Assembly: GCF_003399625.1 (NCBI RefSeq)
Contig: NZ_NBXA01000017.1
Coordinates: forward strand, 1 to 44,891
Length of the DNA stretch: 44,891 bases
Direction of reading: 5' to 3'
From: Subtercola boreus
GTDB taxonomy: Bacteria > Actinomycetota > Actinomycetes > Actinomycetales > Microbacteriaceae
Part shown: piece by piece, positions 1-44,891 of the stretch
Layout of the letters: each line of letters starts with the position of its first letter
Position numbering within the stretch: the first letter of the stretch is position 1
The notes under the pieces: generated by a model
Told to the model about the DNA's origin: nothing
Databases searched by the model: none
Seen by the model: the letters and a program-made list of their open reading frames with translations, nothing else
Position numbers and translations under genes: made by a program

Positions 1-90
1 AGGACACGCTGGACAGTGCGGTGGAAACCCGCGCTGAACGCGTTCGCGATCACCTTCGCCGACCGCTGGCCGGCAGCAGAAACCTACTAA
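1..90 (+). pseudogene. IS256-family (Mutator) transposase, C-terminal end only
   Basis: The first frame is open from the window edge to a TAA at 88-90. It reads as the C-terminal end of a Mutator-type transposase, with the family-like stretch RWKPALNAFAITF. Only about 29 residues are inside the window, so it cannot be said whether the rest of the element is intact. The stop overlaps the stop of the RHS gene on the other strand. The bases after it (about 91-128) probably contain the terminal inverted repeat of the element, which is inference because the other end is not visible. Confidence 0.6.
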
Positions 91-3000
91 CCAAAAATGC
101 CGGAAACACCGAAAACGTTACAGACCCATCGTATAGACCCCCAGGCGCCGGTGCCGTAGCCGGGGCGGGAGCTGGCGGGCGGGGCGACGTAGGGGGCGAC
201 CGCAGCGCGAGCGGGGGCGTAGGAGGGGTAACCCGTCGAGGAGTAGTTGCCGCCGCCCATGTTCTGCACACCGATGCCGGTGGGGTTGTAGGGGCGGAAG
301 CCGAGCCGGTCGGCCATCGTGGTGGGGTTGTTGGTGACGAAGGCGTAGCGGTGCAGGGACTGCGGGTCGGTAAGGAGGCCGCGGGCGGCGTCGGGGGAGA
401 GCCAGCTACCGGTTGAGGGGTCGTACTGACGCGAGAAGTACGACGACAGGCCCGAGGTGGGGTCGGCGGGTTGGCCGCCGAAACCTGCGACGGCGTTCCA
501 ACCTGAGGTCTCGAAGGATGCTCCGCCGAAGTCGTCGTAGGCAGCGAGTTGGGTGACGGATCCGCCTACGGCCTGGGCCGCGACTGAGCCGAGGCGGTCG
601 AGGAGGTTCCATCGGGTGCCGGTGTCGGCGGTCTGAAGGGTGGAGGCCTGCAGGGCGACGCTGCCACGGGCATCCAGAACCTGCGAGGTGGTGCCGGAGG
701 CGGGGTTCGTCTGCTGCACGAGGGAGGTGCCCGACCAGACGGAGGTGGTGGTCTGCGATCCGAGGGGGGTGGTGTCGGTGGCGGACTGCTGGCGGCCGAG
801 GCCGTCGTAGGCGTAGGAGGTTTGGCGTCCGTCTCGGGTGGTGCCGGTCATCCTGCCGGCGTCTGACCAGGTGTAGGCGGTGGTGACGCCGGAGGTGGTG
901 GAGGCGGTGCGCTGGCCGTTCGCGTCGTAGGCGTAGGTCGAGGGGGAGGTGCCGGTGGTGGCGGTGAGCTGGTTCAGGGCGTTGAAGGTGGCGGTCTGGG
1001 AGGTGGCGGAGGTGGGCGCGGCGGTGCCGGAACCCGGGCCGGCGGCGGGGAGGGCAGGGGGAGTGGATGCCGCGGAGGTGCGGTTCCCGGCGGGGTCGTA
1101 GCCGTACCGGGCCGAGGCGCCGTCGGTGGAGGTGGAGCCGGTGAGGCGGCCGAGGGGGTCGTAGCTGTACTGCTTCGTTGTGGACTGCTGCTGGGCCGGG
1201 GTGGCTGTGGTCGAGAGTCCGGCGGCGATGGTGCGGGTGGCGGAGGTGACGTCGCTGTTCGCGTCGTAGGCGTAGGCGAACGAGAGGGTGCCGCCGTCGG
1301 CGACCGGGTTCGGGGGTGTGGGGGTGGTGTGGTGGCTGAGGTAGTCCGAGGGGTCGAGGTCGGCGGGACCGCCGCTGCCGGGCGACGCAGGTGCGGGTGC
1401 GGGCGCGGGGCCGGGAGCGGGCGGCGACGGCGGCCCGGGTGCGGGCAGCTGGTTCCGGATGCTCGTCACCCGGTTCGCGGCGTCGTAGGCGTAGGCCGTG
1501 GTGAGGCCGGTGCTGCGGTACTCCGAGGCGAGGTTTCCCGCCGCATCCCAGCCGTACGAGAGCGAACCCCACGGCGAACTCTGCGCGACGGGGCGGCCGG
1601 CCTTGTCGTAGGTGTAGCCGATCCGGTCGCCGGTCGGGAGGGTCAGGTCGGTGAGCCCTCCCGATGCGTCGTAGGTGTACCCGACCCGCGCACCGGACGC
1701 GTCGGTCTGCGACAGCACGCGGCCGGCGGGGTCGTACGTCCAGCCGGTGACGCCGATGGAATCGGTCATCGCGATGGGCTGGCCGGCCTTGTCGTAGGCG
1801 AAGGCGGTGCCCGATCCGTCGGCGTAGGTCGTGTTCTGCAACTCTCCGAGGGAGTCGTAGCTGTTGCGCGTGACGCGGCCGGCAGCATCCGTCGACGACG
1901 TGAGCTCGCCCAGGTTGTCATAGCCGTAGCGCGAGGTGTTGCCGGCAGCATTCGTCTCGGTGAGGGGGCGGCTGTTCGGGTCGTAGGTGAAGGAGGTGGC
2001 GTGGCCATTCGGGTCGGTCGACGAAGCGAGGTTGCCGATGCTGTCGTAGCGGTAGCGGGAGGTCACGTTGGCCGTGGCGGTCGAGGCCGGGTCGGATGTC
2101 GCGTTCTCGACGACGCTCGTCAGCTGGCCCGCGGGGTCGTAGGCGTAGCGGGTGACGGCGCCGAGCGGGTTGGTCAGGGTGGTCTGGCGGCCGGCCGGGT
2201 CGTAGCCGTAGCGGGTGGTGTTGCCGAGGGCGTCCGCGGCGGAAGCGACAGCGCCGGCGGGAGTGTAGGCGCGGGTCTGGGTGTGGCCGTTGGCATCCGT
2301 GACGGCGGTGGGCCGGGCATCCGCGTCGTAACTGTACGAGGTGACGGCGCCGAGGGGGTTCGTGGCGGCGGTGACGAGGCCGCGGGGGTCGTAGCGGGCG
2401 GTCGAGGTGCGCCCGAGGGCGTCGGTCGCCGAGGTGAGGCGGTCGGCGGCGTCGTAGGTGTACGTGACGGTTGCGCCGGTGGGGTCGGTTGCGGTGCGGA
2501 TGTTGCCGGCCGCGTCGTAGCTGAACCTGGTCGTGCACCCGGCGGGGTCGGTAGTGGATGCGACGTTGCCGGCAGCGTCGTAGCGGTAGGTGGTGCGGTC
2601 GCCGGCGGGGTTCGTGATCGCGGTGGTGCGGCCGAGCAGGTCGTAGGCGTAAGAGGTCGTGTTGCCCGCGGGGTCGGTGCGCGCGATGACGCGGCCGAGG
2701 GGGTCGTAAGTGGTGCGGGACGTATTGCCGAGCGGGTCGGTGCTGGCGGTGACGCGGCCCGCCGTGTCGAAGGTCTGCCGGGAGAAGGCGCCGGCTGCGT
2801 CTGTCGCCTGCGTGACCTGGCCGAGCGGGTCGTAGGCGCGCTTCCAGACGCCGCCGTTCGGGTCGGTGACGGAGGTCGCGCGATCCAGGCGGTCGAGGGC
2901 GAAGGCGGTCTTCGCGCCGACGGGGTTCGTGGTGCCGGTCAGGGCGTCTTCGCGGTTGTACGCGTACGTCGTCGTTCCGCCGCCGGGAGCGGTGACGGTC

Positions 3001-5993
3001 GCCAGGCGGAACAGCGCGTCCCAGCTGTATGAGGTGACTCCGCCGGCGGGATCGGTCTCTGTGAGCACGTGGCCGTTGCCGTCGTACGCGTAGGCGGTGA
3101 CGCCGCCGACAGGGTCGGTCACGGCGGCGAGGTTGCCCGCCGCGTCGTACCGGTACGAGCTGGTTGCCCCGACGGGGTCGGTCGAGCTCGTGACCTGGCC
3201 GGCCCCGTTGTAGACGTAGGTGGTCTGGTGGATGTTCGGATCCGTCACCCTCGTCAGGTGACCCTGCCCGTCGTAGGCGTACTGCGTCTTCCGGCCGCCG
3301 GGGGCTGTGGAGGAGAGGAGGTTACCGCCCGCGTCGTAGGTGTTCGAGACGGCGGATCCGTCGGGGAGATGGATGCCCGTGACATCGCCGCGCGCATCGA
3401 CGTCGTAGGTCGTGGTTCGCGCCGATCCGCCCGGGCCGCCCTGGTCGGTGACACTCGCCACGCGACCAGACAGGGTGTACGTGTACTGGGTGGTCGCAGC
3501 ATCCGGCGCCACGATCTTCGTGACGTTGCCGCCCGCGTCGTAGGTGTACGCGCACCGGTTGCCGGCCTCGTCGGTGTAGGCGGTGACGTTGTTTGCGGCG
3601 TCGTAGGCGTACCTTTTCGTGCCGCCCTCGGCGTCGGTGACGGAGGTGACGCGGTGCGCGGCGTCGTAGGCGAAGACGCTCGCGCGGCCCTCGTTGTCGG
3701 TGTAGGTGGTCGTGCCACCACCCGGAGTGACGTTGTAGGCGAAGGTGCGGGTGTTGTTCTGCGCGTCGAGCTGCTTCGTGACGCGGCCCTCGGCGTCGTA
3801 GGTGTTGCGCAGGTAGGTGACGCCGAGCGGGTCGGTCGCGGTGAGGAGGCGGTGGGCGGCGTCGTACGTGAAGGTGCGTGGCGATGTGCCGGGCCCCCCG
3901 CTGCCGGGGTAGGTGATGCCGGTCAGGTTGCCGGCGGCGTCGTAGGCGAACAACCATTGCCGAGCATCCGGAGCGGTGAACGAGGTGATGCGGCCCTCGG
4001 CGTCGCTCGTGGCGCGGATGACCTGCCCACCAGTGTCGGTGATCGCCGAGATGGGCAGGAACTGGGCCGTCGGGCTCGGGGTGCCGTAGGCCACGTCGTA
4101 GCCGTTGCCCGTGAGGTCGCGGTAGGAGGAGAGTTCGCCGATGCCCTCGGGGTCGGTGGCGTCGAAGGTCCAGGTCTGACCGTCGGCGCCGGTGAGCGTG
4201 AGCGTGCCGGCGGCATTCGTGAGGGTCTGGTGCTTGGAGGGGTCGCTGTCGTAGCCGCCGGCCTTGTTCGGAGTGAACGTGTACGAGGCCCCGTCGCCGC
4301 GGACGATCATGACGGAGGCGTCGCTGAAGACCTGCGCGTGGGCGCCGACTCCGAGGGACCAGCCGGCTCCGCTTCGGGTGAGCCGGCCATCCTGAGCGTT
4401 GTAGGTAAGGCCGAGGTCGAGGCTCGAACCGCCGTTGCCGGGGAGGGTGAAGAGCGGTTCTTCTTCGATCAGGTTTCCGGTTGAGAAGGAAACGGGCTCT
4501 GAACCGTACAGCTGGTAGTTCTGCTTGCCGAGATCCGCCCAGGCAGCCTTCTCGGCGGCGGTCGGCGGGCTGGGGAAGCCAGCGGCCGCGGGGGAGAGGC
4601 AGTTGTATCCCTTCGAGACCAGATACTGGCGGAACGCATCGGCGACGCCGGCGGCGATCTCGTCCATGTGCTGGTCGATGATGGGCCAGTCGTAGTTGTT
4701 GTCGAGATTCAGGGCCTCGAGGTGGATGTACGTGCCGGGGTTCGGCTCGAATTCCTTCTGCGGGATGTTCTGCGCGGGGATGGGTGCCCAGCTCGCGGAC
4801 GAGCGGGTCGTGTACGTCGGCAGAGTGTTGTTGAGGTAGTCGCCGACCGTGTCGGAGTCGGCGATGCCGTTCGAGAAGACTTTGGAGCCACCGGACGCAG
4901 GGGTGACACCCCACGCGTGCCCGACGGGCGCGTCGAAGGCGAGGGTCGCGGTGAGGGCGGGGTTCTGGGCGGCGGCGTAGTCTGCGCGCGTCTGGGCGTC
5001 GACGACGGGAGTGCCGGGGTCTTCGCGCGTCAGCTTCACCGTTGCGAGGCAGGCGTTCTGCAGCAGCGTCTTCACACCGTTCGCCAGCGCGATGTTGTAG
5101 GGCAGCTCGGAGTCGACCTTCGCCGGGCTGCTGGTGTGCGCGACTCCGTCGTCGGGGTCGAGCACGATGACCGGGCCGACCGGCGCGACGTACGGCTTGC
5201 CGATGACGACGAACTGGGAGAGGTGGCCGGATTCGCCGATGACGGTCTGGGTGGCGGCGTCGTAGTGCGAGGCGAGCGGGAGCCACGGGTCGCCAGCGTT
5301 CTCTCGGGTGAAGATCTGCAGGGAGGCGGGGTCGAGGGTGAGGAGGACGGCGGAGTCGACGCCCATGGCGATGGTGACGCCGGGGCTCACGCGCGTGACG
5401 CCCTGCGGGCCGGCGGCGTCGGTGTCGGCGGCGTCGGTGCCGGGTTGCTCGTCATGGTGGCCGCGTGATCGCGTCGTCGTGGCCGCCTTCGGCGTCTCGG
5501 AGGTGACCTCCGCCTCGATCGTCGTGACCTCGGTGCCTGCGTCGTCGTGTGCGGTGACGCGCACCGGAGCGGATGCCACCACCCCCGCCGTCTCGGAGGC
5601 GGCGCTCGCGGCCGTGCTGCCGGGCATCCGCGAGACGGTGACCGACAGCTCGGCGTCGGACTTCTTTCCACCGAAGGTGACGGCGGTGTCGACCGCGCCG
5701 GCCGTGACGGTGGTGCCGTCGCCCGCGGAGAGTGTCGCCGATGCGATCTCCTCGTCGGCCGGCGCGGGGTCGGGCTGGCCGGAATCTGTGTTGGTGCCCG
5801 CCGCCGCCGCGAATACCTCCGCGAGTGTCGCCGCGGCGAGAGTCCGGGCGCGTTCGGCAGCGGATGCCTCGGCCGGCGTGAGTGCGCCCGTCAGCACGAG
5901 CGCAAGCACGGTGAGCACGCCGAGGCCTGATGTGCGCCTGCGGCTTCGGATGCTGCGCCGGCGGTTTGCGGAGAGATGTGGTGTCGGTGTCAT
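87..5993 (-). CDS. Exported RHS/YD-repeat protein, 3' end apparently replaced by an IS end
   Basis: A 1968-residue protein. A signal peptide lies in the first 45 residues: an Arg-rich n-region, a hydrophobic stretch and an Ala-rich cleavage region. About 480 residues of non-repeat N-terminal region follow, then many YD repeats of the pattern YDAAGN..T, and an RHS core-like end (YDPSTGSWLSPD, RYAFVTNNP). ATG 5993 is preferred over GTG 6002 because GGGGAG sits eight bases before it; GTG 6002 overlaps that site. It follows the 5999-6790 gene in the same operon, with five bases between them. In RHS proteins the core encapsulates a variable C-terminal toxin. Here only about 80 residues follow the core and no toxin domain is recognisable. 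The last 16 or so codons seem to come from the insertion element next door. Family and export are well supported; activity is unknown. Confidence 0.9.
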   Translation of the reverse strand: MTPTPHLSANRRRSIRSRRRTSGLGVLTVLALVLTGALTPAEASAAERARTLAAATLAEVFAAAAGTNTDSGQPDPAPADEEIASATLSAGDGTTVTAGAVDTAVTFGGKKSDAELSVTVSRMPGSTAASAASETAGVVASAPVRVTAHDDAGTEVTTIEAEVTSETPKAATTTRSRGHHDEQPGTDAADTDAAGPQGVTRVSPGVTIAMGVDSAVLLTLDPASLQIFTRENAGDPWLPLASHYDAATQTVIGESGHLSQFVVIGKPYVAPVGPVIVLDPDDGVAHTSSPAKVDSELPYNIALANGVKTLLQNACLATVKLTREDPGTPVVDAQTRADYAAAQNPALTATLAFDAPVGHAWGVTPASGGSKVFSNGIADSDTVGDYLNNTLPTYTTRSSASWAPIPAQNIPQKEFEPNPGTYIHLEALNLDNNYDWPIIDQHMDEIAAGVADAFRQYLVSKGYNCLSPAAAGFPSPPTAAEKAAWADLGKQNYQLYGSEPVSFSTGNLIEEEPLFTLPGNGGSSLDLGLTYNAQDGRLTRSGAGWSLGVGAHAQVFSDASVMIVRGDGASYTFTPNKAGGYDSDPSKHQTLTNAAGTLTLTGADGQTWTFDATDPEGIGELSSYRDLTGNGYDVAYGTPSPTAQFLPISAITDTGGQVIRATSDAEGRITSFTAPDARQWLFAYDAAGNLTGITYPGSGGPGTSPRTFTYDAAHRLLTATDPLGVTYLRNTYDAEGRVTKQLDAQNNTRTFAYNVTPGGGTTTYTDNEGRASVFAYDAAHRVTSVTDAEGGTKRYAYDAANNVTAYTDEAGNRCAYTYDAGGNVTKIVAPDAATTQYTYTLSGRVASVTDQGGPGGSARTTTYDVDARGDVTGIHLPDGSAVSNTYDAGGNLLSSTAPGGRKTQYAYDGQGHLTRVTDPNIHQTTYVYNGAGQVTSSTDPVGATSSYRYDAAGNLAAVTDPVGGVTAYAYDGNGHVLTETDPAGGVTSYSWDALFRLATVTAPGGGTTTYAYNREDALTGTTNPVGAKTAFALDRLDRATSVTDPNGGVWKRAYDPLGQVTQATDAAGAFSRQTFDTAGRVTASTDPLGNTSRTTYDPLGRVIARTDPAGNTTSYAYDLLGRTTAITNPAGDRTTYRYDAAGNVASTTDPAGCTTRFSYDAAGNIRTATDPTGATVTYTYDAADRLTSATDALGRTSTARYDPRGLVTAATNPLGAVTSYSYDADARPTAVTDANGHTQTRAYTPAGAVASAADALGNTTRYGYDPAGRQTTLTNPLGAVTRYAYDPAGQLTSVVENATSDPASTATANVTSRYRYDSIGNLASSTDPNGHATSFTYDPNSRPLTETNAAGNTSRYGYDNLGELTSSTDAAGRVTRNSYDSLGELQNTTYADGSGTAFAYDKAGQPIAMTDSIGVTGWTYDPAGRVLSQTDASGARVGYTYDASGGLTDLTLPTGDRIGYTYDKAGRPVAQSSPWGSLSYGWDAAGNLASEYRSTGLTTAYAYDAANRVTSIRNQLPAPGPPSPPAPGPAPAPAPASPGSGGPADLDPSDYLSHHTTPTPPNPVADGGTLSFAYAYDANSDVTSATRTIAAGLSTTATPAQQQSTTKQYSYDPLGRLTGSTSTDGASARYGYDPAGNRTSAASTPPALPAAGPGSGTAAPTSATSQTATFNALNQLTATTGTSPSTYAYDANGQRTASTTSGVTTAYTWSDAGRMTGTTRDGRQTSYAYDGLGRQQSATDTTPLGSQTTTSVWSGTSLVQQTNPASGTTSQVLDARGSVALQASTLQTADTGTRWNLLDRLGSVAAQAVGGSVTQLAAYDDFGGASFETSGWNAVAGFGGQPADPTSGLSSYFSRQYDPSTGSWLSPDAARGLLTDPQSLHRYAFVTNNPTTMADRLGFRPYNPTGIGVQNMGGGNYSSTGYPSYAPARAAVAPYVAPPASSRPGYGTGAWGSIRWVCNVFGVSGIFG

Positions 5994-5998
5994 CGTGG

Positions 5999-6790
5999 TC
6001 ACTCCCCGGCTTCGGCGAACGGTCGGGCGAGTTCGTCTGCGTGGCCGCCATCAAGGTCCAGTTCGCCCGGGTCGGCCAGGCGGCGCTGCCGCCGCCACGC
6101 GAGCAGCGCCGCCATCCCGCCCGCCGCGACGAGCAGACCGGCGCCGATCGGGAGCACCACCGTCAGCCCCGTGTGCGCCAGGGCGCGGAGCCTCGCGGCC
6201 TCCGCTGCTTCGCGCGCCGCCTTCAGGTCGAGGTAGCGCTTCAGGAGCTGCGCGGCATCCGGAACCCCGTCACCATTCAGGTCTTCGGTTCCTGTCGCGC
6301 AGGTGATGTCGCCGCAGATGAGCACCGAGATCCACTGCTGCACTCCGTGCGGGTTCAGCGTTTCGAGACCGTCGGTGCAAGTTGCCGTTCCGCAGATGAT
6401 CTCGGAGATGTAGTCGGGGATGCCGTTGCCATCAGTGTCGAGGCCGGGGTCTGCACAGGTCGTCGTGCGGCAGGCGGTGTACTCGACCCAGTCGGGGATG
6501 CCGTCACCGTCGGTGTCCTCGGAGCTGGTCGCGCAGGTGGCCGTGCCGCAGAGCTGCCGTTCGAGCTGATCGGCGATGCGATCGGCGTCGGCGTCGCAGT
6601 GGCCGACGTTCGGGTTGGCGGGGCACGGAGTCGCCTCCGATGCGGCCGGCGCGGAGCGGTACATCGCTGGCGCGGCCGACGCCGACGCGCTGCTCACGCC
6701 GGGCATCCCGAGCAGAGCGATCGCCGCGATCGTCACTGTGGCGGCGAGGATCACCGTTCGGCGGGCACAACCCGGTCTGACTCTCGGCAT
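5999..6790 (-). CDS. Surface protein with Cys-paired calcium-loop repeats and LAHTG sorting-like tail
   Basis: 263 residues. An N-terminal signal sequence (about 10-40) leads to four repeats spaced exactly 26 residues apart, starting at Cys81, Cys107, Cys133 and Cys159. Each begins C-x4-C. Repeats 1, 2 and 4 carry a calcium-loop-like motif (DTDGDGIPD, DTDGNGIPD, DLNGDGVPD), as in thrombospondin type 3 or dockerin-like loops; repeat 3 has lost the acidic residues. A charged helical linker (about 180-202) is followed by LAHTG at 204-208, a hydrophobic segment to 231 and RRQRR. This matches the layout of a class E sortase signal (LAxTG), but an acidic tail of about 25 residues follows, which is unusual. 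It is the first gene of the operon with the RHS protein, so it may anchor or present that protein. That role is inference. Confidence 0.8.
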   Translation of the reverse strand: MPRVRPGCARRTVILAATVTIAAIALLGMPGVSSASASAAPAMYRSAPAASEATPCPANPNVGHCDADADRIADQLERQLCGTATCATSSEDTDGDGIPDWVEYTACRTTTCADPGLDTDGNGIPDYISEIICGTATCTDGLETLNPHGVQQWISVLICGDITCATGTEDLNGDGVPDAAQLLKRYLDLKAAREAAEAARLRALAHTGLTVVLPIGAGLLVAAGGMAALLAWRRQRRLADPGELDLDGGHADELARPFAEAGE

Positions 6791-6870
6791 GCTTCATGGC
6801 CCCAATCGCAGGGCGCACGATGCGCCCCCGACAGCGCCCCCACTGTCGTCATCGACACACTAGATCATTA

Positions 6871-6885
6871 ATGAGGTAATCTCAT
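6871..6885. promoter_or_regulatory. Inverted repeat ATGAG-N5-CTCAT
   Basis: A perfect 5-bp inverted repeat with a 5-bp AT-rich centre lies between the minus-strand surface operon (start 6790) and the small plus-strand gene starting at 6901. Size and position fit a regulator site or an overlapping -10 region. The arms are short and could be chance. Confidence 0.3.
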
Positions 6886-6900
6886 AACAGGAGGTGGATG

Positions 6901-7062
6901 GTGGCTCGGCGGAGAACGAGGCTCAACGCAGACGAACGCACCCTGGCCGCGGCGGTGATCGGGTTCAGCGGGTGGATTCTTCTTGCCGTCGCACTGGTGC
7001 TGGCCGTGACGGGAATCAGCTCCGGCCGAGAGAGCGGAACGCGACAAATCTTCGGCTGGTAG
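6901..7062 (+). CDS. Small single-pass membrane protein
   Basis: A 53-codon frame with a basic N-terminus (ARRRTRLNADER), one clear hydrophobic segment (about residues 17-39, including GWILLAVALVLAV) and a short polar tail ending in FGW. AGGAGG at 6889-6894 is the strongest ribosome site in the region. Its spacing favours GTG 6901 over ATG 6898, which would lie only three bases from it. The predicted topology is cytoplasmic basic N-terminus and outside C-terminus. It is transcribed away from the RHS operon. The product matches no family I recognise. The ribosome site and membrane segment support a real gene. Confidence 0.55.
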   Translation: MARRRTRLNADERTLAAAVIGFSGWILLAVALVLAVTGISSGRESGTRQIFGW

Positions 7063-7210
7063 GTGGCGAGCGAGCGGTGGACGAGCGCCTCGCCAGTAGA
7101 CAGAAGCGCAGGCCAAAGTCCTAGGGAGGCCGCCCCCGGCGTATGTTCGAAAGAGGGACGGCGTCGTGGTGGCAGAAACGCGAGATGCCAGCGGTTGAGA
7201 CGAGGTAAAG

Positions 7211-7849
7211 ATGCAGGGGAATGAGCCAATGCCGGGGAATCCCTGGCCCCACGACATGGTGCTGTCGATCGAGGAACATGATGACAGGCTTCTCAGGTTG
7301 CTTTTCGTGCGGGAGGCGTGGGGACTTGGGCTCGGCGGGGTGCCTGCGCTCGCCGGAGTCGTCGATCTGGGGGAGTCGGCCCCGCCCGCGGGCTTCGACC
7401 GCGAAGCGGCCGAGGTCACGTGGCGAGAGGAGTGGGCCGTGTCATGGCAGCGGTTCGACGAGTTCGACCGCCAGGTGCGGCCTCCGGATGCTGCGACCCG
7501 GGCTCTGCTCGATGCGACGCCCGACGGGGAGCTGAGCTCAGTGTTCTCGGTGCCGCCCTCGACGTTCTGGAACGCGGGGTTCGACAGCGAAGCATTTTCG
7601 CGGTGGCGGCGGGCGTTGATCTATCGGTCGCTGGAACGCCAACGCGCCCCGCTCGAGGAAAGCCCGGAGCGCCGGTCGTTGCCCGCCCTCATCGCGGCCT
7701 GGGAGGGCGGGCTGAAGCAGATCGTGCAGCTGCCCGTCACGGGGTACTTTGCCGAGCGAATCAGCCCGGGTTGCCTCGTGGTCTCCGAGGAGACCCGGTT
7801 CGATCGGGGGCTCTACGATCGCGCGCTGAACGAAGGGGCGGCGCGATGA
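7211..7849 (+). CDS. Hypothetical protein, 212 residues
   Basis: A soluble-looking protein without signal peptide or membrane segment. It is rich in Trp and acidic residues (WREEWAVSWQRFDEFDRQV, and a central FSVPPSTFWNAGFDSEAFSRWRRAL). I recognise no catalytic motif or named family. It begins at ATG 7211 behind a modest GAGG site; ATG 7229 is an alternative. Its stop overlaps the start of the following truncated gene (ATGA at 7846-7849), so the two were probably translationally coupled. Codon use is typical of the window, so it is likely a real gene of unknown function. Confidence 0.7.
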   Translation: MQGNEPMPGNPWPHDMVLSIEEHDDRLLRLLFVREAWGLGLGGVPALAGVVDLGESAPPAGFDREAAEVTWREEWAVSWQRFDEFDRQVRPPDAATRALLDATPDGELSSVFSVPPSTFWNAGFDSEAFSRWRRALIYRSLERQRAPLEESPERRSLPALIAAWEGGLKQIVQLPVTGYFAERISPGCLVVSEETRFDRGLYDRALNEGAAR

Positions 7850-7989
7850 AAGCGCGGCCCGCTGACGTCGCGGGCATCTGCGAGAGTCTGCCCGAGGTTG
7901 AGCCCGGCACTTCGTGGGGTGGGCGACCGACGTACAAGGTGCCGCGGGGCGCGAAGGGCAAGGGCTGGTATCTCGGCGCCAGAAGCTGA
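7846..7989 (+). pseudogene. Truncated MmcQ/YjbR-like protein remnant
   Basis: A 47-residue frame starts at the ATGA overlap with the previous gene. Its N-terminus (ICESLPEVEPGTSWGGRPTYKV) resembles the beginning of MmcQ/YjbR-like DNA-binding fold proteins, in which about 70 more residues normally follow the GKGF/W segment. Here a stop comes right after GWYLGARS. The remaining 138 bases up to the hydrolase gene show no convincing continuation in any frame. It appears to be a deletion remnant. The family assignment is tentative because only the N-terminus remains. Confidence 0.45.
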
Positions 7990-8127
7990 CGTGGATGACG
8001 CCCGCGGCCGAACGGATCGGGCGGTGCGATCGCGCGTTCGCGCGTTCGCCTTCGCGCCAGCGGGAGACGGGCGCCGTGCCACCCACCCGCAGAAAGGTCA
8101 GGCCGCGCACGTCGCCCGTCTGGCGCG

Positions 8128-8964
8128 CTACTGCTGGATGAACGCCAGCATGTCGGCGTTCAGCACGTCGGCATGCGTGGTGAGCATGCCGTGCGGGTAG
8201 CCCTCGTAGATCTTCAGCGTCGAGTCGCTCAGCGTTTCGTGCTGCTTGAGCGCGGCATCCTTGTAGGGCACCACCTGGTCGTCGTCGCCCTGCGTGACGA
8301 GAACGGGAACGGTGATCGCCTTCAGGTCGTCGGTCTGGTCGGTCTCCGAGAACGCCTTGATGCCTTCGTAGTGCGCGAGCGCGCTGCCCGTCATCCCCTG
8401 GCGCCACCAGTTGGCGATGACCGGCTCCGAGGGCGTGACTCCCTCGCGGTTGAAGCCGTAGAAGGGGCCGGATGCGACGGCCTGGAAGAATTCGGCGCGG
8501 TTGCCGGCGAGGGCGCTGCGGAAGTCGTCGAACACCGACATCGGAGTGCCGTCCGGGTTGGCCTCGGTCTGCACCATCAGGGGCGGCACGGAGGAGACGA
8601 GGATCGCCTTCGCGACGCGCCCCTGCGGCTCGCCGTACTGGGCGACGTAGCGGGCGACCTGGCCACCACCGGTCGAGTGTCCGATGTGGATGGCGTTCTT
8701 CAGGTCGAGGTGCTCGACGACCGCCGAGACGTCGCTGGCATAGTGGTCCATGTCGTGGCCGGTGCCGATCTGGGATGACCGGCCGTGGCCGCGCCGGTCG
8801 CTGGCGACGACGCGGTAGCCCTTCGGCAGGAAGTAGAGCATCTGGGCATCCCAGTCGTCAGACGACAGGGGCCAGCCATGGTGGAACATGATGGGCTGCG
8901 CGTCAGTGCTGCCCCAGTCCTTGTAGTAGATTTCTGCGCCATCGTCTGTGGTCACAAACGGCAT
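8128..8964 (-). CDS. Alpha/beta hydrolase, non-heme chloroperoxidase-like
   Basis: 278 residues, the usual length for cofactor-free haloperoxidase/esterase family hydrolases. The oxyanion region HHGWPLSSDDW (28-38) is present. The nucleophile elbow GHSTGGG places Ser97; the acid is Asp228 or 229 in QGDDDQVVP and the base is His258 in YPHGM. There is no signal peptide, so it is cytoplasmic. ATG 8964 was chosen because GGAGGT precedes it at good spacing, although the frame stays open upstream to 9270. Such enzymes hydrolyse esters, and perhydrolysis gives their in vitro haloperoxidase activity. The natural substrate is unknown. It is encoded alone, convergent with the decayed gene at 7846. Confidence 0.88.
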   Translation of the reverse strand: MPFVTTDDGAEIYYKDWGSTDAQPIMFHHGWPLSSDDWDAQMLYFLPKGYRVVASDRRGHGRSSQIGTGHDMDHYASDVSAVVEHLDLKNAIHIGHSTGGGQVARYVAQYGEPQGRVAKAILVSSVPPLMVQTEANPDGTPMSVFDDFRSALAGNRAEFFQAVASGPFYGFNREGVTPSEPVIANWWRQGMTGSALAHYEGIKAFSETDQTDDLKAITVPVLVTQGDDDQVVPYKDAALKQHETLSDSTLKIYEGYPHGMLTTHADVLNADMLAFIQQ

Positions 8965-9181
8965 GATCGACCTCCGTGCTCGAGTGGGCGCCGGGGGTCT
9001 CCCGGCGCCTCCACCGTAGCGCTGCCGGGCATCCGGGAGCGAGTGATCCGGTCGCCCGGGTGTGGCGTCGGGTGGCGGGCCGTTCTGACCCCTCCTTCTG
9101 GGTCGTTGCGGGGCGGAGCCGAACGGATGAGACTCGCTGCAGGGGTTCTCGACGATGACAATCCCGCGGGAGCGTGACCCA

Positions 9182-9665
9182 ATGGCCGAATCTCGAAAGT
9201 CGCTGAAGACCGTGGCTCTGGAAGCCGTGATCGTCGGCGTGATCACGGGGGTGATCGCTGGCGTCCTCATCGGGATGGGTAGCCAAGGAGAGTGACGATC
9301 AGGGCGTCGGGTCGACGGTCACCCTGACCCTGCCCGATGACACGGATGTTCGGCTCATCTGCGTTCTGAACGGATACGCAAAGGGCGCGGACTACGAGAT
9401 GAATGCCAGTGTGCAGGTGGTCACGGTGGCGACGGATCGCGGCCATCGGGACGCGACCCTTCCGCCCCTCGACGCCGCCAACGCGTTCACCTACCAGCCT
9501 CTGGCGTTCGCGCCGGGCACGACCCGCACGATCACCCTGACTGTGCTCGTGGTCGATCCGCCCGCGCATCCGGATCCTGCCGAGGGACCCGTTTCGGCGA
9601 CGATGAGCGAAGTCGAGGTGTGGACCAGCTCAGGAGGTCAGCTCCCATTCCTGTCGGGCTGGTGA
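9182..9665 (+). pseudogene. Membrane-anchored hypothetical protein split by a +1 frame change
   Basis: ATG 9182 opens a 37-codon frame with a basic start and one hydrophobic helix (about residues 14-32), ending at TGA 9293-9295. The next frame (+1) is open from 9255 to the stop at 9663-9665. It has protein-like content well upstream of its first ATG at 9399 (STVTLTLPDDTDVRLICVLN), yet no ATG, GTG or TTG before that. The simplest reading is one gene of about 160 residues: an N-terminal anchor plus an extracellular beta-rich domain, broken by a one-base change between 9255 and 9295. Programmed frameshifting is possible, since AAGGAG precedes the TGA-C stop, but the P-site codon is not a known slippery one. 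The family is unknown. Confidence 0.5.
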
Positions 9666-9765
9666 GGTGGGAGCCCCGGCGGATCGCCCGGGCCCGAGCG
9701 AGACGCAATACGCTGGATGCCGTGCGGGAATAGAACGGAGTCGGCGTCCGTTCTTCAGGGTGTCA

Positions 9766-9777
9766 ATGCAGACGCAT
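9766..9777. promoter_or_regulatory. Palindromic box ATGC-AGAC-GCAT before monooxygenase gene
   Basis: Inverted repeat ATGC-N4-GCAT, followed by AGA, ends 14 bases before the ATG at 9792. The same 15-base string, with one A/G difference, lies before the second luciferase-like monooxygenase at 28820-28834. This points to a shared operator. A TACGCT -10-like hexamer occurs at 9714-9719, so the box would lie in the transcribed leader. Confidence 0.5.
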
Positions 9778-9791
9778 AGAAAGAGAGCATC

Positions 9792-10940
9792 ATGCAGTTC
9801 GGAATCTTCAGCGTCAGCGATGTCACGACCGACCCGACGACGAACACGACCCCCAGCGAGCAGACGCGCATCAAGGACATCGTCACCATCGCCCAGAAGG
9901 CCGAAGAGGTGGGCCTCGATGTGTTCGCGATCGGCGAGCACCACAACCCTCCCTTCTTCTCGTCGAGCCCGACGACCACGCTCGCCTACATCGCAGCCAG
10001 GACCGACAAGCTGATCCTGAGCACGAGCACCACCCTCATCACCACGAACGACCCGGTGAAGATCGCCGAAGACTACGCGATGCTCCAGCACCTCGCCGAC
10101 GGCCGCGTCGACCTCATGATGGGCCGCGGCAACACCGGCCCCGTGTATCCGTGGTTCGGCCAGGACATCCGGCAGGGCATCCCGCTCGCCATCGAGAACT
10201 ACGCCCTTCTGCACCGGCTCTGGCGCGAGGACTATGTGAACTGGGAGGGCACGTTCCGCTCTCCCTTGCAGGGTTTCCAGTCGACGCCCCGCCCGCTCGA
10301 CGGGGTGCCGCCGTTCGTGTGGCACGGCAGCATCCGTTCGCCTGAGATCGCCGAACAGGCGGCCTACTACGGCGACGGATTCTTTGCGAACAACATCTTC
10401 TGGCCCAAAGAGCACTACATGAAGCTCATCGGGTACTACCGCTCGCGGTTCGAGCACTACGGCCACGGAACCGCGGAGCAGGCCATCGTCGGCCTCGGCG
10501 GACAGGCGTTCATGGCAAAGAGATCGCAGGACGCCCTCACCCGGTTCCGCCCTTATTTCGACAATGCACCCGTGTACGGCCACGGTGCGTCGCTCGAAGA
10601 GTTCACCGAGCAGACGCCGCTCACCGTCGGCAGCCCGCAGCAGGTCATCGACCGCTACGCCGGTATGCGCGGCCACTTCGGCGATTACCAGCGCCAGCTG
10701 TTCCTGATGGATCACGCGGGCCTGCCGTTGAAGACCGTGCTCGAGCAGCTCGACTTCCTGGGTGGCGAGGTGGTGCCGGTGCTCCGGCGGGAGCTCGAGG
10801 TGAACCGTCCCGCGGGCATCTCCGACGGGCCCACCCACGCCTCGCTGGTCGCCGTGCGCGATGCGGCCGAAGCCGCGGCCGCGGAATCCGTGGTCGCCGG
10901 CGCGGCCGCTGCGGGAGCGTCAACACGGGCAGCGGTCTGA
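9792..10940 (+). CDS. LLM-class flavin-dependent oxidoreductase (luciferase-like monooxygenase)
   Basis: 382 residues with a bacterial-luciferase-like TIM-barrel fold. The N-terminus is MQFGIFSVSDV. The family features FAIGEHHNPPFFSSSP, the flavin-site region LADGRVDLMMGRGN and a C-terminal TVGSPQQVIDR are all visible. Members use reduced FMN and oxygen on mostly uncharacterised substrates and need a separate flavin reductase, none of which is in this window. The last 45 residues are an Ala-rich low-complexity tail after the conserved domain. The start at ATG 9792 has GAGAG upstream. The gene stands alone; the shared upstream palindrome suggests co-regulation with the gene at 28873. Confidence 0.9.
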   Translation: MQFGIFSVSDVTTDPTTNTTPSEQTRIKDIVTIAQKAEEVGLDVFAIGEHHNPPFFSSSPTTTLAYIAARTDKLILSTSTTLITTNDPVKIAEDYAMLQHLADGRVDLMMGRGNTGPVYPWFGQDIRQGIPLAIENYALLHRLWREDYVNWEGTFRSPLQGFQSTPRPLDGVPPFVWHGSIRSPEIAEQAAYYGDGFFANNIFWPKEHYMKLIGYYRSRFEHYGHGTAEQAIVGLGGQAFMAKRSQDALTRFRPYFDNAPVYGHGASLEEFTEQTPLTVGSPQQVIDRYAGMRGHFGDYQRQLFLMDHAGLPLKTVLEQLDFLGGEVVPVLRRELEVNRPAGISDGPTHASLVAVRDAAEAAAAESVVAGAAAAGASTRAAV

Positions 10941-10987
10941 CGCGCGCGACCCCCCCTCGGCGTAGAGAGCCCCACCCCGCGCCCCAT

Positions 10988-11043
10988 CGACTTTCCCCTT
11001 CGCGCAAGGAATTCGGCGAAGTGTTGCACAACGGGGAAAGTCG
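10988..11043. terminator. Perfect 11-bp inverted repeat with 34-base loop
   Basis: CGACTTTCCCC (10988-10998) pairs with GGGGAAAGTCG (11033-11043). It lies 47 bases after the monooxygenase stop and 39 before the next gene. The loop holds a smaller TTCG/CGAA dyad. It could act as a factor-independent stop without a T-run, or be a small dispersed repeat. The long loop makes a simple terminator less certain. Confidence 0.4.
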
Positions 11044-11070
11044 GCGGGGCGTGCGGGCGGGCGGAGTGGG

Positions 11071-11076
11071 TACGCT
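11071..11076 (+). promoter_or_regulatory. -10 box TACGCT of a leaderless transcript
   Basis: TACGCT ends six bases before the GTG start at 11083, so transcription would begin at or next to the start codon. It supports that GTG as the true start. Confidence 0.5.
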
Positions 11077-11082
11077 GGGAGG

Positions 11083-11751
11083 GTGACGGAGACCGGGGGC
11101 GGCGGCAACTGGCGTTCGCGCGTGACGGCCATGTCGAACAAGGTTCCGACGAAATGGCTGGTGACCGCGGTGGTCGCCGTGTTCCTCGCGGGTTCTGCCG
11201 CGTTCGGTGGGCTCAACACGGTGGCAGCGGATGCCCAGCCCGAGGTCGCGGCCGGCAGTGCGTACGATGGGGCCCAGCTCGACATCGCCGTGGCGAAGGC
11301 AGTGCTGATCGACGGGTTCCCCGAGCAGGGAATCCGACCCGACGAGGGCAAACGGTTCTTTGTGGTCGACGTCACCATCACGAACGTCTGGGACGAACCT
11401 GTCACGACCTACGACAAGATCGGTGCGGCTGACAACATCCGTCCGGTCGGCATCGCGGGCATCGCCGCCGACACGCCGCCCGACAACGTCGTCATCGTCG
11501 ACGACGGAACGCGCTCGCCGCGCCTCCAGCCCAACGTGCCGGTCCGGCTGGCCTTTATGTGGCAGGTCGACCCCGGCACCGCTGCGGGAATCGACAGCGT
11601 TCGCATCAACCTCTACGACAAGGTGTATGTCAGCGGCGGCTTCGTGACCTACGGCGAGCGGTGGAACGATCCGTTCGTCGCCGCGTTCACGACGGTGCCG
11701 CTGACGGACGTGGGCGCCGGCGCGGATGCCGCGGGGGAGTCGGGCTCATGA
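11083..11751 (+). CDS. Single-pass membrane protein with DUF4352-like extracellular domain
   Basis: 222 residues. A cytoplasmic N-terminus is followed by one membrane segment (about 24-45) and an exported beta-rich region. That region has the pattern RFFVVDVTITNVWDEPVTTYDKIG and later RLAFMWQVDPG, resembling the immunoglobulin-like DUF4352 group; the assignment is by pattern only. The GTG start fits a leaderless transcript. It is first of three tightly coupled genes; its stop overlaps the next start (ATGA, 11748-11751). All three encode one membrane anchor plus a similar-sized outside domain, suggesting paralogues that form a complex at the cell surface. Confidence 0.75.
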   Translation: MTETGGGGNWRSRVTAMSNKVPTKWLVTAVVAVFLAGSAAFGGLNTVAADAQPEVAAGSAYDGAQLDIAVAKAVLIDGFPEQGIRPDEGKRFFVVDVTITNVWDEPVTTYDKIGAADNIRPVGIAGIAADTPPDNVVIVDDGTRSPRLQPNVPVRLAFMWQVDPGTAAGIDSVRINLYDKVYVSGGFVTYGERWNDPFVAAFTTVPLTDVGAGADAAGESGS

Positions 11752-12383
11752 GCGACAGCACCGAGGCATCCGTCGCCGACACCACCCCGGCACCGCCGCG
11801 GACGCCGGTCTGGCGACACATCGCCAACGGCGCCGCGCTTGCGGGCATCCTGTTCGCCTCGGCCGTCGCCCTGCACACGGCACCGACCGAGGGCCAGTGG
11901 CAGGCCCCCATCACCGTGACGGGGGAGCTCGGGCAGACGGTGGCGGGGCGCAACATCCAAGCCACCGTCACGTCGGTGCGCGTCGCCGAGAAGGTGACGG
12001 CGAGCAACGGATGGTCGGGGTCGACGTCGGGCGTCTGGGTGGTGGTCGATGCCAGCGTCGAGGCGGTGATCACCGACTTCGGCGTGAGCCTCGGCACGGC
12101 CCAGCTCGAGATCGGCGGCACGCACTACAGCGCCTCGGAGCGTCCCGAGGCGGGAAGCATCTCCGACGAAGTGCTGAGCGTCGGGCTGGCCAAGACGGGG
12201 CCGCTGATGTTCGAGGTTCCGCGTGACGCGCTGACCGGTATCGATGGAGAGTCGGCCGAGATACACCTGGCGGTGAACAGCGATCCGCGCGCCGATTCGA
12301 TGATCGTGGTGCCTGTCGACCTCAGCGCGATCCCTGTGGAGTCGTCGATCGAGACCGAGAAGCCCGTGTGGGGTGACGAATGA
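11748..12383 (+). CDS. Single-pass membrane protein, second of three-gene operon
   Basis: 211 residues. A Pro/Ala-rich cytoplasmic head is followed by a membrane segment (about 29-45) and a beta-rich outside domain with TVAGRNIQATVTSVRVAE and GVWVVVDASVEAV. This is the same arrangement as its neighbours. Start and stop both overlap adjacent genes by four bases (ATGA), indicating translational coupling on one transcript. I see no catalytic motif. A structural or ligand-binding role outside the membrane is inferred from topology only. Confidence 0.75.
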   Translation: MSDSTEASVADTTPAPPRTPVWRHIANGAALAGILFASAVALHTAPTEGQWQAPITVTGELGQTVAGRNIQATVTSVRVAEKVTASNGWSGSTSGVWVVVDASVEAVITDFGVSLGTAQLEIGGTHYSASERPEAGSISDEVLSVGLAKTGPLMFEVPRDALTGIDGESAEIHLAVNSDPRADSMIVVPVDLSAIPVESSIETEKPVWGDE

Positions 12384-13003
12384 GCCGAACCGATCCGTCG
12401 ACCGATGCAGACGGCCCGACCGATTCGACGATCGACTCCCGCCGGCCGAAACGGCGTGGCTGGCTGAGGCGCAATGCCTTCGCGCTGGCCGCGATCATCG
12501 TGCTCGTGCCGCTGACCCTCGGCATCACCTTCTCGAACGAGTGGGTGAACTACTACTCGACCCGCCCCAGCCAGCCCGTGGTCGTGGATCCCGGGCAGTC
12601 GACCGACTTCGCGGGCACCGGCTGGGCGATCGAGGGAACCGAGCGCATCTCGTCGACCAGTCCCGAGGGACGGGAGGCCGACCTGCCCGGGGGCAGCGAC
12701 CTCGTCGTGGTGACCGTGAGCGTCACTCCGCGTGATCTCGACGAGAAGGGGGAGTCACCGTTCTGCGAGGTGCGCCTCGAGGAGCGCGATCGCGGCGAGC
12801 TCGCCCGCAGTTGGGGGTCGGCCGAGTTCGAGCCGATCGACTACGACGAGCCCGAGGGAGTGGAGAGCGGATGCACGACCGACCGCACCGCTCCTTACAA
12901 GTTCGAGGCGCAGTTCGTCGTGCCGAGCGACACGACCGAGGCGCTGGCGCTCCACCTCGAGGTGGGCGACGAGCTTCCGAAGTACCTGTCGCTCACGCTG
13001 TGA
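12380..13003 (+). CDS. Single-pass membrane protein, third of three-gene operon
   Basis: 207 residues. A charged N-terminus ends in KRRGWLRR and is followed by a membrane segment (about 33-51). An exported domain carries two cysteines, in SPFCEVRLEE and ESGCTTDRT, likely to form a disulfide. The start overlaps the previous stop (ATGA). Its end overlaps by 11 bases the stop of the convergent membrane gene at 12993-14240. Its domain follows the two preceding proteins (DLVVVTVSVTPRDL in the central strand). Function is unknown. Confidence 0.75.
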   Translation: MSRTDPSTDADGPTDSTIDSRRPKRRGWLRRNAFALAAIIVLVPLTLGITFSNEWVNYYSTRPSQPVVVDPGQSTDFAGTGWAIEGTERISSTSPEGREADLPGGSDLVVVTVSVTPRDLDEKGESPFCEVRLEERDRGELARSWGSAEFEPIDYDEPEGVESGCTTDRTAPYKFEAQFVVPSDTTEALALHLEVGDELPKYLSLTL

Positions 13004-14240
13004 CGCGGGCGGCGACCTCGCGGCGCTTCTCGAGGCGCACCAGGCAGAAGTTGTAGGCCGCGGCGACGAGGCAGAGCCGGAGCGGCTCGACGATCACGTC
13101 GACGACGAAGCTCAGGATCTGGTCGAAGTTCATCCACCACGAACTGAGGTCGTGGGGGCCGATGACGCGCACCGCCGCGAAGTCGAGCCAGGTGTTCGAT
13201 GCTCGAAGCACGGTGTACGCGAGGATGAAGATTCCCATGGGGACCACCCCCGCGCGCCAGATGAGCAGCAGGGCATCCGCGAACGGGCGCCAGCGGCCCG
13301 CCCAGTCGCTGCCGAGATCTTTGAGGCGTGTGCTGAGCGCGGGTGGGAGGCGGGCAAAGCGTGCGCGGGCTCCGGTGTAGAGGCGGTTGTCCGGCACTCG
13401 GAGGCCGAGTCGGGGCGATGCCAGGGCACGACCGTAGACGATGCCGGCGAGAGTGAGCCAGGCGATCGGCAGCAGCACGAGACCGCCCACCTCATTGACG
13501 AGTTGCTGCGCGCCATCATAGATCCAGCCGATCGGTGTGAAGAAGCCGATCAGGCCCTGCCGCAGTTCGTCGAGCGAGCGCATCGCCTGGCGATCGGAGA
13601 GCCAGGTCTGGAACTCCTTCTGGTAGGAGGTGATGAGAAAGAGGGTGAGATAGACCCAGACCGCCTCGAGGTAGACGGCGACGAGGTTGGTCCAGCGGGG
13701 GAGGCGTGACGAGTAGCGCTTGATGAGGAAGCGGCCGGCGAAGGCGACGAGGATGGCGCCGATCGAGTAGGGGCTCACCTCGATGCTCAGTACGGAGTTG
13801 GTGTGCGTGCCCTCGAAGAAGTTGATGTTCTTGAGCGCCGCCTGGGCGTACTGCCGGGTGTCGTCGGCCAGCAGTTGCCAGGCCGCGTAGAAGGCGAAGA
13901 ACGGCAGGATCGACACGAGCAGGATGTCGTAGAGGCGCTGGCGGGGGCTCGGTACCCCGGTCGTGGTCGTGCGGTCGACGGCATCCTCACCCTTGACCTC
14001 GATGCTCACAAAGCCCGGCAGCGCGGATCGCAGGGTGAGGAACATCGCGATGTAGCTGCCGAGTCGAGCCAGGATCGCGAGGGGCATGAGCAGCAGCCCG
14101 ACGAGTGCGCTGGTCGCTCCGAAGAACGCGGCCACTTCGATCAGCAGGTAGCGCGCGAGCCAGCCCGCGAGGTACCACGCCAGCAGTTGCGGCCAGCGGG
14201 CCGCCACGAGGCGCAGTGTGCGGGACAGGATCGAGAACAC
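12993..14240 (-). CDS. Polytopic membrane protein
   Basis: About 415 residues with around eight hydrophobic segments, for example LLAWYLAGWLARYLLIEVAA, LLVSILPFFAFYAAWQLL and VVPMGIFILAYTVLRA, and polar loops between them. No transporter signature is recognisable. GTG 14240 is preferred because GGGGGC precedes it and the product then starts MFSILSRTLRL; an in-frame GTG at 14261 is the alternative. It converges on the three-gene operon, overlapping its end by 11 bases. The pairing suggests, but does not prove, that the polytopic protein and the three single-pass proteins belong together. Confidence 0.75.
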   Translation of the reverse strand: MFSILSRTLRLVAARWPQLLAWYLAGWLARYLLIEVAAFFGATSALVGLLLMPLAILARLGSYIAMFLTLRSALPGFVSIEVKGEDAVDRTTTTGVPSPRQRLYDILLVSILPFFAFYAAWQLLADDTRQYAQAALKNINFFEGTHTNSVLSIEVSPYSIGAILVAFAGRFLIKRYSSRLPRWTNLVAVYLEAVWVYLTLFLITSYQKEFQTWLSDRQAMRSLDELRQGLIGFFTPIGWIYDGAQQLVNEVGGLVLLPIAWLTLAGIVYGRALASPRLGLRVPDNRLYTGARARFARLPPALSTRLKDLGSDWAGRWRPFADALLLIWRAGVVPMGIFILAYTVLRASNTWLDFAAVRVIGPHDLSSWWMNFDQILSFVVDVIVEPLRLCLVAAAYNFCLVRLEKRREVAARVTA

Positions 14241-14332
14241 GCCCCCAGCGTAGCGCCGCACTCTTCGCGCTTCTGTCTACTCCTCCCCAACTGTGTGATC
14301 GGCGCCGGTGTCCACAGTTCACCTTGACGAAC

Positions 14333-14563
14333 ATGACCGAGATGGTGAATGTGCAGGATGCCAAGACGCGACTGTCGGAGATTCTGAGCCGAGTGGAGCT
14401 CGGTGAGGAATTCATCCTGGCGCGCGGCGGCAAGCCGATCGCGACGCTGCGGGCGGTCGAGCCTGCGCCCCGACGGGAGCTCGGGTTTGCCCCGGGACCA
14501 CCCCTGCCCGAGTCGTTCTGGGAGCCGATGAGCGAAGAAGAACTCGCCGAGTGGGGCGAATGA
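14333..14563 (+). CDS. Type II antitoxin, Phd/YefM family
   Basis: 76 residues. The N-terminus MVNVQDAKTRLSEILSRVELGEEFILARGGKPIATL is the usual Phd/YefM DNA-binding fold. The C-terminus, rich in Pro and acidic residues (SFWEPMSEEELAEWGE), is the part that typically wraps around the toxin. The start at ATG 14333 gives the family length; ATG 14342 is an alternative. Its stop overlaps the toxin start (ATGA, 14560-14563). Antitoxins of this type neutralise the partner and repress their own promoter together with it. Confidence 0.9.
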   Translation: MTEMVNVQDAKTRLSEILSRVELGEEFILARGGKPIATLRAVEPAPRRELGFAPGPPLPESFWEPMSEEELAEWGE

Positions 14564-14955
14564 TGCGCCTCTTGCTCGACACCCATGCGGCGTATTGGGC
14601 GATCCGAGAACCAGACCGGATCCCTGTCGCAGCACGAGAACTGCTCTCAGACCCCAAGAACGCGCTTCTGGTGTCGGCGGTCACGCCGTGGGAGCTCGGG
14701 ATTGAGTTCCGCAAGGGCCACTTTCCCGAGGCAGGGCCTTTCCTGGCTGCTTTGCCGCACCATCTCGACACATTGAGGGCATCCGAGTTGCCGATCACGG
14801 CTGAGCATGCTCTGGTGACCGCCCAACTCGACTGGACGCACCGCGACCCGTTCGACCGGATGCTCGCCGCGCAGGCGATCGTCGAGAACGCGGTGCTCGT
14901 GACCGCTGATCGCGCCTTCGCCGAACTCGGTGGCCTGAGGATCGCGTGGGGTTGA
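14560..14955 (+). CDS. vapC: PIN-domain ribonuclease toxin, VapC family
   Basis: 131 residues, the usual VapC size. The acidic residues of the PIN active site are visible: Asp7 in LLLDTHAAYW, Glu in TPWELGIEF, and Asp in the C-terminal HRDPFDRMLAAQA, followed by LVTADRAF. Such toxins are Mg-dependent endonucleases that cut tRNA or rRNA when freed from the antitoxin. ATG 14560 overlaps the antitoxin stop; ATG 14563 would remove only one Met. The D-T-H-A start and Phd partner place it in the Phd-linked VapC group. Confidence 0.92.
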   Translation: MMRLLLDTHAAYWAIREPDRIPVAARELLSDPKNALLVSAVTPWELGIEFRKGHFPEAGPFLAALPHHLDTLRASELPITAEHALVTAQLDWTHRDPFDRMLAAQAIVENAVLVTADRAFAELGGLRIAWG

Positions 14956-14990
14956 GTCCGGAGCGAGCAGGCCGCCGGTTCGGCGGACAG

Positions 14991-15401
14991 CTACTGGAAC
15001 GGCAGGGCCGAGTCCATGAGCTTCGAGCGGATCAGGAACCGCACGCCCTCCGGCGCCTCCACCGAGAAACCGCTGCCGCGACCCTTCACGACGTCGATCG
15101 TGAGGTGGGTGTGGCTCCAGTAGGCGAACTGTTCGGCCGACATCCAGAAGTCGATCGTCTGCGGGGGAGCCCCGGCCGGGGCGATGTCGAGCACTCCGAG
15201 GATCACGTCGGCGTCGGAGGTGATGAAGTCCCCGGCCGGGTAGCACATCGGTGAACTGCCGTCGCAGCATCCGCCCGACTGGTGGAACATCAGCGGGCCG
15301 TACTGCTCCCACAGTTTCCGCAGCAGCGTGACGCTGACATCGGCCAGCGCGACGCGCGACTGGGTCTCGTGCGGCACGGTCACCGCGGCATCGACAGGCA
15401 T
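14991..15401 (-). CDS. DUF779 protein, partner of aldehyde dehydrogenase
   Basis: 136 residues. The conserved cysteine-rich motif MFHQSGGCCDGSSPMCYP and the region FWMSAEQFAYWSHTHLTIDVV identify the DUF779 group. These genes are regularly found beside aldehyde dehydrogenases. The biochemical role is not settled; the Cys/His content suggests metal binding. ATG 15401 gives a compact family-length protein ten bases after the dehydrogenase stop at 15412, so the two share a transcript. The ribosome site is weak, which fits coupling to the upstream gene. Confidence 0.88.
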   Translation of the reverse strand: MPVDAAVTVPHETQSRVALADVSVTLLRKLWEQYGPLMFHQSGGCCDGSSPMCYPAGDFITSDADVILGVLDIAPAGAPPQTIDFWMSAEQFAYWSHTHLTIDVVKGRGSGFSVEAPEGVRFLIRSKLMDSALPFQ

Positions 15402-15411
15402 CCGCGCCGGC

Positions 15412-16935
<1,524 letters not shown>

Positions 16936-17007
16936 TTCGGTGATCCTTCGACGTCGTTGTCTGTGGGGGCGCGGGTTCGGCCTCTCTGATGCACGTTACG
17001 CAGGGGG

Positions 17008-17035
17008 AGGTTGCAGAAAGGTTGCGAAAGGTTGC
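17008..17035. promoter_or_regulatory. Three phased AGGTTGC direct repeats before the aldehyde dehydrogenase
   Basis: AGGTTGC occurs at 17008-17014, 17019-17025 and 17029-17035, spaced 11 and 10 bases, about one helical turn each. On the minus strand they read GCAACCT, 73-100 bases upstream of the dehydrogenase start, just past the regulator's stop at 17039. This is the expected place for an activator array. Confidence 0.6.
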
Positions 17036-17038
17036 GCT

Positions 17039-18406
17039 TCAGGCCCCGGCGAGTTCGGCGTCGATGTGTTCGATGCGCGACACCACGGATGCCCGTTTCG
17101 GCGAGTGCGCCGGCAGCCGCTGCAGGCAGGCCAACCACACCTCGCGGTCGTACGCGCACTCGTCGGAGCGGGCGTACCCCAGCAGAACGTCGGCCGAGGC
17201 ATCCGTCAGCAGCGACTCTCGCACGTTCGCGCTTACCTCGCGACGGATCTCGACGACGCCGGGCGCCTTCGACCCCGCCAGCACCTCGCCGGCGTACGCG
17301 CCGAGAGCCACGCGGTGCGCCCCTCGTTCGAGGAAGGCCAGCACGCGGTGCGCGTCGAGCTCGAACGGTACCGGCAGGCGATAGGGCCGCGAGAGGGGCG
17401 CAAGGGAGGGGTCGAGGTCGACAAGCACCGCACGGAGGCGCACCAGTTCCGCCCGCACCGTGGCGACCGAGTTGTCGGCGACATAGAGCTTCTGGGCGAG
17501 CTGTTCGGCCGAGAGCCCGTGCCGGTTCCAGGCGAGCAACGTGAGGATCTCGGAGTGCCGTGCGCTCAGCTCGATCGCGCGACCGGCGAACGCCAACCGC
17601 GCGACTTCCCGGCCGAGCACACTGACGAGCGGAGCATCCGTCGCCTGCGGCCGCGGGGGAGTGGAGACGGCCGGCCGCAGCGTGCGATGCGAGCGGGCGG
17701 GAGTCAGCTGGTGGATGCGGAGCTCGGCTTCGGCCGCCGCGACCGCCGCCTCGAGCAGGGGCAGCGTCACCGGGGAGACGGCGTCGTCGCCTCCCGTGAT
17801 GTCGATGACGCCGAGCACATCGCCCGTCGACGGGTCGTGCACCGGCACCGCGGTGCAGCTCCACGGGTGCACGATGCGGTTGAAATGCTCCGCCCCGCCG
17901 ATCTGGATGCTGCGGTCGAGGGCGAGCGCAGTGCCGGGTGCGCTCGTGCCGACGACCCGCTCCGACCAGTTCGCGCCCTCGACGAACGCCATGCCCTCCG
18001 CGCGGCGGCGGAGGTCGCGGTCGCCGTCGATCCAGAGCAGGCGGCCGGCCTGGTCGCCGATCGCGACGATCAGGCCGCGCTCGAAGGTGTGGGCGATCAG
18101 CAGGCGGTGGATGACCGGCAGAACGAGGGCGAGGGGGTGCTCGCTGCGGTACTGCCGGAGCGCCTCGTCGTCGAGGTCGAACGCGGGCGCGAGGCGGTCG
18201 GGGTCGAGGTTCGACTGCAGGGACCGTTGCCAGGACTCCTCGACGAGGCGTCGCACACCGGCGACGTGCGAGACCCCGGCGCCGACGATGACGTCGTGTG
18301 CGTGCTCGGTGGACGCGCGGGTGCCGAGTCGAGCACTGTCGAGTCGACCAGTGCCGGGTCGACCGCTGTCGAGATGACCGCTGTCGAGGTAACCGCTGCC
18401 GGCCAC
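17039..18406 (-). CDS. GAF-domain transcriptional regulator (AcoR-like, no AAA domain)
   Basis: 455 residues. Low-complexity five-residue repeats (about 5-29) precede VRRLVEESWQRS, the usual start of the sensory part of AcoR-type regulators. A GAF-like domain follows (about 75-220; GDQAGRLLWIDGD, FNRIVHPWSCTAVPVHD, GVIDITGG). The C-terminal half has a winged-helix-like stretch (LSARHSEILTLLAWNRHGLSAEQLAQKLY). No sigma54-interacting AAA module is present, as in actinobacterial members. These proteins control alcohol and aldehyde catabolism genes. Here the target is probably the downstream dehydrogenase operon, whose upstream region carries phased repeats. GTG 18406 has GGAG nearby, but the repeat-rich N-terminus leaves the start uncertain. 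Confidence 0.82.
   Translation of the reverse strand: MAGSGYLDSGHLDSGRPGTGRLDSARLGTRASTEHAHDVIVGAGVSHVAGVRRLVEESWQRSLQSNLDPDRLAPAFDLDDEALRQYRSEHPLALVLPVIHRLLIAHTFERGLIVAIGDQAGRLLWIDGDRDLRRRAEGMAFVEGANWSERVVGTSAPGTALALDRSIQIGGAEHFNRIVHPWSCTAVPVHDPSTGDVLGVIDITGGDDAVSPVTLPLLEAAVAAAEAELRIHQLTPARSHRTLRPAVSTPPRPQATDAPLVSVLGREVARLAFAGRAIELSARHSEILTLLAWNRHGLSAEQLAQKLYVADNSVATVRAELVRLRAVLVDLDPSLAPLSRPYRLPVPFELDAHRVLAFLERGAHRVALGAYAGEVLAGSKAPGVVEIRREVSANVRESLLTDASADVLLGYARSDECAYDREVWLACLQRLPAHSPKRASVVSRIEHIDAELAGA
18320..18394. repeat. Five degenerate 15-bp tandem units inside the GAF regulator gene
   Basis: In the reading frame of the regulator the units encode GYLDS, GHLDS, GRPGT, GRLDS and ARLGT. 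Period and frame are exact, with point differences between units, as in a short coding minisatellite. Copy number could vary between strains and would lengthen or shorten the N-terminus without a frameshift. Confidence 0.7.
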
Positions 18407-18506
18407 TGTGCTCCGATCGTCGCTGATCTGCCCGGGGGATGAGGGATTCCCAGAATACGCCCATCGGGCCCGCTCCGGCTGGGAGAACGGCAGAGCGCCG
18501 TACCGC

Positions 18507-18512
18507 TAGGGT
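18507..18512 (+). promoter_or_regulatory. -10 box TAGGGT of a leaderless transcript
   Basis: TAGGGT ends six bases before the ATG at 18519, the same geometry as at 11071, 21497 and 26490. No ribosome site lies between. Confidence 0.5.
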
Positions 18513-18518
18513 TCTGGC

Positions 18519-18890
18519 ATGGTCATCAGGCTTTTCGACAGCGCCACCGCCACCGCCCTGTCACAGATCCTCCCGATCATCCTGCTCGCCCTGATGGTGG
18601 AACTCCGGCGCACCAAGATCCACCGGCGCGGCCGCAACCAGCGCCGCACGCGCACCCTGATGGGGGTGTTCTTCATTCTGTTCGCATCGATCGAAACGAT
18701 GCTCGTGCTGTCGATCGACGGCCGGACCTACCCGTTCCAGTTGAGCGACCTGCTCGCGGCGCTGATCATCTTCGCGCTGCTCATCATGCTCTTCGTGCTG
18801 ACGTTCCTGCCCGAGTTCGAGGAGGATCACCGGCGCCGCCACCCCCGCGGGTCGACCGAGCACAGGGATGCCGACAACCCCGACCACTGA
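18519..18890 (+). CDS. Small membrane protein with three hydrophobic segments
   Basis: 123 residues. Membrane segments lie at about 14-28 (ALSQILPIILLALMVEL), 48-64 (GVFFILFASIETMLVLS) and 75-98 (SDLLAALIIFALLIMLFVLTFL). A strongly basic loop separates the first two (RRTKIHRRGRNQRRTRT), and the tail is charged and His/Arg/Asp-rich. The basic loop predicts a cytoplasmic position between segments 1 and 2. No family is recognised. It is probably leaderless. Its end lies eight bases from the end of the convergent exporter gene. Confidence 0.7.
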   Translation: MVIRLFDSATATALSQILPIILLALMVELRRTKIHRRGRNQRRTRTLMGVFFILFASIETMLVLSIDGRTYPFQLSDLLAALIIFALLIMLFVLTFLPEFEEDHRRRHPRGSTEHRDADNPDH

Positions 18891-18898
18891 GAAGGGGT

Positions 18899-20362
18899 CT
18901 AACCGGCGACAGCCACTCGTCCGTCGGAGCGCAGCCGGGCATCCGGCATCGAGGCGGCCGCAGCAACAGTGGCGACGGCGCACACCAGAACGGCGATGAA
19001 GGCCGCGCCTGAGGCTACGGCGACTGTCGCGGGATCGCTCGTTCCCCCGCCCCCGGGATGACCGGCATAGATGCCGTTCGCAATTGCTCCGAAAACGGCC
19101 ACCCCGAGCGCGCTGCCGATCGACCGGGCGAAGAAGTTGGTGCCGGTGACGACGCCGCGCTCCTCCCACGGAACGCTCGATTGGGCGGCGATGAGGCTGG
19201 GCGTCGCGACGAGGCCGAGGCCGAGGCCGATCACGAAGCAGCTGGCGGCGACGACCAGAAGGTCCGGGCGGGGAGCGGAGAGCGCGAGGCTGAGCGCGCC
19301 AGCGACGGCCAGCACCATGCCGATGAGGATGGTGCGCTTGAACCCGATCCGGAGATAGAGGCGACCCGACTGCGAGGCGGCGAGCGGCCAGCCCAGGGTG
19401 ATGGCGGCGACCGCGAGACCCGAGACGACGGGGGTGATGTGGATGGTTCCCTCAAGGTAGGTCGGAACGAAGGAGGTGACTCCGAGGAGGATCGCTCCCA
19501 CCCCGAGCGAAATGAGGGTGGTCGTCAGCAGCAGGCGTCGGGAGAACACCCAGAGCGGCAGCACCGGTTCGGCCGCGCGCCGCTCGACCAGCACGAACAC
19601 CACGAGCAGCACGCCGCCGAGGGCAAAGGCGCCGATGCTCTGGATCGAGTCCCACGCCCAGGCCTGTCCGCCTTCGAGAGCGGCGAGGATGAGGGCGCTG
19701 AGAGCGACGGTCAGCACGGCCGACCCCGCGTAGTCGATGCGGTGCTTCGTCTTCTCGATCTGTTCGTGGAAGCGGCGGAAGATCATCCATCCCGCGATGA
19801 CGCAGAGCGGGACGTTCACGAAGAAGATCCACCGCCACGAGACGAACTCGGAGAAGAGACCGCCGAGCAGGGGACCCGCCACGGACGCGATGGCCCAGAC
19901 GCTCGCGAGGTAGCCCTGCACCTTCGCGCGCTCCTCGACGGAGTAGATGTCGCCGGCGATGGTGACGGCCATCGGTTGCACGGCCCCGGCCCCGAGACCC
20001 TGCACGACGCGGAACGCGATGAGGGCGGGCATGCTCCAGGCCAGCCCGCAGAGGATCGAACCGGCGAGGAACAGGCCGATGCCGAGCAGGATGATCGGCT
20101 TTCGCCCGAATGTGTCGCTGAGCTTCGCGTAGACCGGAACCGAGACGGCCTGGGCGAGCAGATAGATCGAGAAGAGCCAGGGGAACTGGGAGAACGAGCC
20201 GAGGTCGCCGACGATCGACGGCACGCTCGTGGCGAGGATGGTGGCGTCGATCGCGACCAGGCCGGTCGAGAGCATCAGCGCGATGAGGAGCGGGCCCCTT
20301 TCGGAGCGGAAGCCGACGCCGTCTCTGTGCCGGTTCGTGACCGGTTCGCTGGTGGTGCTCAT
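18899..20362 (-). CDS. MFS drug exporter, DHA2 (EmrB/QacA) family
   Basis: 487 residues with about 14 hydrophobic segments. Family motifs are visible: the loop 2-3 motif KLSDTFGRKPIILLG (motif A), RVVQGLGAGAVQPMA (motif B) and the motif C region SVAGPLLGGLFSEFVSWRWIFFVNVP, typical of proton/drug antiporters. It should export hydrophobic or cationic compounds across the cytoplasmic membrane. ATG 20362 has no strong ribosome site. A perfect hairpin (20373-20388) lies just upstream. No dedicated regulator gene is adjacent. Confidence 0.93.
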   Translation of the reverse strand: MSTTSEPVTNRHRDGVGFRSERGPLLIALMLSTGLVAIDATILATSVPSIVGDLGSFSQFPWLFSIYLLAQAVSVPVYAKLSDTFGRKPIILLGIGLFLAGSILCGLAWSMPALIAFRVVQGLGAGAVQPMAVTIAGDIYSVEERAKVQGYLASVWAIASVAGPLLGGLFSEFVSWRWIFFVNVPLCVIAGWMIFRRFHEQIEKTKHRIDYAGSAVLTVALSALILAALEGGQAWAWDSIQSIGAFALGGVLLVVFVLVERRAAEPVLPLWVFSRRLLLTTTLISLGVGAILLGVTSFVPTYLEGTIHITPVVSGLAVAAITLGWPLAASQSGRLYLRIGFKRTILIGMVLAVAGALSLALSAPRPDLLVVAASCFVIGLGLGLVATPSLIAAQSSVPWEERGVVTGTNFFARSIGSALGVAVFGAIANGIYAGHPGGGGTSDPATVAVASGAAFIAVLVCAVATVAAAASMPDARLRSDGRVAVAG

Positions 20363-20372
20363 GGGTAGCTCA

Positions 20373-20388
20373 AGCGCCGAGGGGCGCT
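20373..20388. terminator. Hairpin AGCGCC-GAGG-GGCGCT
   Basis: A perfect 6-bp GC stem with a four-base loop sits in the 63 bases between the secreted-protein gene (ends 20426) and the exporter start (20362), both on the minus strand. It may end transcription from upstream, though no T-run follows, or form part of the exporter leader. Confidence 0.4.
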
Positions 20389-20425
20389 GGATATTTCCTT
20401 GTCGTGAAACAACGGTGTGCGCGGG

Positions 20426-21385
20426 TCAGGAGCAGGCGATCGGCACGCCCGTGACGGGGTCGTTGCAGACGACGGGATTGAGGGGGAGCGGTGGCGGTTC
20501 CACCCAGGTGAGGGTCGGCGGCGGGAAGGTCACGAAGGTGCCGCCGGAGCCGGAGCCGGAGCTGCCGGACGAGCCTGAGCTGCCGGACGATCCGGACGAG
20601 CGTTGGCGAGCCGCGGCCGTCTCGGCTGCGGCGGTGGCCGCGTCGGCTGCCTGCTGGCCCGCGGCCTGGCTGGCGGTCACGGCGTCAGCCACACCGACGA
20701 ACGCGGTGAGGGCCGCCCCGAGGTCGGTGGATGCCCGTGCCCGGGTCGCCTCGGCCGACGCCGCCAGTGCATCGGTGCTGGCGCTCGCGGCAGCACGGGT
20801 CTCGTCGCTCGCCAGCGGAGAGGCATCGAGCAGCGCCCGGCCGTGCGCGACGACGGAGTCCGCGAGGTCTGCGAGTGCCGTTCGTGCGGCGGCGGACTGG
20901 GCATCGAGCGCCGTCGCGGCATCCAGAGCCTGCTGCGTCTGCTGCTGGAGGTCCGCGCGCACGCTGTCGAGGGCGGCGGTGTCGGCGCGGATTCCCGCAG
21001 TGGTGGTGGAGTCTGTGCTGACGGCCGTGAGGGTGGTCAGCGTGTCGGAGGTGAGAGGCGCCACCGCGGGGACGGCCGTTGCCGCAGCGCTTCTCGCTGC
21101 CGTGAGCACTGCCTCGTCGGAGTAGGGCGTGAGCGCGTCGGTCACGGCCTGCAGCTGGGTCGCGACGAGCGACGCGTCGGCCGTGCTGGCCCCGAGGGTC
21201 GCCGAGGCGGCGGTGTGGGCATCCTGAGCCTCGTCGAACACCACCACCGCGGCGATCCGTGATGCGAACGCGGCGTCGTGGGCGGCGCGGCCGTGATTCA
21301 GGTCGGCGACCGTTCCTACCGTGATCACGACGGCGAGGGCCGCGATGAGCGCAAGAGTGCTGAGACGCTTCGACCTCGGTGTCAT
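20426..21385 (-). CDS. Secreted or membrane-anchored Ala-rich helical protein
   Basis: About 319 residues. The N-terminus (TPRSKRLSTLALIAALAVVITVGTVADL) is a signal anchor or signal peptide. About 220 Ala/Thr/Ser-rich residues without proline follow, predicted as long helices, possibly coiled coil (LDSVRADLQQQTQQALDAATAL). Then comes a linker of five SGSS-type repeats, and a short C-terminal region with two cysteines (VVCNDPVTGVPIACS) ending in Ser. ATG 21385 has GAGG at proper spacing; ATG 21391 is an alternative. A cell-envelope spacer or stalk protein is the likely type. I recognise no named family. Confidence 0.75.
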   Translation of the reverse strand: MTPRSKRLSTLALIAALAVVITVGTVADLNHGRAAHDAAFASRIAAVVVFDEAQDAHTAASATLGASTADASLVATQLQAVTDALTPYSDEAVLTAARSAAATAVPAVAPLTSDTLTTLTAVSTDSTTTAGIRADTAALDSVRADLQQQTQQALDAATALDAQSAAARTALADLADSVVAHGRALLDASPLASDETRAAASASTDALAASAEATRARASTDLGAALTAFVGVADAVTASQAAGQQAADAATAAAETAAARQRSSGSSGSSGSSGSSGSGSGGTFVTFPPPTLTWVEPPPLPLNPVVCNDPVTGVPIACS

Positions 21386-21496
21386 GGTCATCCTCGTGCC
21401 CCCCGGCATCAGCGGGCGCAGCCGTGCGTCCCGGGTACAGGGTAACCGACCGCCGCGGGGTTCGTCAGGCCCCGGCGGGGCGCGCTGCCGGGGAAG

Positions 21497-21502
21497 TACG
21501 CT
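21497..21502 (+). promoter_or_regulatory. -10 box TACGCT of a leaderless transcript
   Basis: TACGCT ends six bases before ATG 21509, so the dehydrogenase-like gene is probably transcribed from its start codon. Confidence 0.5.
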
Positions 21503-21508
21503 CGATCT

Positions 21509-22921
21509 ATGACGACGTCGAAGACCCTTCTCATTCTCGGTGCCAGCGGTGACCTGACCGAGCGACTCCTGCTGCCGGGTCTCGGCAGTCTCGTGGGCGG
21601 GGGAGTGGATGCTGACCGCGAGCTGATCTCGGGTCTTCGCATCATCGGTTCCGGCCGTTCGGAGCGGAGCCGCGACGAATGGCAGAAGACCGTGAAGACG
21701 GCGTTCGACGGGGTCGAGGCGAAGGGTGCCACGGCAAACGCGCTCGTGAAGGACGCCGACTACGTGGTCGGCGATCCGACGTCGAAGGATGACCTCACGA
21801 AGATCCTCGAAAGCGTCGAGGGTTCCCTGGTCGTCTACTTCGCGCTGCCTCCCGCGATCGTGTCGGAGGTCATCCAGACCATGGCCTCCGTCGATCTGCC
21901 CGAGGGGACCGTGTTCGCCCTCGAGAAGCCGTTCGGATCCGACTCGCGAAGCGCCGCGACGCTGAACCGGCACCTGCTGAAGCTCGTGCCCGAGGAGCAG
22001 ATCCACCGGGTCGACCACTTCCTCGGCATGTCGACGGTGCTCAACATCCTGGGCCTCCGCTTCGTGAACCGGCTCGTGGAACCGATCTGGAACAACCAGA
22101 ACGTCGAGAAGGTCGAGATCGTCTACGACGAAGACCTCGGGCTCGAGGGGCGCGCCGGGTACTACGACAACTCGGGGGCGCTGATCGACATGCTGCAGTC
22201 GCACCTGCTGCAGGTGCTCTCGATCGTGGCCATGGAGGCGCCGACGCGTATCGACCCGGTCGACTTCCGTGCGGCGACGGCTGCGGTGCTGCGTGCGACC
22301 TCGGTGTGGTCGGGTGCTCCGATGCTGCCGGGAACGGATGCCGTGAGCCGCCGTGCGCGGTATGGCGCCGGCACCGTGGGACGGCGGACGATGCCCGCGT
22401 ATGCATCGGAGGAGGGCGTGGACCCGTCGCGGGAGACGGAGACGCTCGCCGAGATGGTCGTCGAAGTGAACACGCGGCGCTGGGCGGGCGTGCCCTTCGT
22501 GCTGAGGTCGGGCAAGGCGATCGGCTCGCCCGTCAAGCAGGTGGTGCTGACGCTGAAGCCCGTCGGTTTCGTGCCGGCCGGGCTGACGGGTTCGGAGTCG
22601 CGGGAGCGGATCGTCGTCGGCCTGCGCCCGCCGACCCTCACCTTCGAGCTGACGTTGAACGGTGACGGGGATCCGTTCAGTCTCGCCCGGCACGATCTGA
22701 CCGCGACCCTCGACCCGTCGCCGCTGACGGCCTACGGCGAGGTGATGCGCGGCGTGCTCGGCAACGACCCGACGCTCTCGATCCGGGGCGATGTTGCTGA
22801 GACGTGCTGGCGGATCGTCGCGCCGGTGCTGAACTCGTGGAAGCGCGGCGACGTGCCCCTCGAGGAGTACCCGGCCGGCTCCCAGGGCCCGCGCGCCTGG
22901 TCGCGCGACGTGGCGGAATAG
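21509..22921 (+). CDS. Glucose-6-phosphate dehydrogenase-like protein, divergent
   Basis: 470 residues. The NADP-binding start GASGDLTERLLLPGL, EKPFG (139-143), the Asp-His pair in RVDHFLGM (169-170), SGALIDMLQSHLLQ with the conserved His232, and VPFVLRSGKA are all present, so the fold is certain. In the signature RIDHYLGKE of true family members, Lys contacts the sugar phosphate; here that position is Met174. The Arg/Lys pair after GASGDLT is also altered. It may therefore use another substrate or be a low-activity paralogue. No 6-phosphogluconolactonase, opcA or transaldolase gene is adjacent, unlike the usual actinobacterial zwf operon, which supports a secondary copy. The start is set by the leaderless promoter. 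Confidence 0.85.
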   Translation: MTTSKTLLILGASGDLTERLLLPGLGSLVGGGVDADRELISGLRIIGSGRSERSRDEWQKTVKTAFDGVEAKGATANALVKDADYVVGDPTSKDDLTKILESVEGSLVVYFALPPAIVSEVIQTMASVDLPEGTVFALEKPFGSDSRSAATLNRHLLKLVPEEQIHRVDHFLGMSTVLNILGLRFVNRLVEPIWNNQNVEKVEIVYDEDLGLEGRAGYYDNSGALIDMLQSHLLQVLSIVAMEAPTRIDPVDFRAATAAVLRATSVWSGAPMLPGTDAVSRRARYGAGTVGRRTMPAYASEEGVDPSRETETLAEMVVEVNTRRWAGVPFVLRSGKAIGSPVKQVVLTLKPVGFVPAGLTGSESRERIVVGLRPPTLTFELTLNGDGDPFSLARHDLTATLDPSPLTAYGEVMRGVLGNDPTLSIRGDVAETCWRIVAPVLNSWKRGDVPLEEYPAGSQGPRAWSRDVAE

Positions 22922-22962
22922 CCCGCCGCCCCCCTTTCCTCTCGTCCTCTCCGTGGGCACGC

Positions 22963-23619
22963 TCAGAAGCTCGTTTCCCGTTCTCCGCGGAGAGTGGCTG
23001 CGCGGCCGCTGATGATCGACGGTGCTCGTGAGTGGGCGGACACGAATCGCGCGGCCTCGGGAGAGAGCGCGTCGAGAATCTCGACAAGGCGACGGTGGTC
23101 GAACAGCAGGTCGCGGGCGAAGATCGGTTCATGGTGCGCGACGCGGTTTCGAAGTCTTCGCAGTCTCTCGAGTGAGAGGTGCACGTCCGATCGTCTGCCC
23201 GCATACCTGGCGAAGTTTCCGGCAAGGGCCGGCTGCCAGAGCGAGGCGTGGTAGCGATTCGAGACGAGTCCTGTCCAGAAGCCGAGGCTCAGTTCCGCTA
23301 CGACGTGGCCCGTCGTCGAAGCGTCCCCGTATCTGCGGCGGACAGAAGAAACCGCCCGAGACACCGTTCGGGAGTCCTCATCGGAGAGCACAGCCTTCGT
23401 CCACCACTCTCGGCATTCGAAATGTGCGCAGAGTGACTCATTCAGGGCGTTGCGCACAGCGATCTCCAGCACGTGGAATCCGCCCCAGAAGCTCGCCGAG
23501 ACTTCGATGTTCCACGCGTACAGCCTGAGGGCCATTTCGGCGCTGTCATCACAGACCGTCAGGTACGTGCCGAACCGTTCGCCCCCCACCACAGGGCCGA
23601 GATCGAACGGGATAGCCAC
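22963..23619 (-). CDS. Abi-family HEPN-type protein
   Basis: 218 residues. The Abi_2-like N-terminal region (RLYAWNIEVSASFWGGFHVLEIAVRNALNESL) is clear. Near the C-terminus, RLRNRVAHHEPIF holds the Arg-x4-His motif of HEPN ribonucleases. Family members include abortive-infection proteins and toxins that cleave RNA when triggered. No partner nucleotidyltransferase or antitoxin gene is next to it, so it may act alone or be regulated elsewhere. It starts at GTG 23619 with a weak GAGA site. It converges with the dehydrogenase-like gene and diverges from the carboxypeptidase gene. The family is confident; a defence role is inference. Confidence 0.8.
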   Translation of the reverse strand: MAIPFDLGPVVGGERFGTYLTVCDDSAEMALRLYAWNIEVSASFWGGFHVLEIAVRNALNESLCAHFECREWWTKAVLSDEDSRTVSRAVSSVRRRYGDASTTGHVVAELSLGFWTGLVSNRYHASLWQPALAGNFARYAGRRSDVHLSLERLRRLRNRVAHHEPIFARDLLFDHRRLVEILDALSPEAARFVSAHSRAPSIISGRAATLRGERETSF

Positions 23620-23659
23620 GGAATTCTCGCTTCGGTTTGAGGTCGATGGTGAGGTTTGC

Positions 23660-23665
23660 TAAGGT
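23660..23665 (+). promoter_or_regulatory. Candidate -10 box TAAGGT, with TTTGAG upstream
   Basis: TAAGGT lies 18 bases after TTTGAG (23636-23641). It would start a transcript about 150 bases before GTG 23821, the start chosen for the carboxypeptidase lipoprotein. An in-frame ATG at 23674 lies eight bases after it, so an N-terminally extended product without a signal peptide is also conceivable. Confidence 0.4.
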
Positions 23666-23820
23666 CTTCCTGTATGCCCCGGACGGAACGTGAAAGCGTT
23701 GGCGCGCCGGGGCCATTACTTTTTCCGACCCGACCTGAAGATGACCATATCTCATGTTCACGGGGAGGTGCGCCGGAACCGGTCCTCGGGCCTGCAACGT
23801 TGCTCGCAGAGAGTCGTTGG

Positions 23821-25062
23821 GTGAAGACGACCTCCAAGCTCGTGAATTTTCTGGGGGTGGCGGCCGTGGTGGTGGTGCTGGTGGCCGGATGCTCGGCAGG
23901 CGTGCCCGCGGCGACGAAGACGAGCGCCGCCTCGACTGCGGTGGTCGGCGTGGCGGCGGCAGCCGAAATCCCGGTGGGGGTGGCGGCCGCCCTGCAGTTC
24001 CCCGAGTCGGGCGCGGGGGCGGTGGGCATCGCAGCGCCGGACGGGTCGGTGCGTCTCCTCGGGCAGGGCGGTGACACGGGCACGCGGCCGATCGCGAGCA
24101 TCACGAAGGTGATCACTGCGCTCGTGGTGCTGAGCGAGCATCCACTCGCCGGCGTCGGCGCAGACGGCACCGCAGACCACGGCCCGACGATCACTCTCGG
24201 CCAGGCCGACCTCGACATCACCGAAGAGGTCGAGAAGCAGGACCAGTTCGTCGAACCCGTGTACGACGGCCAACAGGTGACCCTGCACGATGCGCTCGCC
24301 ATCACCCTGCTGACGAGCGCGAACAACTGTGCGGAGTCGGTGGCACGCTGGGCGTTCGGTTCCGAAGACGCCTACCTCGCCGCGGCACGTGCCTGGCTGG
24401 CCGCGAACGGGCTCACCCAGACGACGCTCGCCGATGCGAGCGGGCTGGATCCGGGCAGCGCGAGTTCGACGGCCGACCTCCTGCACGTGGCGGCCCTGGC
24501 GCACGCGAACCCGGCGCTGCTCGCTATCGCCGGAATGGCGACCTACGACCAGCCCGGTCTCGGCACGATCTCGAACCAGAACATGCTGCTGGGCGAGAAC
24601 GGGGTCGACGGGCTCAAGACCGGTTTGACCAGCTATGCGGGGTTCACCCTGCTCACCTCCGCGGTCGTGACAGTGGGCTCAGAGCGGCTGACGCTGGTCG
24701 CGGTGGTGCTGGCGACGCCGTCACTGGATGCCCGCTTCGCATCGACCCGCGCGCTGCTGGCCAGCGCCCGGGCGGGTCTCGCCGAGGTGCCGCTCGCGGT
24801 GGCCGGGCAGCTGTTCGGCACCTACACTCTGCCCGACGGCCGGGTCGTCGACGCGGTGGCTGTGGCCCCTCTTTCAGCGATCGTGTTCGGCGATGAGGCG
24901 GTGACGACGACGGTGGCTCTGGATGACCTGCCCTCCGACCTCGTCGCAGCGGGTCCCGGCGAGGATGCCAGCGTCGCCGGCGCCTCCGTGGGCACGGTCT
25001 CGTTCGCGGTGGGTGGGGCGACACTCACGGCGCCACTGGCTGTCGACGCTCTGATCGGCTAG
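23821..25062 (+). CDS. D-alanyl-D-alanine carboxypeptidase lipoprotein (S11, penicillin-binding)
   Basis: 413 residues from GTG 23821. The signal peptide ends in the lipobox LVAGC with Cys24, so the protein should be a lipoprotein outside the membrane. All three active-site motifs are present: Ser93-x-x-Lys96 (SITK), Ser166-Ala-Asn168 (LTSANN) and Lys266-Thr-Gly268 (KTG). Such enzymes trim the terminal D-Ala of peptidoglycan stem peptides. An in-frame extension reaches 23656, but it would bury the signal peptide, so GTG is preferred. The C-terminal about 110 residues form a separate beta-rich domain, as in PBP5 relatives. Confidence 0.92.
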   Translation: MKTTSKLVNFLGVAAVVVVLVAGCSAGVPAATKTSAASTAVVGVAAAAEIPVGVAAALQFPESGAGAVGIAAPDGSVRLLGQGGDTGTRPIASITKVITALVVLSEHPLAGVGADGTADHGPTITLGQADLDITEEVEKQDQFVEPVYDGQQVTLHDALAITLLTSANNCAESVARWAFGSEDAYLAAARAWLAANGLTQTTLADASGLDPGSASSTADLLHVAALAHANPALLAIAGMATYDQPGLGTISNQNMLLGENGVDGLKTGLTSYAGFTLLTSAVVTVGSERLTLVAVVLATPSLDARFASTRALLASARAGLAEVPLAVAGQLFGTYTLPDGRVVDAVAVAPLSAIVFGDEAVTTTVALDDLPSDLVAAGPGEDASVAGASVGTVSFAVGGATLTAPLAVDALIG

Positions 25063-25104
25063 CCGCACTCGGCGCTGGTGTGCGCGAATCACCACAGGCG
25101 CGGG

Positions 25105-25129
25105 CCCAGCCCAGCCCAGCCCAGCCCAG
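25105..25129. repeat. Five perfect CCCAG tandem units
   Basis: CCCAG is repeated five times between two convergent genes, three bases before the stop of the DUF2071 gene. Such pentamers are prone to copy changes by slippage. No coding role is seen. Confidence 0.85.
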
Positions 25130-25132
25130 CGA

Positions 25133-25990
25133 CTATTCCGGCCCGGTGAGGCTGCTGGCCTGAAGTGTGTCGAGGTGCAGAGAGCCGGGAACGGGTGACG
25201 GACTGGCTGCCAGACCCGGCGTGAGGTTCCGTTCGGGAGCGCTCCAGGTGACCGGCACGCCGCGCATCAGGAGCACGCTGTCGAGTGTCGCCGATCCGGC
25301 GGGCAGCGCGTCGAAGAAGCTCGACCGTGCGGTCAGCGGTGTCACGCCCTCGATCCGCCACGCTGAGGTGGAGAGGGTGAGCCCCTGCAGTCCGCCGTCG
25401 CGGGCCGGCGACCAGCCCGTGCTCCCGGCGCGGAAGAATTCCGACGCGTCGTCGAGACTCGGGAACAGGGAGCTCCGCCAGGCTCCGGATGCGGGCCCTC
25501 CCGCGCTCGGATCCACCGCCGCCCGCTCATCCCCTGTCGTCGGCACCGGCGCCGGCACGGCCACCTCGACGTCGACGGTCACCTCTCTCGAGCGCATCCC
25601 CACGTGCATCCGGTCGCCGGACTCCTCGCTCACGAACCGGGCGTGGCGATGGATGCCCGGAAACACTCGTTCACCCGCCGCCACCGCCAGCCACGAGGCG
25701 CTGTGGCGCTCGGGAATGTACACGCCGGTCGCCCGGCCGCCAGGGGTGTCCCACTCGACGGCGATGCGGTGCGCGGCGTTCTCGGCGCGCCAACCGATGC
25801 GGGGCCGCACGACTGCCGGCCGAAGGTCGCCGAGGCGGATCAGGCAGATACCCGCGACGGCGCTCCCGTCGACGAGTTGCGGGCGGAGTTCCGCGGGCAG
25901 CAGTGCCTGGGCGACCCGGGGGTCGACGCGGTAGTTGATGAGGAGGCGGCGCTCGATCGTGGCCGAGAGGTCGGGCATCCGGAGCCTCAT
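25133..25990 (-). CDS. DUF2071 (YqjF-like) protein
   Basis: 285 residues of the DUF2071 group, a fold related to acetoacetate decarboxylase. Characteristic segments are RRLLINYRVDPRVAQALLPAELRPQ near the start, GICLIRLGDLRP and RHSASWLAVAAGERVFPGIHRHARF. The enzymatic role of this group is not established. Its start overlaps the ArsR stop (ATGA, 25987-25990), so both genes share an operon and the ArsR protein probably controls it. An insertion of about 40 residues (PAPVPTTGDERAAVDPSAGG) is Pro/Gly-rich and likely a loop. Confidence 0.82.
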   Translation of the reverse strand: MRLRMPDLSATIERRLLINYRVDPRVAQALLPAELRPQLVDGSAVAGICLIRLGDLRPAVVRPRIGWRAENAAHRIAVEWDTPGGRATGVYIPERHSASWLAVAAGERVFPGIHRHARFVSEESGDRMHVGMRSREVTVDVEVAVPAPVPTTGDERAAVDPSAGGPASGAWRSSLFPSLDDASEFFRAGSTGWSPARDGGLQGLTLSTSAWRIEGVTPLTARSSFFDALPAGSATLDSVLLMRGVPVTWSAPERNLTPGLAASPSPVPGSLHLDTLQASSLTGPE

Positions 25991-26385
25991 GCCGTGGCAG
26001 CCTTCGCGGTCGGAACCTTCGCACCCTTGACGACGGCGGGCGCCGCCTTCGCGCCCTTCCCGCCCGCCGGCTTCGACTTCTTCGACGGCTTGCGGATGCT
26101 CCGCAGCACGAGCTGCTCCGGACAGACGCTCGACAGGAAATCGCCGACAGAGAGCGCCAGCCGTTCGCCGACCAGCGAGTAGAGGATGCGGTTCGAATCG
26201 CGCCGTTCAGTCACCAGCCCGGCCGCCTTCAGCACGGACAGATGCCGGGAGATCGTCGGCCCCGAGGCCTGGAACCGGGCCGCTATGTCGCCGGCAGCGA
26301 GCTCCCCGTCGCGCAGGTCCTGCAGGATCTGGCGCCGTGTCGGGTGTGCCAGGGCGGAGAAGATGTCGCTCACGGTCTCTTGCAT
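25987..26385 (-). CDS. ArsR-family repressor with Lys/Ala-rich tail
   Basis: 132 residues. The winged helix is clear (DIFSALAHPTRRQILQDLRDGELAAGDIAARF, then the recognition helix SGPTISRHLSVLKAAGLV and wing RRDSNRILYSL). It lacks the usual metal-binding cysteine pair of arsenic sensors; the only Cys is at SSVCPE. About 35 residues of Lys/Ala/Pro-rich tail (SKKSKPAGGKGAK) follow and may bind DNA non-specifically. ATG 26385 precedes a palindromic operator at 26396-26417, suggesting autorepression. The downstream partner is DUF2071. Confidence 0.9.
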   Translation of the reverse strand: MQETVSDIFSALAHPTRRQILQDLRDGELAAGDIAARFQASGPTISRHLSVLKAAGLVTERRDSNRILYSLVGERLALSVGDFLSSVCPEQLVLRSIRKPSKKSKPAGGKGAKAAPAVVKGAKVPTAKAATA

Positions 26386-26395
26386 GCTCGCAATC

Positions 26396-26417
26396 TAGCA
26401 CAGGTGCTAATTAGCAC
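26396..26417. promoter_or_regulatory. Two overlapping palindromes, ArsR operator candidate
   Basis: GTGCTAATTAGCAC (26404-26417) is a perfect 14-bp palindrome. TAGCAC-AG-GTGCTA (26396-26409) overlaps it. They lie 11-32 bases upstream of the ArsR start, an ideal place for autoregulation. The plus-strand gene at 26502 is within reach too. Confidence 0.75.
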
Positions 26418-26489
26418 GCTAGCTACAAGACACTCGAGCCTCTTCAGGCAGCGTGTCAGTGCAAAGATGACGATACATCGAATTCGAGG

Positions 26490-26495
26490 TAAGCT
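26490..26495 (+). promoter_or_regulatory. -10 box TAAGCT of a leaderless transcript
   Basis: TAAGCT ends six bases before ATG 26502, matching the spacing of the other leaderless candidates in this window. Confidence 0.5.
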
Positions 26496-26501
26496 CGACT
26501 C

Positions 26502-27179
26502 ATGGAGACCACCTCAGAACCCACTGTGATCGTCGGCCGGGTGGGCCGGCGGTACACCAATGCCCTGACGATGACGTTCGTGGATGCGCCGGGGCCTCCG
26601 GTGGCGACGGTGCGGCAGGGCGGAGCAGGCGGGTTCGGTGGAAAGTTCGCCATCGCACTGGGACTCCGCAACCACGGGCCTGGCCGGCACCTGATGCAGA
26701 CGAGAGAGGGTGAGCGCGTGGTCACGGAAAGCGGGTACAACTCCCCGTCCACGATCGAACGGGGCGGATCACGGATCGCTACGGTCACCTGTGGCGCCAC
26801 CACCACGGTGACAGGTGCGAACGGAGCGGTGGTTCTCACCGTCGAACCCGATCCCGACCGGGCGAGCACTCCCGACGTCGACCGGATGCTCGTGCGGGGC
26901 GACGGGGGCGATCCGGTTGCGCGCGTCGACGTGATCCTTGCGAAATCGGGATGGAACGTCGGCCCCGCCGAACTGCTGGGATTCGGCCTTGCTCTGGCGA
27001 CCGAGGGGCTGGGTGTCCTGGTCGGCAACGGCACGCCGAGCGGCGGCAGTCTGCCGATCCGAATCCACGGCACGCGGCTCGTGCTGGCAGGCCCGGTGCC
27101 AGAGGAACGACGTGACCTGCTGCTCGGGCTCTGCGTCGACCTCGCCGTCGGCGGTCGCTCCTATGTCGCCACCGTCTGA
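26502..27179 (+). CDS. Hypothetical beta-rich protein, possibly Tubby/LURP-like fold
   Basis: 225 residues without signal peptide or membrane segment. Alternating hydrophobic strands and many Gly/Thr turns (RYTNALTMTFVDAPGPPVATVRQGG; RIATVTCGATTTVTGANGAVVLTVE) suggest a beta barrel like the Tubby-C/LURP-one group, which is only a pattern impression. A C-terminal hydrophobic helix-like stretch (LLGFGLALATEGLGVLVG) resembles the central helix of such barrels. It is probably leaderless and diverges from the ArsR gene. Function is unknown. Confidence 0.65.
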   Translation: METTSEPTVIVGRVGRRYTNALTMTFVDAPGPPVATVRQGGAGGFGGKFAIALGLRNHGPGRHLMQTREGERVVTESGYNSPSTIERGGSRIATVTCGATTTVTGANGAVVLTVEPDPDRASTPDVDRMLVRGDGGDPVARVDVILAKSGWNVGPAELLGFGLALATEGLGVLVGNGTPSGGSLPIRIHGTRLVLAGPVPEERRDLLLGLCVDLAVGGRSYVATV

Positions 27180-27239
27180 CCCGGCGTGGCCACCGTCTGG
27201 CCCGCGCTCGCGGCGCGAAGGTGGGGCGATGCAGCCCGG

Positions 27240-28706
27240 TCAGTTGATGCAGGCGCCCTGCGCGTAGCTGGTGCCGGGCGTGGAGGGAGTCGGCGCGGGG
27301 GTGTCACCCGGTGCGGCGGGTGCTGCGGGTGCGTCGGAGGCCGCCGCGGCCGGATCTGTCACGGCGATGCCGTCCGAGCCGAGAATGACAGTGACATCCG
27401 ACACGTCCGAAGACTCCTCGACCGACGCGCCGGGAAGGTAGGCGGCGACCGCCTTCGCGTCACCCTCCTTGCCGGCCGCGTACTGGATGACCGTCGTGGC
27501 CCGGGTGTCGGCAGATGCCGGGGTTCCGGTGCCGAACCCGAAGCCGGCCAGCGCATCCGAGGCTGCGGCAGCGACCCCGTCGGCGTCGCTCCCGTTCAGC
27601 ACGGTCACGGTGACGTCGCCGGGCGCCGAGGCCGTGGCGGTGTCGTAGGCCGAGGCGCTGGCGGGAGCATCCGGAGCCGCTGTGCCGAGGATACCCGCGA
27701 TGAAGCCGGGCATCGCAGCCGTGTCGACAGCGACAATCGACACGTCGTTCCCGTCGACCTCGATGGTCGGCGTGCCGGTGATCGGGATCGTCGCCGAGCG
27801 GATCTTGTCGGCACTCAGACCGCGCATCTGCGTGGCGAGGTCGATGATGTTGAGCCCCGGATCGGTCTCGACCGACGAACTGATGGCATCGAGCACACTG
27901 CCGAGCTTGACCGGGTTGAGCAGGGTGCCGGCTGACAGGATCTGGCGCGCCTCGACCGAGAGGAAGTACTGCTGCCGCACCTGGCGATCGAGGTCGCCAT
28001 TCGGCAGGCCGTGGCGCTGGCGCACGAACGACAGCGCCTGCGAGGCGTTCAGCGCCGAGACGCCGGCGGGCAGGTCGATCGCTGAGAACGGGTCGTTCAC
28101 CGCTTCGTTCAGGCACACCTGCACCGGCCCGAGCGCATCGACCACGTTGTAGAAGCCGAGCAGCGAGACGCGCACGAAGTGGTCGATCGTCAGCCCGGTG
28201 AGGTTCTGGATGGTCGTGATCAGCAGCTGCGCCCCGGCGGCGTCGTTCCCGCCATCCTCGACTCCGTGGATGAAGGCCGAGTTCAGCTTGTCTTTGCCGT
28301 AGCCGGGGATGTCGACCCAGGAGTCTCGGGGGAGGGAGATCATCGTGGCCGAGCTGCCGTCGGCCGGCAGGTGCACCACGATCATGGTGTCGGTGCTGGT
28401 TCCACCGCCATCCTGCTCGGTGCCGAGCTGGGCGAGTTGCTCGGGCGTCGCGTTGTCGGGTCGGTGGTCGTCGCCGACCAGCAGGATGTTCTGGTCTCTG
28501 CCTGTGGTGTTCGTGCCGCCCGGAATGGCGTCGATGTGGTTGATTCCGCCGACGAAACGCTGGTAGTTGTACACCACGTACCCGCCGGTCGCGACCACCG
28601 CGAGCACGACGGCGATGACGAGCCACCGGGTGGCGACCTGTCGGCGTCGCCGGCGCCGGCGCTGTTCGGGCGTCAGGATGCGGCGGGGTGTGGTGGCAGA
28701 AGTCAT
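27240..28706 (-). CDS. LytR-CpsA-Psr (LCP) family cell-wall polymer ligase
   Basis: 488 residues. The basic N-terminus (EQRRRRRRRQVATRW) leads into one membrane segment (about 27-45). The LCP domain follows with NILLVGDDHRPD, STDTMIVVHLP, MISLPRDSWVDIPGYGKDKLNSAF, and ALSFVRQRHGLPNGDLDRQVRQQYFL carrying the conserved Arg residues. A LytR_C domain (about 355-455; VTVTVLNGSDADGVAAAASDAL) and a Pro/Ala-rich tail end it. LCP enzymes move polyprenyl-linked glycopolymers to peptidoglycan on the outer face of the membrane. ATG 28706 is chosen by conservation of the N-terminus; ATG 28718 is possible. No ribosome site is clear. Confidence 0.93.
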   Translation of the reverse strand: MTSATTPRRILTPEQRRRRRRRQVATRWLVIAVVLAVVATGGYVVYNYQRFVGGINHIDAIPGGTNTTGRDQNILLVGDDHRPDNATPEQLAQLGTEQDGGGTSTDTMIVVHLPADGSSATMISLPRDSWVDIPGYGKDKLNSAFIHGVEDGGNDAAGAQLLITTIQNLTGLTIDHFVRVSLLGFYNVVDALGPVQVCLNEAVNDPFSAIDLPAGVSALNASQALSFVRQRHGLPNGDLDRQVRQQYFLSVEARQILSAGTLLNPVKLGSVLDAISSSVETDPGLNIIDLATQMRGLSADKIRSATIPITGTPTIEVDGNDVSIVAVDTAAMPGFIAGILGTAAPDAPASASAYDTATASAPGDVTVTVLNGSDADGVAAAASDALAGFGFGTGTPASADTRATTVIQYAAGKEGDAKAVAAYLPGASVEESSDVSDVTVILGSDGIAVTDPAAAASDAPAAPAAPGDTPAPTPSTPGTSYAQGACIN

Positions 28707-28819
28707 CGGAGCGAGCATAGGCACCGTGTGCTGTCGAAAGCCTGAGCGACCCGGCAGTTCCGCGGAATTCGCGGGGGGAGGATGCCGGGAATACCCTGCC
28801 TCTGAGATGGTTGTACTGC

Positions 28820-28831
28820 ATGCAAACGCAT
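28820..28831. promoter_or_regulatory. Palindromic box ATGC-AAAC-GCAT before second monooxygenase gene
   Basis: It matches the box at 9766-9777 over 15 bases with a single A/G change, again followed by AGA. It overlaps a second palindrome, TGCATGCA (28817-28824), and ends 41 bases before ATG 28873. Read as codons it would begin an 18-residue frame (MQTHRR...) whose stop overlaps the gene start, but the first copy does not keep such a frame, so an operator is more likely. Confidence 0.55.
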
Positions 28832-28872
28832 AGACGTGCGGTGCAGAGACAAAAGGATGGCAGGGTTTCGTC

Positions 28873-29946
28873 ATGACCGAAGCAGTGGGAACAGACCGCA
28901 TCGAGTTCGGACTCGACACCTTCGGGGATGTCACGAACGCCCCGAACGGTGAATCCGTCACGCAGGCGCAGGTGATCCGCAATGTCGTCGACGAGGGCGT
29001 GCTGGCCGACCAGGTGGGCCTCAGCTTCTTCGGCGTGGGCGAACACCACCGCGAGGACTTCGCGGTCTCCGCCCCCGACGTGGTGCTCGCCGCCATCGCG
29101 GGACGCACCACGAACATCCACCTCGGCTCGGCCGTCACCGTGCTGAGCTCCGACGACCCGGTGCGTGTGTTCCAGCGGTTCTCGACGCTCGATGCGGTGT
29201 CGGATGGTCGTGCCGAGGTCATTCTCGGGCGCGGCTCGTTCACCGAATCCTTCCCCCTGTTCGGCTACGACCTCAGCGACTACGAGAAGCTCTTCGAAGA
29301 GAAGCTCGAGCTGTTCACCGAGCTGCTTCAGGAGAAGCCGGTCACCTGGAGCGGCACGACCCGTGCACCGCTCACGAACCAGTCCGTCTACCCGGTCACC
29401 GAGAGCGGCTCGCTGCGTACCTGGGTCGGCGTCGGTGGCAGCCCGGAATCTGTCGTGCGCACCGCTCGCTACGGGCTGCCCATGATGCTGGCGATCATCG
29501 GGGGAGCATCCGCTCGCTTCGCGCCCTACGTCGACTTGTACAAACGCGCCATCACGCAGCTCGAACTGCCGATGCAGGCCATCGGCGTTCATTCGCCCGG
29601 CTACATCGCCGAGACCGACGAGCAGGCCAAGAACGAGTTCTTCCCGCATTACCAGTTGATGCACGCGCGGATCGGCGCGAGCCGGGGCTGGCCGCCCCTC
29701 ACCCGCCAGCAGTTCGAGGGCGAGGCCACCCCGAACGGTGCGATCTATGTGGGGTCGCCTGAGACGGTGGCGAAGAAGATCGCCGCGACGATCGACGTGC
29801 TCGGGGCGAACCGGTTCGACCTGAAGTACAGCGCGGGCACCCTGCCGCACGAGAACATGATGCGGAACATCGAGCTCTACGGCACCCGGGTGGTGCCCCG
29901 GGTCGAGGAGCTGCTCGCCGAGTCCCGCGCGGCGCTCACGCACTAG
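28873..29946 (+). CDS. LLM-class flavin-dependent oxidoreductase (second copy)
   Basis: 357 residues of the luciferase-like family. Visible segments are RIEFGLDTFGD, FGVGEHHREDFAVSAP, VTVLSSDDPVRVFQRFSTLDAVSDGRAEVILGRGS and the C-terminal YVGSPETVAKKIA. It shares the fold and the EHH motif with the protein at 9792 but little more, so it is a different subgroup and not a recent duplicate. It needs reduced flavin from a reductase encoded elsewhere. It is cytoplasmic. It diverges from the LCP gene, with the shared palindrome in its leader. The substrate is unknown. Confidence 0.92.
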   Translation: MTEAVGTDRIEFGLDTFGDVTNAPNGESVTQAQVIRNVVDEGVLADQVGLSFFGVGEHHREDFAVSAPDVVLAAIAGRTTNIHLGSAVTVLSSDDPVRVFQRFSTLDAVSDGRAEVILGRGSFTESFPLFGYDLSDYEKLFEEKLELFTELLQEKPVTWSGTTRAPLTNQSVYPVTESGSLRTWVGVGGSPESVVRTARYGLPMMLAIIGGASARFAPYVDLYKRAITQLELPMQAIGVHSPGYIAETDEQAKNEFFPHYQLMHARIGASRGWPPLTRQQFEGEATPNGAIYVGSPETVAKKIAATIDVLGANRFDLKYSAGTLPHENMMRNIELYGTRVVPRVEELLAESRAALTH

Positions 29947-29952
29947 CGGCGC

Positions 29953-29979
29953 CGGCTGCGCGGACCGACCGTGCAGCCG
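29953..29979. terminator. Hairpin after monooxygenase gene
   Basis: CGGCTGC (29953-29959) pairs with GCAGCCG (29973-29979), seven bases after the stop. There is no T-run. It is a plausible transcription end in a high-GC genome, with modest support. Confidence 0.4.
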
Positions 29980-30106
29980 CGCACCTGCACAGGGAGGCGC
30001 CGGAAATCAACCCGTCGCACGGGGCGGGGCCCGATCGGTACGGTGGATGGCGTCCCACAGAGCGCTCCCGCAGGGAGGCGCTGATGCAACAGAGAGAAGG
30101 AACACC

Positions 30107-30415
30107 GTGAACACGAGCACACTTGTCAGCCACATCAACGAGGCCCTGGCCGCGCACGGCGGCGGACCCCTCGTCACGACGAGCACGAAGGATGGCGACG
30201 ACAGGAGCACCGTTCTCGGCAAGCTCGGCGGCCACGATGTTCGAGTCGAGTTCGAGGTCACCAGCGGCAAGCCGGATCCCGGTCACTCCGTCGCCCTGTT
30301 CGACGAGCGGAGCGGTGAGCAGGTCGGCCGCGGTGACAGCGGAGCCACGTTCGTCGACGCGATCACGAAGTACAGCTGGAACGGCGCACTGATCGACCTC
30401 GGGCAGAACAGCTAG
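30107..30415 (+). CDS. Small hypothetical protein, 102 residues
   Basis: It starts at GTG 30107 behind AGAAGGA. The product (NTSTLVSHINEALAAHGG, VLGKLGGHDVRVEFEVTSGKP, ATFVDAITKYSWNGALIDLG) is soluble, mixed alpha/beta, without cysteine, signal peptide or a motif I recognise. Its stop abuts the stop of the convergent MarR-BLUF gene. It follows the monooxygenase gene by 160 bases but probably has its own promoter. Function is unknown. Confidence 0.7.
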   Translation: MNTSTLVSHINEALAAHGGGPLVTTSTKDGDDRSTVLGKLGGHDVRVEFEVTSGKPDPGHSVALFDERSGEQVGRGDSGATFVDAITKYSWNGALIDLGQNS

Positions 30416-31330
30416 TCAGGCGACGCTCGCCCGGTACCAGGCGAGGAGCTCGCGGAGTGCGGGGAGTGATCCGCCTCCCGGCTCGTCGCGGGCGAGATCC
30501 TCGAAGGTGCGGCGATACCCCGGGATGTCGTCGACGGCCTCGTCGTCGATGGGCCGGAACCCCATCGTCCAGTCCGGGAACTGGCGAACGGAGATGTCCT
30601 CCTCGATCAGAACGGTCAGGCGCGTGTGCCGGGGGTCGGCGCGGATGACCGCCATGCGGTCCTCGATCGTGTCGGAGGGTCCCTCGAGAACCTGCAGGAA
30701 GTGACCCTCCCTGTGCACGAGCATGCCCGTCAGGCCGAGGCGCGCGTTGTTGGCCCGGCTCTTCGTCAACAGCTCGGCGAGGTGGTCGGAATCGAGCGCG
30801 GCGACGGCGACGCTGGAGTACACGATCGACTGCAGCTGGGAGGCATCGACCGATTCCCTGAGCGAGGTGAGGAACGCGACAACTGTCGCGGCGTCGGCCG
30901 GATCGAGATCCCGGGCAACCCGGATCATTCGTTCGTGCGTCTCGTCGAAGCTCCGGGTCATCGCTTTCCCGGAGGCCGCCGTGGGAACGATGATGAGGGC
31001 GCGCCGGTCGAAGGGGTTCGGTTGCCGGACGAGATGACCGCTCCTCTCGAGCCTGTCGAGGAGCACCGTCGTCGATGCGCTCGAGATCCCGAGGTACGCG
31101 GCCAGTTCCTTAGCGCCGACGCTGTGGCCGGCACGGTGCATGCGGAGGAGGTAGCGGAGCGCGAGAAGGTCGGTCTCGCCCATCCCGAGAGCCGCCTGCG
31201 TGCGGCGCTGCAGCGCTGCCTCCGCGGCGCTGTAGGCGCGCACGGCGTCGAGCACCTCGATGCTGCGCTGGCGCTGGGCGTAATCGTCGAACGGGTGATG
31301 CTGTGCGGCCTCCGCCGCTTCACTGGACAT
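30416..31330 (-). CDS. MarR-type DNA-binding domain fused to BLUF blue-light sensor
   Basis: 304 residues from ATG 31330; GTG 31333 is an alternative. The N-terminal half is a MarR winged helix (about 40-160), with recognition helix SSASTTVLLDRLERSGHL (83-100) and wing RQPNPFDRRALIIVPT. The C-terminal part is a BLUF flavin domain (about 166-259). All residues of the photocycle are visible: Tyr171 (IVYSS), Asn195 (NNARLGLTG), Gln213 (FLQVLEG) and Trp254/Met256 (FPDWTMGF). BLUF domains bind FAD and change hydrogen bonding in blue light. A MarR fusion would let light alter DNA binding directly. It diverges from the gene at 31481 across a region with two dyads. The architecture is clear; the target genes and sign of regulation are inference. 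Confidence 0.93.
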   Translation of the reverse strand: MSSEAAEAAQHHPFDDYAQRQRSIEVLDAVRAYSAAEAALQRRTQAALGMGETDLLALRYLLRMHRAGHSVGAKELAAYLGISSASTTVLLDRLERSGHLVRQPNPFDRRALIIVPTAASGKAMTRSFDETHERMIRVARDLDPADAATVVAFLTSLRESVDASQLQSIVYSSVAVAALDSDHLAELLTKSRANNARLGLTGMLVHREGHFLQVLEGPSDTIEDRMAVIRADPRHTRLTVLIEEDISVRQFPDWTMGFRPIDDEAVDDIPGYRRTFEDLARDEPGGGSLPALRELLAWYRASVA

Positions 31331-31354
31331 CACGCCAGCCTAGACGATCAAGAA

Positions 31355-31369
31355 GCTAGACGTACTAGC
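31355..31369. promoter_or_regulatory. Dyad GCTAG-ACGTA-CTAGC, candidate MarR-BLUF operator
   Basis: A perfect 5-bp inverted repeat with a 5-bp palindromic-like centre lies 25 bases before the regulator start. It is followed by AAATTTTG, which mirrors the AAAAGAATT before the second site. Length and symmetry fit a dimeric MarR protein. Confidence 0.6.
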
Positions 31370-31437
31370 AAATTTTGTTCGAACGAATGCCGTCAAAAGC
31401 AAGTCCCCCGGGCCGATTCGTGCGATCAAAAGAATTG

Positions 31438-31466
31438 CTAGAGACTCTAACTAAGAGTTCCTCTAG
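31438..31466. promoter_or_regulatory. Nested dyad beside the divergent gene, candidate MarR-BLUF operator
   Basis: Outer arms CTAGAG (31438-31443) and CTCTAG (31461-31466) enclose inner arms ACTCT (31444-31448) and AGAGT (31454-31458) around AACTA. The site ends 14 bases before ATG 31481, where a bound repressor would block transcription. It shares the CTAG core with the site at 31355. Confidence 0.6.
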
Positions 31467-31480
31467 TGAATGAGACAGAC

Positions 31481-31792
31481 ATGACCATCGACATCCTTCC
31501 TGCTGCCCGTTCCCTCGATCTCCACGTTCTCTGGATCCGTCCCGACACCGATCTGTGGGTGGCGCAGGGCTCGGGCGAGTTCATCGGCATGGTCGAATTC
31601 GTCGACGGTCACTTCGTCAGCACGGATCGTGGCAGCCGAGTCATCGACTCTTTCAGCGACCTCCCCGCCGCCCGCCAGGCTGTCGTCAACCACGCCACGA
31701 TGCTGGACTCCTTCGCCAACCCGGGTTCGAGGCGGGCGTCGGCGCGGCGCGGCGCGTCGGTCTCGGCGCGCTTCCTCCGCCGCACGTCTTAG
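31481..31792 (+). CDS. Small hypothetical protein divergent from the MarR-BLUF regulator
   Basis: 103 residues from ATG 31481; GTG 31466 is in frame but lies inside the dyad. The N-terminal two thirds look like a compact domain (LHVLWIRPDTDLWVAQGSGEFIGMVEFVDGHFVSTDRGSRVI), followed by a helical segment and an Arg-rich tail (SRRASARRGASVSARFLRR). No signal, membrane segment or known family is seen; the basic tail might bind nucleic acid. The dyad next to its start makes it the best candidate target of the light-sensing regulator. Confidence 0.68.
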   Translation: MTIDILPAARSLDLHVLWIRPDTDLWVAQGSGEFIGMVEFVDGHFVSTDRGSRVIDSFSDLPAARQAVVNHATMLDSFANPGSRRASARRGASVSARFLRRTS

Positions 31793-31836
31793 CCCACACC
31801 CCGGCAGCGCGCCCGGCGCGAGCGCACGGTGAGGCC

Positions 31837-32247
31837 GTGGCGACGGCAGAGGCAGGCCAGGAGCAGTTCGACCAGCAGCGTGCTCGCCTGGCCGCTGTGG
31901 TGGTGGACCGTCTGAGTCCCAACGAACGGGTGGCCCTCGTGCTCCACGAGTCGTTCGGGTTCGACTTCGACACCATCGGTGACATCCTCGAACGCGGACC
32001 GGCCGCCGCACGGAAGCTCGCATCCCGGGCGCGAGCCAAGACCGCCGGAGCGGAGCCCGGCGGGCGCATCACCGACCAGCGGATCGAGGGGCGAGAGGCC
32101 ATCGCGGCATTCTTCAACGGCAGTGCTCACGCGGCCCTGCCCGTCTTCATCGGGGGCCGACCCGGGTTCGCCTGGTTCCAGCGGGGTACGCCCGCCGTGG
32201 TCTTCGACTTCAACGTCGAGAGCGACGGCAGGAGAAGAAGAACATGA
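31837..32247 (+). pseudogene. Eroded ECF41/SigJ-like sigma factor (region 4 plus SnoaL-like tail)
   Basis: About 136 residues. The segment LSPNERVALVLHESFGFDFDTIGDILERGPAAARKLASRARAK is sigma region 4 of the ECF41/SigJ type, where VLH is typical. The following GREAIAAFFNG and GGRPGFAWFQRGTPAVVFDFNV match pieces of the SnoaL-like C-terminal domain of that group, with most of the domain missing. Region 2, which binds the -10 element, is absent upstream; only fragments are readable back to about 31793. It therefore looks like a deleted gene. Its stop overlaps the next start (ATGA at 32244-32247). Confidence 0.65.
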
Positions 32248-32480
32248 AGACAATGACCTGCAGCAGCCTCGGCGGCCCGTGCGAGCTCGAACACCGGGCC
32301 GAAACCGCAGACGACATCATCAAAGCGCAGGACAAGCACCTCAGGGAAGCCGTCAAAGCGGGCGACGGGTCCCACGCCGCGGCACGCGAGGCGATGAAGG
32401 GGCGGTGGATGCATCCCAAGAAGTCGCTCGACTGGTACAACGGCGTCAAGCGCGCCTACGCCGAACTCCCCGTGAACTGA
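32244..32480 (+). CDS. Small conserved protein, DUF1059-like
   Basis: 78 residues. The pattern MKTMTCSSLGGPCELEHRAETADDIIKAQDKHLRE resembles the small DUF1059 group, with two cysteines spaced C-x6-C and a His, then KGRWMHPKKSLDWYNGVKRAYAELP. Related small proteins are widespread in actinobacteria; their role is unknown and metal binding is a guess. It starts at the ATGA overlap with the sigma remnant and seems intact. Confidence 0.7.
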   Translation: MKTMTCSSLGGPCELEHRAETADDIIKAQDKHLREAVKAGDGSHAAAREAMKGRWMHPKKSLDWYNGVKRAYAELPVN

Positions 32481-32624
32481 GCGGCGGTTCCTCAGGCGCC
32501 GGTTCCCGCCACGGCGGGGCGCAGGTGAACATCGACGCCTTCACCGACACCCGCTGGATCACCATGCGCCGGGAACCCGGGCAGTACCCGCTGTGAGATG
32601 CGTGCGTGCCAGACGCCGTGCGTC

Positions 32625-33401
32625 TCAGTCGGTCTCGGCGAACACGACGATCTCGTTGGTGGCCTGGTCGTAGACGAACTGCAGGGCGGCCGGGCCCGGG
32701 AACGCTGCGCGGAGGTCGGCGGGGTAACCGTCGGAGTCGGGCCTGAACTGCACCATCGCAGGGAACCGTCCGGCAGCGCACCCACCCAACGCCTGCCCCG
32801 AGAAGGAACCGGAGGATGCCTCCCGCATGTCGGCCTCGCTGAAGATGCTGAGGCACGAATCGTTCGAGCTGCCGCCGATGGCGAAGAACCCGGCTGTGGT
32901 GATCACCGTCCGGAGTCCGTGGAACTCTTCGAACCCGATCACCTCACCCGCACCCGCAGAGAAGAAGGCGGGGGTCTGATAGCCCTCGTCGAGCTGCAGT
33001 CGCGCGACTTGGGTGGCGCCCGCCTGGAGCGGATCGACCTGCACCCTCTGAACCAGAGTCACTGCCGTCAACACACTCACGATGACGACGAAGACACCGA
33101 TTCCGACGAGCACGCTCGACCGTCTCGCGTGCCGAACGGCTCGGTACGCCCTCTCCGGCCACGACGGGATCCGCTCAGCCGGGCTCTGGGGCGGCTCGTC
33201 CCCGGCCGGGGCGGACGGAGCGTTCCGCTCCACCGTGGGGCCCGGGTCGGTTTGCGGCCGCTCCGGTATCTCGTGCCGCTTCGCCTCGCCCTCCAAGTGG
33301 CGGAGTCGGCCCAGTGCCTCCGGATCGTCGTGAATGTCCGCGGCGGGCCCGTAGGCTCTGTTCCGCAGTGCAGAGAACTCGTCGTCATTTCCCCCGGGCA
33401 T
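32625..33401 (-). CDS. Single-pass membrane protein with exported C-terminal domain
   Basis: About 258 residues. A hydrophilic, Pro/Glu-rich cytoplasmic part (about 1-90) is followed by one membrane segment (SSVLVGIGVFVVIVSVLTAVTLV) and an outside domain of about 140 residues. That domain has two cysteines (SNDSCLSIF; ALGGCAAGRFP) likely forming a disulfide, and ends VVFAETD. GGGAGG lies nine bases before ATG 33401; GTG 33407 is in frame but too close to it. Similar proteins occur in Microbacteriaceae without known function. It stands alone between a fragmentary region and the AraC gene. Confidence 0.75.
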   Translation of the reverse strand: MPGGNDDEFSALRNRAYGPAADIHDDPEALGRLRHLEGEAKRHEIPERPQTDPGPTVERNAPSAPAGDEPPQSPAERIPSWPERAYRAVRHARRSSVLVGIGVFVVIVSVLTAVTLVQRVQVDPLQAGATQVARLQLDEGYQTPAFFSAGAGEVIGFEEFHGLRTVITTAGFFAIGGSSNDSCLSIFSEADMREASSGSFSGQALGGCAAGRFPAMVQFRPDSDGYPADLRAAFPGPAALQFVYDQATNEIVVFAETD

Positions 33402-33451
33402 ACTCACGATCCTCCCACTACCCGGGCCAGGTTCACATCGGCAAGAAGTGC

Positions 33452-34381
33452 TCAGTCGATGCCGTTGAGAAGCTGGGAGGGGGTGGCGCGCAGTTGGCGC
33501 GGGGTGAGGCCGTAAGCGGTCTTGGCGGCGTGGCGGAGCTCTTTCAGGCTCATTCCGACAAGGTATGCAAGCCCGGCGAGGGACTCGGGCGGGGTCCCGG
33601 TGTGCAGTGCGGTGATCGCGGCGGTCAGTCGCTCGTGTGTGATTGCCGCGCTGACCGTCTGGTCGTGCTTGGCGAAGCTCCGTTGCAGCTGCCGAAGCGA
33701 CACGTTCATGAGGCCGGCGAGTGTGCGCGGATCCAACTCCGGATCAGAGTACTGCCGCCGAATGATGATGAGGGCCGTCTCATAGAGGTCGGGAACGGAG
33801 CGACGGACCGGTTCAGGCGTGGTGCGGGGCAGCAGCGCGGTGATGAGATCCGCGATCAGGGTTCCGGTGGGGTGCCCTGCGGGGAGGGACGCGGACGCAG
33901 GGTCGCTGGTGAAGGTGTGGAGGAAGGCGAGGGTCGGTGTCAGGAGCAGGTTCCGGGAATCGATCCGCCCGGTGCGGGTCGGGAGTGTCGTACCGTGTCG
34001 CTCGAGGACCCGGTCGTGCAGCCCGATTCCGATGAACCGGGTCGGCACCGGGATTTCGCCGGGGACCTGCGACCAGCCGGGTACCCAGCCTGCTGAGCCG
34101 GCCTTGAAGATCTCCGGGATGGAGGTGTCGTTGAGGATGAAGAGGCCTTCGGCGATGAAGAAGACGGTTGTGTAGTGCTGGTCATCGGTGCGGGCCGGGC
34201 TTCGGGGAGTGATCACGCAGGGGGACTGAAGGGTGTCTGACACGATCACGTCGTCGAACGTCCATCTCCGGCCCTGGTACCGGAATGTCCCGGGCCCGAC
34301 ACGGTCGACGTTCCACGGTGTTTCGCGGACCGCCTCCGGCCCGCCCTTCGACCATGACTCCGCCCGGATGACGACACTCAT
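33452..34381 (-). CDS. AraC-family transcriptional regulator
   Basis: 309 residues. The N-terminal sensory region resembles the AraC-binding-like/cupin group (TFDDVIVSDTLQSPCVITPR; YTTVFFIAEGLFILND). The C-terminal AraC module (about 205-305) has both helix-turn-helix units: DPRTLAGLMNVSLRQLQRSFAKH, and ESLAGLAYLVGMSLKELRHAAKTAYGLTPRQLR. GGGAG six bases before ATG 34381 decides the start against TTG 34387. No obvious target operon is adjacent. The hairpin-rich region upstream may hold its control sites. Confidence 0.9.
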   Translation of the reverse strand: MSVVIRAESWSKGGPEAVRETPWNVDRVGPGTFRYQGRRWTFDDVIVSDTLQSPCVITPRSPARTDDQHYTTVFFIAEGLFILNDTSIPEIFKAGSAGWVPGWSQVPGEIPVPTRFIGIGLHDRVLERHGTTLPTRTGRIDSRNLLLTPTLAFLHTFTSDPASASLPAGHPTGTLIADLITALLPRTTPEPVRRSVPDLYETALIIIRRQYSDPELDPRTLAGLMNVSLRQLQRSFAKHDQTVSAAITHERLTAAITALHTGTPPESLAGLAYLVGMSLKELRHAAKTAYGLTPRQLRATPSQLLNGID

Positions 34382-34484
34382 CTGCAACTCCCACTACACC
34401 GGGGTGTGGTGACCCCTCAACCTGCACCCAGTTGTCCTATGGTACAGAACCTGCATCCGAAGTGCGGAGCCGTGCAGGATGAGC

Positions 34485-34522
34485 GCGGCACGGCATCGGA
34501 TGGAACACGAGTGCCGTGCCGC
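34485..34522. repeat. Perfect 11-bp inverted repeat, 16-base loop
   Basis: GCGGCACGGCA (34485-34495) pairs with TGCCGTGCCGC (34512-34522). It lies about 100 bases upstream of the AraC start. It could be a transcription terminator without T-run or a structured leader. Confidence 0.55.
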
Positions 34523-34539
34523 CGGCAGGGGACGACCGT

Positions 34540-34558
34540 CGCCTGTTCCTAGCAGGCG
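34540..34558. repeat. Dyad CGCCTG-TTCCTAG-CAGGCG
   Basis: The seven-base centre TTCCTAG also occurs, with different but still complementary arms, at 34753-34767 and (minus strand) at 35897-35909. The arms differ while pairing is kept. Confidence 0.45.
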
Positions 34559-34752
34559 TCAGCCGCAAACCCCCCCCACCTGTCAGCTCGAACAACCCGA
34601 AACCTGCTCTGAGCCGACCCTCCAGTTGTACCTCACAGAGCTTCATGAGGCCAGCACCCCCCGTACGGGTCGCCCCATTTCTGGGTGATGGACCATGGGC
34701 GCATCCAGCGAATATGCTCGATCTGCAGGCCGAAAACTGCTGCTGGCCATCC

Positions 34753-34767
34753 GGTGTTCCTAGCACC
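34753..34767. repeat. Dyad GGTG-TTCCTAG-CACC
   Basis: Second copy of the TTCCTAG-centred dyad, with four-base arms. The shared core is TGTTCCTAGCA in all three copies. Confidence 0.4.
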
Positions 34768-34788
34768 CACGCCAGCCCGACTCCGGTT

Positions 34789-34820
34789 ACCCGAGCCCTC
34801 TCGCCCGAATGGGCTCGGGT
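34789..34820. terminator. Perfect 10-bp hairpin downstream of the DUF1801 gene
   Basis: ACCCGAGCCC (34789-34798) pairs with GGGCTCGGGT (34811-34820), loop 12 bases. It lies 71 bases past the stop of the minus-strand DUF1801 gene, so it may end that transcript. Confidence 0.5.
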
Positions 34821-34890
34821 GGCTGCGCTCGGGGACGTACCGCCCCTGGCTCCCCGACCAGCGGAGTCTGAACCGAATCGGCGCTTGGAT

Positions 34891-35295
34891 CTACCGTCTC
34901 GTGCCACCGATTCCCTGCACGGAGGCGATCTGCCGCATCCAGGTGGCGATCAGATCTTCGTCGAGTTCTGCCCGTGTGGCGATCTCGACGCCCCGTGTCG
35001 CTTTGCCCATCCCCACCGGAGTCACCGGTGGAACCGGATCGAGCAGGGTGACTCCGTTGATGAACATGAGCTTGACGTGGCCGGCGAATCCTCCGGAACT
35101 GAAGCACCATCCCTCGCCGACGCCGTAGTAGGCCATACCCCATTTGACGGATCTCTCCAAGCGCGGAAGTGTCCTGGCGGCCAGCTTGTCGATGGCCTCG
35201 GCGATTTCACGCTGCGGCTGCGGGAGACCGGCGATGTAGGTGAAGACCGGTTTGTCTCCCACTGCTGCCTTGGCGGGGCTGGCCCTGCCCGTCAT
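34891..35295 (-). CDS. DUF1801 family protein
   Basis: 134 residues. The pattern VFTYIAGLPQPQREIAEAIDKLAARTLPRLERSVKWGMAYYGVGEGWCFSSGGFAGHVKLMFINGVTLLDP is that of DUF1801 proteins (YdhG/YjhB-like small fold), of unknown biochemical role. ATG 35295 has GAGG nine bases before it. The gene lies 26 bases downstream of the MarR gene on the same strand, so the pair is probably one operon under that regulator. Confidence 0.85.
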   Translation of the reverse strand: MTGRASPAKAAVGDKPVFTYIAGLPQPQREIAEAIDKLAARTLPRLERSVKWGMAYYGVGEGWCFSSGGFAGHVKLMFINGVTLLDPVPPVTPVGMGKATRGVEIATRAELDEDLIATWMRQIASVQGIGGTRR

Positions 35296-35321
35296 CGTGT
35301 CGGCCTCGTCGAGGTCGTGGG

Positions 35322-35927
35322 TCAGGCGTCTTCGGCGATCTTCCGGATCCTGTCGGTGATGATGCTGGTGATGTGGGTCACTGTTTCGGTGAGTTGTTCC
35401 GGTGTCAGGGTGGCATGGGTGCTGACCCCTTCTGCCGCCAGTCGGGTGTAGGTGCTGATGACCCAACCGGCCTGGCTCTGCCCGTGAGGGGTTGGTTCGA
35501 TGAGAATGCTCCGCCGGTCGTCGGGGTTCGGGATGCGGTGTACGAGGTCGACGTTCTCGAGCCGGTCGATCATCGCTGTGGTCGCTCCGGTGGTGAACCG
35601 GAGGGTCGCGGCAAGTTCCTTCGGTGTGGTGGAGCGCTGTTCGGCGATGAACATGAAGGCGTCGTATTCGTTGTGGGTGAGGCCCAGGTGGTCGGCGAAC
35701 CCGGTGCGGAGCTTCCGGTGCTCGACATCGAGCAGGTGAAGCGCCGACGCATACTCGTCGACCCCGCTCACCGGGAGGGTCTTCTTCGCGATCTTTCGCG
35801 GGTTGCGGGTAAGAGCGACAAGGGGTGACGGTTCGGCAGAGTCGGTTTCGGGGCTCAGGAGGGCCATGGGTGCGGCAACTTTCAGTTGAATTTCCGCTGC
35901 TAGGAACAGGGGAGTTCGTACGAGCAT
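35322..35927 (-). CDS. MarR-family regulator
   Basis: 201 residues from ATG 35927. The winged helix is clear: LGLTHNEYDAFMFIAEQRSTTPKELAATLRFTTGATTAMIDRLENVDLVHRIPNPDDRRSILIEPT. The first 50 residues are an unusual extension before the dimerisation helices. ATG 35867 would shorten it by 20 residues and place the TTCCTAG-centred dyad (35897-35909) in the leader, where an operator is expected; neither start has a good ribosome site. It probably controls itself and the DUF1801 gene. The ligand is unknown. Confidence 0.85.
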   Translation of the reverse strand: MLVRTPLFLAAEIQLKVAAPMALLSPETDSAEPSPLVALTRNPRKIAKKTLPVSGVDEYASALHLLDVEHRKLRTGFADHLGLTHNEYDAFMFIAEQRSTTPKELAATLRFTTGATTAMIDRLENVDLVHRIPNPDDRRSILIEPTPHGQSQAGWVISTYTRLAAEGVSTHATLTPEQLTETVTHITSIITDRIRKIAEDA

Positions 35928-35968
35928 AGGTTTTCGGATTGGTCCTGCGTGTCCCCCAGAAAGAGGGG

Positions 35969-35998
35969 TTTACATTTGGAATAGATCTTCTTCATAAT
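35969..35998 (+). promoter_or_regulatory. Promoter of the TasA/SipW cluster
   Basis: TTTACA (35969-35974) and CATAAT (35993-35998) are separated by 18 bases in the most AT-rich spot of the window. The predicted transcript has a leader of about 75 bases before ATG 36082. A CCCC/GGGG mini-hairpin lies just upstream (35953-35968). Confidence 0.55.
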
Positions 35999-36081
35999 AA
36001 AGGTGCTTGCCGATAAAGTAGATACCCGCCGGGTGTTCTCAGGCGCAACACACAACCTTCTTTCACCCTTGGGGATCACAC

Positions 36082-36735
36082 ATGTCCAGTCACGCTTCTG
36101 CTTCGAAGAACAAACGCCGCCGTTTCGCACCCGTCGCCCTCGGCGCCGGAGTGCTCGGTGCTGTGCTTCTCTCCCTCAGCCTCACGGGCACGATGTCGGG
36201 CTTCGTCGCGAGCATCACGAACTCGCAGAACACGGCAGCGACCGGCGCTCTCGTGATGCAGGAGCAGAACTCCGGCGCCACGGTCACCTGCCTCAGCACC
36301 GACGGCGGCAGCGTGTCGACGAACGCCGCGACCTGCGCCACGATCAACAAATTCGGCGGCAGCTCGACCATGACGCCGGGCAACACCGTCACGACCCCGA
36401 TCACGATCAGGAACATCGGCTCGGTCGCGGCGACGACGTTCACCCTGACCTCCGGTGCAACCTGCACGCAGACGAACTCGGGTTCCCTCAACGGTACGGC
36501 GACGGATCTCTGCTCGAAGATGAACATCGTGATCACCTCCGGCGCTACGACGGTGTTCAGCGGAACCCTCGCCTCACTTGCCGGCGGCACCTCAGCGAAG
36601 TTCACGATGCCCACCGCCCCGGCAGCTGGCATTGCGGTTCCATTCTCGTTCGCTGTCACCCTCGACTCTGCCGCGGGTAACACGTACCAGGGTCTGCAGG
36701 CTTCCGTGCCGCTCACCTGGTCCTTCAGCAGCTAA
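36082..36735 (+). CDS. TasA/CalY-like SipW-dependent secreted protein
   Basis: 217 residues. A basic N-terminus and hydrophobic segment (about 16-40) lead to SGFVASITNSQNTAATGAL, the usual start of mature TasA/camelysin-type proteins and of the SipW-cognate signal class. The mature part is beta-rich, Thr/Ser-rich, with four Cys in two neighbouring pairs, ending TWSFSS. In Bacillus such proteins form extracellular fibres. GGGGAT before ATG 36082 is the ribosome site. Next come a strong hairpin, the matching peptidase gene and a second SipW-type substrate, which together make the assignment firm. Fibre formation in this organism is inference. Confidence 0.85.
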   Translation: MSSHASASKNKRRRFAPVALGAGVLGAVLLSLSLTGTMSGFVASITNSQNTAATGALVMQEQNSGATVTCLSTDGGSVSTNAATCATINKFGGSSTMTPGNTVTTPITIRNIGSVAATTFTLTSGATCTQTNSGSLNGTATDLCSKMNIVITSGATTVFSGTLASLAGGTSAKFTMPTAPAAGIAVPFSFAVTLDSAAGNTYQGLQASVPLTWSFSS

Positions 36736-36757
36736 CACTCCCGGAGTCCTCCACGCG

Positions 36758-36792
36758 ATCGCGGGCTGCCTCAGAACGGGGCGGCCCGCGAT
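36758..36792 (+). terminator. 13-bp hairpin between TasA-like and SipW genes
   Basis: ATCGCGGGCTGCC (36758-36770) pairs with GGCGGCCCGCGAT (36780-36792) with one G-T pair and a nine-base loop. No T-run follows. As a leaky stop or mRNA-stabilising end it would make the fibre protein more abundant than the downstream peptidase. Confidence 0.6.
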
Positions 36793-36839
36793 TCCCGTTC
36801 CACCACTCAGAACAACCATCAGGCGAAGGGAGTGAACCC

Positions 36840-37733
36840 GTGACATCCATCCGAACGAACCGCCGGGGTTCCCACTCCGGGCCCCGCCAGTGGTTCCCGA
36901 AACAACCCCCGCTGCCACGACCGGTGCGAGTTCTCCTGGTCGCTGCAGCCACCCTCCTGGCCGTGGTACTTCTCGCCGCCCTTGTCTTCTTCCTCACCGG
37001 TGGCCGCTGGTTCGTCGTGCAGACACCGTCGATGGGCGAAACCGCGCCCGTCGGCACGCTCATCCTGACCACCCCGACGAACGGGCAGGTCGCCGTCGGT
37101 GACATCATCACCTTCCGCCCCCCGAGCTCCCCGACCGAGATCTACACCCACCGGGTCATCCAGATCAGCGCCGACGGTGCGATCAGTACCCGTGGCGACA
37201 TCAACGGCGCGACGGACCCGTGGCAGCTGGCCACGACCGACATCATCGGCCACGCGGCCGTCGTTCTCCCGATGGCGGGCTGGTTCGTCAAGGCTGTGCC
37301 GATCGTCACGATCGGCACTCTGCTGGTCTGGCTGGTCACGTCGCTGTTCCGGTCTCCGACCACCCGCTCCGCACTCCGCATCGCCGGTGTCTCCCTGGTC
37401 GTCTCGGTCGCCGCGTACATCCTCCGGCCCCTGATCGGCCTCGTCGTGCTCAGCACCACCGCCGACACCACCGGCGCCGACGCGACCGTCGTGTCCACCG
37501 GGATCCTCCCGATCAGGGTGCAGGCCGTCGGCGGGAACCACACCGATCTCGTCGCCGGACAGGTCGGAACCCTGACCGTGCCGAGCCTGCTCGACACCAG
37601 CCAGTACCACCTCGCCTCCGCCCTGAATCTGTCCCTGATCGGCTGGATCATCCTGATCGCGGTGTGCGCAGTACCCCTACTCTGGACGCTCATCGTCGGC
37701 CTGCCGTCGGACGCCGAGAACGGCGCCGCATGA
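36840..37733 (+). CDS. sipW: SipW-type (ER-type) signal peptidase I
   Basis: 297 residues. A membrane segment (about 30-53) precedes QTPSMGETAP with nucleophile Ser64. The general base is His104 in YTHRV instead of the Lys of ordinary bacterial enzymes, which is the mark of SipW/ER-type peptidases; ISTRGDINGATDPW follows. Two to three further membrane segments make up the C-terminal half. It should release SipW-class precursors outside the membrane, here the products of the genes at 36082 and 37730. GTG 36840 has AAGGGAG at good spacing. Its stop overlaps the next start (ATGA at 37730). Confidence 0.92.
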   Translation: MTSIRTNRRGSHSGPRQWFPKQPPLPRPVRVLLVAAATLLAVVLLAALVFFLTGGRWFVVQTPSMGETAPVGTLILTTPTNGQVAVGDIITFRPPSSPTEIYTHRVIQISADGAISTRGDINGATDPWQLATTDIIGHAAVVLPMAGWFVKAVPIVTIGTLLVWLVTSLFRSPTTRSALRIAGVSLVVSVAAYILRPLIGLVVLSTTADTTGADATVVSTGILPIRVQAVGGNHTDLVAGQVGTLTVPSLLDTSQYHLASALNLSLIGWIILIAVCAVPLLWTLIVGLPSDAENGAA

Positions 37734-38605
37734 CCGGCAACGCCGCGCTGGGGGGCCGCCTGACGAAACGAGGACTGACGATGGGTGTCGCTCTGGCCCT
37801 GTTGTTGGCGGGCGTGTTCGGTGTGACGGCATTCACCCCGGGAACGAGCTCGGCGTACACAGCCAGAATCACCAACAACACCGACACCGCGGCCACGGCA
37901 GCGTTCTTCACCTGCACCGCGGCGGCGACATCCGACAGAGGGTCTTCCGTCTTCCAGTACTACCTCAACGAGGCCAGCGGATCGGCTACCGCGTCGGACA
38001 GCGACGGGAGCGCCTCCAACGGCACCTACCGGGGCACGATGACGTCCAGCACCACCACACCCATCGCCTGTCCCAGGGACACCGGCGGCGCGTACACGCT
38101 GAACGGGTCGAGCAGCTTCATCTCCACGGCGACCGCCGCCAACAACCCGACCACGTTCAGCGAAGAACTCTGGTTCAAGACCGGAACCGCAGGTGGTTTC
38201 CTGATGGGTCTGGGGGACGCCCAGACGGCGCAATCCAACAACAAGGACCGGGTCATCTATCTGAACACCTCCGGCCAACTGAACTTTGCGACGTACAACG
38301 GCGCAAACCAGGTCATCACCAGCCCCGCTTCATACGCCGATGCGAAATGGCACCACGTCGTGGCCACCATGTCAGCCGGTACGGGAATGCGCCTGTATGT
38401 CGACGGAGTTCTCGTCACCTCCAACACGGCTTTCACGACCGCGCAGAACTTCAGCGGCACCTGGCGGATCGGCTACGACAGTCTCGTGGGCTGGCCGGCT
38501 GCGCCGACGAACTACTACTTCACCGGGTCGATGCGGTACGCGGCCGTCTACTCCGTCGTGCTTAGCCAGACCCAGATCACCAACCACTACAACGCGGGAA
38601 AATAG
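37730..38605 (+). CDS. SipW-dependent secreted protein with LamG-like domain
   Basis: 291 residues. KRGLTMGVALALLLAGVFGVTAFTPGTSSAYTARITNNTDTAATA is a SipW-class signal region. About residues 75-290 form a concanavalin/LamG-like jellyroll (YTLNGSSSFISTATAANNPTTFSEELWFKTG; AKWHHVVATMSAGTGMRLYVDGVLV; GSMRYAAVYSVVLSQTQITNHYNAG), a fold that often binds carbohydrate or matrix. It is coupled to the peptidase by a four-base overlap. A cell-surface or matrix adhesin role alongside the TasA-like protein is inferred. Confidence 0.87.
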   Translation: MTGNAALGGRLTKRGLTMGVALALLLAGVFGVTAFTPGTSSAYTARITNNTDTAATAAFFTCTAAATSDRGSSVFQYYLNEASGSATASDSDGSASNGTYRGTMTSSTTTPIACPRDTGGAYTLNGSSSFISTATAANNPTTFSEELWFKTGTAGGFLMGLGDAQTAQSNNKDRVIYLNTSGQLNFATYNGANQVITSPASYADAKWHHVVATMSAGTGMRLYVDGVLVTSNTAFTTAQNFSGTWRIGYDSLVGWPAAPTNYYFTGSMRYAAVYSVVLSQTQITNHYNAGK

Positions 38606-38728
38606 CTCTCCGCTCGAGCCACGTCGACAACACGCTCAACCGTCGCCCGGCCATCGCCAGGAGTCGCCCACCCTCGCGGATTGCGAGAGACCGAGGCTCA
38701 GACGAGTGACCCGGCCTGGATGCGGACC

Positions 38729-39484
38729 CTACTTCGGGTCCGGTACGGCCTTGAAGGTTTCGGGGTAGTTGCTCAGCAGCGTCCACTGATCGATGGGGAA
38801 GGTGACGATGATCGCCCGGCCGTCGACGTTGCCGAGGGGAACGAAGCCTCTGCTGGGCGTGTCCTGGTTCAGGCGCGAGTCTTTGGAGTTGTTGCGGTTG
38901 TCTCCTTCAACCCAGATGGTGCCGGGCGGTACGGTCACGTCGAAGGGGATGGCCGGTGTCTGGTCGACGGGGTCATGGGTGTACGGCTCGTTGAGCGGGA
39001 CATCGTTGACGGACGTCTGTCCCAGGGGGTTGCAGCAGGTGACGTGGTCGCCTGGAAGACCGATGACTCGTTTGACGAGGTGGTTGTTCGAGTCTGACGC
39101 CGCGAGTCCGGTGAGGTCGAGGAGCCAGGCCACGGCGGCGACGACGGGGGGCTGTGCCGGAGAGGGCCTCGCCGGCAACCAGCCGCCCGGATCGGTGAAC
39201 ACGATGACGTCACCGCGCTGGATCGGGATGAGCGAAGGTTCGAGCTCGTTGACGAGAATCCGGTCCTTGATGAGGAGAGTGTTCTCCATGGATCCGGAGG
39301 GGATGTAGAACGACCGGACGAGGAACGTCTTGATCAGCACTGAGGCGAGAAGAGCGATGAGGAAGATGACGAGAAGGTCGCGGAAGAAGTACCAGCCGCC
39401 ACGCCTCCGCCGACGAACCGGCAGGCGCCGCGACATCGCAGGCGCGGACGTGCCCTCGTCAGATACCGTCAACGGTTCCCCCAT
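38729..39484 (-). CDS. lepB: Signal peptidase I, LepB type
   Basis: 251 residues. A basic cytoplasmic head (RRLPVRRRRRGG) and one membrane segment (about 32-53) lead into box B IPSGSMENTL with Ser65 and box D NHLVKRVIGLPGDHV with Lys138, the Ser/Lys dyad. Box E GDNRNNSKDSR is also present. It cleaves ordinary Sec and Tat signal peptides outside the membrane. ATG 39484 directly follows GCGGGGGG; the frame is open upstream to 39586 but the extra residues look random. A perfect GGACCC/GGGTCC hairpin (38724-38741) overlaps its stop codon. It converges on the SipW cluster. Confidence 0.93.
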   Translation of the reverse strand: MGEPLTVSDEGTSAPAMSRRLPVRRRRRGGWYFFRDLLVIFLIALLASVLIKTFLVRSFYIPSGSMENTLLIKDRILVNELEPSLIPIQRGDVIVFTDPGGWLPARPSPAQPPVVAAVAWLLDLTGLAASDSNNHLVKRVIGLPGDHVTCCNPLGQTSVNDVPLNEPYTHDPVDQTPAIPFDVTVPPGTIWVEGDNRNNSKDSRLNQDTPSRGFVPLGNVDGRAIIVTFPIDQWTLLSNYPETFKAVPDPK

Positions 39485-39579
39485 CCCCCCGCTGGATTCT
39501 AGCGGCACAGGTTTCCGCGTACGGTAGATGAACCGTTTGCGGCGTGAACCGCGCCCCCCCGACGAAAGGCACCGAGACC

Positions 39580-39669
39580 ATGACACAACCCGGCGGGTTG
39601 CACGGTGACGCCTCTCAGATCCAGGGTGGCGTGAAGCCTCCTAGCGCTGAACCGGGGGCTTCGACATGA
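39580..39669 (+). CDS. 29-residue frame coupled to the DUF2254 gene
   Basis: ATG 39580 follows GAAAGG at good spacing and opens MTQPGGLHGDASQIQGGVKPP..., a soluble 29-residue peptide. Its TGA overlaps the ATG of the DUF2254 gene (ATGA, 39666-39669), the usual sign of translational coupling. The downstream gene has no ribosome site of its own, so this frame probably delivers ribosomes to it. Whether the peptide itself has a function is unknown. Confidence 0.5.
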   Translation: MTQPGGLHGDASQIQGGVKPPSAEPGAST

Positions 39670-40979
39670 GATCGAGATACTCGTTCATCCTCACGGCGAG
39701 GGAGTCATTCTGGTTCCTCCCCGCGGTGTTCGGCGTCGTCGCAATCGCGCTGGGTGAGAGCCTGGTGTTGCTGGACCGGTCGTTGATCGGGAATGGCGTG
39801 ACGGGGCTGTTCTTCCTCAACGCCCTGAGTGCCAGCGGTGGTCGCTCGATCCTCTCGATCATCGGCACCTCGATGCTGACGGTGGCAGGCACGACGTTCT
39901 CCATCACCATTTCGGTGCTCGCCACCACGTCGTCGACGTACGGGCCGCGGCTGGTGCGGAACTTCATGGCGGATCGGGCCAACCAGTTCGTGCTCGCCGT
40001 GTTCACGTCGACGTTCCTGTACGCCCTTGTCGTGCTCCGATCGGTGCATACGCAGATCGACGACAACGACTCATTCGTGCCGTTGATCGCCATCCACGTT
40101 GCGGTGCTGTTGGCGATCCTCGACGTTGCCGTCTTGGTGTTCTTCATCCACCACATCGCCGACTCGGTGCAGATCACCACGCTCCAGCGCCGCGTGCAGA
40201 AAGACCTCACGGCAACCATCGACCTGGTCTACCCGGCAGATGCTCCTTCGGCGGGCGCGACCGTGCGCTCGAGTGCCGACCACAGCCCGATCTCGACCGT
40301 GGAATCTGCGTCGGGCGGATACGTGCAGCGAGTCGACTTCGACCGGTTGACACATCTGGCCTCTGAACACCGGGTCATCGTCGAGGTCGTCGCGATGCCG
40401 GGCACTCATGTGATCGCCGGTGAGCCGCTGCTGCGGGTCATCGCCGCTCCGCTGGTGCCCGATCCTGTCAAGGCCGTCGATGATTCGTTCCGGGCGGCGT
40501 TCAGTCTCGGATCGGCGCGGACGCCCTACCAGGACATCCGATTCGCCCTGCAGCAGCTTGTGGAGATCGCCGTCCGAGGTCTGGCCTCTGGCAGCAACGA
40601 CCCGTACACCGCGGTCAGTGCGCTGGATCTCTCCGGCGAGAGTCTCGTTCCCCTCTTCACGCGCCCCGCCCCCGATTCTGAGATCGCCGACACAGATGGC
40701 GGGATCCGGGTGATCCGGCGTTGGCCTCAGGCCGAGGAACTCATCTCGGATGTGTTCGCCGGAGTCAGAACCTACGGTCTCGAGCATCCGATCGTCGTGG
40801 AGGCGGCCCTGCGTCTGGCCACCCGGTTGCGGGCCGTCGCGGTGACACCCGACCGCCGCCGACGCATCACCGATGAGGTGGAGAAACTCTCCGGCGCCTA
40901 TCAGTCGGCGAAACCCGACACGGCAGTGCTGGACTCACTGCGGAGATTCGTCTCCGGTGACGATCAGCGGATCTTCTGA
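39666..40979 (+). CDS. DUF2254 membrane protein
   Basis: 437 residues. Four hydrophobic segments lie in the first half (FWFLPAVFGVVAIALGESLVLL; ILSIIGTSMLTVAGTTFSITISVLATTSS; QFVLAVFTSTFLYALVVL; LIAIHVAVLLAILDVAVLVFFIHHIAD). A cytoplasmic part of about 250 residues follows (VEVVAMPGTHVIAGEPLLRV; DPYTAVSALD). The segment ATTSSTYGPRLVRNFM is typical of DUF2254. The role of the group is unknown. Its last 45 bases overlap the end of the convergent TetR gene. Confidence 0.9.
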   Translation: MRSRYSFILTARESFWFLPAVFGVVAIALGESLVLLDRSLIGNGVTGLFFLNALSASGGRSILSIIGTSMLTVAGTTFSITISVLATTSSTYGPRLVRNFMADRANQFVLAVFTSTFLYALVVLRSVHTQIDDNDSFVPLIAIHVAVLLAILDVAVLVFFIHHIADSVQITTLQRRVQKDLTATIDLVYPADAPSAGATVRSSADHSPISTVESASGGYVQRVDFDRLTHLASEHRVIVEVVAMPGTHVIAGEPLLRVIAAPLVPDPVKAVDDSFRAAFSLGSARTPYQDIRFALQQLVEIAVRGLASGSNDPYTAVSALDLSGESLVPLFTRPAPDSEIADTDGGIRVIRRWPQAEELISDVFAGVRTYGLEHPIVVEAALRLATRLRAVAVTPDRRRRITDEVEKLSGAYQSAKPDTAVLDSLRRFVSGDDQRIF

Positions 40980-41594
40980 TGCTGGGGGGTGCGCCTGCAG
41001 CGGGTCCGTCGATGGTGCTCGGCGAATCTGGCCCAGCGCTGCATCGATGAGGTCGCCGGCGGCCGCGGAATCGACCCGCACGATGGCCATGGCGGCGAAG
41101 ACGAGACCGGCGCATGTGGTCGCAAGGGTCGTCTGCTCTGCGCCGTCGAGATCGGCGCGACGGGCGGCGACCCCGGCCGTGACGGCCGCGCGGAGGTCGT
41201 CGCAGTAGGCCGCGACGACAGTCTGCAGAGTCGACTCGCGGCCGAGAAGAGAGCCGGTCGTGTTGAGCAGGAGACACCCGTTGGCGGCGAGGGCAGTGCG
41301 TCCCTCGGTCATGGCGGCATGGAGCCCGAGGAGATAGGTCTCGAGAGCTGCGAATTCGACGGCTTCGACGCGAAGGGGAGCGAGGCGCGGACGGATGACC
41401 TCGTCGAGGTAACTCTCGACGGCTCGGTCGAACAGGCCGCGTTTGCTGCCGAACGAGTGGTAGATACTCGACCGGTTGAGGCCGGTGGCCCCCTCGAGGT
41501 CGGGCAGGGCCGTGTCCTGGTAGCCGCGATCCCAGAACACCTGCCGGGCTGCTCGGACGACTTCTGCCTCGGTGAACGTGCGGTTACGACCCAT
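40935..41594 (-). CDS. TetR-family repressor
   Basis: 219 residues. The DNA-binding domain is typical: FTEAEVVRAARQVFWDRGYQDTALPDLEGATGLNRSSIYHSFGSKRGLFDRAVESYL. The C-terminal ligand domain resembles the TetR_C group of AcrR-like regulators (ANGCLLLNTTGSLL). AGGAG seven bases before ATG 41594 decides the start. Two perfect inverted 16-bp operators lie upstream, covering its own promoter and that of the divergent DUF1304 gene. It probably controls both, and perhaps the reductase at 42180. Confidence 0.92.
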   Translation of the reverse strand: MGRNRTFTEAEVVRAARQVFWDRGYQDTALPDLEGATGLNRSSIYHSFGSKRGLFDRAVESYLDEVIRPRLAPLRVEAVEFAALETYLLGLHAAMTEGRTALAANGCLLLNTTGSLLGRESTLQTVVAAYCDDLRAAVTAGVAARRADLDGAEQTTLATTCAGLVFAAMAIVRVDSAAAGDLIDAALGQIRRAPSTDPLQAHPPASEDPLIVTGDESPQ

Positions 41595-41616
41595 GCTCGA
41601 CTCCTGCCGCGTTTTC

Positions 41617-41632
41617 TGAACTGACTGTTTCA
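41617..41632. promoter_or_regulatory. TetR operator, left copy
   Basis: TGAACTGACTGTTTCA is the exact reverse complement of the right copy at 41657-41672. It touches the -10 of the repressor gene promoter (CATAAT, minus strand 41632-41637) and part of the -35 region (TTCATT, 41629-41634) of the plus-strand promoter. Confidence 0.8.
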
Positions 41633-41656
41633 TTATGGCATCGTTCCGGACTATAG

Positions 41657-41672
41657 TGAAACAGTCAGTTCA
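41657..41672. promoter_or_regulatory. TetR operator, right copy
   Basis: TGAAACAGTCAGTTCA overlaps the end of the plus-strand -10 (TATAGT, 41652-41657) and the minus-strand -35 (TTCACT, 41655-41660). Both promoters have 17-base spacers and face each other, so one bound pair can close both. Confidence 0.8.
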
Positions 41673-41688
41673 TAATACGGAGGTTGTC

Positions 41689-42078
41689 ATGCTCATCGTG
41701 TCCATCGTGGGCGCGGCCCTCGCCGCAGCCCTGCACGTCTACATCTTCTGGATGGAGTCACTCGCGTGGCGCGGACCACGAGCCCGCGCGACCTTCGGAC
41801 CGGCCACAGACGCCGAGGTCGAGGCCACGGCGCCGCTCGCTCTGAACCAGGGGTTCTACAACCTGTTCCTCTCGGTGACGACGGTGATCGGAATCGTGTT
41901 CGCCCTGGCCTCATCATCGGGGATCGGTGAGGCGCTGATCCTGGTCGGCACCGGCTCGATGCTCGCGGCCGCCCTTGTCCTGTTCTTCTCCAACCCCGGC
42001 AAGCGCCGGGCGGCGATCACCCAGGGCCTCTTCCCGCTGATAGCCGTCGTCGCGACGGTACTCGCGCTCGCGGTCTGA
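41689..42078 (+). CDS. DUF1304 membrane protein
   Basis: 129 residues with four membrane segments. The DUF1304 start MLIVSIVGAALAAALHVYIFWMESLAW and the segment LALNQGFYNLFLSVTTVIGI are characteristic. The function of the group is unknown. GGAGG at 41679-41683 fits ATG 41689. The promoter is enclosed by two TetR operators, so it is expected to be silent until the repressor's ligand appears. Confidence 0.9.
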   Translation: MLIVSIVGAALAAALHVYIFWMESLAWRGPRARATFGPATDAEVEATAPLALNQGFYNLFLSVTTVIGIVFALASSSGIGEALILVGTGSMLAAALVLFFSNPGKRRAAITQGLFPLIAVVATVLALAV

Positions 42079-42086
42079 GCCGCCGA

Positions 42087-42137
42087 CCCACCTGCTTCAC
42101 CGTCCCACCTGCTTCACCGTCTCACCTGCTTCACCGT
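42087..42137. repeat. Three 17-bp tandem units between DUF1304 and the reductase gene
   Basis: CCCACCTGCTTCACCGT at 42087-42103 and 42104-42120, and a third copy with one change (C to T) at 42121-42137; a degenerate start of a fourth follows. It is non-coding and likely variable in copy number, and alters the distance between the two genes. Confidence 0.9.
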
Positions 42138-42179
42138 CCCATCCGTTCCACGAACACTCCACAGAAAGTCGAGATCGCC

Positions 42180-43157
42180 ATGCGCGCTGTCATGCACCCC
42201 ACCTTCGGAGAGCCCTCCGAGATTCTCACGGTCGAAGAGGTCCCGGTGCCGTCGCCCGGCCCCGGAGAGGTGCGCATCCGCACGCTCCTGTCTCCGATCC
42301 ACAACCACGACCTCTGGACGATCCGCGGCACCTACGGCTTCAAGCCCGAGCTCCCGGCTCGCACCGGTACCGAGGCCGTCGGCATCGTCGATGCTCTCGG
42401 TGAAGGCGTCACCAGCGTCGAGATCGGCCAGCGCGTCGCGACGGGCGGCACCTTCGGCGTCTGGGCCGAGTACTTCATCGCCAAGGCCCAGGCGCTCCTG
42501 CCCGTCTCGGAGGACATCTCCGACGAGGTCGCCGCGCAGCTCGTCTCCATGCCCTTCAGTGCCATCAGCCTGCTCGAGTCTCTCGACCTCGCTGAGGGTG
42601 ACTGGCTCGTGCAGAATGCGGCCAACGGCGCCGTCGGCCGCCTCGTCGCGCAGCTCGGAGCCGCCCGCGGCATCAACGTGGTCGGTCTCGTGCGCCGTGC
42701 AGAGGGCGTCGACGAACTGATGTCCCAGGGCATCGGCAACGTCGTCGCGACGGATTCGGCCGACTGGCGCGACCGCGTGAAGGCGATCGTGGGCGACGCC
42801 CGGATCCTCGCCGGTGTCGACTCGGTCGGAGGCCCGGCGAGCGGCGAGGTGCTGTCGCTGCTCAGCGAGAACGGCACCCTCGTGGTGTTCGGCGCGATGC
42901 AGTCGCCCGTGATGGAGATCCGTTCGGGCGACGTGATTTTCAAGCAGGCCACGGTCAAAGGTTTCTGGGGAAGCGTGGTCAGCACGAGCATGCCGGCCGC
43001 CAAGCGCGGTGAGCTCCTCTCGGAGCTGGTGCGGAGGATCCAGGACGCCACGATCACCCTCCCCGTCGAGGCCACCTACTCCTTCGACGAGGCCCGCCAG
43101 GCCGCGGCCGCGAACTTCACTCCGGGCCGCGTCGGCAAGATCCTGCTGCGCCCCTGA
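42180..43157 (+). CDS. Medium-chain dehydrogenase/reductase, quinone/enoyl reductase-like
   Basis: 325 residues. The N-terminal GroES-like part (PGPGEVRIRTLLSPIHNHDLWTIRG; ARTGTEAVGIVDALGEGV) and the nucleotide-binding core (DWLVQNAANGAVGRLVAQLGAARGINVVGLVRR) are those of zinc-free MDR reductases such as 2-enoyl thioester reductases. The pattern NAANGAVGR replaces the usual GAGGVG loop, as in the ETR/MECR group. No structural-zinc cysteine cluster is present. It probably reduces an enoyl or quinone substrate with NADPH. It lies 101 bases after DUF1304 and may share its TetR control. Confidence 0.88.
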   Translation: MRAVMHPTFGEPSEILTVEEVPVPSPGPGEVRIRTLLSPIHNHDLWTIRGTYGFKPELPARTGTEAVGIVDALGEGVTSVEIGQRVATGGTFGVWAEYFIAKAQALLPVSEDISDEVAAQLVSMPFSAISLLESLDLAEGDWLVQNAANGAVGRLVAQLGAARGINVVGLVRRAEGVDELMSQGIGNVVATDSADWRDRVKAIVGDARILAGVDSVGGPASGEVLSLLSENGTLVVFGAMQSPVMEIRSGDVIFKQATVKGFWGSVVSTSMPAAKRGELLSELVRRIQDATITLPVEATYSFDEARQAAAANFTPGRVGKILLRP

Positions 43158-43232
43158 GTCAGAGCCCCATGGCGTCGGTGTCTGTAGGATCGGTTCACAC
43201 CCGGAGGGGTGGTGTGTCGGTGTGAGAGGGGG

Positions 43233-43928
43233 ATGACGGTGACGGCTGCTCTGACTGGTCGGGGATCGAGTGCCATGGCGCGGATGTCTGCTCGGGTTGT
43301 CTTCGGGGTGATCGCGCTGGTGGTTGCTGCAGCGCTGGCCATTCAGTTGACTCTGTTGTTCACCGGTGGGCAGGATGCCAATTCCGGGTCGACGCTGGGG
43401 GAGATCCCGGTCGGAACCCGACTGGTGAGGTTCTTCAGCTACTTCACGATCCAGAGCAACATTCTTGTTCTCATCACGTCGACGGCGCTGTTCGTCAGCG
43501 TCGGGCGTGATGGTGCGTTCTGGCGTGTGCTGCGTCTTGACGCATTACTGGGCATCATCATCACAGGCCTGGTGTACGACATCGTGCTCGCACCGCTCCA
43601 GCACCTCACGGGATGGGCGGAGACAGCGACGATCGGCCTGCACTACATCTCTCCGTGGGCGACGCTGTTGGCGTGGTTCATCTTCGGACCCCGCCCGCGG
43701 ATCTCGTGGCGCATTTTCGGGTTCGCGTTCGTCTGGCCGATCCTGTGGCTCGTGTACACCTTCATCCACGGCGCCGTGTCGGGGTGGTACCCGTACCCCT
43801 TTCTGGATGTCACGACCATCGGTTTTCCGGAGGCGCTCCGGAATTCCGCCGGGGTGCTCGTCATTGCCGTCGTGATCGCCGCAGTCCTCACCATCCTGGA
43901 TCGGCGCCTCCCCGCGGCTGTCCACTGA
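43233..43928 (+). CDS. Pr6Pr-type membrane protein
   Basis: 231 residues with six hydrophobic segments. Family-like features are FFSYFTIQSNILVLITS after the first segment, LVYDIVLAPLQHLTGW, and HYISPWATLLAWFIFGPR, then PILWLVYTFIHGAVSGWYPYPFLDV. Pr6Pr (FAR-17a/AIG1-like) proteins have no settled role in bacteria. GAGAGGGGG before ATG 43233 decides the start. A TCACACC/GGTGTGA dyad (43195-43225) sits just ahead of that site and could partly hide it. The gene ends at the border of the IS remnants. Confidence 0.82.
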   Translation: MTVTAALTGRGSSAMARMSARVVFGVIALVVAAALAIQLTLLFTGGQDANSGSTLGEIPVGTRLVRFFSYFTIQSNILVLITSTALFVSVGRDGAFWRVLRLDALLGIIITGLVYDIVLAPLQHLTGWAETATIGLHYISPWATLLAWFIFGPRPRISWRIFGFAFVWPILWLVYTFIHGAVSGWYPYPFLDVTTIGFPEALRNSAGVLVIAVVIAAVLTILDRRLPAAVH

Positions 43929-43934
43929 GAAGGG

Positions 43935-44121
43935 GCTTGAACGCGTCCAACCTCGGCGCGGACCGGGCCCGGATCTTCGGCGGCGGCGGTTCGGCCTGCG
44001 ACGACGCCATCCGGACCGTCGGCCGGCCCACACCAAGCCTGCGTGTGAGCTTCCTGATCGAGAGCCCTTCCACTCGTGCGTCACGCCGGATACGCGCGAA
44101 CACTTCCACCCGAGACCCCAT
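43935..44121 (-). pseudogene. IS21-family IstA transposase, N-terminal fragment
   Basis: The frame starts MGSRVEVFARIRRDARVEGLSIRKLTRRLGVGRPTVRMA behind GGAGG and continues to RSAPRLDAFKPLL. This matches the N-terminus of IstA, the IS21 transposase with its helix-turn-helix, and then breaks off next to the membrane-protein gene. About 60 of some 400-500 residues remain. No IstB gene is present. It is a dead remnant. Confidence 0.75.
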
Positions 44122-44223
44122 TCTGAACCTCCGCCCAGAGCAACAAACAACAGATGCTCCAACCGTGAAGGTGGGTCCGAGTTAGACCGTCCCCAACGCC
44201 CCCGAACCAGCACAGTGTGACCT

Positions 44224-44395
44224 CACCGGCTCGTTCGTGTCTGTCGTACCCGAGGTGATCGGTCAGCTCGCTCTCAAGAGCCGACTCGAGTACCAGCTTC
44301 GTCAACTACCCCAGCAGGTCGCCCTCGCCGGTCAACGCGACACCCTGCTCGCGGGCCTTCCCAATCAGCTGCTCCACGAGCCGCCCTTCGACCAC
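44224..44395 (-). pseudogene. IS256-family transposase, N-terminal fragment with internal stop
   Basis: From GTG 44395 the frame reads VEGRLVEQLIGKAREQGVALTGEGDLLG, a TAG stop (44306-44308), then LTKLVLESALESELTDHLGYDRHERAG. This is the Mutator/IS256 N-terminus. It ends at about 44224 where the upstream part of the IS21 fragment begins, so IS21 seems to have inserted here before both were deleted down to stubs. Confidence 0.75.
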
Positions 44396-44605
44396 CCATC
44401 GTGCCTTTTCACCGTCGCCACGGCCTCGTCCTCGGCGCCGACGTGGGCTGTAGCGTGGGGGAGCGGGCGTGGCTCAAGTTGAGGTCGGAAGGTTCTGCAA
44501 TGAGGATGTGGCTGTGGACCCGTCGTTTTGGGGGAGGGTGCCGAATGCTTGGTACTGAAGCAGTTCGTTTCGGATATTTCGTCGCAGTCAAAGGAATCTT
44601 CTATC

Positions 44606-44891
44606 ATGCGTAAGTTGTCTACCGCCGTCTTGGCCATTGCCGCCTCAGGTGCTCTCGCTTTCTCGCTCGCCGCCTGCTCCACGTCGTCCACGACGTCTTC
44701 TTCGCCCTCTGCTTCGGCGTCGGCTTCGACCAACGGAACACCGATCGCGACGATCCCCTCCCTGTCGGGCAAGGACACGGCCGTCACGGTCGACGCTGGC
44801 TTCCTCGCAGCACTGAAGAGCCTCGGCCTCACCCCCGGCGTGCTCGGCACCGCGACCCTCTCCACTGCCGGCGTGCTCGACTTCCCGATCA
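44606..44891 (+). CDS. Secreted lipoprotein, partial at window end
   Basis: ATG 44606 follows AAGGAA at nine bases. The signal peptide ends in the lipobox SLAAC (Cys at residue 24), followed by a Ser/Thr-rich spacer (STSSTTSSSPSASASAS) and the start of a domain (DTAVTVDAGFLAALKSLGLTPGVLGTATL). The 95 residues visible run off the window. The signal and lipobox make it an outer-face lipoprotein. The domain resembles a group of actinobacterial secreted lipoproteins without a name I can give. Confidence 0.85.
   Translation, partial: MRKLSTAVLAIAASGALAFSLAACSTSSTTSSSPSASASASTNGTPIATIPSLSGKDTAVTVDAGFLAALKSLGLTPGVLGTATLSTAGVLDFPI

Follow-up and report, generated by a model that had tools for sequence, protein, structure and literature searches.

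The locus raises the question of whether a MarR-type repressor and a BLUF photoreceptor domain, found here in one polypeptide, form a light-controlled switch that acts directly on DNA. The window analysed, a stretch of 44.9 kb, is the entire contig C17 of a 4.12-Mb genome assembled in 95 contigs. On its minus strand, the open frame at 30416–31333 encodes a single protein of 304 residues when the ATG at 31330 is taken as the start (Table 1). An earlier note on this DNA had described this protein as a MarR winged helix linked to a BLUF domain and had proposed a domain search of the translation. That search places both families above their curated Pfam cut-offs, with BLUF at residues 167–257 (E = 1e-28, 99.7 bits against a cut-off of 25), MarR_2 at 57–111 (E = 4.1e-10, 40.1 bits against 27) and MarR at 68–111 (E = 2.7e-8, 34 bits against 24.6). 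Sequence matches in the PDB bear out the same division: the BLUF half matches BlrB, Tll0078 and AppA (best E = 1.6e-15), and the MarR half matches MarR-type proteins, the best being Tm0710 (E = 1e-7). By Pfam and translation, a sensor and a DNA-binding domain lie in one chain, the arrangement that defines a one-component factor.

Table 1 Features of the marR-bluf locus (positions in the window)
Feature	Position	Strand	Details
marR-bluf gene	30416..31330	-	304 aa, ATG 31330, stop 30416-30418; both halves above Pfam cut-offs
MarR part	30842..31330	-	residues 1-163; winged helix by Pfam at 57-111
BLUF part	30419..30841	-	residues 164-304; C-terminal helix 288-303
Operator-like palindrome A	31355..31369	.	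GCTAG-N5-CTAGC, GCTAGACGTACTAGC; on the marR-bluf side
Operator-like palindrome B	31437..31451	.	GCTAG-N5-CTAAC, GCTAGAGACTCTAAC; begins 44 nt before the X ATG
Gene X	31481..31789	+	about 103 aa, divergent from marR-bluf; ORF from GTG 31466 is 108 aa

The flavin pocket of BLUF domains contains a Tyr, an Asn and a Gln, together with a Trp and a Met of strand 5. Tyr171, Asn195, Gln213, Trp254 and Met256 stand in the BLUF half at exactly the numbers given in the earlier note, each in an alignment column where 90% or more of 31 rows agree (the fusion protein, 29 BLUF domains and one MarR). Because the peptide FPDWTMGF served in part to gather these rows, selection accounts for some of the conservation that W254 and M256 show in this alignment. 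The available text of PMC4844311 describes the Tyr–Gln pair of the pocket.

An assembly or sequencing artefact would be the simplest way to dismiss the fusion, and the occurrence of the architecture in a single genome of 95 contigs, not found a second time, is what lends this explanation its weight. We nevertheless consider it highly improbable, as the joint lies about 30.8 kb into the contig and 14 kb from its end, near the position where the MarR part ends in relatives. The junction codons read in one stop-free frame, and coding bias persists in both halves of the open frame (GC3 of 0.84 for MarR and 0.915 for BLUF), as do the conserved residues. In a structure model (pTM 0.55), the last MarR helix, residues 144–164, ends one residue ahead of BLUF strand 1 (166–175). 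A scan of viral contigs returned no MarR rows for this model, and the MarR half was therefore built on almost no alignment. It is modelled as helices 13–48, 52–66, 73–80 and 84–96, wing strands 101–103 and 112–114, and helices 121–140 and 144–164. This is the winged-helix order with N- and C-terminal helices that is characteristic of the MarR family, with a confidence below 50 at residues 103–124.

The MarR–BLUF architecture is known from one genome only. In a protein search of 12 genomes of the genus, the source genome alone gave a full match to the BLUF half; G006, of the same genus, gave one row matching residues 61–230, with an internal stop. BLUF is present in 97 of the 398 genomes drawn from the family (source genome counted), and none of the other BLUF frames fetched from this draw holds a MarR domain. 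Hidden fusions were sought at 33 further listed BLUF rows with an open frame of at least 245 aa: among these listed matches, none has MarR in the BLUF frame (0/33), and the long frames at L023, L027 and L032 gave no MarR match. No other row spans both halves among the matches listed for 396 genomes of the phylum, with up to five candidates scored per genome; none of 117 matching plasmid records, from 72,556 searched, covers 80% of the fusion protein; and no second fusion appeared at 43 loci in a scan of genome contigs confined to exact peptide patterns.

A description of a MarR–BLUF protein was likewise not found in the open-access (PMC) literature. No such fusion appears in the available text of PMC6739363 or PMC2654016, and the accessible part of a 2022 review of light-regulated expression (PMC9614035) contains no word starting with MarR. 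According to the available text of a 2014 survey, 64% of 1,705 bacterial BLUF proteins are short and 34% have EAL (PMC4844311), in agreement with the earlier note, which had held that BLUF domains are usually stand-alone or linked to enzymes. The same text reports that HTH proteins are frequent among blue-light flavoproteins, and a BLUF–HTH entry in its supplements is possible. One-component flavin regulators with LOV domains, such as EL222, are already known; the combination of BLUF with MarR appears to be new.

The closest relative of the MarR part is 72% identical and occurs in another genome of the genus, G011, without BLUF. It lies in an ORF of 200 aa whose tail is rich in His and Asp, and a second MarR follows. 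The same divergent MarR/X pair is found there, with an X that is 67% identical to that of the window. The MarR part of the fusion is a member of a clade that often adjoins gene X. Tandem MarR pairs stand beside X at L002, L102 and L104, and the window has in that place a single MarR, which bears the BLUF domain. At L017 (4511–5411, Herbiconiux oxytropis), a different type of MarR gene lies on the same strand as a BLUF gene and stops about 35 bp short of it.

Gene X itself has no family in NCBIfam or PADLOC and no PDB match by profile, and its only Pfam match, INTS5_N (E = 0.13), falls below the cut-off. It is the sole copy found in the source genome at E = 0.001, and ten other aligned X rows, MarR-linked and BLUF-linked alike, are 18–28% identical to it. 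Within the DNA fetched around 30 X loci, a MarR of this kind is present at 10 and BLUF at 7, the window being counted in both. Among the 30 best-scoring BLUF loci, 8 have X directly upstream of BLUF on the same strand; of 33 further ones, L130 alone does, with two pairs. The 43 loci from genome contigs gave no X match. MarR–X and BLUF–X modules occur separately; in the window the two domains adjoin X as a single protein. After X, the frame at 31903–32040 matches sigma-70 region 4 (1.7e-5, 24.8 bits against a cut-off of 25.7), with no other sigma match, and is perhaps the remnant of a sigma factor. The contig also carries two luciferase-like monooxygenase genes (window 9792–10937 and 28873–29943).

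The stretch 31331–31480, proposed in the earlier note for binding tests, does hold candidate operators, and the protein's likely target gene is X. Conserved palindromes present at the gene's own and the neighbouring promoter are candidate binding sites for MarR (A and B, Table 1). Palindrome B has outer arms CTAGAG/CTCTAG at 31438–31466. A and B are 82 bp apart, and the G011 counterpart of A lies 80 bp from its site B. The pattern RCTAG-N5-CTARY, which was derived from the window locus and G011, so that these two are no independent support for it, occurs at five places in the 4.12-Mb genome, two of them inside the 135-bp gap. Two sites in 31331–31480 were obtained in none of 20,000 dinucleotide shuffles. 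Read backwards, the pattern has about 250 occurrences per strand, and its rarity is therefore largely the rarity of CTAG. As for a wider regulon, the three other exact genomic sites look unrelated to marR-bluf: one is beside a TetR-like gene, one at a gene end after a ParA-like gene and one between PIN-like and ketopantoate-reductase-like genes, all named from their translations. Between the two palindromes, a 16-nt imperfect inverted repeat (88%) spans 31373–31431; inspection by eye did not show it in the corresponding gap of G011, and it is possibly another binding site.

Comparison across loci shows which domain these sites accompany. Of 17 distinct MarR or MarR–X loci, window and G011 included, 12 have the pattern; L003, L004, L008, L010 and L107 do not, and the L009 site stands on the far side of the MarR gene. 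None of 11 X–BLUF loci (37,111 bases) and none of 54 other BLUF loci (180,899 bases) has the pattern, so the sites are linked to MarR, not to BLUF. X loci without MarR in the fetched DNA have it in 3 of 14 cases. Nine genomes chosen for having such a locus contain 32 exact places, 13 of them, counted by hand, in the MarR–X interval or immediately ahead of X. At the nine loci, the window and eight related ones, the distance from the start of the last site to the start of X is 42–46 nt in eight cases and 54 nt in G031, with X start codons chosen by us.

The recurrent pairing of X with BLUF suggests a different arrangement, in which light would act mainly on the X protein: BLUF would bind X, the MarR part would only set X expression, and the fusion would place a BLUF–X partner pair under one control. 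In the BLUF tree, 12 X–BLUF rows make up one side of a supported branch (100/98), and at L130 (G344, 2475–3131, minus strand) an X-like stretch and BLUF even share an open frame, with a second X–BLUF pair adjoining. The absence of the operator pattern from X–BLUF loci also favours such a partnership, as do the identities of X, since, with G011 set aside, the X rows linked to MarR (24 and 18% identical) are no closer to that of the window than those linked to BLUF (20–28%). Its closest counterpart, however, is the G011 X beside a MarR in a genome without BLUF, and the window BLUF takes no settled position among the BLUFs of the family and is not placed in the X–BLUF clade. We regard light acting mainly on X as distinctly unlikely. 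The same placement also weighs against the light-switch reading set out below: most BLUF loci are without X–BLUF pairs as well, so what ties BLUF to X in other genera may not apply to the window. In the same tree, named Clavibacter BLUF rows are very close to same-family BLUF rows, from which the family is taken to be Microbacteriaceae.

Another genus of the family has a BLUF–TetR protein (L150 in G286, 727–1770, minus strand). Its TetR_C_6 match (1.4e-6) is above the cut-off and its TetR_N match (0.0012) below it. Like the fusion, it is a single chain with BLUF plus a transcription-factor domain, from the same bacterial family; it differs in having BLUF at the N terminus, a TetR output and Gly at the key Gln position, with the other four residues kept. 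Its BLUF domain sits on a long tree branch, separate from the window BLUF. At L153 (G354, 1598–2530, plus strand), the BLUF half of the protein matches, but Pfam finds no TetR domain in it. On the Frigoribacterium plasmid NZ_CP043651.1 (L180), a BLUF match overlaps a gene annotated as TetR C-terminal.

BLUF parts are usually N-terminal in multi-domain BLUF proteins, and the signal path in a C-terminal fusion would therefore differ. This unusual place of BLUF is one reason to ask whether the MarR part keeps an old, chemical signal, with BLUF as an accessory part that depends on flavin or redox state, or that forms oligomers, and DNA binding hardly affected by light. Stand-alone MarR relatives beside X with the same sites elsewhere point the same way, as the circuit there seems to work without a fused BLUF. 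Yet the fusion has kept its photocycle residues, the Tyr–Gln pair included, whereas the Gly of the L150 protein indicates that the Gln can be lost when BLUF joins a regulator. On this evidence, a MarR part still governed by its old signal is unlikely.

Since both domains have their key residues, the joint is nearly free of a linker and conserved operator-like palindromes are close by, the protein is most simply read as a one-component light sensor that binds DNA. We infer DNA binding, flavin binding and light control, and put at roughly 0.6 the probability that the fusion is a natural one-component blue-light-responsive repressor of X and of its own gene. In such a mechanism, a MarR dimer would bind at RCTAG-N5-CTARY, cover the control region between the divergent genes and repress both of them. 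FAD in the BLUF part would take up blue light through the usual Tyr–Gln switch, and the signal would reach the MarR dimer through the near linker-free joint of last MarR helix and BLUF strand 1, with the BLUF C-terminal helices perhaps serving as a second path. Light would thereby alter operator affinity. Our guess for the direction, DNA-bound in the dark and released in blue light, takes as its models the ligand-induced release of MarR proteins and the E. coli BluF/BluR pair.

More tentatively, and with odds that we would place below even, the locus may be a complete minimal blue-light circuit that arose by joining MarR–X and BLUF–X modules, with X as a dedicated BLUF output or partner. The family would then repeatedly build BLUF transcription factors (MarR–BLUF and BLUF–TetR), a natural class of which no description was found. 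The BLUF systems in the available text of PMC4844311, PMC8892541, PMC3509220 and PMC9614035 work via enzymes or partner proteins; if light gates DNA binding here, sensing and direct action on DNA would be combined in a single BLUF polypeptide. Because the control region is 150 bp long and there is one clear candidate target, operator binding could serve as a simple readout of BLUF activity. If this reading is true, the protein could also be used as a compact optogenetic repressor whose flavin cofactor is generally present in bacteria. The locus further brings to light an uncharacterised small protein, X, tied to BLUF genes.

Known systems share individual elements of this design. The short BLUF proteins PixD, BlrB and BlsA (132–151 residues in the chains compared) have the BLUF fold and a C-terminal helix in common with the fusion, and to our knowledge are without a DNA-binding domain. 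CrtR of Corynebacterium glutamicum is, like the MarR part, an actinobacterial MarR repressor of a divergent gene, and its output is light-dependent; in the available text, however, no photosensor domain is reported, an unidentified compound is proposed as the signal and the targets are carotenoid genes, whereas the divergent gene in the window is X (PMC6739363). Carotenoid control of the CrtR type was considered for the window and set aside, as no crt gene is beside marR-bluf and X has no Pfam or NCBIfam match. EL222 and other LOV–HTH regulators, as covered in the available part of PMC4844311, also join a flavin blue-light sensor to a DNA-binding domain in one protein, but they use LOV photochemistry and an HTH output, in place of BLUF and MarR with the sensor C-terminal.

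A close parallel in layout comes from E. coli, where, by the available text of PMC3509220, BluF interferes in blue light with the repressor BluR at the divergent small-protein operon ycgZ-ymgABC. A BLUF sensor, a DNA-binding repressor and a divergent small-protein gene form a unit in both cases; X is without an annotated family, and the parallel drawn here concerns layout. E. coli divides the task between two proteins, a BLUF–EAL protein and a MerR-like repressor, whereas the window has one chain with a MarR domain.
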